Shown: piece after piece, positions 1 to 64,000 of the stretch
Layout: every line of letters begins with the position of its first letter
How positions within the stretch are numbered: position 1 is the stretch's first letter
The notes under the pieces: generated by a model
Seen by the model: only the letters and a program-made list of their open reading frames with translations
The model's database searches: none
What the model was told of the DNA's origin: nothing
Position numbers and translations under genes: made by a program
From: Hansschlegelia zhihuaiae
GTDB taxonomy: Bacteria; Pseudomonadota; Alphaproteobacteria; Rhizobiales; Methylopilaceae
Direction of reading: 5' to 3'
DNA length: 64,000 bases
Assembly: GCF_004103825.1 (NCBI RefSeq)
Contig: NZ_RYFI01000011.1
Coordinates: 1-64,000, forward strand

Positions 1-150
1 ATGTCGCCCGAACGCGACCGCTTCATGCTGTGCGGCTCGCCCGACATGATCCGTGACGCCCGCGAGATGCTGGTCGCCGGCGGATACGAGGAAGGCAACC
101 ACGGCGAGGCCGGACACTTCGTCATCGAAAAGGCCTTCGTCGAAAAATGA
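1..150 (+). CDS. fpr: Ferredoxin--NADP reductase, C-terminal end (partial)
   Basis: The window opens inside this gene; only the last 49 codons are present, read in frame 1 up to the TGA at 148-150. The visible segment has the nucleotide-binding LCGSPDM motif and ends in VIEKAFVEK, the C-terminus characteristic of bacterial Fpr-type FAD flavoproteins. These transfer electrons between NADPH and ferredoxin or flavodoxin in the cytoplasm. The ATG at position 1 is an internal Met, not the start. The assignment rests on recall of the family C-terminus; the FAD domain lies outside the window. Confidence 0.75.
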   Translation: MSPERDRFMLCGSPDMIRDAREMLVAGGYEEGNHGEAGHFVIEKAFVEK

Positions 151-158
151 GGCCCCAA

Positions 159-183
159 AGCCTCCGCGCGCGGCGCGGAGGCT
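159..183 (+). terminator. Hairpin downstream of fpr
   Basis: Perfect 11-bp GC-rich inverted repeat (159-169 with 173-183, 3-nt loop) starting eight bases after the fpr stop. No U-run follows, so it may be a weak terminator or an mRNA 3'-end stabiliser. Confidence 0.45.
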
Positions 184-241
184 TCGGACGGGAACCAAAT
201 CGTCTCCTCTCGACTTTCTTCCCGGTCGAAGGGAGATGAAG

Positions 242-484
242 ATGGCGAACCAGGATCTGTCGATCGTTCTCGGCGCGCGGCCGGCGACGCCGGAGCGGTG
301 GAGCCTCACCCAGGCCTCTCTCCTGGGCGTCGCGGTGGGCCTGGTCTACGGGCTGGTCAGCGTCATGATCTCGCCTTCGCCGCTCGCGATCGACGCTGTC
401 GAGGTTCTGGCCTCGGCCTGCATAGGCCTTGGCCTCGTCGCCATCGCCGCAGGCGCCAGGAACGTCGCCGTCGGAGCGAAGTGA
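242..484 (+). CDS. Small two-helix membrane protein
   Basis: An 80-residue protein with two hydrophobic stretches (about residues 22-45 and 50-75) separated by a short polar turn, so probably an inner-membrane hairpin. I do not recognise a family. The ATG at 242 is preferred over the in-frame ATG at 236 because the GGGAG ribosome-binding site at about 231-235 sits at a normal distance from 242 but abuts 236. It follows fpr on the same strand and may be its own transcription unit after the hairpin at 159-183. Confidence 0.6.
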   Translation: MANQDLSIVLGARPATPERWSLTQASLLGVAVGLVYGLVSVMISPSPLAIDAVEVLASACIGLGLVAIAAGARNVAVGAK

Positions 485-511
485 GGTTCCGGCCCGTCGC
501 CAAGCGCGCGC

Positions 512-997
512 TCAGTCCTTCCGTCGCTTCACACCTCTGGCCGGCCAGCTGACGATCCGCTCCTCCATGTCCTCGAGCGCAACCTCGGTCTCCGAGGCCG
601 AGACCCGGCCCCGGACGGAGACGCGCGCCTCGTGAACCGTTTCGGGCCGTCCGGAGACCAGCGGATGCCACCAGGGCAGGTCGCGGCCGTCGCGCACCAA
701 CCGGTAGGCGCAGGTCGGCGGCAGCCAGCCGATCTCCTCGACGGTCTCGGGGGTGAGTTGCACGCAGTCCGGGACAAGCGTCGCCCGTGCGGGGTAGTTG
801 GTGCAACGGCACGCCTCGCAGTCGAGCAGACGGCACGACACGTCCGTATAGTAGACGCGCTCGGTCTCCTCGTCCTCGAGCTTGAGCAGGCAGCACCGGC
901 CGCAGCCGTCGCACAGGCTCTCCCACTCGTCGTTCGTCATCTGGTCGAGCCGCTTGGTGCGCCAGAACGGCGCATCGGCGGCGGCGGGCCGCGCCAT
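512..997 (-). CDS. YcgN/YkgJ family cysteine-cluster protein (UPF0260)
   Basis: A 161-residue cytoplasmic protein with the Cys cluster C29-DG-C32-GR-C35-C36 near the N-terminus, followed by further Cys residues in the [15 protein letters not shown] segment. This is the UPF0260/YcgN pattern, thought to bind a metal or iron-sulfur centre; its reaction is unknown. Start chosen at 997, where AGG lies about 6 nt upstream; an alternative ATG is at 1009. It is convergent with the small membrane protein and divergent from the penicillin-binding protein gene. Confidence 0.8.
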
Positions 998-1175
998 GCT
1001 GAACCTCATGCTCCAGCCGGGTCGTCCGTGCGACGCGCGCTGCGTTCCGGCATGGGAGGCACGGCTCTTGCGCGCAGGGACGGAAAGCGTCAAGTCGTGT
1101 CTTAGGGCGAGGCTCGCGCCGGATGGATCGCCGATCCCCTGGCATGGGCCGCTTTGGTGAGGTCGTCGGCGTCCG

Positions 1176-3338
1176 ATGTTCCGGTTCGAGGGAAAGAGGC
1201 GGGCCGAAATCAAGCGGCGGCTGCTCGCGATCGACTCGTGGCTCGACGATGCGGTCTGGAGCCTCACGCCCGCCGCGACCCGCAAATGGGACGCCGTCTG
1301 CGCGGCCTTCGACCGGTTCCGGGTCCGCGGCTGGCGGCGCTGGCTCGCCGAGGGCCTCGGCGAGACGCTGACGCTCGGGGCCGCCGGCGCGGTGCTGGTG
1401 ATGGCGCTCGCCACGCCGGCGTTCCGCGAGACCGGCGACGACTGGCTCAACCGCGGCGACATCTCCGTCACCTTCCTCGACCGGCACGGGGTCGAGGTCG
1501 GCAAGCGCGGCGTGCTGCAGAACGACGGCATTCCGCTGTCCGAATACCCGCCGCATCTCGTGATGGCCGCGCTCGCGACCGAAGACCGGCGCTTCTATTC
1601 GCATTTCGGAATCGACGTCCTGGGCACGGTCCGCGCCATCGTCGAAAACGCCCGCGCGAACGGCGTGCGGCAGGGCGGCTCGTCCATCACCCAGCAGCTC
1701 GCCAAGAACATCTTCCTGACCAACGAGCGCACCATCGAGCGCAAGATCAAGGAGGCGTTCCTCGCGCTCTGGCTCGAGCATCACCTGACCAAGGACGAGA
1801 TTCTCAAGCTCTATCTCGACCGCGCCTATATGGGCGGCGGCGCCTTCGGCGTGGACGCGGCGGCGAACTACTATTTCGGCAAGTCCGCCCGCGAGGTGAC
1901 GCTCGCCGAAAGCGCGATGCTTGCGGGCCTGTTCAAGGCGCCGACGCGCTTCGCCCCGCACATCAATTTGGCGGCCGCGCGCGCGCGCGCCTCCGTGGTC
2001 CTCGACAATCTCGTGAACTCCGGAATGATGACCGAGGGGCAGGTGCAGGTCGCCCGCTTCAATCCGGCGACGCCGAAACCGATCGTCCAGGCGTCGAGCC
2101 CCGACTACTATCTCGACTGGGCGTTCGGCCAGGTCCGGCAGATGGCCAAGGACGGCGCCTTCAAGGGCCAGCGGGTGCTGGTCGTGCGCACCGCGCTCGA
2201 CCTCGCGGTCCAGCGCCACGCCGAGGCCGCGGTCGAGCAGATGCTGCGTCAGTATGGCGAGCAGTACGAGGTCGACCAGGCGGCCGCCGTGATCATGGAG
2301 CCGTCGGGCGCGGTTCGCGCGATGGTGGGCGGCCGCGACTACGGCCAGAGCCAGTTCAACCGCGCGGTCGACGCCTTGCGGCAGCCCGGCTCGTCGTTCA
2401 AGACCTATGTTTACGCGACCGCCTTCGCGTCCGGAAAGTTCACGCCGGACAGCGTGGTCAACGACACCGGCATTTGCGTGGGCAATTGGTGTCCTCGCAA
2501 CTACGGCCGGAAGTTCGCGGGCCGGGTCCAGTTGCAGACCGCTTATGCGAAGTCGATCAACACGATCCCGGTGCGTCTCGCCCTCGCGGTCGACCAGCGG
2601 AACGTGATCAGCCTCGCGCATAAGATGGGGATCACCAGCAAGCTCGACGTCGGGCGGGCCTTCGCGCTCGGGGTGGAGGAGGTCTCGGTGATCGACCACA
2701 CCTCGGCCTATGCGACCATCGCCAACGCCGGCCGTCGCGCCACGCCCTACGCCGCGATCGACGTGCTCGACTCAAAGGGCGACCTGCTGTGGCGGCACGA
2801 TCGCGACACCAGCCCCCCCGAGCAGGTGCTCGGGCCGCATGTCGTGGCCGATATGGACCGCATCATGCTCGCGGTGACGGAGGCCGGCACCGGCGGCCGC
2901 GCCCGGCTCGACGGCTATCAGGTGTGCGGCAAGACCGGCACGTCGCAATCCTATCGCGACGGCTGGTTCGTGGGCTTCACCGGCTCGCTCGTCGGCGGCG
3001 TCTGGTTCGGCAATGACGACTTCACCATGACCAAGGAGATGACCGGCGGCTCGCTGCCGGCCATGACCTGGAAGGAGATCATGGCGTTCGCCCATCAGGG
3101 CCTGCCGCCGCGTCCGATCTACGGCCTGCCGCCGCCTCCGAGCACGCCGCAGGCGGTCGCGCAGGCGCCCGCCGAGGGCGAGGCCGCGGTGCCGCGTTCC
3201 CGCAACCTGACCGACGGCGCGGCCCGCGTCCTGAACGACATCGTCTCCGACGTCGCCTCGGCGGGCGGCCCGAAGCCGGAGCGCGCCTCGCTCGTGCTGC
3301 CGGCCGCGGGGGCCGCTCCCGCCGTCGCGACGCGCTGA
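1176..3338 (+). CDS. Class A penicillin-binding protein (1A family)
   Basis: A 720-residue bifunctional peptidoglycan synthase. A membrane anchor lies at about residues 60-80 after a cytoplasmic N-terminus. The glycosyltransferase (GT51) domain carries the catalytic Glu in ATEDRRF (E136) and the [12 protein letters not shown] motif. The transpeptidase domain has S406-SF-K409 (SxxK), SIN and KTGTS motifs. The tail after residue 650 is Pro/Ala-rich. It polymerises and crosslinks glycan strands in the periplasm. It is a short member of the family with no obvious inserted OB domain. Two membrane-protein genes follow closely, 11 bp downstream. Confidence 0.93.
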
Positions 3339-3349
3339 GGGAGCGGCGA

Positions 3350-3937
3350 ATGCGGTTCGCGCTCGGAGCGCTCGTGGCGCTCGCTCTCGCCGCCGTTCTC
3401 GGGCTCGGCGCGACCTGGTGGACGGTCGCGAACGGCCTGCCCGTGTCGGGCCTCACGATCGGCGTGTGGCGGGCCGAGCCGGACGCCGGCACGCTCGGCG
3501 CCGACCCCTACGAGGTCGCGGCCACCGCGCGCAGCGGTGAGGCACCGCTCGCCTATGGCGACGGGCTGGCGTTCACGGCGCTGACCGACGGCGGCGGCCG
3601 GACGCTCGACGCGTCCTGCGACTACGAGCTCGTCGGCGATCTGCCGCCCGCGCGGCTCTGGACGCTCGCCGCCTTCAATTCGAAGGGCGAACGCTTCGCC
3701 AAGGACGCCAAGGACGCCAAGGATCTGTCGCTCACCAGCGCGGGCGCCGTCCGCATGGACGACGGTCCCATCCGGATCGCGCTGTCCAGCCAGGCGCGGC
3801 CCGGCAACTGGGCGCCGCTGGAGGGCGAGGGCCGCTTCGTCCTGCGCCTTTCGCTCTACGAGACGACGCTCGGCACGCCGCTCGAGCGCGCCAACCCGAC
3901 CGGCCTGCTCGATGTCCGGAGGGGCGCATGTCGCTGA
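3350..3937 (+). CDS. DUF1214 domain membrane-anchored protein
   Basis: A 195-residue protein with an N-terminal hydrophobic segment (residues 2-25) that acts as signal or anchor, then a domain matching DUF1214 (YELVGDLPPARLWTL, GNWAPLEGEG, LRLSLYETTLGTP). The function of the family is not established. It begins 11 bp after the penicillin-binding protein gene and its last codons overlap the next gene by 10 bp, so the three are probably cotranscribed. A Lys-Asp repeat (KDAKDAKD) sits at about residue 120. Confidence 0.75.
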   Translation: MRFALGALVALALAAVLGLGATWWTVANGLPVSGLTIGVWRAEPDAGTLGADPYEVAATARSGEAPLAYGDGLAFTALTDGGGRTLDASCDYELVGDLPPARLWTLAAFNSKGERFAKDAKDAKDLSLTSAGAVRMDDGPIRIALSSQARPGNWAPLEGEGRFVLRLSLYETTLGTPLERANPTGLLDVRRGACR

Positions 3938-4497
3938 TGCGCCTCGCCTATCTCGCGGCGTTGAGCCTCGTCATCGCGGGTCTCGTCCATATCGGCTCGC
4001 TGCTTGGCGTGCCGCGGGTCGCGACCGCCGGGCCCTATGAGCGGCTCGGCGCCGTCGGGGCGGACGGCCGCTTCGCCGTGCTCGCCGACGAAGGCGACGG
4101 CGCGAACCTGCTGCCGTTCCGCGACCCGGCCTTCGTCACCGCCGCCTGCCGCTTCGACCTCGCCAAGGGTCCGGTGACGGTGACCGCCGCCCTGCCCTCG
4201 ACCTATGGCGCGCTCTCGGTCCACAGCCGCTACGGACAGCCCTTCTATTCGCTCACCGACCGCGCCGCGACCGATGGCGGCGTCGAGGTCACGATCTACT
4301 CGAAGGACGACGTGGCCGCTGCCGAGATCGAGGATCCGGCGGAGGGCCGCCCGCAGCTCCGCATCGTGTCGCCGACGCCGACCGGCTTCGTGCTGGTGCG
4401 CCTGTTCGCGGCCGCCGCGAGCGCGCGGCCGGCGCTGAGGGAGCTCGCCGGCAAGGCCGCCTGCGGCCCCGCCGTGACCCGCAAGCTCAGCTCTTGA
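3928..4497 (+). CDS. DUF1254 domain membrane-anchored protein
   Basis: A 189-residue protein with an N-terminal hydrophobic helix (residues 3-25) and a DUF1254-like domain (GPYERLGAVG, SVHSRYGQPFYSLTDR, FVLVRLFA). DUF1254 and DUF1214 are often fused in one protein in other bacteria; here they are split into adjacent overlapping genes, which suggests they work together in the envelope. The 3' end overlaps the convergent lipoprotein gene by 11 bp. Confidence 0.75.
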   Translation: MSLMRLAYLAALSLVIAGLVHIGSLLGVPRVATAGPYERLGAVGADGRFAVLADEGDGANLLPFRDPAFVTAACRFDLAKGPVTVTAALPSTYGALSVHSRYGQPFYSLTDRAATDGGVEVTIYSKDDVAAAEIEDPAEGRPQLRIVSPTPTGFVLVRLFAAAASARPALRELAGKAACGPAVTRKLSS

Positions 4498-5260
4498 AGA
4501 CGCCGCGCGGCGCGCCGAGCGGCCTCAGGCTTCCGAGCACGGCCGCGAAGGCGTCGATCGCGCGGGAGACCTCGACGGCGTAGGGGTCCGGCGTCTCGAG
4601 GATCAATCGGTCGAGCGCGAACCGGTAGGAGACGAGCCGCTCCTCGAAGGATTCGCGGACCCAGCCGATCATCAGCGCGTTCTCCTCGATCCGCGCGAGC
4701 GCGTCGGCGCGCTCCGCCTCGGTGACGTCCGGAACGCGCGTGAGCGCCCTCGCCCGCACGCGGTCGCCCTCGGCGACGTCGGACGCCGCCGCGAAGAACG
4801 GCTCGATCCGGTAGGTGTCGGCCCGCACGTCCTCCTTGAGCCGCGCATAGCGCGCCGCGCTCGAGCGGAAGTCGATCGAGATCAGCGCACGGACATAGGA
4901 CGCAGGATCGAGCCGGGCGCGCGCGGCCGGCAGGATTCGGGTGCGGCGCAGTTCGGCCAGCATGCGGCCGCGGACCTGCTCGGAGAGCGGCGGCGTGACG
5001 ATCGCCCAGGCGAGATCGCGCATCTCGCGCTCCTCGTCGGTCAGGCGGAACGAGGAGACTGGCTCGTTGCGGGCGTAAGCGAGCGCGGCGCCCGTGGCCG
5101 GCATGAGCGCGTCGTTGACGACGTTGGGCTGGGGCCGTCCGAAATCGCCCGTCTGGGCGCAGCCGGCAAGCGCGGCGGCCAGCAACGCCGCAGCGGTAAG
5201 GCCGAGCCTTCTCCCGCCCAGGCGGCGCGCGGGCGCCGCGCGGGCGGAGGCGGAGGTCAC
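4487..5260 (-). CDS. Conserved lipoprotein of unknown function
   Basis: A 257-residue protein. The N-terminus is Arg-rich, followed by a hydrophobic core and an LAGC lipobox with Cys at about residue 34, so lipidation and envelope location are predicted. The mature part is mostly helical and charged; no catalytic motif is recognised. Its ATG overlaps the stop codon of the upstream 63-residue gene (ATGA), indicating translational coupling. Confidence 0.7.
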   Translation of the reverse strand: MTSASARAAPARRLGGRRLGLTAAALLAAALAGCAQTGDFGRPQPNVVNDALMPATGAALAYARNEPVSSFRLTDEEREMRDLAWAIVTPPLSEQVRGRMLAELRRTRILPAARARLDPASYVRALISIDFRSSAARYARLKEDVRADTYRIEPFFAAASDVAEGDRVRARALTRVPDVTEAERADALARIEENALMIGWVRESFEERLVSYRFALDRLILETPDPYAVEVSRAIDAFAAVLGSLRPLGAPRGVFKS

Positions 5261-5448
5261 TGGACCGGCGTGACGTGGCCGGAGCTGTGCGTCGGGCGCT
5301 CAGCCTGGGGCGCCTGCTGGACGCCGTGGCGTTCGTAGCGGACGCCCGTGAACAGCAGGATGTCAGCGCTGCCGGCGGTGTCGCGGCGTCTTGCGGATTG
5401 GCGGGACGGCGGCCGCGGGGCGGAGTCGAAGGCGAGCACGAGGCCCAT
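5257..5448 (-). CDS. Small conserved hypothetical protein
   Basis: A 63-residue basic protein ending ILLFTGVRYERHG...HVTPVQ. The start at 5448 is supported by a GGAGGA ribosome-binding site about 5 nt upstream. Its stop overlaps the start of the lipoprotein gene by 4 nt. The FTGVRYER segment looks conserved by recall but no function is known; a role linked to the lipoprotein is inferred only from the coupling. Confidence 0.55.
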   Translation of the reverse strand: MGLVLAFDSAPRPPSRQSARRRDTAGSADILLFTGVRYERHGVQQAPQAERPTHSSGHVTPVQ

Positions 5449-5656
5449 TGTGTCCTCCCCTGAAGGGGTTGAGGTCTGGCCCGGCGGTCGACCCCGTTGC
5501 GGGCCCTGTCTGACGAAGATTGAGCGGCCCGATTGGTTAACGACTGGTAACCGGCCACTCTCGAATGCGTTCGAACCGTCGGTTGTTGCGTCGGCACAAC
5601 AACGTCCTGGATCGCCATTCATTCCCTGGGCGAAAGGAAGGGCCGCGCCCCGTTGG

Positions 5657-5671
5657 TTAACCGCTCGCTAA
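5657..5671 (+). promoter_or_regulatory. CtrA-like box (TTAA-N7-CTAA)
   Basis: TTAA at 5657-5660 and CTAA at 5668-5671 are separated by 7 bp and followed by CCAT, close to the alphaproteobacterial CtrA consensus TTAA-N7-TTAA(C). It lies about 60 bp upstream of the DUF2336 gene. A weaker related inverted repeat, GGTTA-N8-TAACC, sits at 5535-5552. Functional binding is inference. Confidence 0.35.
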
Positions 5672-5731
5672 CCATGCAGGCTCCAGATTTTCTTGAGGCG
5701 GTCGCCCGGTGGGACCGCCCGACGCCCCAAC

Positions 5732-6859
5732 ATGGATCCGGCGATGAGCCATGAGTTGATTCCGGTCGAGACGCTCGAACGCCTGTCTCGACAGGAAGGA
5801 GTGGACGTCCGCCCGATCCTGGTGCGCGTGCTCACCGATCTGTTCGTCCAGAAGCCCGACCATTCGCCGGAGGAGGTCGCGCGGTATGTGGAGCTGGTGT
5901 CGCAGCTGCTTGACGTCGTGAATGTCGACGCGCGCGCGGCGGTCGCCCGCAAGCTGGCCGGCGAGCCCCGCGCCCCCCACTCGCTGGTCGAACGGCTGAT
6001 CGCCGACGACATCGCCGTTTCGGCCCCCATCCTGGCCCGCTTTCCGGACGTCTCCCGCCAGACGCTGCTCGCGCTCGCGCTCGATGGAGGCCCGGCCGAG
6101 GCGGCGGCGATCGCCTCGCGCGAAGATCTCGACTCGGACCTGATCCGCCTTCTGGCGCGCCACCCGGACGAGTTCGTCCTCGAGACGCTGGTCGCGAACG
6201 CCGCCGTCCGATTGACCGGCTCGACCCTCGCGGCGGTTGTGGAGCGCGCCGCAAGGTCGCCCGCGCTCGCGGCGGCGCTGCTGCGACGGGACGATCTCGA
6301 CGCCGTCGCCTTCTGTCCGCTCTACCTCTTCGCCGACCCGGCCCGGCGGGCTTCGATCCGAGCGGCGCTGGCGTCCCGCCCGGGCCGCATCGGATCGCTG
6401 CGGTCGTTCGGCGGCGCCGACGAACTGACGGCCGCCATCGACCAGGCGGTCGCCCATGAGGGCGGCGGCCGGCGCGTGGCGGAATCGATCGCCGAGGCGC
6501 TGGAGCTGCGGCCCGACGACGCCGCCCGCCTCGTGACGGAACCGAGCGGCGAGCCCTTCGTGCTCATGCTGCGGGCCGCGGGGCTCGACAGCGACGTCGT
6601 GGCGCGCGCGCTGCTCGTCGCCCAGCCGGAGATCGCGACGTCGGTGGCGCGTGTGTTCGCTCTCGTCGAGATCGCCGAGACGACGTCTCGGTCGGTCGCC
6701 GCCGAGGTGATTTCAGCCTTGATCGCGCCGTCGGCGAAGTCCGCCCGGCATGAGCCGCTGTTCGAGCCGATCGGCGTCATGGAGCGCGCCGGCGCGGCGC
6801 GGGCCGCCAAGCCGACGCGCCGGTCCCGGCTGGGAGAGCTCGCGCGCCAGCGCGGCTGA
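5732..6859 (+). CDS. DUF2336 domain-containing protein
   Basis: A 375-residue, almost entirely helical protein with repeated short alpha-helical pairs (LARFPDVSRQTLLALAL, LLARHPDEFVLETLVANAAV), matching DUF2336, a HEAT-like family common in Hyphomicrobiales. The family's function is unproven; it has been discussed in connection with cell-cycle and motility regulators. The start is uncertain: ATG 5732 or 5744 (MSHELIP), neither with a strong ribosome-binding site. A CtrA-like box precedes it. Confidence 0.75.
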   Translation: MDPAMSHELIPVETLERLSRQEGVDVRPILVRVLTDLFVQKPDHSPEEVARYVELVSQLLDVVNVDARAAVARKLAGEPRAPHSLVERLIADDIAVSAPILARFPDVSRQTLLALALDGGPAEAAAIASREDLDSDLIRLLARHPDEFVLETLVANAAVRLTGSTLAAVVERAARSPALAAALLRRDDLDAVAFCPLYLFADPARRASIRAALASRPGRIGSLRSFGGADELTAAIDQAVAHEGGGRRVAESIAEALELRPDDAARLVTEPSGEPFVLMLRAAGLDSDVVARALLVAQPEIATSVARVFALVEIAETTSRSVAAEVISALIAPSAKSARHEPLFEPIGVMERAGAARAAKPTRRSRLGELARQRG

Positions 6860-6868
6860 GGAGCCCGC

Positions 6869-7204
6869 TCAGATCTCGTCGAGATGCGCCCTGCCCTCGC
6901 GGTCCTCGACCACGACGATCCAGAGATCCGTGTCGAAACGCGTCTCCTTGGCGAGCCGCTCCTCGACGACAAGCCCGTCCACGGCCTCGAGCAGCCGCTC
7001 GAAGCCGCGGCCCCGGACGTCGTCCGCCTCGCTCTGGAGCGCGGGCCCGTAGAGGTCGTTCGTCCTGTCGAGCCGGTCGACCACGATGAAGATCGCGCCC
7101 GCCTCCGAGGCGCCGCGCCGGCGCACCAGCGCATAGGCGCCGGCGAGTTGGCAACGCCGGACATAGGCCGAGACCCAGAACTCCGATTTGAGGCGCGCGC
7201 TCAC
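6869..7204 (-). CDS. DUF1491 family protein
   Basis: A 111-residue cytoplasmic protein beginning MSARLKSEFWVSAYVRRC and containing GAIFIVVDRL and LWIVVVEDREGR, the signature of DUF1491, restricted largely to Alphaproteobacteria. Function unknown. It lies 13 bp downstream of the peptidoglycan-binding protein gene on the same strand, so it is probably the last gene of the kinase operon. Confidence 0.8.
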   Translation of the reverse strand: MSARLKSEFWVSAYVRRCQLAGAYALVRRRGASEAGAIFIVVDRLDRTNDLYGPALQSEADDVRGRGFERLLEAVDGLVVEERLAKETRFDTDLWIVVVEDREGRAHLDEI

Positions 7205-7217
7205 GCGGGCCGGGCGA

Positions 7218-7931
7218 TCACTGGAGCGGGGCGCCGGTCATCGCCTGCAGCGCGCGTAGCACGGCGGGCGACGGCTCGCCGGTCTCGGGCATGCCCCGGT
7301 CGCGCTCGAAACTCTTGATGGCGTTGCGGGTCTCGGCGCCCATCTTGCCGTCGATGGTGACGGGGCCGTAGCCGATCCGGGCGAGCGCTCGCTGGGTCGC
7401 GATCATCTTGGCGTTCGCGGGCGCGGCGGTCGAACCCGTGGTCTGCGCGGACTGAGCCTGCGCGGGCGCCTTCGCGGCGGGCTTCGCGGGCGCGCCGGCG
7501 GGGCGCACCGGCGCCGTCATCAGCGCGGCCAGCGTCTTCTCGCTCGCCTCGCCCGTCACCGTCATGCCCTGCGCCTGCTCGAAGGCGCGGACCGCCGCCG
7601 AGGTCGCGGAACCCATCACGCCGTCGACGACCCCGTCATAGAGCTCGCGCTCGGCAAGCGCGGTCTGGACCTGCGCCACCAGGTCGTCGCGCTTCGGGGC
7701 GACGCGCGGCGCGGAAGCCGTCGCCTCCGCGGCGTGCCTGCTCGGCGCGACGGCGGCCGGGCGGCCCTGCTGGAGCAGCAGGGCGTTCACCAGGATCATC
7801 ACGGCGCAGGCGGCCGCGAGCGCGCCGGCGAGCGCGTCGACCGGACGCCGAGCCGCGACGGCGAGCGCCGAGCCGATCAGCCCGCGCGGCTCGCCGTCAT
7901 ATCCGTAATCTCGCGGGGCGCTCCTAGGCAC
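7218..7931 (-). CDS. Membrane-anchored protein with two peptidoglycan-binding repeats
   Basis: A 237-residue protein starting with GTG at 7931. One transmembrane helix lies at about residues 30-52 (ALAGALAAACAVMILVNALLL), followed by two PG_binding_1 repeats (VQTALAERELYDGVVDGVMG... and TQRALARIGYGPVTIDGKMG...) joined by an Ala/Pro linker. It likely tethers the inner membrane to murein. The start overlaps the 3' end of the sensor-kinase gene by 8 bp, so translation is coupled; the pairing suggests a link between cell-wall status and kinase signalling. Confidence 0.85.
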   Translation of the reverse strand: MPRSAPRDYGYDGEPRGLIGSALAVAARRPVDALAGALAAACAVMILVNALLLQQGRPAAVAPSRHAAEATASAPRVAPKRDDLVAQVQTALAERELYDGVVDGVMGSATSAAVRAFEQAQGMTVTGEASEKTLAALMTAPVRPAGAPAKPAAKAPAQAQSAQTTGSTAAPANAKMIATQRALARIGYGPVTIDGKMGAETRNAIKSFERDRGMPETGEPSPAVLRALQAMTGAPLQ

Positions 7932-9720
7932 GACGCAACACCCTTTCCGTGGAACACTCAGAAGCTTCGACGCGCGGCGCGACCTGCGGGGGCCGAGGCT
8001 CGCCGCCCACGCAGACGGCCGGCAGGAAGACCGTGACCGTGGCGCCCCGTCCGATCGCGCTCTCGATGGACATCTCGCCGCCATGCAGCGCGACGAGGCC
8101 GCGCACCACCGACAGGCCGAGGCCCGCGCCTTCATACTGGCGGCCATAACCGGCGTCAGCCTGATAAAACGCCTCCCCGAGCCGGCCGATATGCTCGGGC
8201 GCGATGCCGACGCCGGTGTCGCGGACCGTCAGAGCGAGCCCGCCGCGACGCGTCGTAAGGCCGACTGTCACCGCGCCGCCGCGCGGCGTGAACTTGACGC
8301 CGTTGCCGACCAGGTTGAGCAGCATCTGCGTGACCGCGCGGGGATCGGCCTCGATCTCGGGCAGGTCGCCCGCGGCCTCGATCGCGAGCGCGACGCCGGC
8401 GGCCTCGGCCTTCAGCGCCATCAGGTTGAGGCAATGCCGCGCCAGCGGCTCGAGCGCGCAAGGGCGCGGCGCGATCGAGAACGAGCCGCTCTCGATCTTG
8501 GCCATGTCGAGGATCGAGTTTACCACCTCGAGCAGATGGGCGCCCGAGCGGCGGATCAGGTCGGCGTAGTCCGCGCGGCGCTCGGGCGTCAGGCTGCAAA
8601 GCGTCTTGTCCGAGAGGATCTCGGAGAAGCCGATGATCGCGTTCAGCGGCGTGCGGAGCTCATGGCTCATATGCGCGAGGAACCGCGTCTTGGCGAGGCT
8701 CGCGCGCTCCGCTTCCTCGCGGGCCGCGATCAAAGCCTCCTGATGGGCCTTGACCGCTCCGAGGTCGCGGAACATGGCGACGACCGGGGCTGCGGCGGCA
8801 GAGGCGGGGTCCGCCTCGTGGAGCCGGACGGCGCGGGCGCGCATCTCGACCCAGACGAAGGCGTTCGCGCTCTCGCGCCTGACGCGGAGTTCAGCTCGCA
8901 GCGGAAGCTCGCTCGCGGCGGCGGCCGCGAGCGTCTGCAGGAAGAGGGGCCGATCGGCGATGTGAACGCGGGAGAACAGCCCCTGATCGAGGAGGCGGCG
9001 CGAAGGAGCGCCGATCAGCGCGTCGGCGGCCTGGGACGCGAAGATGACCGCGCCGCTCGGCGCGTGCCGCGTCACGAGTTCGTCGAGCGATCCCGCGAAC
9101 TGCTCGAACCGTCGGTCGGCCGCGCCGTCCCGCTTCATCCAGTCGGCGATCGCGAGCGCGCGGCACATGATCGCAAGTCCGTAGACCATGGCCGCGACGC
9201 CCCCGACCGCCGCGAGCGCGGCGTCGGCAGGCGGAGCGCCGAACCCCGCGGCGGAAAGGACCGAGAAGCCGGCCAGCGGGGCCGCCGCCGCGGCGGCGGT
9301 CGCCGCGACCAGGCGGCGCGAGCCGGACAGCGCCGCGTCGACAACCGGCAGCGCGACGAGCGCCAGCGCCGGCGACGCCGAACTCCCGCTCGCGACCAGC
9401 GCGACGAGGGTCGAGAAGGCGGCCGCTACGGAGACATGCGCCCGACCGAGCCGGTCCGAGCGCGACAGATCGAGCGCCGCAACCAGCGGGACGATCAGCA
9501 GCGCGAACGCCGCAAGCGTGGCCGCGGAGGGCGCTGGTCCGAAGGCGAGCAGCGCAGGAAGCGCTGCGAAAGGCGCGACCCCGAGGGCGAGATAGCCGAG
9601 GCTCACGGCGCGGCGGCGGGCAAGGGCGGCGGGATCGCCGACGGCGTCAGCCGGAAGCAAGCTTCCGGCGACCTGGTCCGCGAGCGCCCTGAACCTTGCG
9701 ATTTGAAGCAACCCGCTCAC
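7924..9720 (-). CDS. Membrane sensor histidine kinase (DivJ/PleC-like)
   Basis: About 598 residues from a GTG at 9720 that has a GGCGGA ribosome-binding site; an in-frame upstream ATG at 9795 lacks one. The N-terminal 200 residues hold about six hydrophobic helices, followed by a PAS-like domain, a HisKA domain with phospho-accepting His353 in AHMSHELRTPLN, and a HATPase domain with N (LLNLVGNGVKF), G1 (DTGVGI) and G2 (GAGLGLSVV) boxes. The architecture and HisKA sequence resemble the cell-cycle kinases DivJ/PleC/PdhS, but the exact orthologue cannot be decided here. A CtrA-like box lies about 90 bp upstream. Confidence 0.88.
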   Translation of the reverse strand: MSGLLQIARFRALADQVAGSLLPADAVGDPAALARRRAVSLGYLALGVAPFAALPALLAFGPAPSAATLAAFALLIVPLVAALDLSRSDRLGRAHVSVAAAFSTLVALVASGSSASPALALVALPVVDAALSGSRRLVAATAAAAAAPLAGFSVLSAAGFGAPPADAALAAVGGVAAMVYGLAIMCRALAIADWMKRDGAADRRFEQFAGSLDELVTRHAPSGAVIFASQAADALIGAPSRRLLDQGLFSRVHIADRPLFLQTLAAAAASELPLRAELRVRRESANAFVWVEMRARAVRLHEADPASAAAAPVVAMFRDLGAVKAHQEALIAAREEAERASLAKTRFLAHMSHELRTPLNAIIGFSEILSDKTLCSLTPERRADYADLIRRSGAHLLEVVNSILDMAKIESGSFSIAPRPCALEPLARHCLNLMALKAEAAGVALAIEAAGDLPEIEADPRAVTQMLLNLVGNGVKFTPRGGAVTVGLTTRRGGLALTVRDTGVGIAPEHIGRLGEAFYQADAGYGRQYEGAGLGLSVVRGLVALHGGEMSIESAIGRGATVTVFLPAVCVGGEPRPPQVAPRVEASECSTERVLRRA

Positions 9721-10050
9721 TCCGCCCGGCGACGCGACACGACCGCCGACCGGGGGACCCGACCAAGGGCCCCCCCGTTCTTGCTTAACGCACACTGGCA
9801 GCGCGGGCTTAAACGAAAGCTAAAATGCGGTCCTTCCGGTTCACGCCAACGCGACTTGCCAGCGGAAACAAGCCTCGAGCTAAAACTTACCGAAAGCTTT
9901 CCCAAAGCTTTCGCAAAGTTGAACGCGATCGGAAAAAACGTGCAAGGCGCGTTGAACGGGGGTTAGCGCGGCTCTGTTACGGTCCTGTCTCAAGAGGCCG
10001 ACCGCGCCGGCGAAGAGCGCGGCGGCCGATAGGACAAGAAGGCAGTCACG
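9721..10050. other. Divergent intergenic region, kinase / DUF5330
   Basis: 330 bp without a gene between two divergent transcription units. It holds the CtrA-like box at 9809-9823 and two adjacent AAAGCTTT-centred palindromes (9892-9901 and 9904-9911). No coding sequence with a credible start was found. Confidence 0.5.
9809..9823 (-). promoter_or_regulatory. CtrA-like box upstream of the sensor kinase
   Basis: TTAA (9809-9812), 7 bp, CTAA (9820-9823): one mismatch from the TTAA-N7-TTAA consensus for the CtrA response regulator. Position about 90 bp from the kinase start suits promoter regulation. Prediction only. Confidence 0.35.
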
Positions 10051-10437
10051 ATGTTCTTTCTGCTGCGCACCGCGTTCTGGTTGTCGGTCCTGATGCTGGT
10101 GCTGCCCTTCGGCGGCGACCCCAAGGGCGAGGGCCCGAACGCCAAGGACCGCGCCTCGATCGACGCCATGTCGGCGCTTGCGGCGGCCGGCGCCACGGTG
10201 TCGGACGTCAGCGGCTTCTGCGGCCGCCAGCCCACGGCCTGCGACGTCGGCGCCCAGGCGCTCAAGCTGGTCGGCGAGCGGGCCATGTCGGGCGCCGCCG
10301 CCGTGCAGGACTATCTCGCCGGCGACGCCGAGCAGGCCCGTCCGGTGGTCACGGGCTCGACCCCGTCGGCCAGCGCCGCCTCCGGCACGCTCACGCCGGC
10401 CGACCGCAAGCCCGCCTGGCGCGGCCCCGCGGCCTGA
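10051..10437 (+). CDS. DUF5330 domain-containing protein
   Basis: A 128-residue protein. A hydrophobic N-terminus (MFFLLRTAFWLSVLMLVLPFG) serves as signal or anchor; it continues with VSDVSGFCGRQPTACDVGAQAL, whose two Cys could form a disulfide outside the cytoplasm. This matches the DUF5330 family found next to sufE in Hyphomicrobiales. Function unknown. A strong terminator follows. Confidence 0.75.
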   Translation: MFFLLRTAFWLSVLMLVLPFGGDPKGEGPNAKDRASIDAMSALAAAGATVSDVSGFCGRQPTACDVGAQALKLVGERAMSGAAAVQDYLAGDAEQARPVVTGSTPSASAASGTLTPADRKPAWRGPAA

Positions 10438-10450
10438 CCTTCCCGAGACC

Positions 10451-10530
10451 CCGGCGGACCTGCCTCCGCCGGAACCTTGCGCCGCGGCTCCGCGCGGGCT
10501 TGCGGGCCCAAACGCCCGCGGCGCTTTTTC
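10451..10530 (+). terminator. Rho-independent terminator after the DUF5330 gene
   Basis: First an 8-bp hairpin (10451-10458 with 10465-10472), then a 9-bp GC stem (10479-10487 with 10516-10524) directly followed by TTTTTC at 10525-10530. The second stem plus U-run fits intrinsic termination on the plus strand. Confidence 0.7.
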
Positions 10531-10567
10531 CTTTGCGGGCGAAGCGCCGCCGCACTAACTCCCTGTC

Positions 10568-11011
10568 ATGACGATCGACGAGATCATCGAAGGCTTCGAG
10601 TTCATCGACGACTGGGAGGAGCGGATTCGCTACCTCATCGAGCTCGGCCGCGAGCTCGAGCCGCTGCCCGAGGGCGCCCATTCGGCCGAGAACAAGGTGC
10701 AGGGCTGTGCGAGCCAGGTCTGGCTCGAGACGAAGGTCGGCGACGGCGAGGACCCGACGCTCACATTCCGCGGCGACAGCGACGCGCATCTCGTGAAGGG
10801 GCTCGTCGCCGTGACGATCGCGCTCTATTCCGGCCACACGGCGCGCCAGATCCTCGCGACCGACGCAGGCGAGACCTTCGACCGCATCAAGCTGCGCGAG
10901 CACCTGACGCCGCAGCGTTCGAACGGCTTGCGCGCCATGGTCGAGCGCATCAAGCGCGAGGCCGCCGCCGCGCTGAAAGCCGAGGCCGCCGCGGCCCATA
11001 GCCTGTCATGA
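10568..11011 (+). CDS. sufE: SufE cysteine desulfuration protein
   Basis: A 147-residue cytoplasmic protein. The conserved active-site Cys is C47 in ENKVQGCASQVW. SufE accepts persulfide sulfur from the cysteine desulfurase SufS and passes it to the SUF scaffold for Fe-S cluster assembly. Length and sequence fit the family, with an Ala-rich C-terminal extension of about 15 residues. No other suf genes are in the window. The 3' end overlaps the convergent DUF6456 gene by 6 bp. Confidence 0.92.
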   Translation: MTIDEIIEGFEFIDDWEERIRYLIELGRELEPLPEGAHSAENKVQGCASQVWLETKVGDGEDPTLTFRGDSDAHLVKGLVAVTIALYSGHTARQILATDAGETFDRIKLREHLTPQRSNGLRAMVERIKREAAAALKAEAAAAHSLS

Positions 11012-11806
11012 CGGACCACCGTCGATGCGGGGACGGCTGTCCGGCGCTCCCCAGCTAAGCACGCGTCCGCCCGCTGGGCCCTGGCCCTCCGCCGCGAAAC
11101 CGTAGTGCCGGGCGAGCCGCGCCAGCGCGAGGCCGAGCACCAGCTTTGCGCCGCGCGCCGGCCAGCGCCGCTCGCGCTCGACCTCCTCGAGCCCCTTCAA
11201 GAAGCAGCAGACGTCGAGCAGCGCGCCGGCCAGCTCCGGCCCGACGGCGTCGAGCGCTCGGCTCACCCTGATGCGCGCGGCGACCGTCGCGTCGGTCGGG
11301 TCCTCGCCGAAGGCCCCACCCCGCCGTCCGCTCGCAATCGCCGCCTCCCAGTTCGCCGTGATGCGCGGCGTCATCTGTCCCAACGTGAAGTCCGCCCTCA
11401 GGCGCTCTCCCGCCGCGACCTCGGCGGGGGCGAGCAGCGGCTTTTCGTCGCGGTCCTTGCGGCGCGCGAGCCAACCGAGCGGGCTCTCGTCGAGATCGAC
11501 CAGGAGGGCCTCGTAACCGCGCTCGGTCTCAAGCGTCCGGCGCTCGACTGTACGGTGCTGGGCAAGGAAGCCCGTCTCGCCGCCCGCCTCCCGCGCCGCC
11601 CGGGCCCGTCCCTCGGCCGTAGAGCAGAGCCGCCCGACGCGCGCCGCGACGAGCCCACGCCGCAGAAGGGCCCGGGCGGCGTCCGAATCCAAGGGCGCTT
11701 CCAACCCCGCCTCGCCTGCCTCGGCGACGCGCGCCAGCAGCTTCGATTCGGCGCGGCTCAGCCGGACGTCCGTTCGCATCTCGTCCCTGCACTGTGTTCG
11801 GTTCAT
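11006..11806 (-). CDS. DUF6456 domain-containing protein
   Basis: A 266-residue protein; start at 11806 chosen for its GGAGGG ribosome-binding site about 8 nt upstream. The N-terminal half (LSRAESKLLARVAEAGEAG) looks like a helix-turn-helix module; the C-terminal half (GERLRADFTLGQMTPRITANWE, ALDAVGPELAGALLDVCCFLKGLEEVERERRWPARGAKLVLGLAL broken across several helices) matches DUF6456, typical of Hyphomicrobiales. A DNA-binding regulatory role is plausible but unproven. Confidence 0.75.
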   Translation of the reverse strand: MNRTQCRDEMRTDVRLSRAESKLLARVAEAGEAGLEAPLDSDAARALLRRGLVAARVGRLCSTAEGRARAAREAGGETGFLAQHRTVERRTLETERGYEALLVDLDESPLGWLARRKDRDEKPLLAPAEVAAGERLRADFTLGQMTPRITANWEAAIASGRRGGAFGEDPTDATVAARIRVSRALDAVGPELAGALLDVCCFLKGLEEVERERRWPARGAKLVLGLALARLARHYGFAAEGQGPAGGRVLSWGAPDSRPRIDGGPS

Positions 11807-11840
11807 CGCATCGCCCTCCGTCGCTAGGACTTTGAACCGT

Positions 11841-11846
11841 ATTATA
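11841..11846 (-). promoter_or_regulatory. Putative -10 element of the DUF6456 gene
   Basis: Perfect TATAAT on the minus strand, about 35 bp upstream of the start at 11806, inside a locally AT-rich stretch (11836-11860) that stands out in a 70% GC background. No good -35 hexamer is seen at the expected distance. Confidence 0.35.
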
Positions 11847-11912
11847 GGATTTTTTTCTTGTCCATAGCCGCTGCGGGCGTCATGATGCCGATCAGTTCGA
11901 TGGAGGGACGGC

Positions 11913-12344
11913 ATGGGGAAAACGACGCCGGGTCGGGGATCGCGACGCCAGACGGTCAACGCCGGGGAAAAAGAGATGCGCCAGGCCGCGAATGTCGGCC
12001 TTGTGGGCGCGGTCGACGGCGGTCGGGAGGCCTATGACAGGCGGCGGGCGCTGCCGCGGCTGATCGCTATTGATCCGCGCGAGCTGGAGCCAGGCGACGT
12101 GGCGCTCGACCGCGTGATCGAGGCGCGGCTCAAACGGGCGCTGCGGGCAGAGCGACGGCGTGGGCGCGCCGGCCATTGGACCTACGATCTCAACCGCCAT
12201 ATCGCGCTGCTTCAGGCGCTCGCTGGCGAGAGCCGCGGATCTCCGGGAAGCGCCGAAGCGCGTCCATCGCCCGTCACGCCGGACCACCAATCGCAAACCG
12301 CGAAAACGATGAACGCCGTCCGGAGGACCGGACGGCGTTCATGA
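11913..12344 (+). CDS. Hypothetical basic protein
   Basis: A 143-residue basic protein with a strong GGAGGG ribosome-binding site just upstream of ATG 11913. The core LIAIDPRELEPGDVALDRVIEARL...GHWTYDLNRHIALLQAL looks folded and helical; the last 30 residues are low in structure. It is divergent from the DUF6456 gene. Its final 12 codons lie inside the terminator hairpin of the convergent mucR. No function recognised. Confidence 0.6.
   Translation: MGKTTPGRGSRRQTVNAGEKEMRQAANVGLVGAVDGGREAYDRRRALPRLIAIDPRELEPGDVALDRVIEARLKRALRAERRRGRAGHWTYDLNRHIALLQALAGESRGSPGSAEARPSPVTPDHQSQTAKTMNAVRRTGRRS
12309..12342 (-). terminator. mucR terminator hairpin
   Basis: A perfect 14-bp inverted repeat (12309-12322 with 12329-12342, 6-nt loop). 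On the minus strand it is followed by CGTTTTCG, which fits termination of mucR. It also covers the last codons of the convergent gene on the plus strand. Confidence 0.7.
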
Positions 12345-12377
12345 CATTGGCCGATTCGAGATTGGCGGAGAGAAAGA

Positions 12378-12794
12378 TCAGCGGCGCTTGCCGCGCTGCT
12401 GGCCGAGGCCCATCTTCTTTGCGAGTTCCGAGCGCGCCGCCGCATAGTTCGGCGCCACCATCGGATAATCGGCCGGAAGGCCCCACTTCTCGCGATACTC
12501 CTCCGGCGACATGTTGTACTGGGTCCGGAGGTGGCGCTTCAACGACTTGAACTTCTTGCCGTCTTCGAGGCAGATGATGTAGTCGGACGTGACCGACTTC
12601 TTGAGCGGCACCGCAGGCTTCGGAGCCTCGGCGACCGTCTCGACCGTGCCGGTCGAGACGCGGGTCAGCGCGACATGCACGTCGTTGATCAGCGAGGGCA
12701 GATCCCCCACCGCGACGGAGTTGTTGCTGACATAAGCCGACACGATGTCGGCCGCGAGCTCGATATAGTTAGACGAGGGAGCGGTATCGTTCAT
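12378..12794 (-). CDS. mucR: MucR/Ros family transcriptional regulator
   Basis: A 138-residue global regulator. Family core: [15 protein letters not shown] then [26 protein letters not shown]. In classical Ros the zinc finger is C-x2-C...H-x4-H; here one Cys (CLED) and the first His are kept, while the second His is replaced (RTQYN), so a Ros-type structural zinc is unlikely, as known for several rhizobial MucR proteins. They bind AT-rich targets and control exopolysaccharide, motility and cell cycle. Start at 12794 (MNDTAPS); the open frame continues upstream but that part looks like leader. Confidence 0.92.
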
Positions 12795-13202
12795 CAAATC
12801 CGGTTCCGTACTGGTGCTTCGGGCCGGCCGATCACTCGGAAACCGCCTGACCCTCTTGGACTGTCTTTGCGTCGACCGAAGCCTCAGACCGCTTTTACGG
12901 CGGACGTCGATTCGGAAGGCTCTCGACTGAGAGTTAGATAGACGAGGCTTCATTACGGCGCAAGTTCTCTGCGACGATTCTCCCAGCTTTTGTTTGAATT
13001 GCGTCGCGATGACTGAACACATTACCGGCGCCGCAGGTCGGCAAGCGCAAGCCTTTCAGTTCCGGCGAGGATTTGCGAACGCGGCACAGAGGGCGACGTC
13101 GCGCGGCGCTGTTCTTGTCGGAACGCCCTCTGATCAATAGCTTTCAGCTCCTCCACGGCGATTTCGCGTCGCCTCCCTCCGCCTCCCAAGTTTCGAGCGC
13201 CG
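12795..13202. other. mucR leader/promoter and ptrB upstream region
   Basis: 408 bp between divergent genes. On the minus strand a reading frame continues in phase with mucR to about 13022, but its composition (Arg/Ser-rich) and the conserved MucR N-terminus argue for a long 5' leader instead. Relatively AT-rich around 12925-13025, where the promoters probably lie. No defined element identified. Confidence 0.4.
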
Positions 13203-15341
13203 ATGCCGCATCAATCCGCCGCGCCCACCGATCTTGTCCGTCGTCCGGCCATTCCGCCAAGAGCCGAGCGGCGGCCGCACGTGGTCGAAATCCACGGAGT
13301 CCGACTCGAAGATCCTTTCGCTTGGCTGCGGGCGGAGAACTGGCGCGAGGCGATTCGGCGCCCCGAGGTCCTGCCGTCCGACATCCGCGCCCATCTCGAA
13401 GCCGAGAACGCCTATGCGGCTTCGCTGCTCGACCCGCTCGACGGCCTGAAGACGCGGCTCGTCGCCGAGATGCGCGGCCGCATCAAGGAGGACGATTCGA
13501 GCGTCCCGACGCGCGAGGGCCCCTACGACTACGCGATCCGCCATCGCGAGGGCGGCCAGCATCCGCTCATCGTCCGCCGCCCCGCCGGCCGGGACGACGG
13601 CGAATCCATTCTCATTGACGGCGACGCCCTCGCGCAGGGTCGCGCCTTCTTCAAACTGGGACCGTGGCGCGTCTCGCCCGACCACCGCCTGCTGGCCTGG
13701 AGCGCCGACGAGGCAGGCTCCGAGTTCCTCACGATCCGGATCCGCGACCTCGAGACCGGCGGAGACCTGCCGGACGTCATCCCCGACGCCACGGGAGCCG
13801 TGGTCTGGGCCGCGGACGGAGCGAGCTTCTGGTATGTCCGCCTCGACGACGAGCACCGCGCCCTCGAGGTCTATCGCCACGTCCTGGGCTCGGTCCACGC
13901 CGAGGACGCGCTGGTGTTCAAGGAGGCCGATCCGGGCTGGTTCGTCGGGATCGAGGAGACGCGCTCGGGCGCGTTCTGCGTCGTCACGGTGTCGGACCAC
14001 GACACGAGCGAGGCGCATCTGATCCCGCGCGCCGAGCCTCTCGCCGCGCCGCGGCTGGTCTGGCCGCGGCGGACGGGCGTGCGCTACGAACTCGACCACC
14101 ATCCGGATCTCGGCGGCCGCTCGACCCTTCTCCTGCGCACCAACGCCGACGACGCGATCGACTTCAAGCTCGTGGCCGTCGACGCCGACGCGCCGGACGC
14201 CGGGCCGCGAGAGATCGTCGCCCACCGGCCCGGCGTCTACCTGCTCGACCATGCGGCGACGGCCCGCCACCTCGTCCGGCTCGAACGCGTCGACGCCCTG
14301 CCGCGCATCGTCGTGCGGTCGCTGGAGGACGGCGGCGAACATGAGATCGCCTTCGACGAGGAGGCCTATTCGCTCGGCGTCGACGCCGGCCACGAGTTCG
14401 AAACGGACCTCACCCGCTTCGTCTACTCGTCGCCCACCCGCCCGGCCGAGACCTGGGACTACGACATGGCGCGCCGTGAGCGGCGGCTGCGCAAACGCCA
14501 GGAGATCCCGTCGGGCCACGACCCTGAGGCTTATGTGACCCGCCGCCTGCAGGCTGTCGCGCCGGACGGCGAACGGGTGCCCGTCACCGTGCTGCACCGC
14601 GCGGACCTCGGGCTCGACGGCTCCGCGCCTTGCCTGCTCTATGGCTACGGCGCCTATGGCATCTCGATGCCCGCGAGCTTTTCCGGCGGTCGGCTGTCGC
14701 TGGTCGACCGCGGCTTCGTCTACGCCATCGCCCATGTGCGCGGCGGGACCGAGAAGGGTTGGGGCTGGTATCTCGACGGCAAGCTCGCCCATAAGCCGAA
14801 CACGTTCACGGATTTCATCGCCGCCGCCGAAGCGCTCTGCGCGGAGGGCTTCACCTCCCCCGGCCGCATCGTGGCGCATGGCGGCTCGGCGGGCGGCATG
14901 CTGATGGGCGCGGTCGCGAATTTGAGGCCGGCGTTGTTCGCCGCGATCCTCGCCGAGGTGCCGTTCGTCGACGTGCTCGCCACGATGCTCGATGAGACGC
15001 TCCCGCTCACCCCGCCCGAATGGCCCGAATGGGGCGACCCGATCCGGGACCGGGAGGCGTTCGAGCGCATCCACTCCTACAGCCCGGTCGACAATGTCGC
15101 GCCCCACCCCTACCCGGCGATCCTCGCGCTCGCGGGGCTGACCGACCCGCGCGTCACCTATTGGGAGCCGGCCAAATGGGTGGCGCGGCTTCGCGAGGCC
15201 ACGACCTCCGACAATCCGATCGCGCTCCGCACCAATATGGACGCAGGACACGGCGGCGCGGCCGGGCGCTTCGACAGGCTGGAGGAGGTGGCGATCGCCT
15301 ACGCCTTCGCGCTCCGGGCGACGGGGCTGTCGGAAGCCTGA
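13203..15341 (+). CDS. ptrB: Oligopeptidase B (S9 prolyl oligopeptidase family)
   Basis: A 712-residue cytoplasmic serine peptidase that cleaves short peptides after basic residues. An N-terminal beta-propeller (to about residue 430) is followed by an alpha/beta-hydrolase domain with nucleophile S562 in HGGSAGGM, D648 in LTDPRV and H683 in DAGHGG, at the order and spacing of the family. Typical length. The ATG at 13203 has no strong ribosome-binding site, so the true start could be slightly downstream. Confidence 0.92.
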   Translation: MPHQSAAPTDLVRRPAIPPRAERRPHVVEIHGVRLEDPFAWLRAENWREAIRRPEVLPSDIRAHLEAENAYAASLLDPLDGLKTRLVAEMRGRIKEDDSSVPTREGPYDYAIRHREGGQHPLIVRRPAGRDDGESILIDGDALAQGRAFFKLGPWRVSPDHRLLAWSADEAGSEFLTIRIRDLETGGDLPDVIPDATGAVVWAADGASFWYVRLDDEHRALEVYRHVLGSVHAEDALVFKEADPGWFVGIEETRSGAFCVVTVSDHDTSEAHLIPRAEPLAAPRLVWPRRTGVRYELDHHPDLGGRSTLLLRTNADDAIDFKLVAVDADAPDAGPREIVAHRPGVYLLDHAATARHLVRLERVDALPRIVVRSLEDGGEHEIAFDEEAYSLGVDAGHEFETDLTRFVYSSPTRPAETWDYDMARRERRLRKRQEIPSGHDPEAYVTRRLQAVAPDGERVPVTVLHRADLGLDGSAPCLLYGYGAYGISMPASFSGGRLSLVDRGFVYAIAHVRGGTEKGWGWYLDGKLAHKPNTFTDFIAAAEALCAEGFTSPGRIVAHGGSAGGMLMGAVANLRPALFAAILAEVPFVDVLATMLDETLPLTPPEWPEWGDPIRDREAFERIHSYSPVDNVAPHPYPAILALAGLTDPRVTYWEPAKWVARLREATTSDNPIALRTNMDAGHGGAAGRFDRLEEVAIAYAFALRATGLSEA

Positions 15342-15351
15342 GAGCGTCGCC

Positions 15352-17025
15352 TCACCGGCGGCGGCCGGGCGGTCCGAAGCGATCCTCGGGATCGATCTTG
15401 AGTTCGGGCGCCGCCGCGTGGCGGCCTTCGAGCTCCGCGAGCGCCTCGTCGAGCGGATCGCGGTCGGATTTGGGCTCCGGCTCGGCGCCCGGCGCCGGCG
15501 GCGCGGTGTCGTCAGGCTTCTCGACGATCGGCGTCTCGCCACGCGCCGCGGTCACGGTGCTGCGCAGCTCCTCCACGCTCGCGAACCGCCGCACGCCATG
15601 GGCGCTGACCGCCTCGACGGCGCCGTCGTCGAAAAAGCGATAGAGCACGCCGTTGTGCTCCCCCTCGCGGACGACCTGGCGCACAGATGGCGGCTCGACC
15701 GTCGCCTCGGGCTCGTTAGGCTCCGGTCGGGCTGGCGGCAGGGATTGGGGCAGCTCAGGCTCGGCCTGCTGTGAAGCCCCGCCGGCGCCGGGGAACATGG
15801 GCCGAGGCGCCGCCTGCGGCTCCTCGTGCTTCGGCGGAGCGGAGGCGTCGCCGCGGGCCTCGGCCTCGGCCTTCGCGCGCGCCTCCCGCCGCGCGCGGGC
15901 CCGCGCCAGCCATTCGGGCACGCGCGGCTCGGCGGGGGGAAACGAAGCCTGGGCCGGCTTCGGCTCGACCACGACGGTGGGAGGCGCAGGCTGCTCCTCG
16001 GGGGCAGGCGAAGGCGGCGCGGATTGCGCCTCCGGCTCAAGGGCGGCCGCCGGCTCCGGCGTTTCCGCGGCTGGTTCAATTGGAGCCTCTATTGCGGCCG
16101 TCGGAAGCGTGTCCGCCGCGAGCGGAGAGTCGACTCCGGAAGGCGGTTCGGCCTCGCGGGCCGCGGGGTCTGCGTCCGGCGCGGCGACGACCGGCGGGAC
16201 CGTCTCCGACGGCGCTTCGGATGAAGGCGCGTCAGTGGTCGGAGGTTCGGGGATGGTCCCCGCAGGCGGAAGGCTCGCGCGCGTCGGCATGATCGGATGC
16301 GGCGCATCAGGCGCAGCCGCCGGCGCGGCTTTCGCGACGGGCTTGTCGGACGACGACGCCGGCGCGGAATCGCTCTCAACCGAAGGCGCTGGCGTCTTCC
16401 TGTCATCGTGGAGCGCGCGTTGGAGGCCGGCTGCGAGACCTCCGCCTGGCGCCGCCAAGCCGGACCGGCGCTCGAGGGACGCCGCCTGCTGCTTCGCCGC
16501 GAGGCGGCGGGCGCGCCGCTCGCGGCGCGTCAGGCTCTGGGCCTCGGGATCTTCGGCCTCACCGGACGGCGGAGCGGCGGGCGTCGGCGGCTCCGGCGGA
16601 GGCGCTTCGGGCTCCTCCGGCGAGGCGGTCGGCTGCAGGGGCGCCGCGGTCGGCCTGGGCTCCCCGCGCGCTTGCGCGACTTCGGATGCGGGTCGAGCCG
16701 GTTCGACGGTCGGCTCCGAAGCAGGCTCGAAATGCGCCGGGCCCCGGCCTCGCGCGATGAAAACGGGGACGATCTCGTCCCGCGCCTCTTCGCGCCGCCG
16801 CCCAGAATCGGCGGCTTCGGGACGCGCCGTTCCGTCCGCGCCGCGCTCGACCCTCTTCGCGAGTCGGGTGATCGCCCCCGTGACCGCTCCGAGACCGATC
16901 GCGACTGCGCCGGAGCCGGCGAGCCCGGCCGCGATGTCGATCGCCGCATAGGCTTCGCCCGACAGCAGCATCAGGCCGCCCCAGGCCAGCAGCCCCGCCC
17001 CAAGCGCATAAAGCACGATCGACAT
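15352..17025 (-). CDS. Large Pro/Ala/Glu-rich membrane-anchored protein
   Basis: A 557-residue protein from ATG 17025. Two hydrophobic helices lie near the N-terminus (residues 2-22 and 28-50), then about 380 residues of low-complexity Pro/Ala/Glu/Ser sequence, then a small conserved-looking C-terminal segment (GEHNGVLYRFFDDGAVEAVS...RRFASVEELRS). Resembles uncharacterised alphaproteobacterial membrane proteins with disordered middles. Function unknown. It converges on ptrB, with 10 bp between them. Confidence 0.65.
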   Translation of the reverse strand: MSIVLYALGAGLLAWGGLMLLSGEAYAAIDIAAGLAGSGAVAIGLGAVTGAITRLAKRVERGADGTARPEAADSGRRREEARDEIVPVFIARGRGPAHFEPASEPTVEPARPASEVAQARGEPRPTAAPLQPTASPEEPEAPPPEPPTPAAPPSGEAEDPEAQSLTRRERRARRLAAKQQAASLERRSGLAAPGGGLAAGLQRALHDDRKTPAPSVESDSAPASSSDKPVAKAAPAAAPDAPHPIMPTRASLPPAGTIPEPPTTDAPSSEAPSETVPPVVAAPDADPAAREAEPPSGVDSPLAADTLPTAAIEAPIEPAAETPEPAAALEPEAQSAPPSPAPEEQPAPPTVVVEPKPAQASFPPAEPRVPEWLARARARREARAKAEAEARGDASAPPKHEEPQAAPRPMFPGAGGASQQAEPELPQSLPPARPEPNEPEATVEPPSVRQVVREGEHNGVLYRFFDDGAVEAVSAHGVRRFASVEELRSTVTAARGETPIVEKPDDTAPPAPGAEPEPKSDRDPLDEALAELEGRHAAAPELKIDPEDRFGPPGRRR

Positions 17026-17247
17026 GGCGCGCGGGGACCTCTCAGGCTCGAAACAGAACAAACTACTCACTGCGACGTGGTGAAGGTCGCGTAAAGGCGG
17101 CGCCCCCTTACCGATCGGCGGCTGAGCCCGGGGCGCGGCGTTGTCGGCTCCCAAACAGGGGCCTATGTACCGCTGCGAACCCCGCCGGCGGGGTCCCGAG
17201 GGGCCGCTTCCCGGCGGAACCGACGTCTTTCATCTCGGAGATTTTCG

Positions 17248-17844
17248 ATGGCCTTCAAGCTGCCCGAGCTGCCTTACGCCTATGACGCGCTGCAGCCCTA
17301 CATGTCGAAAGAGACGCTCGAGTTCCACCACGACAAGCATCACAACACCTATGTCGAGACGGGCAACAAGCTGCTGGAAGGCTCGGGCCTCGAGGACAAG
17401 TCGCTCGAGGAGATCGTGAAGCAGTCCTACGGCAAGAACGCCGGGCTCTTCAACAACGCCGGTCAGCACTACAACCACCTCCATTTCTGGAACTGGATGA
17501 AGCCGAATGGCGGCGGCGCGATCCCGGGCGCCCTCGAGGCCAAGATCAAGGAGGACCTCGGCGGCGTCGACAAGTTCAAGGAGGACTTCATCGAGGCCGG
17601 CAAGACCCAGTTCGGTTCCGGCTGGGCGTGGCTCGCGCTCAAGGGCGGCAAGCTCGAGGTGATGAAGACCCCGAACGGCGAGAACCCGCTGGTCCACGGC
17701 GCGACGCCGATCCTGGGCGTCGACGTCTGGGAGCACTCCTATTACATCGACTACCGGAACAAGCGCCCGGACTATCTCAAGGCGTTCGTCGAGAACCTGG
17801 TGAACTGGGAATATGTCGAGAAGCTCTACAACGAGGCGAAGTGA
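17248..17844 (+). CDS. sodB: Superoxide dismutase [Fe]
   Basis: A 198-residue cytoplasmic enzyme that dismutates superoxide to peroxide and oxygen. Metal ligands H27, H77, D159 and H163 are all present; the Fe/Mn signature DVWEHSYY is intact. Q73 in the NNAGQHYNH segment fits the iron form. RBS GGAG lies about 8 nt before the ATG. A strong UUCG-loop terminator follows, so it is probably monocistronic. Confidence 0.95.
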   Translation: MAFKLPELPYAYDALQPYMSKETLEFHHDKHHNTYVETGNKLLEGSGLEDKSLEEIVKQSYGKNAGLFNNAGQHYNHLHFWNWMKPNGGGAIPGALEAKIKEDLGGVDKFKEDFIEAGKTQFGSGWAWLALKGGKLEVMKTPNGENPLVHGATPILGVDVWEHSYYIDYRNKRPDYLKAFVENLVNWEYVEKLYNEAK

Positions 17845-17873
17845 CGCCTCGGGCTGAGAACCTACGGATCGCG

Positions 17874-17898
17874 ACGGGGCCTTCGGGCCCCGTTTCGT
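17874..17898 (+). terminator. sodB terminator
   Basis: An 8-bp stem (ACGGGGCC, 17874-17881, with 17886-17893) closed by a stable TTCG tetraloop and followed by TTCGTTC. It sits between sodB and the convergent folP and could serve both strands. Confidence 0.75.
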
Positions 17899-18732
17899 TC
17901 AGCCCGAAAGCACCGCCTGCGCGACCAGCAGGGCGTCGCGGTTGGCGCGGATGTCGTGGACGCGGAACATCGTCGCGCCGGCCGCCCAGCCGATAACGGA
18001 GGTCGCGACCGTGCCGAAGACCCGCTCTTCGGGCGTGCGTGGAATGATGTGGCCTATGAGCGACTTGCGCGAGGTTCCCAACAGAACGGGAAAGCCCATG
18101 GCGGCGAGCGCGTCGACGCGGCGGATAGCGATGAGGTTCTGCTCGACTGTCTTTCCGAAGCCGACGCCGGGGTCGAGCATGATGGCCCGGTCGGGCACGC
18201 CCGCCTTCTGGGCGATCTCGATCGACCGGCCGAGAAAGCGCTTGATGTCCTCGACGATGTCGAGCCTCGCGTCGACCTCGGTCCTGTGGTGCATCACGAC
18301 GACGGGCGCGCCGTGCTCCGCCGCGACGCTCGCGATGTCCGGATCGCGCTGAAGCCCCCAGACGTCGTTGACGATGGTCGCGCCGGCCTCCAGCGCCGCA
18401 GCCGCCACCTTCGCCTTCATGGTGTCGATCGAGATCGGCGCTTCGAGTTCGGCGCGGATCGCGCGGATGGCCGGAACGACCCGTCGGATCTCCTCGTCGG
18501 CTTCGACCGGCGTGTGGCCGGGCCGCGTCGACTCGCCGCCGACGTCGACGACGTCGGCGCCCTCATCCACCATGGCCCGCGCGCGCCTCACGGCGGCCTC
18601 CACGGCCTCGAAGCGACCGCCGTCCGAGAACGAGTCCGGCGTGACGTTGAGAATGCCCATCACACGTGGCCCCCCCGCGCGGTCGAACAGCCGCGCGGCC
18701 TCGAATGGAGGTTTGGGGGACGGATCGATCAT
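17899..18732 (-). CDS. folP: Dihydropteroate synthase
   Basis: A 277-residue enzyme of folate synthesis that joins p-aminobenzoate to dihydropterin pyrophosphate; the target of sulfonamides. Motifs: MGILNVTPDSFSDGG, DVGGESTRPGH, PISIDTMKA, NDVWGLQ, DPGVGFGKT and GTSRKSLIG, in family order. ATG 18732 is chosen because the family N-terminus is short; the frame stays open to 18774. Confidence 0.95.
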   Translation of the reverse strand: MIDPSPKPPFEAARLFDRAGGPRVMGILNVTPDSFSDGGRFEAVEAAVRRARAMVDEGADVVDVGGESTRPGHTPVEADEEIRRVVPAIRAIRAELEAPISIDTMKAKVAAAALEAGATIVNDVWGLQRDPDIASVAAEHGAPVVVMHHRTEVDARLDIVEDIKRFLGRSIEIAQKAGVPDRAIMLDPGVGFGKTVEQNLIAIRRVDALAAMGFPVLLGTSRKSLIGHIIPRTPEERVFGTVATSVIGWAAGATMFRVHDIRANRDALLVAQAVLSG

Positions 18733-18810
18733 GTCAGGCTCTCGGCTCGTCGCGTTTCGGCGCAGCAAGAGCATGTTTCCGACCGCGCCGGAAGGCGCGG
18801 CGCGCGGCGC

Positions 18811-19218
18811 CTAATAGGTCATCATCGCCGGCATGGTCTTGGCCTGGCTGATCCACTTCGCGACCGTCCTCTCCGACGGCAGCAGGCGCACAAGCTGCTT
18901 CTTCTCGTTGAGCAGGACGATCGCTTTGGTGAGGTTCGCGGCGTTGCGAGTCCTGAGCTCCTTGACGGTGTCGACGCCCGCCGCCTCCAGCAGTTCGGCG
19001 TACTCCTCTCCGACGCCCTTCAGCCGCATCAGATCCGCCATATTGGCGAATCTCAGGATCTTTTTCTCCTCGATGCCGGAGGCGGCGGCGAGCGCCTTGC
19101 GCCCCCTCGGATCCTTCGCTCGCTCGAGCAAAGTCGCAGTCGTGCGGACTCCCAGCATCTTCAGCTTTTCGGCCCGCTGCGGACCGACGCCTTCGATGCT
19201 GAGGATGGGATAAGACAT
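18811..19218 (-). CDS. DUF4332 helix-hairpin-helix protein
   Basis: A 135-residue protein with two helix-hairpin-helix-like repeats (SIEGVGPQRAEKLKMLGV and RLKGVGEEYAELLEAAGVDTV), the DUF4332 pattern related to DNA-binding HhH modules. RBS GGAGG is 5-6 nt upstream of ATG 19218. Role unknown; nucleic-acid binding is inferred from the fold. Confidence 0.8.
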   Translation of the reverse strand: MSYPILSIEGVGPQRAEKLKMLGVRTTATLLERAKDPRGRKALAAASGIEEKKILRFANMADLMRLKGVGEEYAELLEAAGVDTVKELRTRNAANLTKAIVLLNEKKQLVRLLPSERTVAKWISQAKTMPAMMTY

Positions 19219-19326
19219 CCGTCGCCTCCTGCCGCCCGGAACCTCGCTGGAACGAGCCCCAGGGTCACGCGGGGCGAAATCGGACTCATGCAAATCTCGG
19301 GCGAGCCGCCCGGCGGCCGCCTTCGT

Positions 19327-19695
19327 TCAGACGAAGGCCTCGAGTCCGGGCACGGCGCCGACGATCCGCCCGGTCGTTTCGTCGCCGACGGCGTCGCGGG
19401 AATGCGCCAGCAGCTCCTTGGTCACGATCTGCACCTCGCCGCCCGAAAGTCCGACGGCGGTGAGCGCGTGGTACGCCGCCATGGCGCCGAAGCCGGCATA
19501 TTCGCCCGACCCTCCCTGCTCCCGACGTCCATCGTCGAGCGCCTGCTGGGCGCCGGGAATGGCGTCGACGAGCTGCTTCACGGCGTCCGGCGGCGCCTCC
19601 TTGTCGAGGAAGACGAGGATCGTCTTGACCGCCGCGACGGCCTTCTCGCGGTCGAGGCCGGCGGCCGCCGACAGGCGGTTCACGAGTTCGTCCAT
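19327..19695 (-). CDS. DUF2267 family small protein
   Basis: A 122-residue helical protein beginning MDELVNRLSAAAGLDREKAVAAVKTILVFL and containing DAVKQLVDAIPGAQQAL, matching DUF2267-type proteins; it ends in a Gly-rich stretch. No signal peptide or catalytic motif. Function unknown. GGGGGA upstream of ATG 19695. Confidence 0.65.
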   Translation of the reverse strand: MDELVNRLSAAAGLDREKAVAAVKTILVFLDKEAPPDAVKQLVDAIPGAQQALDDGRREQGGSGEYAGFGAMAAYHALTAVGLSGGEVQIVTKELLAHSRDAVGDETTGRIVGAVPGLEAFV

Positions 19696-19869
19696 GCCCG
19701 TCGTTCCCCCACCCAAAGACACGGCTCTTGTTGTCGGCCGCATAGTAGGAGCCGAGACTGCGAAGACAAGCCGCCTATCGGCGGGGGCGCCGCAGCTTGT
19801 ATCGACGCGCGGGCCGCGCGAGGCTGCGGCCGCCGCGCTCGGGGGCCGGCGCACCACGGGGACTGCGCG

Positions 19870-21426
19870 ATGCTCGAAGACGGCAAGATCTTCCTCGGGA
19901 CCAGCTTCGACGCCAAGGGCGCGCGAGAGAAGGGCGAGTATCTCGAGCTGAGGCTCGCGAACCGGCACGGCCTCGTCACCGGCGCGACCGGCACCGGCAA
20001 GACGGTCACGCTGCAGGCGCTCGCCGAAGGCTTCTCGGACGCCGGCGTCTCGGTTTTCGCCGCCGACATCAAGGGCGACCTCTCGGGGATCGCAGCGATG
20101 GGCGAGCCGAAGGATTTTCTCGTCAAACGCGCCAAGGAGATCGGGCTGGACCCTTACGTCAACGACAAGTTCCCGGTGGTGTTCTGGGACCTGTTCGGCG
20201 AGCAGGGCCACCCGATCCGCGCGACAGTCACGGAGATGGGGCCACTGCTGCTCGCGCGGCTCATGAACCTCAACGACACCCAGGAAGGCGTGCTCAACAT
20301 CGTGTTCCGCGTCGCGGACGAGCAGGGCCTGCTGCTTCTGGACCTCAAGGACCTGCAGGCGCTGCTGGGCCATGTCGCCGAGAACGCGGCCGAGCTGACG
20401 ACCAAATACGGCAACGTCGCCAAGGCGACCGTCGGCGCCGTCCAGCGCCAGCTCTTGGTCCTCGAAACCCAGGGCGGCGCGAACTTCTTCGGCGAGCCTG
20501 CGCTCGCGCTCGCCGACCTGATGCGCAACGGCCGCGACGGCAAGGGCGTCGTCAACATCCTCGCGGCCGACAAGCTGATGGGAAGCCCGCGGCTCTACGC
20601 GACCTTCCTGCTCTGGCTGCTCTCGGAGCTGTTCGAGGAGCTTCCCGAGATCGGCGATCCCGACAAGCCCAAGCTCGTCTTCTTCTTCGACGAGGCGCAC
20701 CTGCTGTTCGACGAAGCGCCCAAGGCGCTGGTCGAGAAGGTCGAGCAGGTGGTGCGGCTGATCCGCTCCAAGGGAGTCGGCGTCTATTTCGTGACGCAGA
20801 ACCCCCTCGACGTGCCCGAAAGCGTGGCGGGCCAGCTCGGCAACCGCGTCCAGCATGCGCTGCGCGCCTACACGCCGCGCGAGCAGAAGGCGGTGCGCGC
20901 CGCCGCCGAGACGTTCCGTCCGAACCCGAAGCTCAAGACCGCCGAGGTCATCACGGAACTGGGCGTCGGCGAGGCGCTCGTCTCGACCCTTGAAGGCAAG
21001 GGCGCGCCCTCGATCGTGCAGCGGACGCTGGTCCGCCCGCCCGCCGCCCGGATCGGGCCGCTGACCGCCGAGGAGCGCAGAAGCGTGATCCAGGCGTCGC
21101 CGCTGGCGGGACGGTACGACGCCGTGGTCGACCGCGAGTCGGCTTACGAGATGCTCATCAAGAAGGCTGCGGAGACGCAGGCGGTCGAGGCTGACGCGGG
21201 CGGCGGCTTCGGCGGCATCTTCGAGACGATCTTCGGCGGCGGTTCGGGGCGCAAGGGAACGCTCGCGCCCGGCCAGCGCGTCGCCCGCGAGGTGACCCGG
21301 ACGATCGTCAACCAGACCGCCGGCAACATCGCGGCCTCGATCGGCAAGTCCGTCGCCGGCTCGGTCGGCGGCTCGGTCGGCCGCGCGGTGGTGCGGGGGG
21401 TGCTGGGGAGCCTGCTGCGGCGTTGA
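19870..21426 (+). CDS. HerA-like/DUF853 ATPase (YjgR family)
   Basis: A 518-residue ATPase. Walker A is GATGTGKT (residues 38-45), Walker B is in LVFFFDEAHLLFDE, and an Arg-finger-like region follows (VYFVTQNPLDVPESV). The C-terminal part is Gly-rich (GGSGRKGT, SVAGSVGGSVG). This is the DUF853/YjgR branch of the HerA-FtsK superfamily; no nuclease partner (NurA-like) is adjacent. Substrate unknown. The frame is open upstream of 19870, but folP and the DUF4332 and DUF2267 genes occupy that stretch on the other strand. Confidence 0.88.
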   Translation: MLEDGKIFLGTSFDAKGAREKGEYLELRLANRHGLVTGATGTGKTVTLQALAEGFSDAGVSVFAADIKGDLSGIAAMGEPKDFLVKRAKEIGLDPYVNDKFPVVFWDLFGEQGHPIRATVTEMGPLLLARLMNLNDTQEGVLNIVFRVADEQGLLLLDLKDLQALLGHVAENAAELTTKYGNVAKATVGAVQRQLLVLETQGGANFFGEPALALADLMRNGRDGKGVVNILAADKLMGSPRLYATFLLWLLSELFEELPEIGDPDKPKLVFFFDEAHLLFDEAPKALVEKVEQVVRLIRSKGVGVYFVTQNPLDVPESVAGQLGNRVQHALRAYTPREQKAVRAAAETFRPNPKLKTAEVITELGVGEALVSTLEGKGAPSIVQRTLVRPPAARIGPLTAEERRSVIQASPLAGRYDAVVDRESAYEMLIKKAAETQAVEADAGGGFGGIFETIFGGGSGRKGTLAPGQRVAREVTRTIVNQTAGNIAASIGKSVAGSVGGSVGRAVVRGVLGSLLRR

Positions 21427-21476
21427 TGGAATGCCGGTCGGACGCTATCTAGATGACGAGCGACGGAGTCTAGACG

Positions 21477-21722
21477 ATGGCGTTTCATGTCCGGGACGCG
21501 GAGACCGATAGGGTCGTGCGGCAGTTGGCGGCAAGGAAGGGCGAGAGCCTGACCGACGCCATTCGCCATGCCTGCGAGGCGGAGCTCGCAAAGCTCGACG
21601 AGCCGGCCGACAGAGCGAGACGCCTCGCCGCCATGCGGGCGATCGTCGACGAGATCGCGACCTGGCCACGCACCGGCCTTGTCGCCGACAAGGCCTTCTA
21701 CGACGCGCTGAACGACGAATGA
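21477..21722 (+). CDS. vapB: VapB-type antitoxin (Rv0623-like)
   Basis: An 81-residue protein starting MAFHVRDAETDRVVRQLAARKGESLTDA, the N-terminal DNA-binding segment of the Rv0623/PSK family antitoxins, with a C-terminal tail that would bind the toxin. The stop overlaps the vapC start by 4 nt. It should neutralise VapC and autorepress the operon. Confidence 0.85.
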   Translation: MAFHVRDAETDRVVRQLAARKGESLTDAIRHACEAELAKLDEPADRARRLAAMRAIVDEIATWPRTGLVADKAFYDALNDE

Positions 21723-22120
21723 CAGGCGTGTTCGTCGATGCTTCGGCGCTTTGCGCCATCTTGCTGGGCGAGCCGGAAGGCGAAGACTTCAAACGACGCA
21801 TTGTCGACGCCGCTGAACCCATCACGTCTCCGATCGCGGCCTTCGAGGCGGCGCTTGCGCTGAACAGGGAGAGGTCCCGCGCCTTGGAAGAGGCGTTCAA
21901 TCGGACCGAAGCGCTGCTCGACCTGGGGCGCGTGACGACCGTCCCCATCACGCCCGAAATCGGCCGGCTGGCGATCGAGGCCCGGGCGCGTTACGGCAAG
22001 GGCACGGGCCACCCGGCCCAGCTCAACATGGGCGACTGCTTTGCCTATGCGTGCGCCAGGGCGCATGGCGTGTCGCTGCTCTACAAGGGCGACGATTTCA
22101 TCCACACCGACCTCGCCTGA
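21719..22120 (+). CDS. vapC: VapC-type PIN-domain toxin
   Basis: A 133-residue PIN-domain ribonuclease. Acidic catalytic residues are visible in VFVDASAL (D7), SPIAAFEAAL (Glu) and NMGDCFAYACA (Asp), followed by LLYKGDDFIHTDL. Typical length. Translationally coupled to the antitoxin, forming a type II toxin-antitoxin pair inside otherwise core sequence. Confidence 0.9.
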   Translation: MTGVFVDASALCAILLGEPEGEDFKRRIVDAAEPITSPIAAFEAALALNRERSRALEEAFNRTEALLDLGRVTTVPITPEIGRLAIEARARYGKGTGHPAQLNMGDCFAYACARAHGVSLLYKGDDFIHTDLA

Positions 22121-22145
22121 CACAAGACGTCCCGAAAGGCCCGAC

Positions 22146-23528
22146 ATGTCCGACCTCGACCGCGCGCTCGAAGCCGCCGACGCCGGCCTCGACAAGAGCC
22201 TCGAGCGCCTGTTCGCGCTGTTGAAGATCCCGTCGATCTCGACCGATCCGGCCTATCGCCACGGCTGCCGCGAGGCGGCCGACTGGCTGAGGCGCGATCT
22301 CGCGGCCCTCGGCTTCGCCGCGGCGCTTCGCGAAACCCCGGGCCATCCGGTGGTGCTCGCGAAGCACCCGAAGCCGGGGGCGCCGCACGTGCTGTTCTAT
22401 GGCCATTACGACGTGCAGCCGGTCGACCCGCTCGACAAATGGGAGACGCCGCCCTTCGAGCCGAAGATCGCCGTGACCAAGGACGGCAAGAAGATCATCC
22501 TCGGCCGCGGATCAAGCGACGACAAAGGCCAGGTGATGACCTTCGTGGAGGCGTGCCGCGCCTGGAAGGCCGCGACCGGAACGCTGCCGGTCGGGGTCAC
22601 CATGCTCATCGAGGGCGAAGAGGAGTCGGGCTCCATCAACCTGCCGGGCTTCCTCGAGGAGGCGAAGGACGAGCTCGCGGCCGACGCCGCGCTGGTCTGC
22701 GACACCACCATGTGGGGCGAAGGCAGGCCGGCCATCACCTCCTCGCTCCGCGGGCTGATCTATGAGGAGATCACCATCCGCGCGGCGAGCCGCGACCTGC
22801 ATTCCGGCATGTATGGCGGCGCGGCGCGGAACCCGCTGCACGTGCTGTCGGCGATCGTCGCGGCGCTGCACGACGAGGACGGCCGCGTCACGCTTCCGGG
22901 CTTCTATGACGGCGTGCCGGAGACGCCCGCCGACGTCCGCGAGCAGTGGCGCGGCCTCGGGCTCGACGCCGAGGCGTTCCTCGGCCCGATCGGGCTTTCG
23001 ACGCCCGCGGGCGAACGGGACCGCATGATCATCGAGCAGATCCAGTCGCGGCCGACCTGCGACGTGAACGGCATGTGGGGCGGCTATACCGGCGCGGGCG
23101 CCAAGACCGTCATCCCCGCCGAGGCCCACGCCAAGATCTCGTTCCGGCTCGTCGGAGAACAGGACCCGGCGGCCGTTCGTCAGGCCTTCCGCGCCTTCGT
23201 GCGCGAGCGTGTTCCGGCCGACTGCTCGGTCGAGTTCACGGGCCACAAGGGCTCGCGCGCCATCCAGGTGCCGTTCGACAGCCCGGCGCTGACCAAGACG
23301 CGGCGCGCGCTCGAGGACGAATGGGGCGTCGCGCCCGTGACCATCGGATCGGGCGGCTCCATCCCCGTGGTGGGGGACTTCAAGAAGACGCTCGGCCTCG
23401 ACACGCTGCTGGTCGGCTTCGCGCTCGACGACGACCGCATCCATTCGCCCAACGAGAAGTACGATCTCGAAAGCTTTCGCAAGGGCGCCCGTTCCTGGGT
23501 GAGAATCCTCGCCGCGCTCGGCCAATGA
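22146..23528 (+). CDS. M20 family dipeptidase/metallopeptidase
   Basis: A 460-residue zinc peptidase (ArgE/DapE/CPG2 fold). Metal-site motifs in order: FYGHYDVQP (His), GRGSSDDKG (bridging Asp), EGEEESGS (catalytic Glu pair), DTTMWG (Asp), and RIHSPNEKYD (final His). The insert with RDLHSGMYGGAARNP is the dimerisation domain. It matches the M20 dipeptidase group annotated as 'dipeptidase'. ATG at 22146 follows AAGG. It starts 25 bp after vapC. Confidence 0.9.
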   Translation: MSDLDRALEAADAGLDKSLERLFALLKIPSISTDPAYRHGCREAADWLRRDLAALGFAAALRETPGHPVVLAKHPKPGAPHVLFYGHYDVQPVDPLDKWETPPFEPKIAVTKDGKKIILGRGSSDDKGQVMTFVEACRAWKAATGTLPVGVTMLIEGEEESGSINLPGFLEEAKDELAADAALVCDTTMWGEGRPAITSSLRGLIYEEITIRAASRDLHSGMYGGAARNPLHVLSAIVAALHDEDGRVTLPGFYDGVPETPADVREQWRGLGLDAEAFLGPIGLSTPAGERDRMIIEQIQSRPTCDVNGMWGGYTGAGAKTVIPAEAHAKISFRLVGEQDPAAVRQAFRAFVRERVPADCSVEFTGHKGSRAIQVPFDSPALTKTRRALEDEWGVAPVTIGSGGSIPVVGDFKKTLGLDTLLVGFALDDDRIHSPNEKYDLESFRKGARSWVRILAALGQ

Positions 23529-23808
23529 CCGAGGCGCGTTCGGGTGCCGCAGGCGCGCCTTGTGCGATGCACGCCTCTTGGGCGTCATCGGCCCGGCGCA
23601 CGAAATAGAGGCGCCGTCGGAAACGCTTCGCGCGATCGTTTTGCGCGACCGGCGTCCTGAGTCCTGAAGGCCACTAGCGCGGACTTACCCCGTCCGCCTC
23701 GCGCATTCGTGAGTCCGAGGGGGGTGCGATTTCTGAACATCCGTTCATACTGCATTGCAGCGGACGCTCCGTGCGGGAGGCGTCCGAACGGCGACGGAGG
23801 TTCATCCC

Positions 23809-24846
23809 ATGCCGAGACTGTCATGGCGCGCCGGGCTTACGCTCGGCGCGACGGGAGCCGTTTTCGCCTCGGCCGCGCTGGCGCAGGAGCCGGCCCCGGC
23901 CCCTGCGTCGGTCCAAGACATCAGGTCGGCCCAGGTGCTGCTCGAGGGCGGCGTCTTTCTGTCCCAGGCAGAGGTCGAGGCCGCCTTCGCCCGTTTCGGC
24001 GTGGATAGACCCACCGACAAGAAGCGGCCGATCCCGAACGCGAAGGCATATTGGGAGCAGGGCGCGGCGTCGTTCGGTCAGGCGGAGCAAGGCGGGCGGC
24101 TCGGTTCCGGCGGGTCGGCGTCGCAGTTCCGTCTGGGCGTCGATCGCGAAGTCCGGCCGGGCGTGGTCGTGGGCGGAATGGCCGGGGCCGGTGTCGGGAC
24201 GGTCTCGTCCGGCGATCTCTCCTCCCAATCGCTTGCGGCCCACGCCGACCTTTACGCAGGCGTGACCCACGGACCCGCTTTCCTTCGCGGGCTCGTCGGC
24301 GCGACCACGGTGGATTTCGACGGCCTGGGACAGGGGCCCGAAGATGCGCGGTGTCAGGGCCGCGCCGTCTCGACTGGCCTGAGGGCCGCCAGCCAGGTCG
24401 GAGGCACGCTGGAAGTCGAAAGTCTGAGGATCACGCCGGCCGCCACGTTGTCGCTGCACGCCAACCGCCTCTCCGGCTTCGACGTGAAGGGCGACAATGG
24501 CGGTCTTTCCTTCGCGGAACGGCGCGCCGCCGCCGCGATCGGAACGATCCGCTTGACGGGCGCGAAGACCGTGCGGGTCGCCCCCAACCACAACCTCGAT
24601 CTCGAGGCCTTTGTCGGCGCGGACGAGGTGGTGGGCTTCAAGGCGGACCGCTTGCGCGCAAGGTCCGACGCCTCGGAGATCACGGCCGCGGTGCTGGGCA
24701 GCCCGACCGGCCGCGGCGTCGTGGGCGGGCTCGGGGTCGGGACCAGCCTCGCCCAGGGAGTCGAGTTCAAGGTCAATTACGACTACGGCTCGCGCGACGG
24801 CGTCTCGACCCGCGCCGGCCGGGCCCGGCTCGGCGTCTCATTCTGA
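23809..24846 (+). CDS. Outer-membrane beta-barrel (autotransporter-like) protein
   Basis: A 345-residue protein. Signal peptide with cleavage likely after ASAALA (about residue 25); then repeated amphipathic strands with Gly/Thr alternation and a C-terminal Phe (RARLGVSF), the hallmark of outer-membrane barrels. The barrel region resembles autotransporter translocators. RBS GGAGG upstream of ATG 23809. The stop region overlaps the convergent dehalogenase gene by 9 bp. Passenger-like part is very short, so it may be a stand-alone porin or barrel. Confidence 0.7.
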   Translation: MPRLSWRAGLTLGATGAVFASAALAQEPAPAPASVQDIRSAQVLLEGGVFLSQAEVEAAFARFGVDRPTDKKRPIPNAKAYWEQGAASFGQAEQGGRLGSGGSASQFRLGVDREVRPGVVVGGMAGAGVGTVSSGDLSSQSLAAHADLYAGVTHGPAFLRGLVGATTVDFDGLGQGPEDARCQGRAVSTGLRAASQVGGTLEVESLRITPAATLSLHANRLSGFDVKGDNGGLSFAERRAAAAIGTIRLTGAKTVRVAPNHNLDLEAFVGADEVVGFKADRLRARSDASEITAAVLGSPTGRGVVGGLGVGTSLAQGVEFKVNYDYGSRDGVSTRAGRARLGVSF

Positions 24847-25515
24847 GGCGTCGAGCAGCCCTCTCAGATCGCACAGCGTCCTGTCGGGCGTGAGTTCCGC
24901 GTATTCGTCCGGCGCGCCCGCGCGATTGATCCACGCACAGCGGAACCCGAAAGCCTTGGCGCCTGCGATGTCCCACCGGTTCGAGGACTGGAACGAAACA
25001 TCTTCAGCCGTGACCCCGAAGCGGCGCGTGACGAGCGCGTAGGTCCGAGGATCGGTCTTGAAGACCTCGAGTTCATCAACCGACAGGACATCGTCGAGCA
25101 GGTCGCCGATCCCGGCCGCCGAGACTCCGGCGTCGAGCATCGCAGGCGAGCCGTTGGACAGGATCGCAATCGACGCGCCCTGCGCCTTCAACTCGCCCAG
25201 AACCTCGCGAATCTCCGGATAGGCGTCGAGCGCGCGATAGGCGTCGAGCAGCGTCGCCCTCGCCTCGGGCGCGATCCCGCCGATCTTCGCGGCCGCGAAA
25301 TCGAGCGCGTCCTCGGTCAGCGACCAGAAGTCGCGATAGCGGCCCGCCAACGACCGCACCCAGCTGTATTCGAGCTGCTTGGTCCGCCAGAGTTCGGAAA
25401 GGCGATCTGCTGAGGGCCCGATCGTCTCGCGGTGGCGGGCGACCGCCGAGTGCACGTCGAACAACGTGCCATAGGCGTCGAAGACGTAGACTTTCGCCCC
25501 TGGGCCTTCGCTCAT
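24838..25515 (-). CDS. Haloacid dehalogenase, type II (HAD superfamily)
   Basis: A 225-residue hydrolase. Nucleophile D13 in VFDAYGTLFD, motif II SNGS, Lys in VFKTDPRTY, and the type II signature QSSNRWDIAGAKAFGF, close to the SSNxWD consensus of L-2-haloacid dehalogenases. It would hydrolyse 2-haloalkanoates to 2-hydroxyacids; the natural substrate is not proven. Divergent from mutA. Confidence 0.88.
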   Translation of the reverse strand: MSEGPGAKVYVFDAYGTLFDVHSAVARHRETIGPSADRLSELWRTKQLEYSWVRSLAGRYRDFWSLTEDALDFAAAKIGGIAPEARATLLDAYRALDAYPEIREVLGELKAQGASIAILSNGSPAMLDAGVSAAGIGDLLDDVLSVDELEVFKTDPRTYALVTRRFGVTAEDVSFQSSNRWDIAGAKAFGFRCAWINRAGAPDEYAELTPDRTLCDLRGLLDASE

Positions 25516-25657
25516 GGAAAGGTTCTCCCTGCGCGCGGCTGCGCCATGTCTTCGGGCAATGCCGCGTCTTGTTCCACGCATCCGATAGTTCCATCGTCCA
25601 AGATGGCGCGACGGAGCGCATGTGGCAGGGTCGCGCTGCACTGCACCAGAGACGAAT

Positions 25658-27624
25658 ATGACCGCCGAGCCCGACGCCCTGACGACCGATTTCGCCGCCG
25701 AGTTCCCGGCGAACGAAGCCGAATGGCGAAAGGCCGCCGAGGCCGCCCTCAAGGGCCGGCCGCTCGAGCCGATCCTGCGTCGTACGCTCGTCGACGGCAC
25801 GCCGGTCGAGGCGATTGCGCCCCGGACGCCCGCCCGACCGATCGTGGGCCGAGCGCCTGGCAAGCCCTGGATCGCGATGACCCGGATCGACCTCGCCGAG
25901 CCTTCCGAGGCGAACGCGCAGGCGCTCGAGGATCTGAACAACGGCGCTTCGGGTCTGTCCTTCGTCTTTGCGCGCCCGGGCGACGGCTCCGGAGTGGCGG
26001 CCGACACGCTCGACCGCTTCGACCGGGCCCTGGACGGCGTTTTGCTCGATCTGGTCCCACTCCATTTGGACGCCGCGCCTATCGAAGGCCGGATCGCGGC
26101 TGCGATGGCGGCCGCGTTGGTGGAGCGCCGCGGGCTCGATCCGGACGCCGTCAATATCCTGTTCGGGATCGACCTGCTGCGCGATCTCGCACTCATGGGC
26201 GCCCTGCCCGTGAGTTGGCTGGAAATCCGCTCGCGCTTCGCCCGCCTCGTTTCGTCTCTCGGCGAGCGGGGCTTTACGAGCCCTGTCACGATGATCGACT
26301 CGCGCGTCACTCATGACGCAGGGGGCGGAGAGACGCAGGAACTTGCGGGCGCCTTGGCGAGCGCGACGGACCATGTCCGCGCGCTGCTCGACAACGGACT
26401 CGAGCTCGATCAGGCCGCCGGGACGATCGCCTTCGCAGTCTCCGTCGACGCCGAGCAGTTCACGACGATTGCGAAGATCCGGGCGCTGAGGCTGCTCTGG
26501 GCCGGCTGGCGCCGCGAGGCGGGGCTCGATCAGGGGGCGGTCCACATCCATGCGGAGACCTCGCGGCGGATGATGACCATCCGGGATGCGCACACCAACA
26601 TGGTGCGCACCACCATTGCAGCCTTCGCGGCGGGCGTGGGCGGCGCGGATTCGCTCACCGTCCTGCCTCACACCCATGCGCTGGGCAGGTCCGACGGCAA
26701 TGCGCGGCGGCTTGCGCGCAACGTTCAGTCGATCGTGCTCGAAGAGTCGAACGCGCACCGCGTCGCCGATCCGGCTGCAGGCGCCGGCGCGATCGAGAAG
26801 CTGACGGACAGTCTCGCCGATCGAGCCTGGACGCTGTTCCAGGAGATCGAACGCGAGGGCGGACTGTTCGCGAGTCTTCGCGCCGGCGCTTGGCAGAGGC
26901 GGATCGCCGAGACCCGCGAGGCGCGCGCTCAAAACGTCGCGCGGCGCAAGTCGCCGATCGTGGGTGTGAGCGAATTCCCTCAGCGTGGCGAGACCCTTCC
27001 CGCGCTGGGCCTCGGGCCGCTCCCGCAGACCTCGCCCGCGGCCGCGCCGCAGGACGCACATCCGACGCACGACGTGATCGTCTTCGAAGGAATGGTCGCG
27101 GCGCTCGAGTCCGGCGCCTCGATCGCTACGCTCAGGGCCAATTTGCGGCCGGACCCGAGCGCCCCCGTCCTGGCGCTCGACCTCGATCGGCTCGCGGCGC
27201 CGTTCGAGGCGCTCCGCGCGGAGAATGAGGCCCGGACGGCGAAGGGCGGGCCCGTCTTCCTCGCGCTGATCGGCCCGATCGCTAAGCATTCGGCGCGCGC
27301 CGGTTTCGTGCGGAACCTGTTGACCGCGGGCGGGTTGCGGTTCCTGGATGGCCCTGTAGCGGCGGAGCCGGAGGCGATCGCGGCCGCATTCGAAGAAAGC
27401 GGAGCGAGACTTGCGATCCTGTGCGGATCGGACGAAGGCTATGCCGAGCAGGCGGCGGCCGTGGTCTCCGGGTTGAAGACGCGCGGCTCGAAGGTCTGGC
27501 TGGCCGGCAGGCCTGGTGAGCTGACGGAGGCCCTCATCGAAGCAGGCGTCACGCGCTTCGTCACGGCCGGAGACGATGCGCTCGCGACGTTGAAAGAGGC
27601 CGCCAAGGCGGCGGCCGGAGGCGC

Positions 27625-27628
<4 letters not shown>
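25658..27628 (+). CDS. mutA: Methylmalonyl-CoA mutase small (beta) subunit
   Basis: A 656-residue paralogue of MutB. It has the TIM-barrel part ([40 protein letters not shown]) but its C-terminal Rossmann part lacks the DxHxxG cobalamin motif, as expected for the non-catalytic subunit. With MutB it forms the B12 enzyme interconverting methylmalonyl- and succinyl-CoA in propionyl-CoA metabolism. It overlaps mutB by 4 bp (ATGA). Confidence 0.93.
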
Positions 27629-29787
<2,159 letters not shown>

Positions 29788-29855
29788 GGACGTCCGCGCT
29801 GCGGCGGGCCGCGTCGACGGTCGCCGATCAGGTCAATGCCGCGTGGTGTGCAGTT

Positions 29856-30053
29856 TCACACGCCAAGGCGGCGACGCAAGCCGAGCAGCCGTCCCGCGCC
29901 CATCGCGCGGCCAAAGCTTGCCTGCGCGGCGCCGGAGAAGGCCGCGGCCTTGCCGCGCATCACCAGCGCACGGTTGCCGGTCGCCCGTCCCCAAACCTGC
30001 AACGCCAAACCCTTCGCCTGTCGCCAGAGCCCTTCCAGCCGGTCCGCGTTCAT
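29856..30053 (-). CDS. CsbD-like small stress protein
   Basis: A 65-residue protein starting MNADRLEGLWRQAKG...WGRATGNRALVMRGKAAAFSG, similar in layout to CsbD (MNxDxIEGxWKQxKG...WG). The C-terminus is unusually basic (RLLGLRRRLGV). RBS GGAGG upstream of ATG 30053. CsbD-family proteins are induced by general stress; molecular role unknown. It lies antiparallel between mutB and meaB. Confidence 0.6.
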   Translation of the reverse strand: MNADRLEGLWRQAKGLALQVWGRATGNRALVMRGKAAAFSGAAQASFGRAMGAGRLLGLRRRLGV

Positions 30054-30234
30054 CAGGTCCTCCCTCGACGCGCGGTGTGAAACATTCCGTAACACACTTA
30101 TGCCCCGAGAACGCTGAACGCGAGATGACAGTTCGGCGGACCGGGATCATTTTTTCGGCGTATGCGGTGAATCGATCACGCCGCGCCGAGCCGGCTGTGC
30201 TTCACAGCTGTCGGCCAAATCCTTGAGGTTTTAA

Positions 30235-31233
30235 GTGTCGGACGCGGCTTCTCCTTCCGGGATCGACGTCGAAGCCTTCGCCGCGCGCATCCGCAAGGGC
30301 GAGCGGGCGGCGTTGGCGCGCGCGATCACATTTGCGGAGTCACGCCGCCCGGACCATCAGGCGGCCGCTCGCGCCATGGTGCAGTTGCTGCTGAACGAGA
30401 CCGGCAAGGCGATCCGGGTCGGGATCACCGGCGTGCCCGGCGTCGGCAAGTCGACAACGATCGACGCGCTCGGAAGCCGGCTCACGGCCGACGGCCACAA
30501 GGTCGCGGTCTTGGCCGTCGACCCGTCGTCGAAGCGCACCGGCGGCTCGATCCTCGGGGACAAGACGCGCATGCGCCGGCTCGCCCACGACGCGAACGCC
30601 TATGTCCGCCCCTCCCCATCGGCCGGCACCCTCGGCGGCGTCGCGGCCAAGACGCGCGAGACGATGCTGCTGGTGGAGGCCGCGGGCTTCGACGTGATCC
30701 TGGTCGAGACGGTGGGCATCGGCCAGTCCGAGATCACGGTCGCGGACATGACGGATGTATTCGTGGTGCTGATGCTGCCCGGCGCCGGCGACGAACTCCA
30801 GGGCATCAAGAAGGGCGTGCTCGAGATCGCCGACATCATCGCGGTCAACAAGGCGGACGGCGACGGCGAGGCGCGGGCCAAGGACGCCGCCGGCGACTAT
30901 CGCGCGGCGCTCAGGATCCTGTCGAGCCAATCGGGCGCATGGACGCCCGAGGTGCTGACGGTGTCGGGTCGGGAGGACATCCGCCTCGACGAGCTCTGGC
31001 GGCGCGTGCTCGCCTGCCGGGAGGCGCGCGAGAAATCGGGCGAATTCGCGGAACGGCGCGCCGCCCAGAAGGTGCGCTGGATGTGGGACATGGTGGAGGC
31101 CCGCTTCCGCGACCGCCTCGCCGAGCATCCGAAGCTAGCCGAGCGCGTGCCGACGCTCGAGGCCGAGGTCGCGAAGGGCGAACTCGCCCCGACGCTCGCG
31201 GCCGACGAGATCGCCAGGGTGCTGGGCTTCTGA
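30235..31233 (+). CDS. meaB: Methylmalonyl-CoA mutase-associated GTPase MeaB
   Basis: A 332-residue G3E-family GTPase with GTG start. P-loop GVPGVGKST, switch motifs AVDPSSKRTGGSILGDKTRM and ETVGIGQSE, base-recognition NKADGD. It protects and gates cofactor loading of methylmalonyl-CoA mutase. Genomic closeness to mutAB supports the assignment over the related ArgK name. Confidence 0.94.
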   Translation: MSDAASPSGIDVEAFAARIRKGERAALARAITFAESRRPDHQAAARAMVQLLLNETGKAIRVGITGVPGVGKSTTIDALGSRLTADGHKVAVLAVDPSSKRTGGSILGDKTRMRRLAHDANAYVRPSPSAGTLGGVAAKTRETMLLVEAAGFDVILVETVGIGQSEITVADMTDVFVVLMLPGAGDELQGIKKGVLEIADIIAVNKADGDGEARAKDAAGDYRAALRILSSQSGAWTPEVLTVSGREDIRLDELWRRVLACREAREKSGEFAERRAAQKVRWMWDMVEARFRDRLAEHPKLAERVPTLEAEVAKGELAPTLAADEIARVLGF

Positions 31234-31328
31234 AGCCGCCCGCAGCCCTTCATCCGTGCGACAGCAATGCTTAACGAAGTGTCGCTTATCTAGGGGTTCG
31301 GCCTGGTTCCGAAAGGTTGCGCCGCACG

Positions 31329-32399
31329 ATGCTCCACGCCGTCCCGCAGTCAAACGAACGCGCGGATATGGACCTTCCCGACGTCGCGGGCGGCCTCTCT
31401 TCGGCGCGGACGTTGCTCTCCGAGCTCGAGAGCCGGACCGTCCTGCTCCGTGAGCAAAACGCCGAACTTGCCCGTCGCGACCGCATCGTCGGCCTTGCGC
31501 TCGCAACCGCGCAGGCAGGCGTCTGGCAATGCTCGCTGCGCGACCAGGCGCTCGAATGGACCGACGGCGTCTACGACATGTTCGATCTGCCGCGCGGCGC
31601 GCGCCTCCGGCGCCAAGAAACTCTCGCCTGCTACGCCGAGCCATCACTCAGAACGCTGACGCGTGTCCGCGCGAACGCCATCCGCACCGGCGTCGGCTTC
31701 AGGCTCGACGCGGAGATCGTCACGCCGAAGGGGACGCGCCGCTGGATCCGCATCACCGCCGACGTCGAGCGCGAGAACGGCGTGTCGACCCGCCTCTACG
31801 GCATGAAGCAGGACATCACGGAGGCGAAGTCGCAGGCTGAGCGCACGCGCCGCCTCGCGGAGGTCGACGCGATGACCGGCCTCGCCAATCGCGCGGTGTT
31901 CGAGGAGCGGCTGTCGGACGCCGGCCGGCGCATGGGCGGCGAATGCGCGTCCTCGACGCTGCTGCTGATCGATCTCGACGGCTTCAAGCAGGTCAATGAC
32001 ACGTTCGGCCACGCGCTGGGCGACGAATGCCTGAAGACAGCGGCTGCGCGGCTCAGCGCTGCCTGCGCCGAGGCCGAGCTCGTGGCCCGCATCGGGGGCG
32101 ACGAGTTCGCGGTGCTGCTCGGAGGACATCTCGGCCGCGACGCCATCGAGCGCATCGCTTGCGCCATCGTGGCGGCGCTGCGCATGACCGTGGAGCGCGA
32201 CGGCAAGGCCGTCCCGGTCGGGGCTTCAGTCGGGGTCGCGCTTTCGACCTCCGACGCGCCATGGCGTCAGTTCGGCGAGGCCGACGCGGCGCTTTACGCC
32301 GCCAAGGCCGCGGGCCGCGGAGCGTTCCGCGTCTTCGGCGACGTCTGCGCGCCGCTAAACGCCCGCGAGCGGATCCCGATCCTGGCGGCGGTCGGCTAA
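31329..32399 (+). CDS. PAS-GGDEF diguanylate cyclase
   Basis: About 356 residues. A short coiled coil (LLSELESRTVLLREQNAELARRD) leads to a PAS domain (ATAQAGVWQCSL...GMKQDITEAK with PAC motif) and a GGDEF domain (DAMTGLANR, IDLDGFKQVNDTFGH, RIGGDEFAVLL). The active site is intact, so it should make cyclic di-GMP. No RxxD inhibitory site was recognised. No membrane segment, so cytoplasmic. Start ATG 31329 is preferred over an upstream TTG. Confidence 0.9.
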   Translation: MLHAVPQSNERADMDLPDVAGGLSSARTLLSELESRTVLLREQNAELARRDRIVGLALATAQAGVWQCSLRDQALEWTDGVYDMFDLPRGARLRRQETLACYAEPSLRTLTRVRANAIRTGVGFRLDAEIVTPKGTRRWIRITADVERENGVSTRLYGMKQDITEAKSQAERTRRLAEVDAMTGLANRAVFEERLSDAGRRMGGECASSTLLLIDLDGFKQVNDTFGHALGDECLKTAAARLSAACAEAELVARIGGDEFAVLLGGHLGRDAIERIACAIVAALRMTVERDGKAVPVGASVGVALSTSDAPWRQFGEADAALYAAKAAGRGAFRVFGDVCAPLNARERIPILAAVG

Positions 32400-32400
32400 C

Positions 32401-33117
32401 TCACGCGTCGAGGATCGGCGCGAAGCCGCCATAGATCATGCGCTTGCCATCGAAGGGCATGGGCTGGCCCGGCTGCATGCGCGGGTCCTGCATGACCTTC
32501 TTCCAGCCCTCGTCATGCGCGGACTTCGACGGCCATTCGACCCAGGAATAGACGACCTTCTCGCCGTCCTCGGCTTTCACCGCGCCCTTGTAGTCGGTGA
32601 CCTTACCGTCCGGCACGTCGTCGCCCCAGGCGTCGACCACGCGGGTCGCGCCGTGGTCGAGAAACACCTGCGCGGCGTGCCTGGAGAAGGCGCGATAGTC
32701 CTCCTGCCTCTCGGCGGAGACCGGCACGACCATGCCGTCCGCGTAGCCCATCGCGCCCTTCGGGCCTTCGTCGACGATCGGCGCGAAGCCGCCGAAGATC
32801 ATCCGCATGCCGTCGAACGGCATCTCCGCGCCCATCTCCTTCATGCGCGGGTCGCTCATGATCTTCTGGTTGGCGCCGTCGCGCGTCGCCTTGTCGGGAT
32901 ATTCGATCCAGGAGAAGACCACGACCTCGTCGTCCTTGGCCTTCACCGCGCCCTTGAAGTCCGTGACCTTCCCGTCCGGCACCTCGTCGCCCCAGGCCTC
33001 GACATGACGGGTCGCGCCGAACTCCCTGAACAACGGCGCGCATTTGCTGGCGAGGGCGAGATAGGCGTCCTTGTTGGCGGCAGGAACCGCGACGACGAAG
33101 CCTTCGACGTAGGACAT
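32401..33117 (-). CDS. Tandem DUF1428 domain protein
   Basis: A 238-residue protein made of two DUF1428 copies: MSYVEGFVVAVPAANKDAYLAL...MIFGGFAPIV and MVVPVSAERQEDYRAF...MIYGGFAPILDA. Each copy repeats AWGD(E/D)VPDGKVTD(F/Y)KGAVKA and the MPFDG(M/K)RMI motif. Single DUF1428 proteins (about 117 residues, dimeric ferredoxin-like fold) are usual, so this looks like an internal duplication giving a fused dimer. Function unknown. Divergent from a MarR regulator with a shared palindrome. Confidence 0.85.
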   Translation of the reverse strand: MSYVEGFVVAVPAANKDAYLALASKCAPLFREFGATRHVEAWGDEVPDGKVTDFKGAVKAKDDEVVVFSWIEYPDKATRDGANQKIMSDPRMKEMGAEMPFDGMRMIFGGFAPIVDEGPKGAMGYADGMVVPVSAERQEDYRAFSRHAAQVFLDHGATRVVDAWGDDVPDGKVTDYKGAVKAEDGEKVVYSWVEWPSKSAHDEGWKKVMQDPRMQPGQPMPFDGKRMIYGGFAPILDA

Positions 33118-33151
33118 CACGTTCCTTCCCGTGCTCATTCTTGACTTATAT

Positions 33152-33163
33152 GTTGATATCAAC
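33152..33163. promoter_or_regulatory. Palindromic operator between the DUF1428 and marR genes
   Basis: A perfect 12-bp palindrome, GTTGATATCAAC, in the 58-bp gap between divergent starts. It fits a MarR-family operator in size and symmetry and lies close to both predicted promoters (TTGACT at 33141). Binding by the adjacent MarR protein is inferred. Confidence 0.6.
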
Positions 33164-33175
33164 GTAAATGGGCGC

Positions 33176-33688
33176 ATGTCAAACGCGTCCGCTCCTTCCG
33201 CCGATCAACCCGCCGTGACCGAACGGTCCACTTCGTTCGAAACGACCCTGTACATCCGCGACCATTGCCTCTGTCTCGCCTCGCAGCGGGCGGCGCGCGC
33301 GCTGGGGCGGCGCTTCGACGACGCCCTGCGTCCGGTCGGGCTGACCAGCGGCCAGTTTTCCCTGCTGACGTCGCTGAATCGCCCCGAACCGCCGTCGATC
33401 GGCTCGGTGGCGAACCTGCTCGCCATGGACCGCACGACGCTGACCGCGAACCTGAAGCCTCTCGAGCGCCGAGGCTTGCTGCAGATCGTGGTCGATCCGG
33501 AGGACAAGCGCGGCCGGCTGCTGACGTTGACGCCCGTGGGCCTCGCCCTGCTCGCTGCGGCGACGCCGATCTGGGAGCGCACGCACGCCGAGGTGGACGG
33601 CGCGCTTCTCCAGTCTGACGCTGAAGCCCTACGGGCCGGGTTGCGGAGCCTGTCGCAAAACGGCGACGGAGAGCCGCGCGGGCCTTAG
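33176..33688 (+). CDS. MarR family transcriptional regulator
   Basis: A 170-residue winged-helix regulator: [44 protein letters not shown] (recognition helix) and the [16 protein letters not shown] wing. The start is placed at ATG 33176 because an upstream in-frame GTG (33131) would put the palindromic operator inside the coding region. Likely represses the divergent DUF1428 gene and itself. The last bases overlap the convergent dxs stop. Confidence 0.88.
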
Positions 33689-35604
33689 GCCCGCAAAGCC
33701 GTCCTCGCCTCGCGGCCAAGCGCGGCGAGCGCGGCGGCCGTGATCGCCCGCGCGTCGAGCCCCGCCTGCGCCACCTGGCGCTCGGGCTTGTCGTGCTCGA
33801 TGAACTGGTCTGGAAGCGCGAGCGTCCGGATCTTGAGGCCGCGGTCGAGCGCGCCCTCCCCCGCCAGCAGCTGGAGCACCGAAGCGCCGAAGCCGCCCGC
33901 GGCGGCCTCCTCGACGGTGATCAGCACCTCGTGCTCGCGAGCGAGCGAGAGGATCAGCGCGCGGTCGAGCGGCTTTGCGAAGCGGGCGTCGGCGACGGTG
34001 GCGGATACGCCCTTGAGCGCGAGCTCTTCGGCCGCCTCCTGCGCGGCGCCGAGGCGCGTGCCGAGCGACAGCAGCGCGACGGTCGTGCCCTCCCGCAGGA
34101 TGCGGCCGCGCCCGACCGGCAGGACGCGCCCGCGCATCGGCAGTTCCACGCCGACCCCCTCGCCGCGCGGATAGCGGAACGCGCAGGGGCCTTCGTCATA
34201 GGCCGCGGCGGTCGCGACCATGTGGACGAGTTCGGCCTCGTCAGAGGGGGCCATCAGCACGAAGTCCGGCAGGCAGCCGAGATAGGAGAGGTCGTAGGCG
34301 CCCGCATGGGTCGCGCCGTCTGCGCCCACAAGCCCGGCGCGGTCGAGCGCAAAACGCACGGGGAGCTTCTGGATCGCGACGTCGTGCACCACCTGGTCGT
34401 AGGCGCGCTGCAGGAAGGTCGAATAGATCGCACAGAAGGGCTTCAGGCCCTCGGTCGCCAGGCCCGCCGCGAAGGTCACGGCGTGCTGCTCGGCGATGCC
34501 GACGTCGAACGTGCGGCTCGGGAAGGCGTGGCCGAACAGATCGAGCCCGGTGCCTCCGGGCATCGCGGCCGTGATCGCGACCACGCGATCGTCGTCCTCG
34601 GCCTCGCGGATCAGGCTTTCGGCGAACACCTTGGTGTAGCTCGGCGCATTGGCCTTGGGCTTGGACTGCGCGCCCGAGACGACGTCGAAGGCCGATACGC
34701 CGTGATACTTGTCGTCCGACTCCTCGGCCGGGCCGTAGCCTTTGCCCTTCTTGGTCACGACATGGACGAGGATCGGCCCGTGCTCGGCCTCGCGCACGTT
34801 CCGCAGGACGGGAAGCAGGTGTTCGAGATTGTGGCCGTCGATCGGGCCGACATAGTAGAAGCCGAGCTCCTCGAACAGCGTGCCGCCCATGGCGAGGCCG
34901 CGAGCGTATTCCTCCGCCCGGGCGGCGCCGCGCTCGACGAACTTCGGCAGCCGCTTGGCGAGCCCCCGGCCGATCTCGCGGAACGATAGATAGGTGCGGC
35001 CGGAGACCAGCCGCGCGAGATAGGCCGACATCGCGCCGGTTGGCGGGGCGATCGACATATCGTTGTCGTTGAGGATGACGACGAGCCGCGAGCCGAGATG
35101 GCCGGCGTTGTTCATCGCCTCATAGGCCATGCCGGCCGACATCGCGCCGTCGCCGATCACCGCGACGACATGGTTGTCCGCGCCCTTGAGGTCGCGCGCC
35201 ACCGCCATGCCGAGGCCCGCCGAGATCGAGGTCGAGGAGTGGCCGGCCCCGAAGGGGTCGTATTCGCTTTCGGCGCGCCTGGTGAAGCCCGAAAGCCCGT
35301 CGCCCTTGCGAAGCGTGCGGATGCGATCGCGGCGACCGGTCAGGATCTTGTGCGGGTAGCATTGGTGGCCGACGTCCCAGATCAGCCGGTCCTTCGGCGT
35401 CTCGAAGACGTGGTGGAGCGCGACCGTGAGCTCGATGACGCCGAGCCCCGCGCCGAGGTGGCCGCCGGTCACCGAGACAGCCGAAATCGTCTCCTGGCGC
35501 AGCTCGTCGGCGAGCGTGCGGAGCTCCTCGTCCGACAGCGCGCGCATGTCCGCCGGAACATGCACGCGGTCGAGCAGCGGCGTGACGGACGGAACAGATG
35601 GCAC
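33685..35604 (-). CDS. dxs: 1-deoxy-D-xylulose-5-phosphate synthase
   Basis: A 639-residue thiamine-diphosphate enzyme that condenses pyruvate and glyceraldehyde-3-phosphate in the first step of the MEP isoprenoid pathway. ThDP motif [18 protein letters not shown]; conserved [25 protein letters not shown] and [14 protein letters not shown]. Full length. No prenyl-synthase partner is adjacent here. Confidence 0.96.
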
Positions 35605-35741
35605 GGGTTTGAGACGTCCTCGAAAACGAGACGACGAGCGTTACACGAGGGATGAGGGCCGCGCAAACCCGGCGCAACCTTGACGAAAGGGCGGAGACCG
35701 TCGCCTTGCCCGGCCCGTGTTGCGCGACATATCGTCAGGCG

Positions 35742-37223
35742 ATGAAAATCCTCGGTTGGGCGGCGACGGCGCTGGTCGGCGCCGTCATCTGGACCGCGCC
35801 GGCGCAATCCCTACAGCCCGCGCCGCGTCCCGCCGAGGCCGTCTCAGCCGCGACGCCCGTCCAGTTCCGCTTCCCCTGGCAGACCGAGCGGAAGCCGCAG
35901 CGGCGGACCAAGCGAACCAAGCGCAGCGAACCCGCACGCGGCAGGAAACCTGCCAAGACGCGACGCGCGCAGGAGAAGCGGCCGCCGGCCGCCGCCGCGA
36001 AACCGAAACCCGTCGATCCGATGGACGCGCGGCTTCCGTTGCGTCTCGCCCCTCTCGGACTGCTTCCCGCTGGCGACACGCGGCGCGAAGCCGACGCCTG
36101 GGCCGCGGTCGCCGCCCAGGCGCCCGCCCCCGACCCGGCGCCACTGCTGCCTCCGGAGGGGCCGGCGCCCGCGCCCGCCAATGTGCTAGCGATACTGGCC
36201 ATGCCGGCCCCGCGGGAGCCCGTCGCGGCCACCCCTGCCCCCGACGACAGTGACGACGCGCCCGACCTCCACGTGCCGCTGCCTCCGGTGAGGCCGGCCG
36301 CGCCCGGAGAAGTCGCGGCGCCGACGCGCGAAGGTCTTTCGCCTGAGGGCGGCCTCGCTCCCGAAGGCGGCCTTGCGCCCGAAGGCGTGCCGCTGCCGCC
36401 CCGCCGCCCCGGAACGGAGACGGCGGCCGTGGAGCCGACGGCCCCGCTGCCGCCCGAGCCGCCGCCGGGCCCGACACCCCCCGCCATCCCGCTCCCCGTC
36501 ACCACCCATGACGAGGACCCGGACTGCGGCGTGCTGGCCGACCGCGACTACGCCGTCGCCGAAAGGCTGCCGCCGATCGAGGGGCCGGGCGTTTGCGGCG
36601 GCGGGCCGCCGGGCTCGCCGACCGCGGTCAAGCGCAAGGACGGCGGCGAGATCAAGGTCAAGCCGGCCGCGACCCTGAGATGCGGCATGGCGAAGGCGCT
36701 CGCGGACTATCTGCGCGACGATGTCGCGCCGGCCGCAAAGCTCTCCGGCGCAGAGCTCGAGCGGCTCGAGATCGCCGGCTCGTTCCAGTGCCGCGGCCGC
36801 AACGGCGCGGCTGGCGGCAAGATGAGCGAGCACGGCCGCGCCAACGCCGTCGACCTGTCGGGCTTCGGCCTGTCGGACGGCAAAAGCTTCGGGATCTTCG
36901 CGAGCGACATGCCCGAAGCGCTTGCGAAGGCCGCGAAAAGCGGCGCCTGCGAGCGCTTCGACACGGTCCTCGGGCCGGGCTCCGACGGCTTCCACGAGAA
37001 CCATCTCCACATCGACCTTCAGCCGCGCCACGGGAAGTCTAAGCTCTGCCAATGGTCCGATCCGGAGGTCGCCCGGGCGCCCGAGGAGGACAAGAAGGAC
37101 GCGGAAGGGCAGCCCCGCACCAAGGCAGACGAAGAGCCGAAGGCCGACGCGCCGCCCGCCGACAAGGCGCGCAAGCCCGCCTCCCCAGAAACGCCCCTTC
37201 CGAAGCCCGCCCAAACTCCGTAG
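35742..37223 (+). CDS. Extensin-like family protein with Pro-rich stalk
   Basis: A 493-residue exported protein. Signal peptide (MKILGWAATALVGAVIWTAPAQS), basic patch, then about 180 residues of Pro/Ala-rich linker including a near-repeat of PEGGLA units (about residues 203-218). The C-terminal domain of about 180 residues matches the bacterial extensin-like C family (CGMAKALADYL, SFQCRGRNG, SEHGRANAVDLSGF, ENHLHIDLQPRHGKSKLCQW), which has a D-Ala-D-Ala carboxypeptidase-like layout with conserved His. A final Lys/Glu/Pro tail. Probably acts on or binds the cell wall. Confidence 0.82.
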   Translation: MKILGWAATALVGAVIWTAPAQSLQPAPRPAEAVSAATPVQFRFPWQTERKPQRRTKRTKRSEPARGRKPAKTRRAQEKRPPAAAAKPKPVDPMDARLPLRLAPLGLLPAGDTRREADAWAAVAAQAPAPDPAPLLPPEGPAPAPANVLAILAMPAPREPVAATPAPDDSDDAPDLHVPLPPVRPAAPGEVAAPTREGLSPEGGLAPEGGLAPEGVPLPPRRPGTETAAVEPTAPLPPEPPPGPTPPAIPLPVTTHDEDPDCGVLADRDYAVAERLPPIEGPGVCGGGPPGSPTAVKRKDGGEIKVKPAATLRCGMAKALADYLRDDVAPAAKLSGAELERLEIAGSFQCRGRNGAAGGKMSEHGRANAVDLSGFGLSDGKSFGIFASDMPEALAKAAKSGACERFDTVLGPGSDGFHENHLHIDLQPRHGKSKLCQWSDPEVARAPEEDKKDAEGQPRTKADEEPKADAPPADKARKPASPETPLPKPAQTP

Positions 37224-37258
37224 TCATCGCCGGACCGTCCACTGAAAGGCGATGACCG

Positions 37259-38641
37259 ATGCTGACAAATCTTCAGGCGCGCGACGTCGCCACGGTCCTC
37301 CACCCCTATTCGAACCTCGCGACGCTGCCCGAGCAGGGCACGCTGATCCTCGAGCGCGGCCAGGGCGTGTTCGTCCACGACGTCGACGGCAAGCCCTATA
37401 TCGAGGGCATGGCGGGGCTCTGGTGCAATTCGCTCGGCCATGGCCGCGAGGAGCTGGTCGAAGCCGCCGCCGAGCAGATGCGGCGCCTGCCCTTCGCGCA
37501 TCTCTTCACCGGCAAGAGCCACGATCCGGCCATCGCGCTCGCGGAGAAGCTGAAGGAAATCGCGCCGATGGAGGCCGCCAAGGTCTTCTTCTGCTCGTCG
37601 GGATCCGAGGCCAACGACACCCAGATGAAGCTCGTCTGGTACGTCAACAACGCGCTCGGACGCCCTCGGAAGAAAAAGATAATCTCCCGCATCAAGGCCT
37701 ATCACGGCGTCACGATCGCGAGCGCCAGCCTCACCGGCCTGCCCAACAACCACATCGATTTCGACCTGCCGCTGTCGAGCGTGCGTCACGCCGCCTGCCC
37801 GCATCACTGGCGCTTCGCCCATGAGGGCGAGAGCGAGGCGGAGTTCTCGGCGCGGCTCGCCGCCGAGCTCGACGCTCAGATCGAGGCGGAAGGTCCCGAG
37901 ACGGTCGCGGCGTTCATCGCCGAGCCGGTGATGGGCGCTGGCGGCGTGATCGTGCCGCCCGAGGGCTATTTCGCCGCGATTCAGCCGGTGCTCGAGAAGC
38001 ACGAAATCATGCTGATCGCCGACGAGGTGATCTGCGGCTTCGGGCGGCTCGGCGAATGGTTCGGCTCATCCGTGCTCGGCATGACGCCCGACACGGTCTC
38101 GGTCGCCAAGGCCCTGACCTCCTCCTACGTGCCCCTTGGCGCGGTGATCATCCCGGACTGGATCGACGACGCGCTGAAGGCCCAGAGCGCCAAGATCGGC
38201 GTGTTCGGCCACGGCTTCACCTATTCGGGCCATCCGGTCGCGGCCGCTGTCGCGCTCAAGACCCTCGAAATCTACGAGCGAGAGGACGTGTTCTCGCATG
38301 TCCGCGCCATCATCCCGCAGTTCCAGCGCCGCCTGAAGGCGCTCGCCGACCACCCGATCGTCGGCGAGGCCCGCGGGATCGGGCTCGTGGGCGCGGTCGA
38401 GCTTGTGGCCGACAAGCGGACCAAGCGGTCCTTCGACGCCAGACGGGCGGCGGCTGCGAAGGCGGTGGCGCTCGCACAGGACGAGGGGCTGATCGTGCGC
38501 GCGATCGGCGAGGCGGTGTCGATCTGCCCGCCGCTGGTGATCAGCGAGGCGGAGATCGACGAACTGTTCGATCGCCTCGCCCGGGCGCTCGACCGCGCCG
38601 AGGAGTGGGCGACCCGAGAGGGCGCGCGCGAGGCGGCGTGA
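37259..38641 (+). CDS. Class III aminotransferase (omega-amino acid--pyruvate type)
   Basis: A 460-residue PLP enzyme. Schiff-base lysine K284 in VAKALTSSYVPLGA, PLP-phosphate loop CSSGSEAND, IADEVICGFGRLG, and HGFTYSGHPVA. The subgroup resembles omega-amino acid or putrescine:pyruvate transaminases, which use amines or beta-alanine as donors; precise substrate not determinable. It stands alone between the extensin-like gene and the DUF898 cluster. Confidence 0.88.
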   Translation: MLTNLQARDVATVLHPYSNLATLPEQGTLILERGQGVFVHDVDGKPYIEGMAGLWCNSLGHGREELVEAAAEQMRRLPFAHLFTGKSHDPAIALAEKLKEIAPMEAAKVFFCSSGSEANDTQMKLVWYVNNALGRPRKKKIISRIKAYHGVTIASASLTGLPNNHIDFDLPLSSVRHAACPHHWRFAHEGESEAEFSARLAAELDAQIEAEGPETVAAFIAEPVMGAGGVIVPPEGYFAAIQPVLEKHEIMLIADEVICGFGRLGEWFGSSVLGMTPDTVSVAKALTSSYVPLGAVIIPDWIDDALKAQSAKIGVFGHGFTYSGHPVAAAVALKTLEIYEREDVFSHVRAIIPQFQRRLKALADHPIVGEARGIGLVGAVELVADKRTKRSFDARRAAAAKAVALAQDEGLIVRAIGEAVSICPPLVISEAEIDELFDRLARALDRAEEWATREGAREAA

Positions 38642-38737
38642 GCGGTCCCGCGCGTCTCGCCTCCGGCGCGGGGCCATGCTCTAACGGGCCATGCGCTCCG
38701 GTCCGAATCTGACCGGCGGGCGCGACAGGGGATCGGC

Positions 38738-39964
38738 GTGGACGTCTCGACTTTCGGTCACGGCGGCGGGGCTGCGGTCCGCCCGGGCTTCCACGGCTCG
38801 GCGCGCGCAATGTTCCCGGTGGTGTTCAAGGGCCTCGCGCTGACGCTGCTGACGCTCGGCGTCTACCGCTTCTGGTATGTGACGCAGGTCCGCCGCTTCC
38901 TGTGGGAGAATTCCGAACTCGACGGCGACGCCTTCGAATATACCGGGCGCGGCGTCGAGCTGTTCATCGGCTTCCTGATCGCGGTCGCGGCGCTCGTCCC
39001 GTTTTACACGGCGCTCTTCCTCCTCGGGCTCGCCACCGGGCCGATCGGCGCGGTCCTGCTGCAATACGGCTCGACCGTCGGCCTGTTCTTCCTCGCCCAG
39101 TACGCTTTGTTCCGCGCGCGGCGCTACCGGCTGACGCGCACGATCTGGCGCGGCGTCCGCTTCCAGCAATCCGGCTCCGGCTGGGCCTATGCGGGCCGCT
39201 CGCTCGGCTGGGGGATCGTGACGCTGCTGACGCTCGGCCTCGCCTATCCGTGGATGCGGACGAGCCTCGAACGCTACAAGATGACCAACACTTGGTTCGG
39301 CGACCAGAAGGGCGAATTCTCGGCGACCGCCGGACAGCTGTTCAAGCGCGGAATCTTGCTCTGGCTGGTCGCGATCCTGGTCCTTGGGCTGGCCGTCGCA
39401 AGCCTGGGGCTGCTTGCAGCCGCCTCCGGCGAAGCGGCTCCGGCCGAGGCGGCGGGTCATCCGTTCGCCGCCGGCGGCGCGATCGGCCTGTCGCTGATCA
39501 TGCTGGTCCTCATCCTCCCGCTCCTTCAGGCGATCGAATATCGCTGGTGGGCGAACGGCTGCAGCATCGGCCACGCGACCGTCGGCTGCGATCTCGGGCT
39601 GTTCGCCTTCTTCAAGGTCTATCTCGGCTATGCCGGCATCCTGCTGCTGTTCGGCCTTGGAATCGCGGTCCTCGTGGTCGCGGCCGCGTTGATCGCGGGC
39701 TCCGGGACCGAAAGCCTGTCGCCGGAGTTGGCGGGCGCTGGCCAGGTCGCGCTCATGGCGAGCGCCGCGGCGTTCTATTTCGTCGTCGGCCTCATCTTCG
39801 CGGCGCTCTGGCAGCTCTTCGTGGTGCGGCCGATCTGGCGGAAGTCGCTCGAGAGCGTCGAGATCCGCGGCCTCGCGGCTCTCATGGCCAACCAGTCGAC
39901 GGAGCCGCCCGCCAACGCCTTCGGCGAGGGCGTCGCGGACGCGCTCGACTTTGGCGGGTTCTGA
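38738..39964 (+). CDS. DUF898 (YjgN family) membrane protein
   Basis: A 408-residue protein with GTG start preceded by AGGGGA. Family signature near the N-terminus: FHGSAR..FPVVFKGLALTLLTLGVYRFWYVTQVRRFLWENSELDGD. Six or more transmembrane helices. Commonly found next to an M48 protease gene, as here, where the downstream gene begins at the end of this one. The function of YjgN proteins is unknown. Confidence 0.88.
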   Translation: MDVSTFGHGGGAAVRPGFHGSARAMFPVVFKGLALTLLTLGVYRFWYVTQVRRFLWENSELDGDAFEYTGRGVELFIGFLIAVAALVPFYTALFLLGLATGPIGAVLLQYGSTVGLFFLAQYALFRARRYRLTRTIWRGVRFQQSGSGWAYAGRSLGWGIVTLLTLGLAYPWMRTSLERYKMTNTWFGDQKGEFSATAGQLFKRGILLWLVAILVLGLAVASLGLLAAASGEAAPAEAAGHPFAAGGAIGLSLIMLVLILPLLQAIEYRWWANGCSIGHATVGCDLGLFAFFKVYLGYAGILLLFGLGIAVLVVAAALIAGSGTESLSPELAGAGQVALMASAAAFYFVVGLIFAALWQLFVVRPIWRKSLESVEIRGLAALMANQSTEPPANAFGEGVADALDFGGF

Positions 39965-39974
39965 GGCGTCCGGC

Positions 39975-41117
39975 GTGGCCGCAAACGGAGCCGCGGTGTT
40001 CTTCGACGGGCTGACCAGCCGCCGGCAGCACGTCCATGTCGCGCTCTCGGACGCGCTGCTCATCATCCGGCCCGACGGCGCGCGGCTCGATTCCTGGCCG
40101 CTCGACGAGGTCCGCGCCCTCGCCTCGCGGCCCGGCGCGCTCCGGCTCACGCGCGAGGGCGGCCCGGCGCTCGCTCGCCTCGAGATCGCCGACGCCGCGC
40201 TCGCCGCGGCGGTTCGCGCCGCCGCGCCGAAGCTCAGCGCCTCCCACGCCGCCGAGGCCGGAACCGCGCGCAAGGTCGTGCTCTGGAGCCTCGCCGCGGT
40301 CGTCTCCCTCACGCTGTTCGGGCTCTATGGAATTCCGGCGCTCGCCGAACGCCTGACGCCGCTGCTGCCCTGGAGCGTCGACCAGCGCATGGGCCGCGAA
40401 GCCGACCGCCAGATCCGCGGCTTCATAGAAACCCGGCCCGGCCCCTTCGCCTGCGGCGAAGGCTCCGAAGAGCGGCCTGGACGCGAGGCCCTCGACCGGC
40501 TCGCCAGGCGGCTGTCGGACGCCGCCGCCCTGCCCGTCCCGATCGAGATCGTCGCGGTCCGGAGCGATTTCGTGAACGCGCTCGCGCTGCCCGGAGGCAT
40601 GATCTACCTCTTCGACGGCCTCATCCAGCACGCGGCGCGCGGCGACGAGATCGCCGCGGTGCTCGCCCATGAGGTCGGCCACGCCGCGAACCGCGACGGC
40701 ACGCGCCACGCGCTCCAGGCCGGCGGGGCGTCGCTGCTGTTCGGTTTCGTCCTGGGCGACTTCGTCGGCGGCACGGCCGCGATCGCGGTGTTGCGGGTGC
40801 TGAGCGAGGCGTCCTATTCGCGCGCCGCCGAGACCGACGCCGACGCCTATTCGGTCGCGCTCATGAGGCGGCTTGGCGGCGATCCGCGGGCGCTCGGCGA
40901 GATGCTCACCCGTCTCACGGACGAGGAGGCGGATAGCGAGCCCGACAACGGCGGGCGCTCCGGCGCGCAGACGATCGAACGCTGGGTCCAGTCGCATCCA
41001 GCGACCGGCGAGCGCCGCCAGGCGATCGACGCCATCGCAGGCGACGGGCCGGCGGCGCCGGTGATGGACGACGCCGACTTCCTCGCCCTCAAGCGAATCT
41101 GCGGGCCCGATTCGTGA
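39975..41117 (+). CDS. M48 family zinc metallopeptidase
   Basis: About 380 residues from GTG 39975 (a TTG at 39951 overlapping the DUF898 gene is an alternative). An N-terminal domain of about 90 residues, one transmembrane helix (residues 96-115), then the catalytic domain with H232-E-V-G-H236 and the third ligand in AAETDADAYS. An HtpX/Ste24-type peptidase, probably facing the periplasm with quality-control function. The stop overlaps the DUF1499 start by 4 bp. Confidence 0.9.
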   Translation: MAANGAAVFFDGLTSRRQHVHVALSDALLIIRPDGARLDSWPLDEVRALASRPGALRLTREGGPALARLEIADAALAAAVRAAAPKLSASHAAEAGTARKVVLWSLAAVVSLTLFGLYGIPALAERLTPLLPWSVDQRMGREADRQIRGFIETRPGPFACGEGSEERPGREALDRLARRLSDAAALPVPIEIVAVRSDFVNALALPGGMIYLFDGLIQHAARGDEIAAVLAHEVGHAANRDGTRHALQAGGASLLFGFVLGDFVGGTAAIAVLRVLSEASYSRAAETDADAYSVALMRRLGGDPRALGEMLTRLTDEEADSEPDNGGRSGAQTIERWVQSHPATGERRQAIDAIAGDGPAAPVMDDADFLALKRICGPDS

Positions 41118-41905
41118 CCTTCGATCCCCGCCTTCCCCCCGCCCCGCGCTCCCGGATCGCCGGCCTCGCGATCGGATTGTCGGCGTTCTCCGCGATCGTG
41201 TGCCTTTACGCCCTGATCCTGCTGCGGTTGCGGGCGGTCGAGGCGTCGGCGGCCTATTCGGCCCTGCTGTCGGGCTTCGCGCTGGCCGGCGCGGCGGCGG
41301 TGATCGGCGTCGTCGCGCTCGTCGTGGTCTGGAAGACAGGACGGACGGGTGGCGTCCGCGCCTTCCTCGCGATCGCGCTCGCCGCCATAGTGCTCGGCGG
41401 CCCGGCCTATGTGGTCGGATCGAACTTCGGCGCGCCGCGCATCAACGACGTGACCACCGACCTCGCCGACCCGCCGCGCTTCGAGCGGGCCGCCCGCGAC
41501 CGCGGGCCTCGCGACAACCCGGTCCCGCCGGCGCTCATCCCGCCCGAGCAGGCCGCCGCCCAGCGCGACGCCTATCCCGACCTCGCGCCGCTCAGGCTCG
41601 CGCTGCCGCCCGAGGAGATCGCCAATCTCGCGGCGGGGCTGGTGGACGACCGCGAATGGCGGGTGATCGGCCGCACCTCCTTCCCGCGCGGCGGCGGGCC
41701 GACCGGCCGGATCGAGGCCGTGGCGCGCAGCCCGGTGCTCGGCCTCGAGAGCGACGTCGTGATCCGCGTGCGCCCCGACGCCGAGGGGTCGCGGGTCGAC
41801 ATGCGGTCGGCGTCGCGCGTCGGAGACGCCGATTTCGGAGCGAACGCCGCGCGGATCCAGAGTTTCCTCGCCGACCTGACCGCCGCGGCCAACGCCGCGC
41901 CCTGA
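41114..41905 (+). CDS. DUF1499 membrane protein
   Basis: A 263-residue protein with GTG start overlapping the M48 stop. Three hydrophobic helices (about residues 15-38, 48-72, 80-100) precede a soluble DUF1499 domain (INDVTTDLADPPRF, YPDLAPL, DDREWRVIGR, SDVVIRVRP, RVDMRSASRVGDADFGANAARI). Function unknown. Last gene of the DUF898-M48-DUF1499 operon. Confidence 0.85.
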   Translation: MTFDPRLPPAPRSRIAGLAIGLSAFSAIVCLYALILLRLRAVEASAAYSALLSGFALAGAAAVIGVVALVVVWKTGRTGGVRAFLAIALAAIVLGGPAYVVGSNFGAPRINDVTTDLADPPRFERAARDRGPRDNPVPPALIPPEQAAAQRDAYPDLAPLRLALPPEEIANLAAGLVDDREWRVIGRTSFPRGGGPTGRIEAVARSPVLGLESDVVIRVRPDAEGSRVDMRSASRVGDADFGANAARIQSFLADLTAAANAAP

Positions 41906-41911
41906 GACGGC

Positions 41912-42826
41912 TCAGCCCGCGCCACGGAACAGGCCGTCGATCCGCGGCGGCCCCTCGGTCGCCGCCTCGCCGCGCGCCACCAGATCCTCGAGGTGGGCGA
42001 ACACCGACAGACCTGCGGCGCGCCTGAGGCTCGGATCGAGGCCGCGATAGAGTTCGGCGACGAGTTCCGTCACACGCTGCGGGCCGACGCGGAGCCGTTC
42101 GCGGATCGCGGCCTCGCGCATCAGCCGGTGGCCGAGCAGGTGGCGCGTGAACGAGCGCGCGTTCCGGAGCGCCGGGCCGTGGCCCGGCAGATAAAGGTCC
42201 TCGTCGCGCGCGATCAGCTTCCGAAGCGAGGCGACATACGGGCCCATGGCTCCGTCGGGCGGCGCGACCACGGTGGTCGACCACGCCATCACATGGTCGC
42301 CGGAGAAGACGAGCCGCGCTTCGGGAAGCGCGAACGCCAGATGATTGGCCGTGTGCCCGGGGGTCTCGACGGCGACCAGCGACCAGCCCGGCCCCGCGAC
42401 GCCCTCACCCTCCCGGAGCTCGACGTCGGGACGATGGCCGGGATCGGCGCCGGCCTCGAGGGGGGCGGACTCGCCGTCCTGCGCGGGCCGGAAGCGGCGA
42501 TGCGCGCCGCAGCCCACGACCGGCGCCCCCGTCGCGGCGGCTGCGGCGGAGACGCCCGCGCTGTGGTCCCTGTGGGTGTGGGTGACCACGATGTGGCTCA
42601 CCGTCTCTCCGCGCACGGCGGCCAGAAGCCGGGCGAGATGCGCGGGATCGTCGGGGCCCGGATCGACGATCGCGACTTTGCCGCGCCCGACGAGGTAGCT
42701 CGCAGTGCCAGTGAAGGTGAAGGGCGACGGGTTCGGGGCGACGATCCGACGAACCAGCGGCGCGACCTCGGCGACCTCCCCCGGCGCCGCGTCGGCCGTC
42801 CTGTCGAAGACGAGTTCCTCGGCCAT
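41912..42826 (-). CDS. MBL-fold metallo-hydrolase (LACTB2-like)
   Basis: A 304-residue cytoplasmic hydrolase. Zinc motif THTHRDHSAG, second-site residues in ETPGHTANHLAF and FSGDHVMAWS, and LPGHGPAL. The C-terminal winged-helix-like region (RLRVGPQRVTELVAELYRG) is the LACTB2-type tail found in endoribonuclease or thioesterase-like members. Substrate unknown. Confidence 0.88.
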   Translation of the reverse strand: MAEELVFDRTADAAPGEVAEVAPLVRRIVAPNPSPFTFTGTASYLVGRGKVAIVDPGPDDPAHLARLLAAVRGETVSHIVVTHTHRDHSAGVSAAAAATGAPVVGCGAHRRFRPAQDGESAPLEAGADPGHRPDVELREGEGVAGPGWSLVAVETPGHTANHLAFALPEARLVFSGDHVMAWSTTVVAPPDGAMGPYVASLRKLIARDEDLYLPGHGPALRNARSFTRHLLGHRLMREAAIRERLRVGPQRVTELVAELYRGLDPSLRRAAGLSVFAHLEDLVARGEAATEGPPRIDGLFRGAG

Positions 42827-42920
42827 CGCGCTCTCTCGCTTGGGGTCGGGTCGATCAAGCCCGGTTGCGGCCCCGCCCGCCCACGGCTATCCATCGCCGC
42901 GGGCGGCGACAAGCCGGCCT

Positions 42921-42995
42921 TGGGGCGTAGCCAAGCGGTAAGGCAGGGGATTTTGATTCCCCCATGCGGAGGTTCGAATCCTCCCGCCCCAGCCA
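42921..42995 (+). tRNA. tRNA-Gln (anticodon TTG)
   Basis: Complete cloverleaf: 7-bp acceptor TGGGGCG/CGCCCCA, D-arm GCCAAGCGGTAAGGC, anticodon stem GGGGA/TCCCC around loop TTTTGAT with anticodon TTG, and a T-arm GGAGG-TTCGAAT-CCTCC. CCA is encoded (42993-42995). It carries the start of an accessory region immediately downstream. Confidence 0.97.
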
Positions 42996-43000
42996 GACTT

Positions 43001-43021
43001 TTTAAGTCATTGATCTAACAC
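43001..43021 (+). repeat. Left imperfect direct repeat of the tRNA-Gln island
   Basis: This 21-bp segment (TTTAAGTCATTGATCTAACA and one more C) lies 5 bp after the tRNA CCA and matches 18 of 21 positions of 47681-47701. It may be a recombination (att) site or a duplicated junction. Confidence 0.5.
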
Positions 43022-43049
43022 AAGTTTCAACTTTTTTTTGCGAGATTAT

Positions 43050-43075
43050 CCGTAACACATGCCCGTATGTTACGG
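43050..43075. promoter_or_regulatory. Inverted repeat upstream of the Rad50-like gene
   Basis: CCGTAACA (43050-43057) and TGTTACGG (43068-43075), a perfect 8-bp inverted repeat with a 10-bp spacer, about 170 bp before the ATPase gene. No U-run follows, so an operator is more likely than a terminator. The region 43022-43243 is otherwise gene-free and AT-richer than its surroundings. Confidence 0.4.
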
Positions 43076-43243
43076 GCCTCGACCGTGAGACGCGCTCGAG
43101 GTTTGCAGCGCCTGCTTGTTTATGGCGGGCGTCCACGGTCATTGAGTTACCCCCAGCGACCGCGCGTAGTGCGCTTGAACAACGGCCATTGCAACCTAGC
43201 ATGCGTCTCCGAAGCGCCATGTGCGCTTTTCGGGGTAGCGACA

Positions 43244-46200
43244 ATGAACCGACTGACCAAGCTCGAGATCCAGCGCGCCCTGCTAGCTGGCAGAAAGGTG
43301 GAATGGACAAACGCTGATGGGAAACGCGAAGCCATAGAACTGAAAGAAGCCGCTCAGAGGCGCTTGCTCGCCTATCTCGCAGGGTCATCGGTTCGAGATG
43401 CCAAGGGGCTTCCTGACGAGTTCATCGACGGGCTTTCTAGCGCCTTCACGGCAGAGGATGACCCGGCCACTGACATCAGCGAAAACGCGGTGGCGGCACA
43501 GACCGGACCTTGGCGCCTTCAAAAAATTGAGACGGAAGGGTTTGGTGGGCTCAACACGTGGAATGGGCCCCCATTCAGCTACGAATTCGACACTGAAAGT
43601 CTAATCCTTCAAGGACCCAACGGCAGCGGGAAGTCATCCCTGATCGGGGCCATCCTCTGGGCTATGACAGGAGAGCGCCCCCGAGACCACGATACGGCAC
43701 AGCCAGTCGTGCGCGCAGAGGTCTACGATAGCAACAATCGGAAGATCGGGACATGGCCGCCGATCGCTTGCTACCCGGACGCACCTAGCGGTCTCGTCGG
43801 AAACCCGCTGGTTCGCGTCACCCTTACGTTTCAAGATAGCGCTGGGACTGCCGCGCTAGTCGAGCGGCGCTTAGAGGGCGGTGAGGTCACTTACAACTGT
43901 GACCCCGCGCTGAACGCTCTCGAAGTCCTCGCTGAGACCGGCCTCCTCATGCCGTCTCGTATGCCGCGGATACGTTTTGAGAAAGGGCAGACGCCACTCA
44001 CGCAAGCGGTCCAAACGCTTACCGGTTTGGACGACCTGATCGACGTCGGCGCACTTGTTGAAGGCCTTTGCCACAAAGGGCGCGAATATCTCGCGACCAA
44101 TCAAAAGCAGGTTCATACTAACAAGAGCCTCTTCGAAGCGGCGCTTTCTGAGGCACAGCGCGCCATAAAGCCGACCGGAGAAAGTATATCGGCATACCAA
44201 CCAAATGATACATCTGACGTAGACGGCCCCTTCGCGCGTCTTGGCAAAAGATTTCGCGAACGTGCAGCTGAATTAACTCAGGTGATAAGTGACGACCTCG
44301 CCGAAGGCCTTGATCTAAGAACGGTTAACGTCCAGATCGACGTTGCCGGCGCGATCGCCATCGCAAGGGAAGATTTGGCAACAGGGCTATATACGATCCC
44401 AACTTGGAAGGCATTATCGACTCTGAGATCAGCACTGGCCGGAGAGGCTAGGACGCAAGTTCAGAACGCAGCAACTACTGCTGAGTCAGCGTTAGCAGAG
44501 GCCGTTGACCTCGATGCGAGAACACAGAGTGATACAAGATTGCAGCTCAAAGCGCTGGCCGCGCATTGGCACGAAACGCATAAGGGCGGGCACGAGCTTA
44601 CTGATTGTCCCCTATGCGAGAAGATACTGGACGACGCGGCCCTGCGGGCGGAGATGGAAGCTCTGCGTCGAAGCGGAGAAGCTGCGACACGGCAGCTCAC
44701 TGATAACCTCAATGCCATTCGAGCGCGCCTGACATCAGCTCTACCGGCTGAAATAAGATCGCGGCTTGCCGAGTTCGCATCGCTTGCTCCTCGCGAAAGC
44801 ATGCTAGCCGACCTCAAAGCGCGCCTAATCGACAAGCCACGCGTTAAAAGCACGCTAGCAACGTTCGTTCGCTTATCGATTGAAGCATTCGAGGCCGCGC
44901 CGCAGCCCGAACTCGTTTATTTAGCCAGCGCCCCCAACGACCCAACCGCGGCCGACACAGTTCGCATAGAAATCGCAGCGGCTCTTCGACTGATCTCGCT
45001 CGAGAAATGGTTCATCGATAATTCCCAAGCATGGAAACTCTGGTGGGAGCAAGCTTTAGATGGCGGTGTCGGATCGTCATCGACTTATGACGACACCAGC
45101 GGAGATGACGCGCCCAAGGAGACATTGGCTCAACATCTGTCGAGGCTCTCGGGCGCAATCAGCGAGGCCGAACCCTATCGCTCTGCTGCTGACGCGTTAG
45201 GAAGAGCTTGGATCTCTGGCCGGGATACAGACAGATATCAGAAAGCCCAGAACGAGCGCGAGTCTATCGTAGAGAGCCTCACGCCGCTGAAGCGCCTCGG
45301 CGTCTTAGCTGAAGCTCAAGCACGCCTGGCGATCCACACGTTGTCCGGAGAGATCGCTGCAATACTAGAACGAATGCACGAGTCTGAGCGATTTTCTTTT
45401 AAGGGAGCTGACTTACAGAAGAAACTCGGGCTTCAAGTTCATGGCGGCTTCGTCCCCTCCATTAAGATTGACGCGACGCTGGTGGCGAATACGTCATGGC
45501 TCCGCGCGGTGCTCTGGGCATTTCTGTTCGCGCTGCGCGCCGAGGCTGTGAAGCAGATCGGCAGTGACCCGCTTCCGCTACTCATTCTTGACGATCCGCA
45601 AGCAACTTTTGATGCCGAACATCGATTGCGTTGGGCGATGGAAATTGTTTCGCTTCAGCAGGCAACAACACCAATTCAAGTTATTTTAGTTACTCACGAT
45701 GAAATATTCGTCGAACTTGTAAAGAACGTTCATGGCATTGTCGGGCGAGAAGGGATTATTGTATCTGCCGGCCCGGAAATTGGGCACATTGGCGTGTTCG
45801 AGGGTGCCGCGTTGGAACGAAGGTGGGCGAAGACGCAGACTGAGAACACACCGGCCGCGGCGCAAGTCTACATCAGCGACGTCCGCGTCTACGTCGAGGG
45901 CCTCATGCGTTTGATGTTGAGAGGTCACGCTGCCGATGTTGCCTGGGTGACCCATGGTTTCGTTATGGGAAAAGCGCGGGACAAGGTGCGCGAGCTGCAT
46001 GCCGCGAAACTCGCCCCTTGGGATAAGTCAGAATTCCATACTCTTGTTGGGAGGCTCGACCAGGGAATTGACGCAATCAAGTTCCTTGAGATGTCGCATC
46101 ATGCCGGCCGCACTACTTTAGCGATGGCTGAAGCGACTGTTGTAGAAGCGCATTGGCGAGGCAAACTTGAGCCGGCCTTGAGACGCTCCTTCAGCCTCGC

Positions 46201-47086
46201 GCGAGATCACTTCCTAATCCACGGTGGGCTTAGGGCACTGCATGCTAATGATCCAGCTTGCGATCTTCCAGAGGGATACACCGATAAGGTCAAGAACCTG
46301 CTGCGCTTCCCGCTGCGTGGCCGTGCAGCAGCGTTAAGCGGTGGATTGGCGGCAGACGGCCGTGTCGACCTCGACCTGAATGCTTCGAGCTCGAGCCCAC
46401 TTGTGCTTGGACGTCACTTTGCTTTCAGACTGCTAGCACCGACGATCGAGCCCGTTGCGCGAACTGGAGACGTCCTGCTCGTCCGAGAGATTGGCGATAT
46501 TTCGCCCAAGTCCCTCGTTGTTGCTCGCTGCGAGGCACGTGTGGTCGCACGTCGCTTTGAGATCGCAGATAATCACAGCGACATTGCAGTATTGACGGCA
46601 CACTCTGTCAATCCAAGGAAAATATCTCAACCGATTGTTATCAAAAGATCTACGCTCGAGCTCCACAAGATAATCGGCGTTCTATTCGATTACAATCACA
46701 TTAACTCAGTCGGAGAAGCAGAAGTCGGCGACTGCGGCGGCGAAAGTGCTCTCCAACGCTTCGCGATAGAGATCAAGGGACTAGTCGAGGTGTCTGGCCA
46801 GAGTGCTGAGCCTATAGCTCTTGATGGGCAAATGCTGATGATCGGCGACGCGGTATCGCCGACCCACGCGCTAACGCGGCTGGAGGGGCGGCCAGTCATC
46901 GCTGGTGACGGCAACGATGCCCGCTATTTCAAACGTTTGCGACGAGGTGAGGCAAATACCGTCGTGCTGGAAAGTCTCGAAATCAGCGGCGACTTCCCCC
47001 CAGTCGTCCTCACCTATGAGACCGGGCAGATGACCGATCTTAAGGAAGTATGGCCCGTCCACGGCATTCTTTTCGAAAGGCCCTAA
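43244..47086 (+). CDS. Rad50/SMC-like ATPase fused to tandem LexA/S24-like domains
   Basis: A 1280-residue protein; ATG 43244 follows GGGG. Residues 1-100: unrecognised basic N-terminus. Walker A is GPNGSGKS (124-131); a long helical middle contains a zinc-hook-like CPLC (455-458); Walker B is LLILDDP (779-785) followed by VTHDE. This is the layout of Rad50/SMC ABC-ATPases, although no clear LSGGE-type signature is seen (ANTSWLRAVLWAF occupies its place). After a linker (880-1050) come two LexA/S24-peptidase-like segments. The first (about 1058-1150) has Thr1067 and Ala1102 at the Ser/Lys positions; the second (about 1175-1280) has SGQS1187AEP and FK1230RL, an apparently intact dyad. Codon use and GC are visibly lower than the core. 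Function inferred only: DNA sensing tied to a peptidase, perhaps phage defence. Confidence 0.8.
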   Translation: MNRLTKLEIQRALLAGRKVEWTNADGKREAIELKEAAQRRLLAYLAGSSVRDAKGLPDEFIDGLSSAFTAEDDPATDISENAVAAQTGPWRLQKIETEGFGGLNTWNGPPFSYEFDTESLILQGPNGSGKSSLIGAILWAMTGERPRDHDTAQPVVRAEVYDSNNRKIGTWPPIACYPDAPSGLVGNPLVRVTLTFQDSAGTAALVERRLEGGEVTYNCDPALNALEVLAETGLLMPSRMPRIRFEKGQTPLTQAVQTLTGLDDLIDVGALVEGLCHKGREYLATNQKQVHTNKSLFEAALSEAQRAIKPTGESISAYQPNDTSDVDGPFARLGKRFRERAAELTQVISDDLAEGLDLRTVNVQIDVAGAIAIAREDLATGLYTIPTWKALSTLRSALAGEARTQVQNAATTAESALAEAVDLDARTQSDTRLQLKALAAHWHETHKGGHELTDCPLCEKILDDAALRAEMEALRRSGEAATRQLTDNLNAIRARLTSALPAEIRSRLAEFASLAPRESMLADLKARLIDKPRVKSTLATFVRLSIEAFEAAPQPELVYLASAPNDPTAADTVRIEIAAALRLISLEKWFIDNSQAWKLWWEQALDGGVGSSSTYDDTSGDDAPKETLAQHLSRLSGAISEAEPYRSAADALGRAWISGRDTDRYQKAQNERESIVESLTPLKRLGVLAEAQARLAIHTLSGEIAAILERMHESERFSFKGADLQKKLGLQVHGGFVPSIKIDATLVANTSWLRAVLWAFLFALRAEAVKQIGSDPLPLLILDDPQATFDAEHRLRWAMEIVSLQQATTPIQVILVTHDEIFVELVKNVHGIVGREGIIVSAGPEIGHIGVFEGAALERRWAKTQTENTPAAAQVYISDVRVYVEGLMRLMLRGHAADVAWVTHGFVMGKARDKVRELHAAKLAPWDKSEFHTLVGRLDQGIDAIKFLEMSHHAGRTTLAMAEATVVEAHWRGKLEPALRRSFSLARDHFLIHGGLRALHANDPACDLPEGYTDKVKNLLRFPLRGRAAALSGGLAADGRVDLDLNASSSSPLVLGRHFAFRLLAPTIEPVARTGDVLLVREIGDISPKSLVVARCEARVVARRFEIADNHSDIAVLTAHSVNPRKISQPIVIKRSTLELHKIIGVLFDYNHINSVGEAEVGDCGGESALQRFAIEIKGLVEVSGQSAEPIALDGQMLMIGDAVSPTHALTRLEGRPVIAGDGNDARYFKRLRRGEANTVVLESLEISGDFPPVVLTYETGQMTDLKEVWPVHGILFERP

Positions 47087-47090
47087 CGGA

Positions 47091-47657
47091 TTAGCCAGAG
47101 GAGAGATGTCTTTGTAAGGCGCGTGACAAGGTCGAAGGCGAAATGCTGAAGAGCCGCGCAACCTCAGCCCAGCTGCGACCCTGAGTGAGTTGCTCGCGAG
47201 CGAGGGCTACTCTGTCTGGAGTCATGAGCTGGGGGCGCCCAACATGCCGCCCGTCGCGCTTCGCTGCCATCATGCCTGCGACGACGCGCTCTTTGATCGA
47301 TTCGCGCTCGAATTCGGCTAGCGCACCTAAAACGTGGAACAAAACCCTTCCACCCGCGGTGGCTGTGTCTATCGTTTCGGTGACGCTCTTCAAGTGTGCG
47401 CCCTTGTATTGGATCTCGTCGGCGGTGTCTACCAATTGCCTCATGCTGCGACCCAGCCGGTCGAGACGCCAAACGATCAACGTGTCGCCCTTCTCCAGTG
47501 CAGCGAGAGCGTTCTTGAGCCCGGGTCGCTTCGGGTTGGCGCCGGAGGTGGTGTCGCTGAAAATTTCGGTGACGCCGATGTCTGCAAGCGCATTGCGTTG
47601 GAGAGCTGGGTCCTGATCGACCGTGCTGACCCTGACGTAGCCGATGGTGCGCGACAT
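47091..47657 (-). CDS. Serine recombinase (resolvase/invertase family)
   Basis: A 188-residue site-specific recombinase. Catalytic Ser in GYVRVSTVDQDP, then LQRNAL, FSDTTSGANPKRPGL, LIVWRLDRLGRSMRQLV, and the E-helix LAEFERESIKERVVAGM; the C-terminal helix-turn-helix is RSWAEVARLFSISPSTLSRAL. This is the Tn3-resolvase/Hin/Pin size class. It converges on the Rad50-like gene (4 bp between stops) and reads out from the right repeat; probably the mobility or resolution gene of the island. ATG 47657 chosen over an upstream TTG. Confidence 0.93.
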   Translation of the reverse strand: MSRTIGYVRVSTVDQDPALQRNALADIGVTEIFSDTTSGANPKRPGLKNALAALEKGDTLIVWRLDRLGRSMRQLVDTADEIQYKGAHLKSVTETIDTATAGGRVLFHVLGALAEFERESIKERVVAGMMAAKRDGRHVGRPQLMTPDRVALAREQLTQGRSWAEVARLFSISPSTLSRALQRHLSSG

Positions 47658-47680
47658 TCTGCAACGACCCTTTTGCAAAC

Positions 47681-47701
47681 TTTAAGTTACTGATCTAGCA
47701 C
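47681..47701 (+). repeat. Right imperfect direct repeat of the tRNA-Gln island
   Basis: A 21-bp partner of 43001-43021 (3 mismatches), just upstream of the recombinase start. Together they bracket 4.68 kb containing exactly the Rad50-like and recombinase genes. Confidence 0.5.
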
Positions 47702-48037
47702 GCTCCCGGAATGGTTGCAAAAGGTAGTCCTTTTGACATTCGCAGGAGAGAGTCAGACAAATGGTGCGGAGGTCGAAGTCCTAGAAAAATTTAATATGCT
47801 TGATGGGGTTCGAGTATGGGTCCTGTTGCCCCAGAGTTCATCCTTGGATCTAGCCGACAACCATTTTGGTTAGTCCCGAGTGTAGGTCGAGTAGCATGCG
47901 AGTCTCATCGAAAACGGCGTTTTCGAAAAGTGGGCGCCCACGCGTCGACTCTGATCCTTGGATCCTCTTGGCCAAAAAAAGTTCTCGGGCATCCGCGATA
48001 CCCTCGCGGGTGCGGAACTTCGCTCTCTTTGCGTCGC
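47702..48037. other. Gene-free region right of the island
   Basis: 336 bp of mixed composition with no credible gene. It contains a 19-bp palindrome at 47908-47926 and several short GC hairpins near 47990-48010. Probably a scar between mobile segments. Confidence 0.5.
47908..47926. repeat. 19-bp palindrome TCGAAAACG-G-CGTTTTCGA
   Basis: Two perfect 9-bp arms around a single central base. Such symmetry suits a dimeric protein site or a recombinase subsite; role unknown. It lies about 250 bp from the serine recombinase start. Confidence 0.4.
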
Positions 48038-49238
48038 CTACGTCGCGCGTCCTCGGGACCCGAGCGATCGACCGGCGCGGAACATGAGCACGAGGGCCAG
48101 CAGGGCGTTGCCCGCCGCGGCGACCGCCAGCGCGACCAGCACGATCCGGGGCTCGAGGGCGGTCAGCGCGAGGCCGGCGGCGAAGGGCGCGGCCGACCGC
48201 CTGATCAGGTTGGGCGCCGCCAGCCGCCCATCACCACCGGGTAGCGCGCAGCGCTGAACAGCGCGAGCGGGACCGTGCCGCGGGCGATCGACCACACGCC
48301 GTTCCCAGCCGCATACAGCACGACCGCGACAGCCGCCGGCGCCGCCCCGAGCGCGAGCAGCATGACGCCGACAGCGACCAGCCCGCCGCGCAGGCAAGCG
48401 TCACGGTGGGGTGGAACCGGTCGCCGACCAGCATCTCGACCACGCGAGCCCCGACCTGCGACGGCCCGATCAGAGCGCCGACCGCGACGGCGGCGGCGAG
48501 CGCCATGCCCTGATTTTGCGGGATCGTAAGCAGGTGCACCGACACCGTCTGGACCGCGCCATTCGCCATCAGGATCGCAGCCAGCAGCAGGAACGACCCG
48601 CGCTCGCCGGGGGGCGACCGGTGGTTGGTCGTGGTGTCGTCCGCCGCTGGAGCCTTCCGCGCTTCCCGCGGCAGCAGGACAAGTAGCGCCGGGGCCATCA
48701 CGAACACCTACGCGGCGGCGTAGGCGAAGCAGGCCCCACGCCAGCCGATGTGTTCGACGGCGAGAGCGGTCAGGGGCCAGCAGACAGTGCTGGCGTAGCC
48801 GCCGAACAGGGTGAGATTGGTGATGGCGCACCGCGCCGACGCCCCGAAGATCCGGCCGAGCGTCGAGAACGCCGCGTCGTAGAGCCCGGCGCCCATGCCG
48901 ACACCGAGGACGACCCAGCCGAGGAGATAGCTCACAAGCCCGGTCGAGGAGCCGACCGCGGCGAGCCCGGCGCCCATCAGGAGCGACCCCGCTGCCATTG
49001 TCGGCCGCCCGCCGAAGCTGTCGATCATCCGGCCTACGAAGGGCGACACGATCCCGGCACAGAGCAGCCCGACCGACCCGCCGCCGACCACCCACGCGAT
49101 CGGCCATCCCGTATCGATGGACATCGGGGTCGCGAGCACGGCGAGCAGGTAGAAGCTTGAGCCCCACGACAGGATCTGCGCGACCCCGAGCAGCGGGACC
49201 GCGATCCTGCCGCCCGGCGGCGTCGAGGCCCCGCTCAC
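48038..49238 (-). pseudogene. MFS transporter, degraded
   Basis: The N-terminal half (from GTG 49238: GVAQILSWGSSFYLLAVLATPM, GGRPTMAAGSLLMGAGLA) is followed by an in-frame TAG at 48708-48710, then the frame continues (FVMAPALLVLLP...VHLLTIPQNQG), shifts near 48385 (GLVAVGVMLLALGAAPAA) and again near 48225 (RLAAPNLIRRSAAPFAAGLAL). All three minus-strand frames are used to rebuild one 12-helix transporter of about 395 residues. It lies 3 bp downstream of the truncated arsH, so the two once formed an operon, probably for arsenical export. Confidence 0.8.
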
Positions 49239-49241
49239 GCC

Positions 49242-49516
49242 CTAGACGGCCTGCTTGAGGTTCACCCGCGCTTCGAGCGCCGCGGCGCTCTCCCTGCGCT
49301 CGCTGTAGCGGTCGGTGAGGTGATCCGACAGGTCCCGCGTGAGCCAGGTGAACTTAACCAGCTCCTCCATCACGTCGACCACCCGGTCGTAGTAGGGCGA
49401 CGGCTTCATCCGACCGTCCTCGTCGAACTCCTGGAAGGCCTTCGCCACCGACGACTGGTTGGGGATGGTGACCATCCGCATCCAGAGGCCGAGCACGCGC
49501 CCCAGCGCCTCCTCTT
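49242..49516 (-). pseudogene. arsH: ArsH, C-terminal remnant
   Basis: About 90 residues ending [11 protein letters not shown], with [20 protein letters not shown]...[35 protein letters not shown], the C-terminal third of ArsH, an NADPH-FMN oxidoreductase for organoarsenicals. An in-frame TAA at about 49514-49516 cuts it off; the flavodoxin-like N-terminal part is missing and unrelated sequence follows. Non-functional. Confidence 0.8.
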
Positions 49517-50178
49517 AGTGAAGCGCGCCGCGGCCTACGAGATCCCCGGCGAGGACGTTCAGCCTCTGACCCGGCACGAGAGAACGGCCGCCCGTGTCGG
49601 CGCGCTGCAGCGGGGGCTTCCCAGCGCCGCGTAGAACAAGGAGATCGACTACATTACGGCGGCTTTGTGTTGGATCGGAAAGATCAACGATTTTTTCAAT
49701 TTCAGAAGCAAGTATTTCTGTTGTCGTTGCGGACCGCCGCATGGGAGAATGGCTGACTAGAGCAAATGATCTCAGTTTAGATCGCTCGACCCAACGATCG
49801 TCATGCCCTTTCGGCCTCGCTCGACGACCACGTCGTGGTGAGCCAAACCCCGAGAAAAGACGCCCCTTGGCAAGGGGGAAGGCGCCGCGAGGGCGTCAGG
49901 AAGGGGAAACCGCTCGCGCGGACCCCAGCTAAGGCCAGAAGCTGCCGCCGTGGCGACTGGCACGGCGTTTCGCCCCGAAAGGGGAGAAGCCCGCTCCTTC
50001 GAGGCCGACCGCGGAACCCCGGCCTCGTCCCACCTACTACGGGACAAGGAGTGATCGGCGGTGTGTGAACGGGACCCAGGCCAGAAGGTCGTCTCGGGAG
50101 GCATGGTCTTCGCCCTGGTAGGCGAAGCTATGTCTCCCATCCAGAAGGCCCTCAAGATCACTCATAAGCTTCCAGCGT
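49517..50178. other. Gene-poor scar region
   Basis: 660 bp with no convincing gene. It includes a short AT-rich patch (49635-49720) unlike its neighbours and small open frames without ribosome-binding sites. It probably represents deletion junctions among decayed resistance genes. Confidence 0.5.
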
Positions 50179-50364
50179 CATGGAGCGTCAACGAGGACAC
50201 GAAGCAGCCGGAGCGCGTTGGCGGTTACCAGCACCGTGTCGGCAAAAGATCGCCATCCAGAGCGGCGTAAAGCCGAGGAGGGTCGCGACCAGAAACGCGC
50301 CCTTCAGGCCGAGCGCCAGCGAGACATTGGTTTAGATGTTCGACATCGTCGCCCGGGACAGGCC
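50179..50364 (-). pseudogene. Heavy-metal P-type ATPase (CadA/ZntA-like), C-terminal remnant
   Basis: Minus-strand translation gives LSRATMSNI-stop-TNVSLALGLKGAFLVATLLGFTPLWMAIF, a frameshift in a T-run, then ADTVLVTANALRLLR: the last two helices of CadA/ZntA/CopA-type ATPases. At least one stop and one frameshift are present and the remaining 90% of the gene is absent. Confidence 0.8.
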
Positions 50365-50373
50365 ACAAGCTCA

Positions 50374-50587
50374 GCCACCGTCCGCTACTACGAGCACATC
50401 CGGCTGCTGGCAGCACGGCGGCCCCCGAAGCCACCTCACCGAGGTCGCGCGCAAGATCGTTGACCTTGCTGTGCTGCGCGACGAGCTCCGCGGCATGGTG
50501 CGTCAATGCGGTCACGGGGCGGTCCGCGACTGCCGGATCATCGAGGTTCTTTCGCCTCAAGACGGACTGCCCGCAAAGGTGGGTTAA
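50374..50587 (+). pseudogene. MerR family regulator, internally deleted
   Basis: Begins with ATVRYYEHIRLLA, the MerR helix-turn-helix, and after a frame change continues SHLTEVARKIVDLAVLRDELRGMVRQC...RDCRIIEVLSP, the dimerisation helix and metal-loop of CadR/PbrR/ZntR-type regulators. The middle 50-60 residues are gone. Its position divergent to the P-ATPase remnant matches a former cadR-cadA pair. Confidence 0.78.
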
Positions 50588-50682
50588 GGACACGTTGACG
50601 GCTCGCGGTCACCATCCGATCGCGGAGTCGTGGCGGCCATGGCGCTTGACACCGACCCCTGTTTCCACGGATGCGTTGCAGC

Positions 50683-51084
50683 ATGGACGTTCTGTCGAAG
50701 GCAAGATCAACGCATGCTTGGCGCGTCTGTGTCCGGGTTGCGGTCGCCTTTTGCTTGGTCGTCTTCGGCGTTGGCGACGCCGTCGAGCGCAGCTTCGCGG
50801 GCCACGTCACCATCGAGTCGGCGCTCTCGTATGCGGTCTCGGCCGACGCTTTCGAGGGGATCTCGACTGACCATTCCGGCATCCACGTCGATGGCCAGTC
50901 CGGCGATGTGGACTTGAACGGCCAGGTGGTCGGCCACGGATGCCATGGCTGCGCGACCATTCCCGAGCCGATGCGCTATCTTGCTGCCGCTCCGAACGCA
51001 TTGGCCTCGTCCCCTTCATGGTCCTCTGTGCCCTCGGCTGCGGGACGAGAGCCGCTGGTCGATCTTCCTCCTCCCCGAGCCTGA
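50683..51084 (+). CDS. Small exported or membrane protein at the head of the czc operon
   Basis: About 133 residues with a hydrophobic segment (WRVCVRVAVAFCLVVFGVG) acting as signal or anchor, a polar domain, and a Cys/His motif GHGCHGCATIPEP near residue 85-97 that could bind metal. It reads in the same direction as czcC, 70 bp away. Similar small proteins occur at the start of metal-efflux operons, but I cannot name a family. Start uncertain (50671 or 50683). Confidence 0.55.
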   Translation: MDVLSKARSTHAWRVCVRVAVAFCLVVFGVGDAVERSFAGHVTIESALSYAVSADAFEGISTDHSGIHVDGQSGDVDLNGQVVGHGCHGCATIPEPMRYLAAAPNALASSPSWSSVPSAAGREPLVDLPPPRA

Positions 51085-51155
51085 CCTGACGAAAGCCTAA
51101 GTCCGCGCGCGCGTGAGCGCGCTCGCCACCGCTCGTCAGTTCATCAGGTCAGGTC

Positions 51156-52442
51156 ATGCTTTTCAGAACCCGCGCGCTTGCGCTGGGGGTGGCGATCGCG
51201 CTGCTTCCCGCGCCGGCGACGCACGCCGCGCCCAAGTCTCCAAGTCAGGCTGCGCGGTCGCTCACGCTGTCTCAGGCGCTGTCACGCGCTATCTCCTCAA
51301 GTCCTGCTCTCGCCGCGGCGGACCGGGAGATCGGGGCGGCGAGCGGTCGCAGCCTCCAGGCCGGCGTCTTCCCCAATCCTGAGCTCTCCGCCGAGCTCGA
51401 CAACGCCTTCGGCTCAAAGCTCAAGCGCAACCTCGAGAGCGCCGAGACGACGCTCCAGATCAGCCAGCTGTTCGAGCTCGGCGGCAAGCGCGAGGCGCGT
51501 CTGGCGGTCGCGGCCGCCGAGATCGACGCGGCGCGCTGGGATCGGGCCGCAACACGGCTTCAGGTCCTAGCGGAAGCCACGGAAGCTTTCGCGAGGACGC
51601 TCGGCACCCAGGCGCGCGTCGTGGAGCTGGAAACCCAGGTGGACGATCTGGACCAACTGACCCCGCTGCTGCAGCGGCGCGTCGAGGCGGGCGCGTCGTC
51701 GAGCGCGGAGATCTCTCGTGGTCGTGTCGCGACCGAGACCACCCGCGTCGAGCTCGCCAAGGCGCGGTCGGCGTTCCAGGCCGCCCGGCGCGAACTGTCA
51801 GCGCTGATCGGAGAGAGGATGCCGTCCTTCGCCTCCGTCGGGGGCGACCTCCGCCGCATCGGCGCGCCGCCCCCCTTTGACGCGCTGATGTCGAGGGCGT
51901 TGCAGACCCCGCAGCTCACGCGCTTCACCGCCGTGAGGGCCCAGCGACGCGGCTTGCTCGCTGCGGCGCAGGCCAAGGCCGTGCCTGACGTCACGGCGGG
52001 CGTTGGCTGGCGACACTACCGCGAGGACCGCTCCAACGCGGTCATGGCCACGCTCAGCGTTCCGCTTCCAGTGTTTGATCGCAACCAGGGCGGCGTCATC
52101 GAGGCGAACGAAACCCTGGCGAAGACCGAGGCCGAAAAGGCCGCGGCGCAGCGGACTCTGACGATCCTCGTGGGCAACGCCTACGAGGCGCTGCGCGGCT
52201 CCTACGACGAGGCCCGGCTCACCCGCGCCAATGTCATCCCGATCGCCCGCGAGGCCTATGACGCGGTGCGCTCCGGTTACGGCGAGGGCCGCTACTCACT
52301 GCTCGAGCTGCTCGACGCCCGGGCCGCCCTTTCGGAAGCCTCGCTCAAGGAGATCGACGCGCTCGTCTCCTTCCACTCATCGCTCGCCAGTCTCGAAGGC
52401 CTGACGGGATCTGCCCTCGTTCTGTCCCGGAGAGACAAATGA
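51156..52442 (+). CDS. czcC: CzcC-like outer-membrane efflux protein (TolC family)
   Basis: A 428-residue protein. Signal peptide ending about residue 24 (APATHA-A); two OEP repeats with the helical coiled-coil pattern (LSQALSRAISSSPALAAADREIGAASGR..., and AREAYDAVRSGYGEGRYSLLELLDARAALSEA). Forms the outer-membrane channel of the CzcCBA export pump. The stop overlaps the next gene by 4 bp. Confidence 0.92.
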   Translation: MLFRTRALALGVAIALLPAPATHAAPKSPSQAARSLTLSQALSRAISSSPALAAADREIGAASGRSLQAGVFPNPELSAELDNAFGSKLKRNLESAETTLQISQLFELGGKREARLAVAAAEIDAARWDRAATRLQVLAEATEAFARTLGTQARVVELETQVDDLDQLTPLLQRRVEAGASSSAEISRGRVATETTRVELAKARSAFQAARRELSALIGERMPSFASVGGDLRRIGAPPPFDALMSRALQTPQLTRFTAVRAQRRGLLAAAQAKAVPDVTAGVGWRHYREDRSNAVMATLSVPLPVFDRNQGGVIEANETLAKTEAEKAAAQRTLTILVGNAYEALRGSYDEARLTRANVIPIAREAYDAVRSGYGEGRYSLLELLDARAALSEASLKEIDALVSFHSSLASLEGLTGSALVLSRRDK

Positions 52443-52812
52443 ACGCCGTCGAGACCGCCTGCGCCGCAGGCCTGGCTCTGCTCGCCTCGATGACCGCCGC
52501 CATCGCCGCGCCCGCCTCGACGCCCAGCGTCGTCCCGCTTCCCGATTACGGTGGCGCCTGGGTCTACGACGGCCGCACGCCGCCGACCTGCAACGCCCGG
52601 GACGTCCGCGTCCGCCACTTCGCGGGCGACGGCCATCCCGACACGCACGCCGACCACGCCCATCTCGGCCACGGCCACGCGTGGTCGAAGCGGAACTTCA
52701 AGGGCCAGCCGACGAAGCCGCCCTGCTACGTCCGCCGCGCCTTCCCGCAATCCGAAACCCCGTCAGCCAGCGCGACCGCCGCGACCCGCAACGTCCTGTC
52801 CGGAGACCTGTC

Positions 52813-52816
<4 letters not shown>
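52439..52816 (+). CDS. Small exported His-rich protein
   Basis: A 125-residue protein with a signal peptide (residues 1-23, ...TAAIAAPA) and a mature part with a cluster HFAGDGHPDTHADHAHLGHGHAW that could bind Zn/Cd/Co. Overlaps czcC and czcB by 4 bp on each side, so it is translated as part of the operon. Unknown family; a periplasmic metal buffer or chaperone is inferred. Confidence 0.65.
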
Positions 52817-58215
<5,399 letters not shown>

Positions 58216-58224
58216 GGACGGGCG

Positions 58225-59190
58225 ATGATGACGGCGCACAACGACCATGCCGGACACGACCATGGCGGCGAGGACCATTCCGGGCATGCTCACGGACCAG
58301 GCGGCCACTCGCATGCGCCCGCGAGTTTCGGCCGGGCGTTCGCGATCGGCATCGCGCTCAACACGGCGTTCGTCATCATCGAGGCGGGTTACGGCTACGC
58401 CAGCAACTCCCTCGCTTTGATCGCCGACGCCGGGCACAATCTCTCCGACGTGCTCGGTCTCGTGGTGGCCTGGGTCGCGGCGACGCTCGCCAGGCGGCCG
58501 CCGTCGCCGAGGTTCTCCTACGGCCTGCGCTCGTCCTCAATCATGGCGGCGCTGTTCAACGCGATCTTCCTGCTGATCGCCGTCGGCATGATCACCTGGG
58601 AGGCGATCCAGCGCTTCTCCGACCCCCAGCCCGTCGCCGGCGTGACCGTGATGGTCGTCGCCGCCATCGGAGTGCTGATCAATGGCTTCACGGCGTTCTT
58701 GTTCATGTCGGGCCGAAAGGGCGACATCAACATCAAGGGCGCCTACCTCCACATGCTGGCGGACGCGGGCGTCTCGGTCGCTGTGGTCGTGGCAGGACTT
58801 CTGGTGCTTCAGACGGGCTGGCAGTGGCTCGACCCGGTCGTCAGCCTCGCGATCGCCGCGGTCATCACCATCGGGACCTGGGGCCTGCTGCGCGACAGCG
58901 TGACGATGTCGCTCGACGCGACCCCGCCCGGCATCGACCCATCGGCCGTCGCCGCCTTCCTTCAGGAATGTCCCGGGGTCGATGATGTCCACGACCTCCA
59001 TGTCTGGCCGATGAGCACCACCGAGACGGCGCTCACCGCGCATCTCGTCATGCCCTCGGGCCATCCGGGCGACGCGGCCTTGCGCTCGATCGCCGGGGAG
59101 CTCGGGGAGCGCTTCGGCATCGCCCATCCGACGATCCAGATCGAGCTCGCGACGGGCTCCTGTCCGCTGGCGCCCGCCCATGCGGTCTAG
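58225..59190 (+). CDS. czcD: CDF family cation efflux transporter (CzcD-like)
   Basis: A 321-residue protein. His-rich N-terminus (HNDHAGHDHGGEDHSGHAHG), six helices, metal-site motifs ADAGHNLSD in helix II and HMLADAG in helix V, and a cytoplasmic C-terminal domain (VDDVHDLHVWPMSTTETALTAHL). Exports Zn/Cd/Co from cytoplasm to periplasm, feeding CzcCBA. Starts 9 bp after the previous gene. Confidence 0.95.
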   Translation: MMTAHNDHAGHDHGGEDHSGHAHGPGGHSHAPASFGRAFAIGIALNTAFVIIEAGYGYASNSLALIADAGHNLSDVLGLVVAWVAATLARRPPSPRFSYGLRSSSIMAALFNAIFLLIAVGMITWEAIQRFSDPQPVAGVTVMVVAAIGVLINGFTAFLFMSGRKGDINIKGAYLHMLADAGVSVAVVVAGLLVLQTGWQWLDPVVSLAIAAVITIGTWGLLRDSVTMSLDATPPGIDPSAVAAFLQECPGVDDVHDLHVWPMSTTETALTAHLVMPSGHPGDAALRSIAGELGERFGIAHPTIQIELATGSCPLAPAHAV

Positions 59191-59545
59191 CGTCGGCAAG
59201 ATTATGCGCCATGCCGCGCTCCGGGCGGTAGGCGCCGCGAGGGTGGCCGCGGCGGCCGTGACGATGCTCGCGGTCCTCCTGCTCGCGGTCTCGCATGTCG
59301 AGGCCGACCATGCCCCGGCGACGGGCAAGCAATCCGCGGTGGTCGCCGTCGCGCCTTGTCACACCGCTCCCGTGGGCGCGGTCGGAACCGCGGCGGAATG
59401 CTCGGCGCCTTGCGTTGCGGCGCTGGCCTCCGTGAACGGAACGGCGTGCGCCCTCAGGCTCAGGGCGGAGATCTTTCGGGCCGAGCGCGAATCCTTCAGC
59501 GGCGCGGAGGTCGCCCTCGCGACGCCGCCGCCCCGGATCGGGTAG
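59180..59545 (+). CDS. Small exported Cys/His protein
   Basis: A 121-residue protein with a long hydrophobic N-terminal segment (VAAAAVTMLAVLLLAVSHVEA) and a mature part with four Cys (APCHTAP, AECSAPCVA, GTACAL) and few other features. It overlaps czcD by 11 bp if started at 59180; ATG 59204 is an alternative. Unrecognised. Confidence 0.5.
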   Translation: MRSSVGKIMRHAALRAVGAARVAAAAVTMLAVLLLAVSHVEADHAPATGKQSAVVAVAPCHTAPVGAVGTAAECSAPCVAALASVNGTACALRLRAEIFRAERESFSGAEVALATPPPRIG

Positions 59546-59662
59546 CCGGCCGCCCGGCGGTCAGGCCTCGAGGCCGCCGCCGTCAAACCAGCATCTCCAA
59601 GGCGCGAAGGTCAGCTTCCGGCGAAAGCCGACGGAGCTCCCGCGCGATCCGGAACGACATCC

Positions 59663-60328
59663 ATGATCACGCATGCATCCTGCGCGCACGCCGCGCACCA
59701 AACCGAAGGAACGGAACTGCTGGAGGCGTTGGAAAACGGAGCCGTCTCCCTCCTCGCCCGACGGACCCGCCTCGCGCGGGGGACCCGGCTGGAGCTTCCC
59801 GGCAGGCAGGGCTCGACGCTGGTCCTCGTCTCCGGGCGCCTTTCAGCCGAAACGATCACCTCGGACGGACAGGAGGCCTTCGTGGCCGACGTCGAGCCGG
59901 GCGACGTGATCGGAGAGGCCTTCGCGTTCGACCGCTGCGACACCCCGCTCGAGGTGACCGTCGACGAGACCTCGGAGGCTTGGCTCTTTGACGCGGCTTT
60001 GTTCGCCTCGGCGTTCGAGAGACATCCGGGCTTCGCCAAGGCAGTCGTGCGCGCGATGTGCCGCCGCCAGTGCCGGACGCTTCAGCGAATGTCGGAGGTC
60101 ATGACCTTGCCGATGGCCGACAGGCTGGGGGCGGAGCTGCTGCGACTAGCAGCCTGCGACCCTTCCGGCCGATCGATCGAGCGGCTGCCGACCCACAGGC
60201 GGATCGCCTCGCGGATCGCGACGCAGAGGGAGGCCGTCACCAAGGAGCTGAGCCGTCTGGAGCGCCGCGGGGCGATCCTCAAGGAGCGCCACGGGCTGCG
60301 ACTGGTCGGGCCGAGCTGGAATGCCTGA
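59663..60328 (+). CDS. Crp/Fnr family transcriptional regulator
   Basis: A 221-residue regulator: cNMP-binding-like beta-barrel (TLVLVSGRLSAETITSDGQEAF, DVIGEAFAF) and helix-turn-helix RRIASRIATQREAVTKELSRLERRGAI. The N-terminus has an unusual cluster of Cys/His (THASCAHAAHQ) that might sense metal or redox; it lacks the full four-Cys FNR set. Possible regulator of the upstream czc genes by position. Confidence 0.85.
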   Translation: MITHASCAHAAHQTEGTELLEALENGAVSLLARRTRLARGTRLELPGRQGSTLVLVSGRLSAETITSDGQEAFVADVEPGDVIGEAFAFDRCDTPLEVTVDETSEAWLFDAALFASAFERHPGFAKAVVRAMCRRQCRTLQRMSEVMTLPMADRLGAELLRLAACDPSGRSIERLPTHRRIASRIATQREAVTKELSRLERRGAILKERHGLRLVGPSWNA

Positions 60329-60336
60329 AACTGGTC

Positions 60337-60362
60337 GGGCCAGCCCGGGGGAGGGCTGGCCC
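60337..60362 (+). terminator. Hairpin downstream of the Crp/Fnr gene
   Basis: A perfect 10-bp stem GGGCCAGCCC/GGGCTGGCCC (60337-60346 with 60353-60362) with a 6-nt loop, nine bases after the stop. No U-run, so strength is uncertain; a terminator for the czc-crp region is likely. Confidence 0.5.
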
Positions 60363-60407
60363 TGCGGCTCCGCCGAGGGTTGGAGATCCCGGCGGCGCCG
60401 GTTCGGA

Positions 60408-60608
60408 TCAGCCGCGGTCGGCCGCATCGCTGTCGGTCGCGACGCTGCTGGTCCGCTCCCCCGTGAGGAGGCTGAAGTCCGGCACGCTGTCGTAGAAGTC
60501 GGCGCTGTCGCGCTGGTGCTGGTTGGTCGAGTTGGCCGGGGCGACCTCGGCCTGGGCAACGGCGGCCGACGACAGCAGGACGAGGGCGGCGGCGAACATG
60601 GTCTTCAT
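60408..60608 (-). CDS. Small secreted protein
   Basis: A 66-residue protein: signal peptide MKTMFAAALVLLSSAAVAQA, then a 46-residue acidic mature part (NSTNQHQRDSADFYDSVPDFSLLTGERTS). GGGAG ribosome-binding site upstream of ATG 60608. No family recognised. Confidence 0.6.
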   Translation of the reverse strand: MKTMFAAALVLLSSAAVAQAEVAPANSTNQHQRDSADFYDSVPDFSLLTGERTSSVATDSDAADRG

Positions 60609-60761
60609 CGTGGGTCACTCCCTTGTGGAAGCTCGTCTTGAGCTTGGGACCACGATGCCGGGCCGCCCGGATTCGCCGGGTGGAAAGTCCCACATCCCGG
60701 GACAACTGGACGTGAGCAGGACGTGTGCGAGATTGGACGGCGAATATGGAGGGCGACGCCC

Positions 60762-61226
60762 ATGACGATGGACCGCAGGACTTTCATAGCTCTGGCGGCC
60801 GGAGCCGCGCTGCTCCTTCCACGCCGCGCCGCCGCGGCCCCGGTCATGACCGTCCACAAGGATCCGACCTGCGGCTGCTGCGAGGCCTGGGTCGAGCACA
60901 TCCGCGCGGCAGGCTACGAGGCGCGGGTGACCGAGGCCCGGGCGATCAACGCGGTCAAGGCGAAGCTCGGCGTGCCCGTGGGGCTGAGATCCTGCCACAC
61001 CGCCGAGATCGACATCTACGTGATCGAGGGGCACGTGCCCGCGGCGGCGATCGCGCGGCTGCTCGCCCAGCGCCCGAAGGTCCACGGCCTCGCCGTGCCC
61101 GGCATGCCGGTCGGATCGCCAGGGATGGAGGTCGAAGGTCGAGAGCCGGAGACTTACGACGTGCTGTCCTTTGGCGAAGGGGAGCCGCGGACCTTCATGA
61201 GGTTCAAAGGCAGCGCCTCACTATAA
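60762..61226 (+). CDS. DUF411 metal-binding protein
   Basis: A 154-residue exported protein. Tat/Sec-like signal (MDRRTFIALAAGAALLLPRRAAAA), then the DUF411 signature VHKDPTCGCCEAWVEHI, VGLRSCHTAEIDIYVIEGHVP, RPKVHGLAVPGMPVGSPGME. Members sit in copper and other metal-resistance loci and bind metal through the CxCC and SCHTA residues. GGAGGG upstream of the ATG. Periplasmic metal handling is likely. Confidence 0.88.
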   Translation: MTMDRRTFIALAAGAALLLPRRAAAAPVMTVHKDPTCGCCEAWVEHIRAAGYEARVTEARAINAVKAKLGVPVGLRSCHTAEIDIYVIEGHVPAAAIARLLAQRPKVHGLAVPGMPVGSPGMEVEGREPETYDVLSFGEGEPRTFMRFKGSASL

Positions 61227-61343
61227 TCAGCTAGCATCAAAGGCGATAAAGTCCTAAAAAACACAAATCATCATTTGACGTGTTGTAGAAAGACTGAATG
61301 TGCACGATCATTAGCTTCAGAAACTGAGCGCTTTAGGAGGCTC

Positions 61344-61583
61344 ATGATCAAGAAAACGAATGACGAAGAAAGCGTGACGCTAAATTTTCGAGTAACCGAT
61401 GAATTTCGGTGGATGTATAAGGTTTACGCTGCTGAGAATTCAGTGATGATGAACTGGGTGCTTCAAAGGAGCTTCGAGGTTTACAAGAACCTCGTAGATC
61501 TGGGCATGCTCAACCGCGAGGCCGAGCGCCGCTTGCTTCGTGATCGGTTCAAGACGCCGCAACAGGACGCTCGGGAGGACTAG
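61344..61583 (+). CDS. Small ribbon-helix-helix-like protein
   Basis: A 79-residue protein with a strong AGGAGG site before ATG 61344. The N-terminus has a short strand (SVTLNFRVTDEFRWMYKVYAAENSVMMNWVLQRSFEVY) typical of ribbon-helix-helix DNA-binding proteins on plasmids and toxin-antitoxin loci. The surrounding 61227-61500 is clearly AT-richer than the core, suggesting transfer. It is followed by the HUH-type gene and may regulate it. Confidence 0.6.
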   Translation: MIKKTNDEESVTLNFRVTDEFRWMYKVYAAENSVMMNWVLQRSFEVYKNLVDLGMLNREAERRLLRDRFKTPQQDARED

Positions 61584-61687
61584 GAACGGCTGAGCCCGCT
61601 CGCGGCGGAGCGGAAGGTGGAAGTTGGTGGACCAATGCCAGCGCACGAGATACCCGACGCACCCAAATCGATATTCGAGTCGTCCGC

Positions 61688-62209
61688 ATGCTGCCACCCC
61701 TGCGCCTGCCCCTAGAGAGTCGAGCCGAACTTGTTGAGTGGCTGAACAAGCACGGCTTCACCCGGTTCGTGACCCTCGCGACGAACGACCCCTCTCTATC
61801 GTCCGTGGCTGAAGCCGTTCGGGCCTCGACGCCCGGCGCCGATCGTCTCACGACGCTGGTGCGAAGGTGGGACGCTCACATGAACCGAGCGGTCGTCGGG
61901 CCGAAATGGGCAAAAGGCATCTACCGGTGCGATCGTCTGTTCGCCTGCTACTTCCTAGAGAAGCCGGAGGCAAACCCCCACTGGCATGCGCTGGTGCGGA
62001 TCGATGATCAGAATCCCGCCCGGCGTTCGGCCAAGCTCTCGCGTTTCGACGAACTCGTAGACGTGAAGTGGAAGGAGTTGATCAGCTCGGGATCCACTGA
62101 TGTTCAGCCTATCGCAGACCGCCTCAGGGTCACAGACTATGTTGCGAAGGAGCTAGGAAACCCGCTATCATATGAACGCATGATCGTTGCAGACCAGTTT
62201 AGTCGGTGA
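61688..62209 (+). CDS. HUH-type replication/relaxase-like protein
   Basis: A 173-residue protein with the three motifs of HUH endonucleases: motif 1 FVTLATNDP, motif 2 H98-W-H100 in PHWHALVRID, and motif 3 Y151-VA-K154 in DYVAKELG. HUH enzymes nick DNA and stay covalently bound through the Tyr in rolling-circle replication, conjugation or transposition. Small size suggests a plasmid Rep or an IS200/REP-associated-like enzyme; no origin was identified nearby. Start has no clear ribosome-binding site. Confidence 0.65.
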   Translation: MLPPLRLPLESRAELVEWLNKHGFTRFVTLATNDPSLSSVAEAVRASTPGADRLTTLVRRWDAHMNRAVVGPKWAKGIYRCDRLFACYFLEKPEANPHWHALVRIDDQNPARRSAKLSRFDELVDVKWKELISSGSTDVQPIADRLRVTDYVAKELGNPLSYERMIVADQFSR

Positions 62210-62485
62210 CGTCGCGTCCATGATCAACTGCATCCGACCCGTTTGCTGAGCTACGGGGGCGCGCGACAGATCAGGTTTTTCCGAAGGGGCCATTGTCGCG
62301 GGGACGCCTGCGGCAATGGCAAAGCTCACCCTCAAGAGACCTTCTTCACCAGACATACCCTAGATCGGACATAGAAGCCCACGGGCGGGCGTTGAGAGGG
62401 GGGCGCGTAGCGCGACCCGACGACGAACGACCGCCGCCCGAAGGGCGGAACCCTTTTTACTGACGCTGCGCCGCGGGAGAAGCAG

Positions 62486-62710
62486 GTGACTCTGTTCAAC
62501 ATCGAGGTCTTCGACGCCCTGCTCGACGCGGGCATCTCGGAGGACAAGGCGAAAGCCGTGGCGGTCGCGTTGACGCCCCAGCCGCCCGGCTCGTCACACC
62601 AGCCGATCATCGGCGATTTCGCTGTCTACGACAGCCTGCGCGCTGCGGGCGTTTCCGATGAGAAAGCGAGAGCCTGCGCGATCAGTTGCCCCACGGCCCA
62701 AGGGCGCTGA
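62486..62710 (+). CDS. Small protein with an internally duplicated helical motif
   Basis: A 74-residue protein with GTG start and GGAG site. It contains two copies of one motif: FDALLDAGISEDKAKAVA and YDSLRAAGVSDEKARACA, about 38 residues apart, each resembling the N-terminal part of small coiled-coil mobile-element proteins (DUF1640-like), but without the coiled coil. Function unknown. Confidence 0.55.
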   Translation: MTLFNIEVFDALLDAGISEDKAKAVAVALTPQPPGSSHQPIIGDFAVYDSLRAAGVSDEKARACAISCPTAQGR

Positions 62711-62772
62711 CGTTCGCTCTTACCCTTCTGCCGATGCATTAGAACGCCGGAGCGCGCATCCAGCAAAGGAGT

Positions 62773-62815
62773 GGCGCCCGGCGACTCAGCGGGCGCCGCT
62801 GGTGGCGTTTTCGAC
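62773..62815 (+). terminator. Hairpin after the small duplicated-motif gene
   Basis: An 8-bp stem GGCGCCCG/CGGGCGCC (62773-62780 with 62790-62797), followed 10 bp later by GCGTTTTCG. Weak intrinsic-terminator features on the plus strand, facing the convergent HNH gene. Confidence 0.4.
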
Positions 62816-62878
62816 GTCGAGAGCTACCCATGCAGCTCCGCGCCGCGGCGGCTGCTGGTGACCTTCTGAGCGACCGCC

Positions 62879-63820
62879 TCAATCGGTGAGCGCGAGACCC
62901 GACCATTTCAAGTGCGCGGCGAGAGACTGCGGACTTGGCGTGAGCGCCTGCGCGGCGGGCCTGGTAATCGGCCTGCCGGCGAAATCCGCGTAGGTTGTCC
63001 CCCTCAACGCGTCGGCGATGACCACGAAGCCGTTGGGGTCCACGGCAAGGAGCCCGAGATCGAAGAGATTATGGAGGTCAGCGCGAAGTAGGAGGCCGTT
63101 ACGGGGGTCATTCGACGCGGTGCCGGTGTAACGCGCGATGTGCGCCGCCTCGAGCGCCTCAGGGGCGTCACAGCCGCTGATGGCGCACTTCCCCTCGTAG
63201 GCCTCCAACAGTCTCGCCCGAAAGACCGGCTGTCCCCGGCGTCGGACCACCTCGGCGACGCGTCGTTCGCGTTGGTCGGTCAGCGCGGCCAGATCGAACT
63301 CGTCGACGTCTTCTCCGGCTAGCGCCGTGCGCATCTCCATGGCGCCGCGGTCGCCCTCGTAGCTCGTCAGTTCGAACAAGCCGGCGTCCCAGCCGATCAC
63401 ACTGGCCAGACCAAGCAGGTCATACGCCACCCCAGGCTTGGGCTTGTTCTGGATGAGAACGCCCACGGGCACGCCGTCAGCCATGCATTGCATCAAGCCC
63501 CGGTTCGTTGCTTCTCGATCGCGCTGGCCCGGGTCTGGGTTCTCCTGGAAATAGCGGAACGTCCAAGAACCATCATCATGACGCTCGAGGGGCCGGTCGT
63601 CGTAGGGGCCACCTAACGTCTGGCGCACGGTGAGAGCATAGTCCGGATAGCCCGAGGGCCACTTCGGCTTGTAGATCCCCTTCGCCTTCGTCACGAGGCG
63701 AACACCGAGTTCGGGAAACGCGTTGTCCATCTCCGACCACGAGACGCTTCGGCCCGAATTCGCCGCCAGCCATGTCAGAGCGCCGCGGTGGACGTCACTG
63801 ACATCTAGATGTTCAAGCAT
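62879..63820 (-). CDS. HNH endonuclease with N-terminal recognition-like domain
   Basis: A 313-residue protein; ATG 63820 has AGGGAA upstream (a GTG at 63907 is an alternative). The N-terminal domain (about residues 35-150) has GIYKPKWPSGYPDYALTVRQTL and GSWTFRYFQEN..DPGQRDREATNRGL, with GVLIQNKPKPGVAYDLLGL next, as in SRA-like restriction proteins. The C-terminal HNH nuclease carries CAISGCDAPEALEAAHI (His), NDPRNGLLL (Asn) and DLHNLFD (His). Likely a methylation-dependent restriction enzyme or defence nuclease; the methyl specificity is inferred only. Confidence 0.82.
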   Translation of the reverse strand: MLEHLDVSDVHRGALTWLAANSGRSVSWSEMDNAFPELGVRLVTKAKGIYKPKWPSGYPDYALTVRQTLGGPYDDRPLERHDDGSWTFRYFQENPDPGQRDREATNRGLMQCMADGVPVGVLIQNKPKPGVAYDLLGLASVIGWDAGLFELTSYEGDRGAMEMRTALAGEDVDEFDLAALTDQRERRVAEVVRRRGQPVFRARLLEAYEGKCAISGCDAPEALEAAHIARYTGTASNDPRNGLLLRADLHNLFDLGLLAVDPNGFVVIADALRGTTYADFAGRPITRPAAQALTPSPQSLAAHLKWSGLALTD

Positions 63821-64000
63821 TGCGTTCCCTACAGTTGCCCGACCTGGCACCGTAAGCGGCAAATCACTTAACTCTAGGGGCTCACGTGCTGAACGTGTCC
63901 CTACCACCTAACACGTCGAGCGACCCCACAAGTGTGTCTGGCCTATGTCGCCTGAGGAAGATGAGAATGTAGCCTCAGGTCCAAAACCCGACCGGCCCGC
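63821..64000. other. Upstream region of the HNH gene
   Basis: 180 bp to the window edge. It should hold the promoter of the HNH gene; no gene or repeat can be supported. Confidence 0.5.

What the first reader, a model, noticed from the sequence alone, without database searches (positions are those of the whole stretch)
43244..47086. Rad50/SMC-like ATPase fused to tandem LexA/S24-like domains, as a one-gene cargo
Seen directly: Walker A at 124-131, CPLC at 455-458, Walker B at 779-785, and at the C-terminus two segments with the strand order and spacing of LexA/S24 peptidases. The gene is the only cargo between a tRNA-Gln and a serine recombinase and has lower GC than the core. Known: Rad50/SMC ATPases sense DNA ends or structure in repair and several defence systems, and LexA-fold peptidases self-cleave or cut partners on damage signals. 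Inference: one polypeptide couples DNA sensing to a proteolytic switch, a possible undescribed defence or damage-response system.
Basis: partly seen in the sequence, partly recalled or inferred. Interest (0 to 1): 0.88.

Follow-up and report, generated by a model that had tools for sequence, protein, structure and literature searches.

The report
Rad50-like ATPase with LexA-type protease domain
A single large bacterial protein joins a Rad50/SMC-like DNA-sensing motor to two LexA-like domains, only one of which keeps the protease active site, and its relatives on plasmids sit among anti-phage defence genes, so it may be an undescribed one-protein immune switch.

Summary
The gene (43244-47086, +, 1280 aa) encodes a Rad50/SMC-type ATPase with a CPLC hook midway between Walker A and Walker B, and two C-terminal LexA/S24-like domains. 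In 16 aligned homologues (19-46% identity to the window protein) both domains match a LexA/S24 profile far above shuffled controls. The second keeps Ser1187 and Lys1230 in 16 of 16; the first lacks the lysine in 16 of 16 and looks like a pseudo-peptidase. The ATPase matches a LmuB (Lamassu) model in 16 of 16, but no LmuA or LmuC accompanies it.

The family is rare: 26 of 72,556 plasmid records; 5 of 385 genomes of the class, own included. Around 10 plasmid copies, neighbours match 64 PADLOC families, against 3 in control stretches of the same plasmids. The window copy itself has no defence neighbours: gene and small serine recombinase are bracketed by a 22-bp direct repeat just after a tRNA-Gln whose downstream DNA varies among relatives.

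Best reading: a one-protein defence sensor-protease. Proteolysis, DNA sensing and immunity are inferred, not shown; structure models were poor. Novelty: new variant of a known kind.

The parts
43244..47086 (+). whole gene, 1280 aa, Rad50/LmuB-like ATPase fused to two LexA/S24-like domains (stop codon included)
43613..43636 (+). Walker A, residues 124-131 GPNGSGKS
   Evidence: sequence; Lys130 16 of 16
44606..44617 (+). hook CPLC, residues 455-458, 325 residues from Lys130 and from Asp783
45488..45508 (+). NxSxLRA motif, residues 749-755, at the place of the ABC signature (assignment inferred)
   Evidence: Asn749, Ser751, Arg754 16 of 16
45578..45601 (+). Walker B, residues 779-786 LLILDDPQ; Asp784 where ABC ATPases usually have the catalytic Glu
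   Evidence: DDPQ 16 of 16
45797..46375 (+). helical linker region, residues 852-1044, with near-invariant HH 952-953
   Evidence: helices in a low-confidence model
46376..46699 (+). D1, residues 1045-1152, LexA/S24-like without the catalytic lysine
46691..47083 (+). D2, residues 1150-1280, LexA/S24-like with intact Ser-Lys pair
46802..46804 (+). Ser1187 codon, predicted nucleophile
   Evidence: 16 of 16
46931..46933 (+). Lys1230 codon, predicted general base
   Evidence: 16 of 16
42921..42995 (+). tRNA-Gln (TTG) at the left border
43000..43021 (+). left copy of a 22-bp direct repeat
47680..47701 (+). right copy of the direct repeat (18 of 22 identical)
47091..47678 (-). small serine recombinase of resolvase/invertase type

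Best explanation
A one-protein defence system against phage or plasmid DNA. The Rad50/LmuB-like heads and coiled coil dimerise through the hook and recognise DNA ends or replication intermediates of an invader; Asp in place of the catalytic Glu would make ATP turnover slow, as befits a switch. Head closure frees or pairs the C-terminal LexA-type domains, and D2 (Ser1187-Lys1230) then cuts a protein, a host or phage target or its own chain, which stops the infected cell or the invader. D1, which lacks the lysine, serves as the built-in partner or inhibitor of D2. Shown: the domains, the conserved Ser-Lys pair, the missing lysine of D1, the relation to LmuB and Rad50 profiles, the defence-island setting of plasmid homologues. 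Inferred: dimerisation, DNA recognition, ATP kinetics, protease activity, its target, and immunity.
For: LmuB model PDLC03859 matched by 16 of 16 homologues, best 8.6e-19 (window 1.1e-15). Rad50 3e-12 and LexA 1.2e-4 by profile in solved structures. D1 and D2 match the LexA/S24 profile, 0 of 60 shuffles each, and each other. Ser1187 and Lys1230 are 16 of 16 and two of the 6 invariant columns of D2. Neighbours of 10 plasmid copies match 64 PADLOC families at 1e-15 or better (97 ORFs), control stretches 3 (95 ORFs). Sparse, scattered distribution: 26 of 72,556 plasmid records, 5 of 385 genomes of the class with own, 0 of 12 others of the genus. Several copies are broken. LmuB generally has Gln for Glu in Walker B (PMC10586767, passages). 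Sensor-fused proteases of another fold act in defence (PMC12799240, passages).
Against: D2 alone is weakly S24-like by single-sequence HMM (4 of 16) and a D2 profile found no LexA chain in the PDB, only chance matches. Structure models are poor. No conserved cleavage site or constant partner gene. The window copy has no defence neighbours, and of ten ORFs near genome copies only two look defence-like. Three kinase/phosphatase/VWA proteins near the NXC24 copy had no PADLOC hit. No test of activity.
Confidence: 0.5

Rival explanations
1. A maintenance or competition factor of plasmids and islands: a Rad50-like repair protein that works with SbcCD-type nucleases on the carrier's own DNA or against rival plasmids, with the LexA domains as a regulatory switch. 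It would not be an anti-phage system.
For: An SbcD or YhaO-type nuclease lies near 6 of 14 plasmid loci; two copies lie near repABC genes.
Against: No such nuclease in 9 genome loci, window included; the nuclease types differ and the one used as query occurs on other plasmids without this gene; defence genes are the stronger neighbours.
Confidence: 0.2
2. A damage-response switch: RecA filaments trigger the LexA-type domains to cut the chain and release or destroy the ATPase, as in LexA and UmuD.
For: LexA is the fold matched; Ser-Lys pair conserved.
Against: No conserved cleavage dipeptide before Ser1187; no LexA-type box before the gene (consensus recalled); no DNA-binding HTH domain in Pfam results.
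Confidence: 0.15
3. The LexA-like domains are scaffolds without protease activity, and the protein acts only as an ATPase sensor.
For: D1 has lost the lysine (16 of 16); D2 has SAxP where LexA sequences listed have SM.
Against: Ser1187 and Lys1230 unchanged in 16 of 16 sequences, although most are only about 20% identical to the window protein.
Confidence: 0.12

Closest known systems
Lamassu (LmuB sensor, LmuA effector, LmuC)
   Same: ATPase part matches LmuB models in 16 of 16; hook motif; altered catalytic position in Walker B; protease effectors are known in some LmuA (PMC10586767, passages).
   Different: Effector domain fused to the ATPase; no LmuA or LmuC gene beside it; S24/LexA fold, not the trypsin type; about 1,280-1,380 aa against about 650 for LmuB (PMC10586767).
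Rad50/SbcC
   Same: Closest solved ATPases by profile (3e-12); CxxC hook at the middle of the chain.
   Different: No Mre11/SbcD gene in the window; Asp-Asp in Walker B; LexA-type C-terminus.
LexA/UmuD (peptidase family S24)
   Same: Both C-terminal domains match by profile; D2 keeps the Ser-Lys pair.
   Different: Tandem dead and intact copies; no HTH; no conserved cleavage site; fused to an ATPase.
Nuclease-protease pairs of AVAST, Hachiman, Lamassu and DRT
   Same: Protease fused to a defence sensor (PMC12799240, passages).
   Different: Trypsin-like protease with a partner nuclease gene upstream there; S24 type here and no constant partner seen.

Membership tests
Lamassu | LmuB-like SMC ATPase | tested here: met
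   PADLOC LmuB PDLC03859, 16 of 16; full match of the ATPase part only
Lamassu | separate LmuA effector gene (LmuC in many systems) | tested here: not met
   window: the only other gene between the repeats is the recombinase, 0 PADLOC families. For the homologues only the first 25 of 64 families are shown; none of these is LmuA or LmuC
Rad50/SbcC | Walker A, Walker B and central CxxC hook | tested here: met
Rad50/SbcC | Mre11/SbcD partner | tested here: not met
   none in the window; near 6 of 14 plasmid loci, 0 of 9 genome loci
Peptidase S24 (LexA-like) | LexA-like sequence profile | tested here: met
   weaker for D2 alone
Peptidase S24 (LexA-like) | Ser-Lys catalytic pair | tested here: met
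   D2 16 of 16; D1 lacks the lysine 16 of 16
Peptidase S24 (LexA-like) | LexA fold | tested here: inconclusive
   models with pLDDT 37 and 40; LexA chains rank 1-5 in Foldseek, best E 0.055
Peptidase S24 (LexA-like) | self-cleavage site before the serine | tested here: not met
   no conserved dipeptide in the D1-D2 linker of 16 sequences
anti-phage defence system | location among defence genes | tested here: met
   plasmid copies yes; window copy no
anti-phage defence system | protection in plating tests | not testable with these tools
   needs experiment

The most novel reading that the evidence does not exclude
An undescribed immune system in one polypeptide: an SMC/Rad50-type sensor of foreign DNA whose ATP-driven closing directly switches on a LexA-type Ser-Lys protease held against its own dead twin. 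LexA-fold peptidases would then serve as immune effectors, not only as SOS repressors and polymerase subunits.
Probability: 0.38. Interest if true: 0.86.

Novelty: new variant of a known kind. Interest (0 to 1): 0.74.

Why it matters
If true, the LexA peptidase fold, known from the SOS response and phage repressors, has been recruited as the built-in effector of an SMC-type immune sensor. With sensor and effector in one chain, and a natural pair of dead and intact protease domains, the question of how Lamassu-like sensors gate their effectors becomes testable with single point mutants.

Tried and rejected
Viral contigs gave no confirmed relative and 50,697 phage records no match. Two structure models, each from the window and one relative, were poor; the Foldseek result is weak support only, since the tool warns about low-confidence models. 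A D2 profile found no LexA in the PDB. A first local profile comparison was wrong because minus-strand loci were read in the wrong orientation; one search replaced it, with one of its 30 rows (L070) still from a wrong frame. An exact tRNA 3'-end repeat as attachment site was not found; one imperfect 18-nt match at 47765-47782 was listed. No LexA box before the gene. The promoter and terminator scan gave no more than chance. Filing it as Lamassu was rejected because LmuA and LmuC are missing. Ten literature searches listed no paper recognisable as describing an SMC or ABC ATPase fused to an S24/LexA domain; only passages of four papers were read, the library is partial, and the 2020 ABC ATPase classification and two 2025 Lamassu structure papers are not held, so absence from print is not established. 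Sequences left out of the 16-row alignment: L005 (near-duplicate of L001), L067 (no annotation), broken or partial copies (L003, L041, L047, L059, L066) and records whose region was not fetched. Some of the 16 are close to each other (L045 and L061 about 82% identical), so they are not independent.
Full report
What is there. After a tRNA-Gln the window holds one long ORF on the plus strand. The start at 43244 aligns with homologues and gives 1280 residues. Pfam finds SMC_N (6.9e-11), AAA_23 (1.7e-7) and, just under its cut-off, Peptidase_S24 (9.6e-5). A profile of 16 homologues finds Rad50 (3e-12) and LexA (1.2e-4) among solved structures.

Homologues. tblastn of the window protein gave 15 plasmid records, 4 with one place over at least 80% of the query. 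With two homologues as queries, 26 of 72,556 plasmid records matched, the same 26 both times: 25 alphaproteobacterial (rhizobia and relatives, Sphingomonas, Croceicoccus, Methylorubrum, Azospirillum) and one Pseudomonas. No phage record matched. Whole genomes, own included each time: 4 of 385 of the class and 6 of 397 of the order with the protein; 5 of 385 of the class and 3 of 398 of the phylum with C-terminal profiles, some of these fragments. None of 12 other genomes of the genus has it. Several copies are broken: two CDS in the Phyllobacterium and B. barranii copies, a transposase annotated within one R. leguminosarum match, many short CDS in seven related Bradyrhizobium records (one of them viewed), a genome copy with a stop inside. 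Sixteen full-length copies were aligned (A5); identities to the window protein are 19-46%, but some rows are close to each other.

Anatomy. Lys130, Cys455, Cys458, DDPQ (783-786) and Asn749, Ser751, Arg754 are 16 of 16. The hook lies 325 residues from Lys130 and 325 from Asp783 in the window protein, and near the midpoint in all 16. The residue after the Walker B Asp is Asp in 16 of 16. LmuB generally has Gln there, taken to mean low or no hydrolysis (PMC10586767, passages). All 16 match LmuB model PDLC03859 and 15 match mad3.

The C-terminus. D1 (1045-1152) and D2 (1150-1280) resemble each other (hhalign 91.7%). Against 30 LexA and other S24 sequences from relatives (one row in a wrong frame), D2 scores 54.0 (95.5%) and D1 51.0 (95.3%); 60 column shuffles each reach at most 17.4 and 17.8. 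By single-sequence HMM, D1 is S24-like in 15 of 16 and D2 in 4 of 16; a D2 profile alone found no LexA chain, a D1 profile did (4.8e-4). D2 aligns Ser1187 and Lys1230 with the Ser and Lys of LexA; both are 16 of 16 and among the 6 invariant columns of D2. In D1 the lysine position is Arg in 15 and Gly in 1; the serine position is Thr 10, Ser 3, Asn 2, Ala 1. The LexA alignment puts an Arg of D1 on the LexA Lys. So the tandem is a dead and an intact copy. No cleavage dipeptide is conserved between them. Models were poor; Foldseek with the second ranked LexA chains 1-5, none significant.

Setting of the homologues. Around 10 plasmid copies, 97 ORFs of at least 150 aa with midpoints within 7.5 kb of the gene matched 64 PADLOC families at 1e-15 or better. 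In control stretches of the same 10 plasmids, chosen by coordinate at about 40 kb or more from the gene, 95 ORFs matched 3. One protein can match several families, only 25 of the 64 are shown, and some are ATPase models matched by a second SMC gene. Twenty hand-picked neighbours, 10 per call, gave RT_UG17 with its SLATT partner beside the Pseudomonas copy, Shedu and an IetS-like peptidase in Methylorubrum, AbiJ, CorA-like and PDC-S05 in Azospirillum, PDC-S37/Hhe and DarTG in Mesorhizobium AR10, SngB in M. huakuii, AbiEii in B. quebecense and IetS in B. barranii; 6 of the 20 had no hit at 1e-8, among them all three from the Rhizobium NXC24 locus. Of ten ORFs near genome copies, one is an Mrr-type nuclease and one a NERD-helicase; the other eight are transposases, an oxygenase or without a Pfam match. 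An SbcD or YhaO-type nuclease lies near 6 of 14 plasmid loci and 0 of 9 genome loci; the six are not all independent.

Setting in the window. GC is 0.562 for 43000-47950. The recombinase is a 195-aa resolvase/invertase-type protein. A 22-bp direct repeat (43000-43021 and 47680-47701, 18 of 22) brackets gene and recombinase; 0 of 300 shuffles reached it, and its pattern has no other match in the own genome at up to 3 mismatches. The 11 relative sequences printed all depart from the window soon after the CCA of this tRNA-Gln, though one (L035) shares part of the repeat motif there, so the left copy may be the old target. In 6 of 6 relatives checked over about 14 to 17 kb, nothing after the tRNA resembles the window's right side except one 117-bp match in L048. 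Five of 8 genome loci (window, L044, L045, L046, L047) have a tRNA in the stretch scanned, three of them tRNA-Gln, against 1 of 14 plasmid loci (the 3.8-kb L041 was not scanned). That this is an insertion unit is inference, and the enzyme that moves it is not proven.

How it most likely works. The sensor half should dimerise and detect DNA ends or structures, as is thought of LmuB and Rad50; slow ATP turnover would fit a switch. The protease half should stay off until head closure rearranges the D1-D2 pair. With no constant partner gene seen, the target is most likely a host or phage protein or the chain itself. Proteases fused to defence sensors have a precedent in another fold (PMC12799240, passages).

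Novelty. No Pfam, PADLOC or NCBIfam model covers the whole architecture, and ten literature searches listed no account of it, within a partial library. It is filed as a new variant of the SMC/LmuB-type defence kind, not as Lamassu, since LmuA and LmuC are missing.

Noticed in passing
L060 14058-19079; L062 13988-18204; L003 9354-14110; L061 1-3210: An SbcD or YhaO-type nuclease with a second SMC-type ATPase lies beside or near several plasmid copies of the gene (6 of 14 plasmid loci have such a nuclease).
   Followed up: partly
L065 8672-15531: In Azospirillum the gene lies between a CorA-like gene (12-bp gap) and a VPA1262/PDC-S05 gene (32-bp gap) on the same strand, perhaps an operon in that lineage.
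   Followed up: partly
L001 22819-31235: His-Xaa-Ser maturase genes and a kinase, PP2C phosphatase and VWA trio lie after the Rhizobium NXC24 copy; the trio has no PADLOC hit at 1e-8.
   Followed up: partly
window 48231-49238: A transporter-like gene (MFS by reading, not tested) appears as two ORFs on the minus strand, perhaps disrupted; its DNA lies elsewhere in relatives.
   Followed up: no
window 51156-54492: Two ORFs that read like metal efflux parts; the second has a long repeated stretch rich in His, Asp and Gly.
   Followed up: no
window 47765-47782: Imperfect 18-nt match (78%) to the T-arm of the tRNA-Gln near the right edge of the low-GC stretch, perhaps chance.
   Followed up: partly
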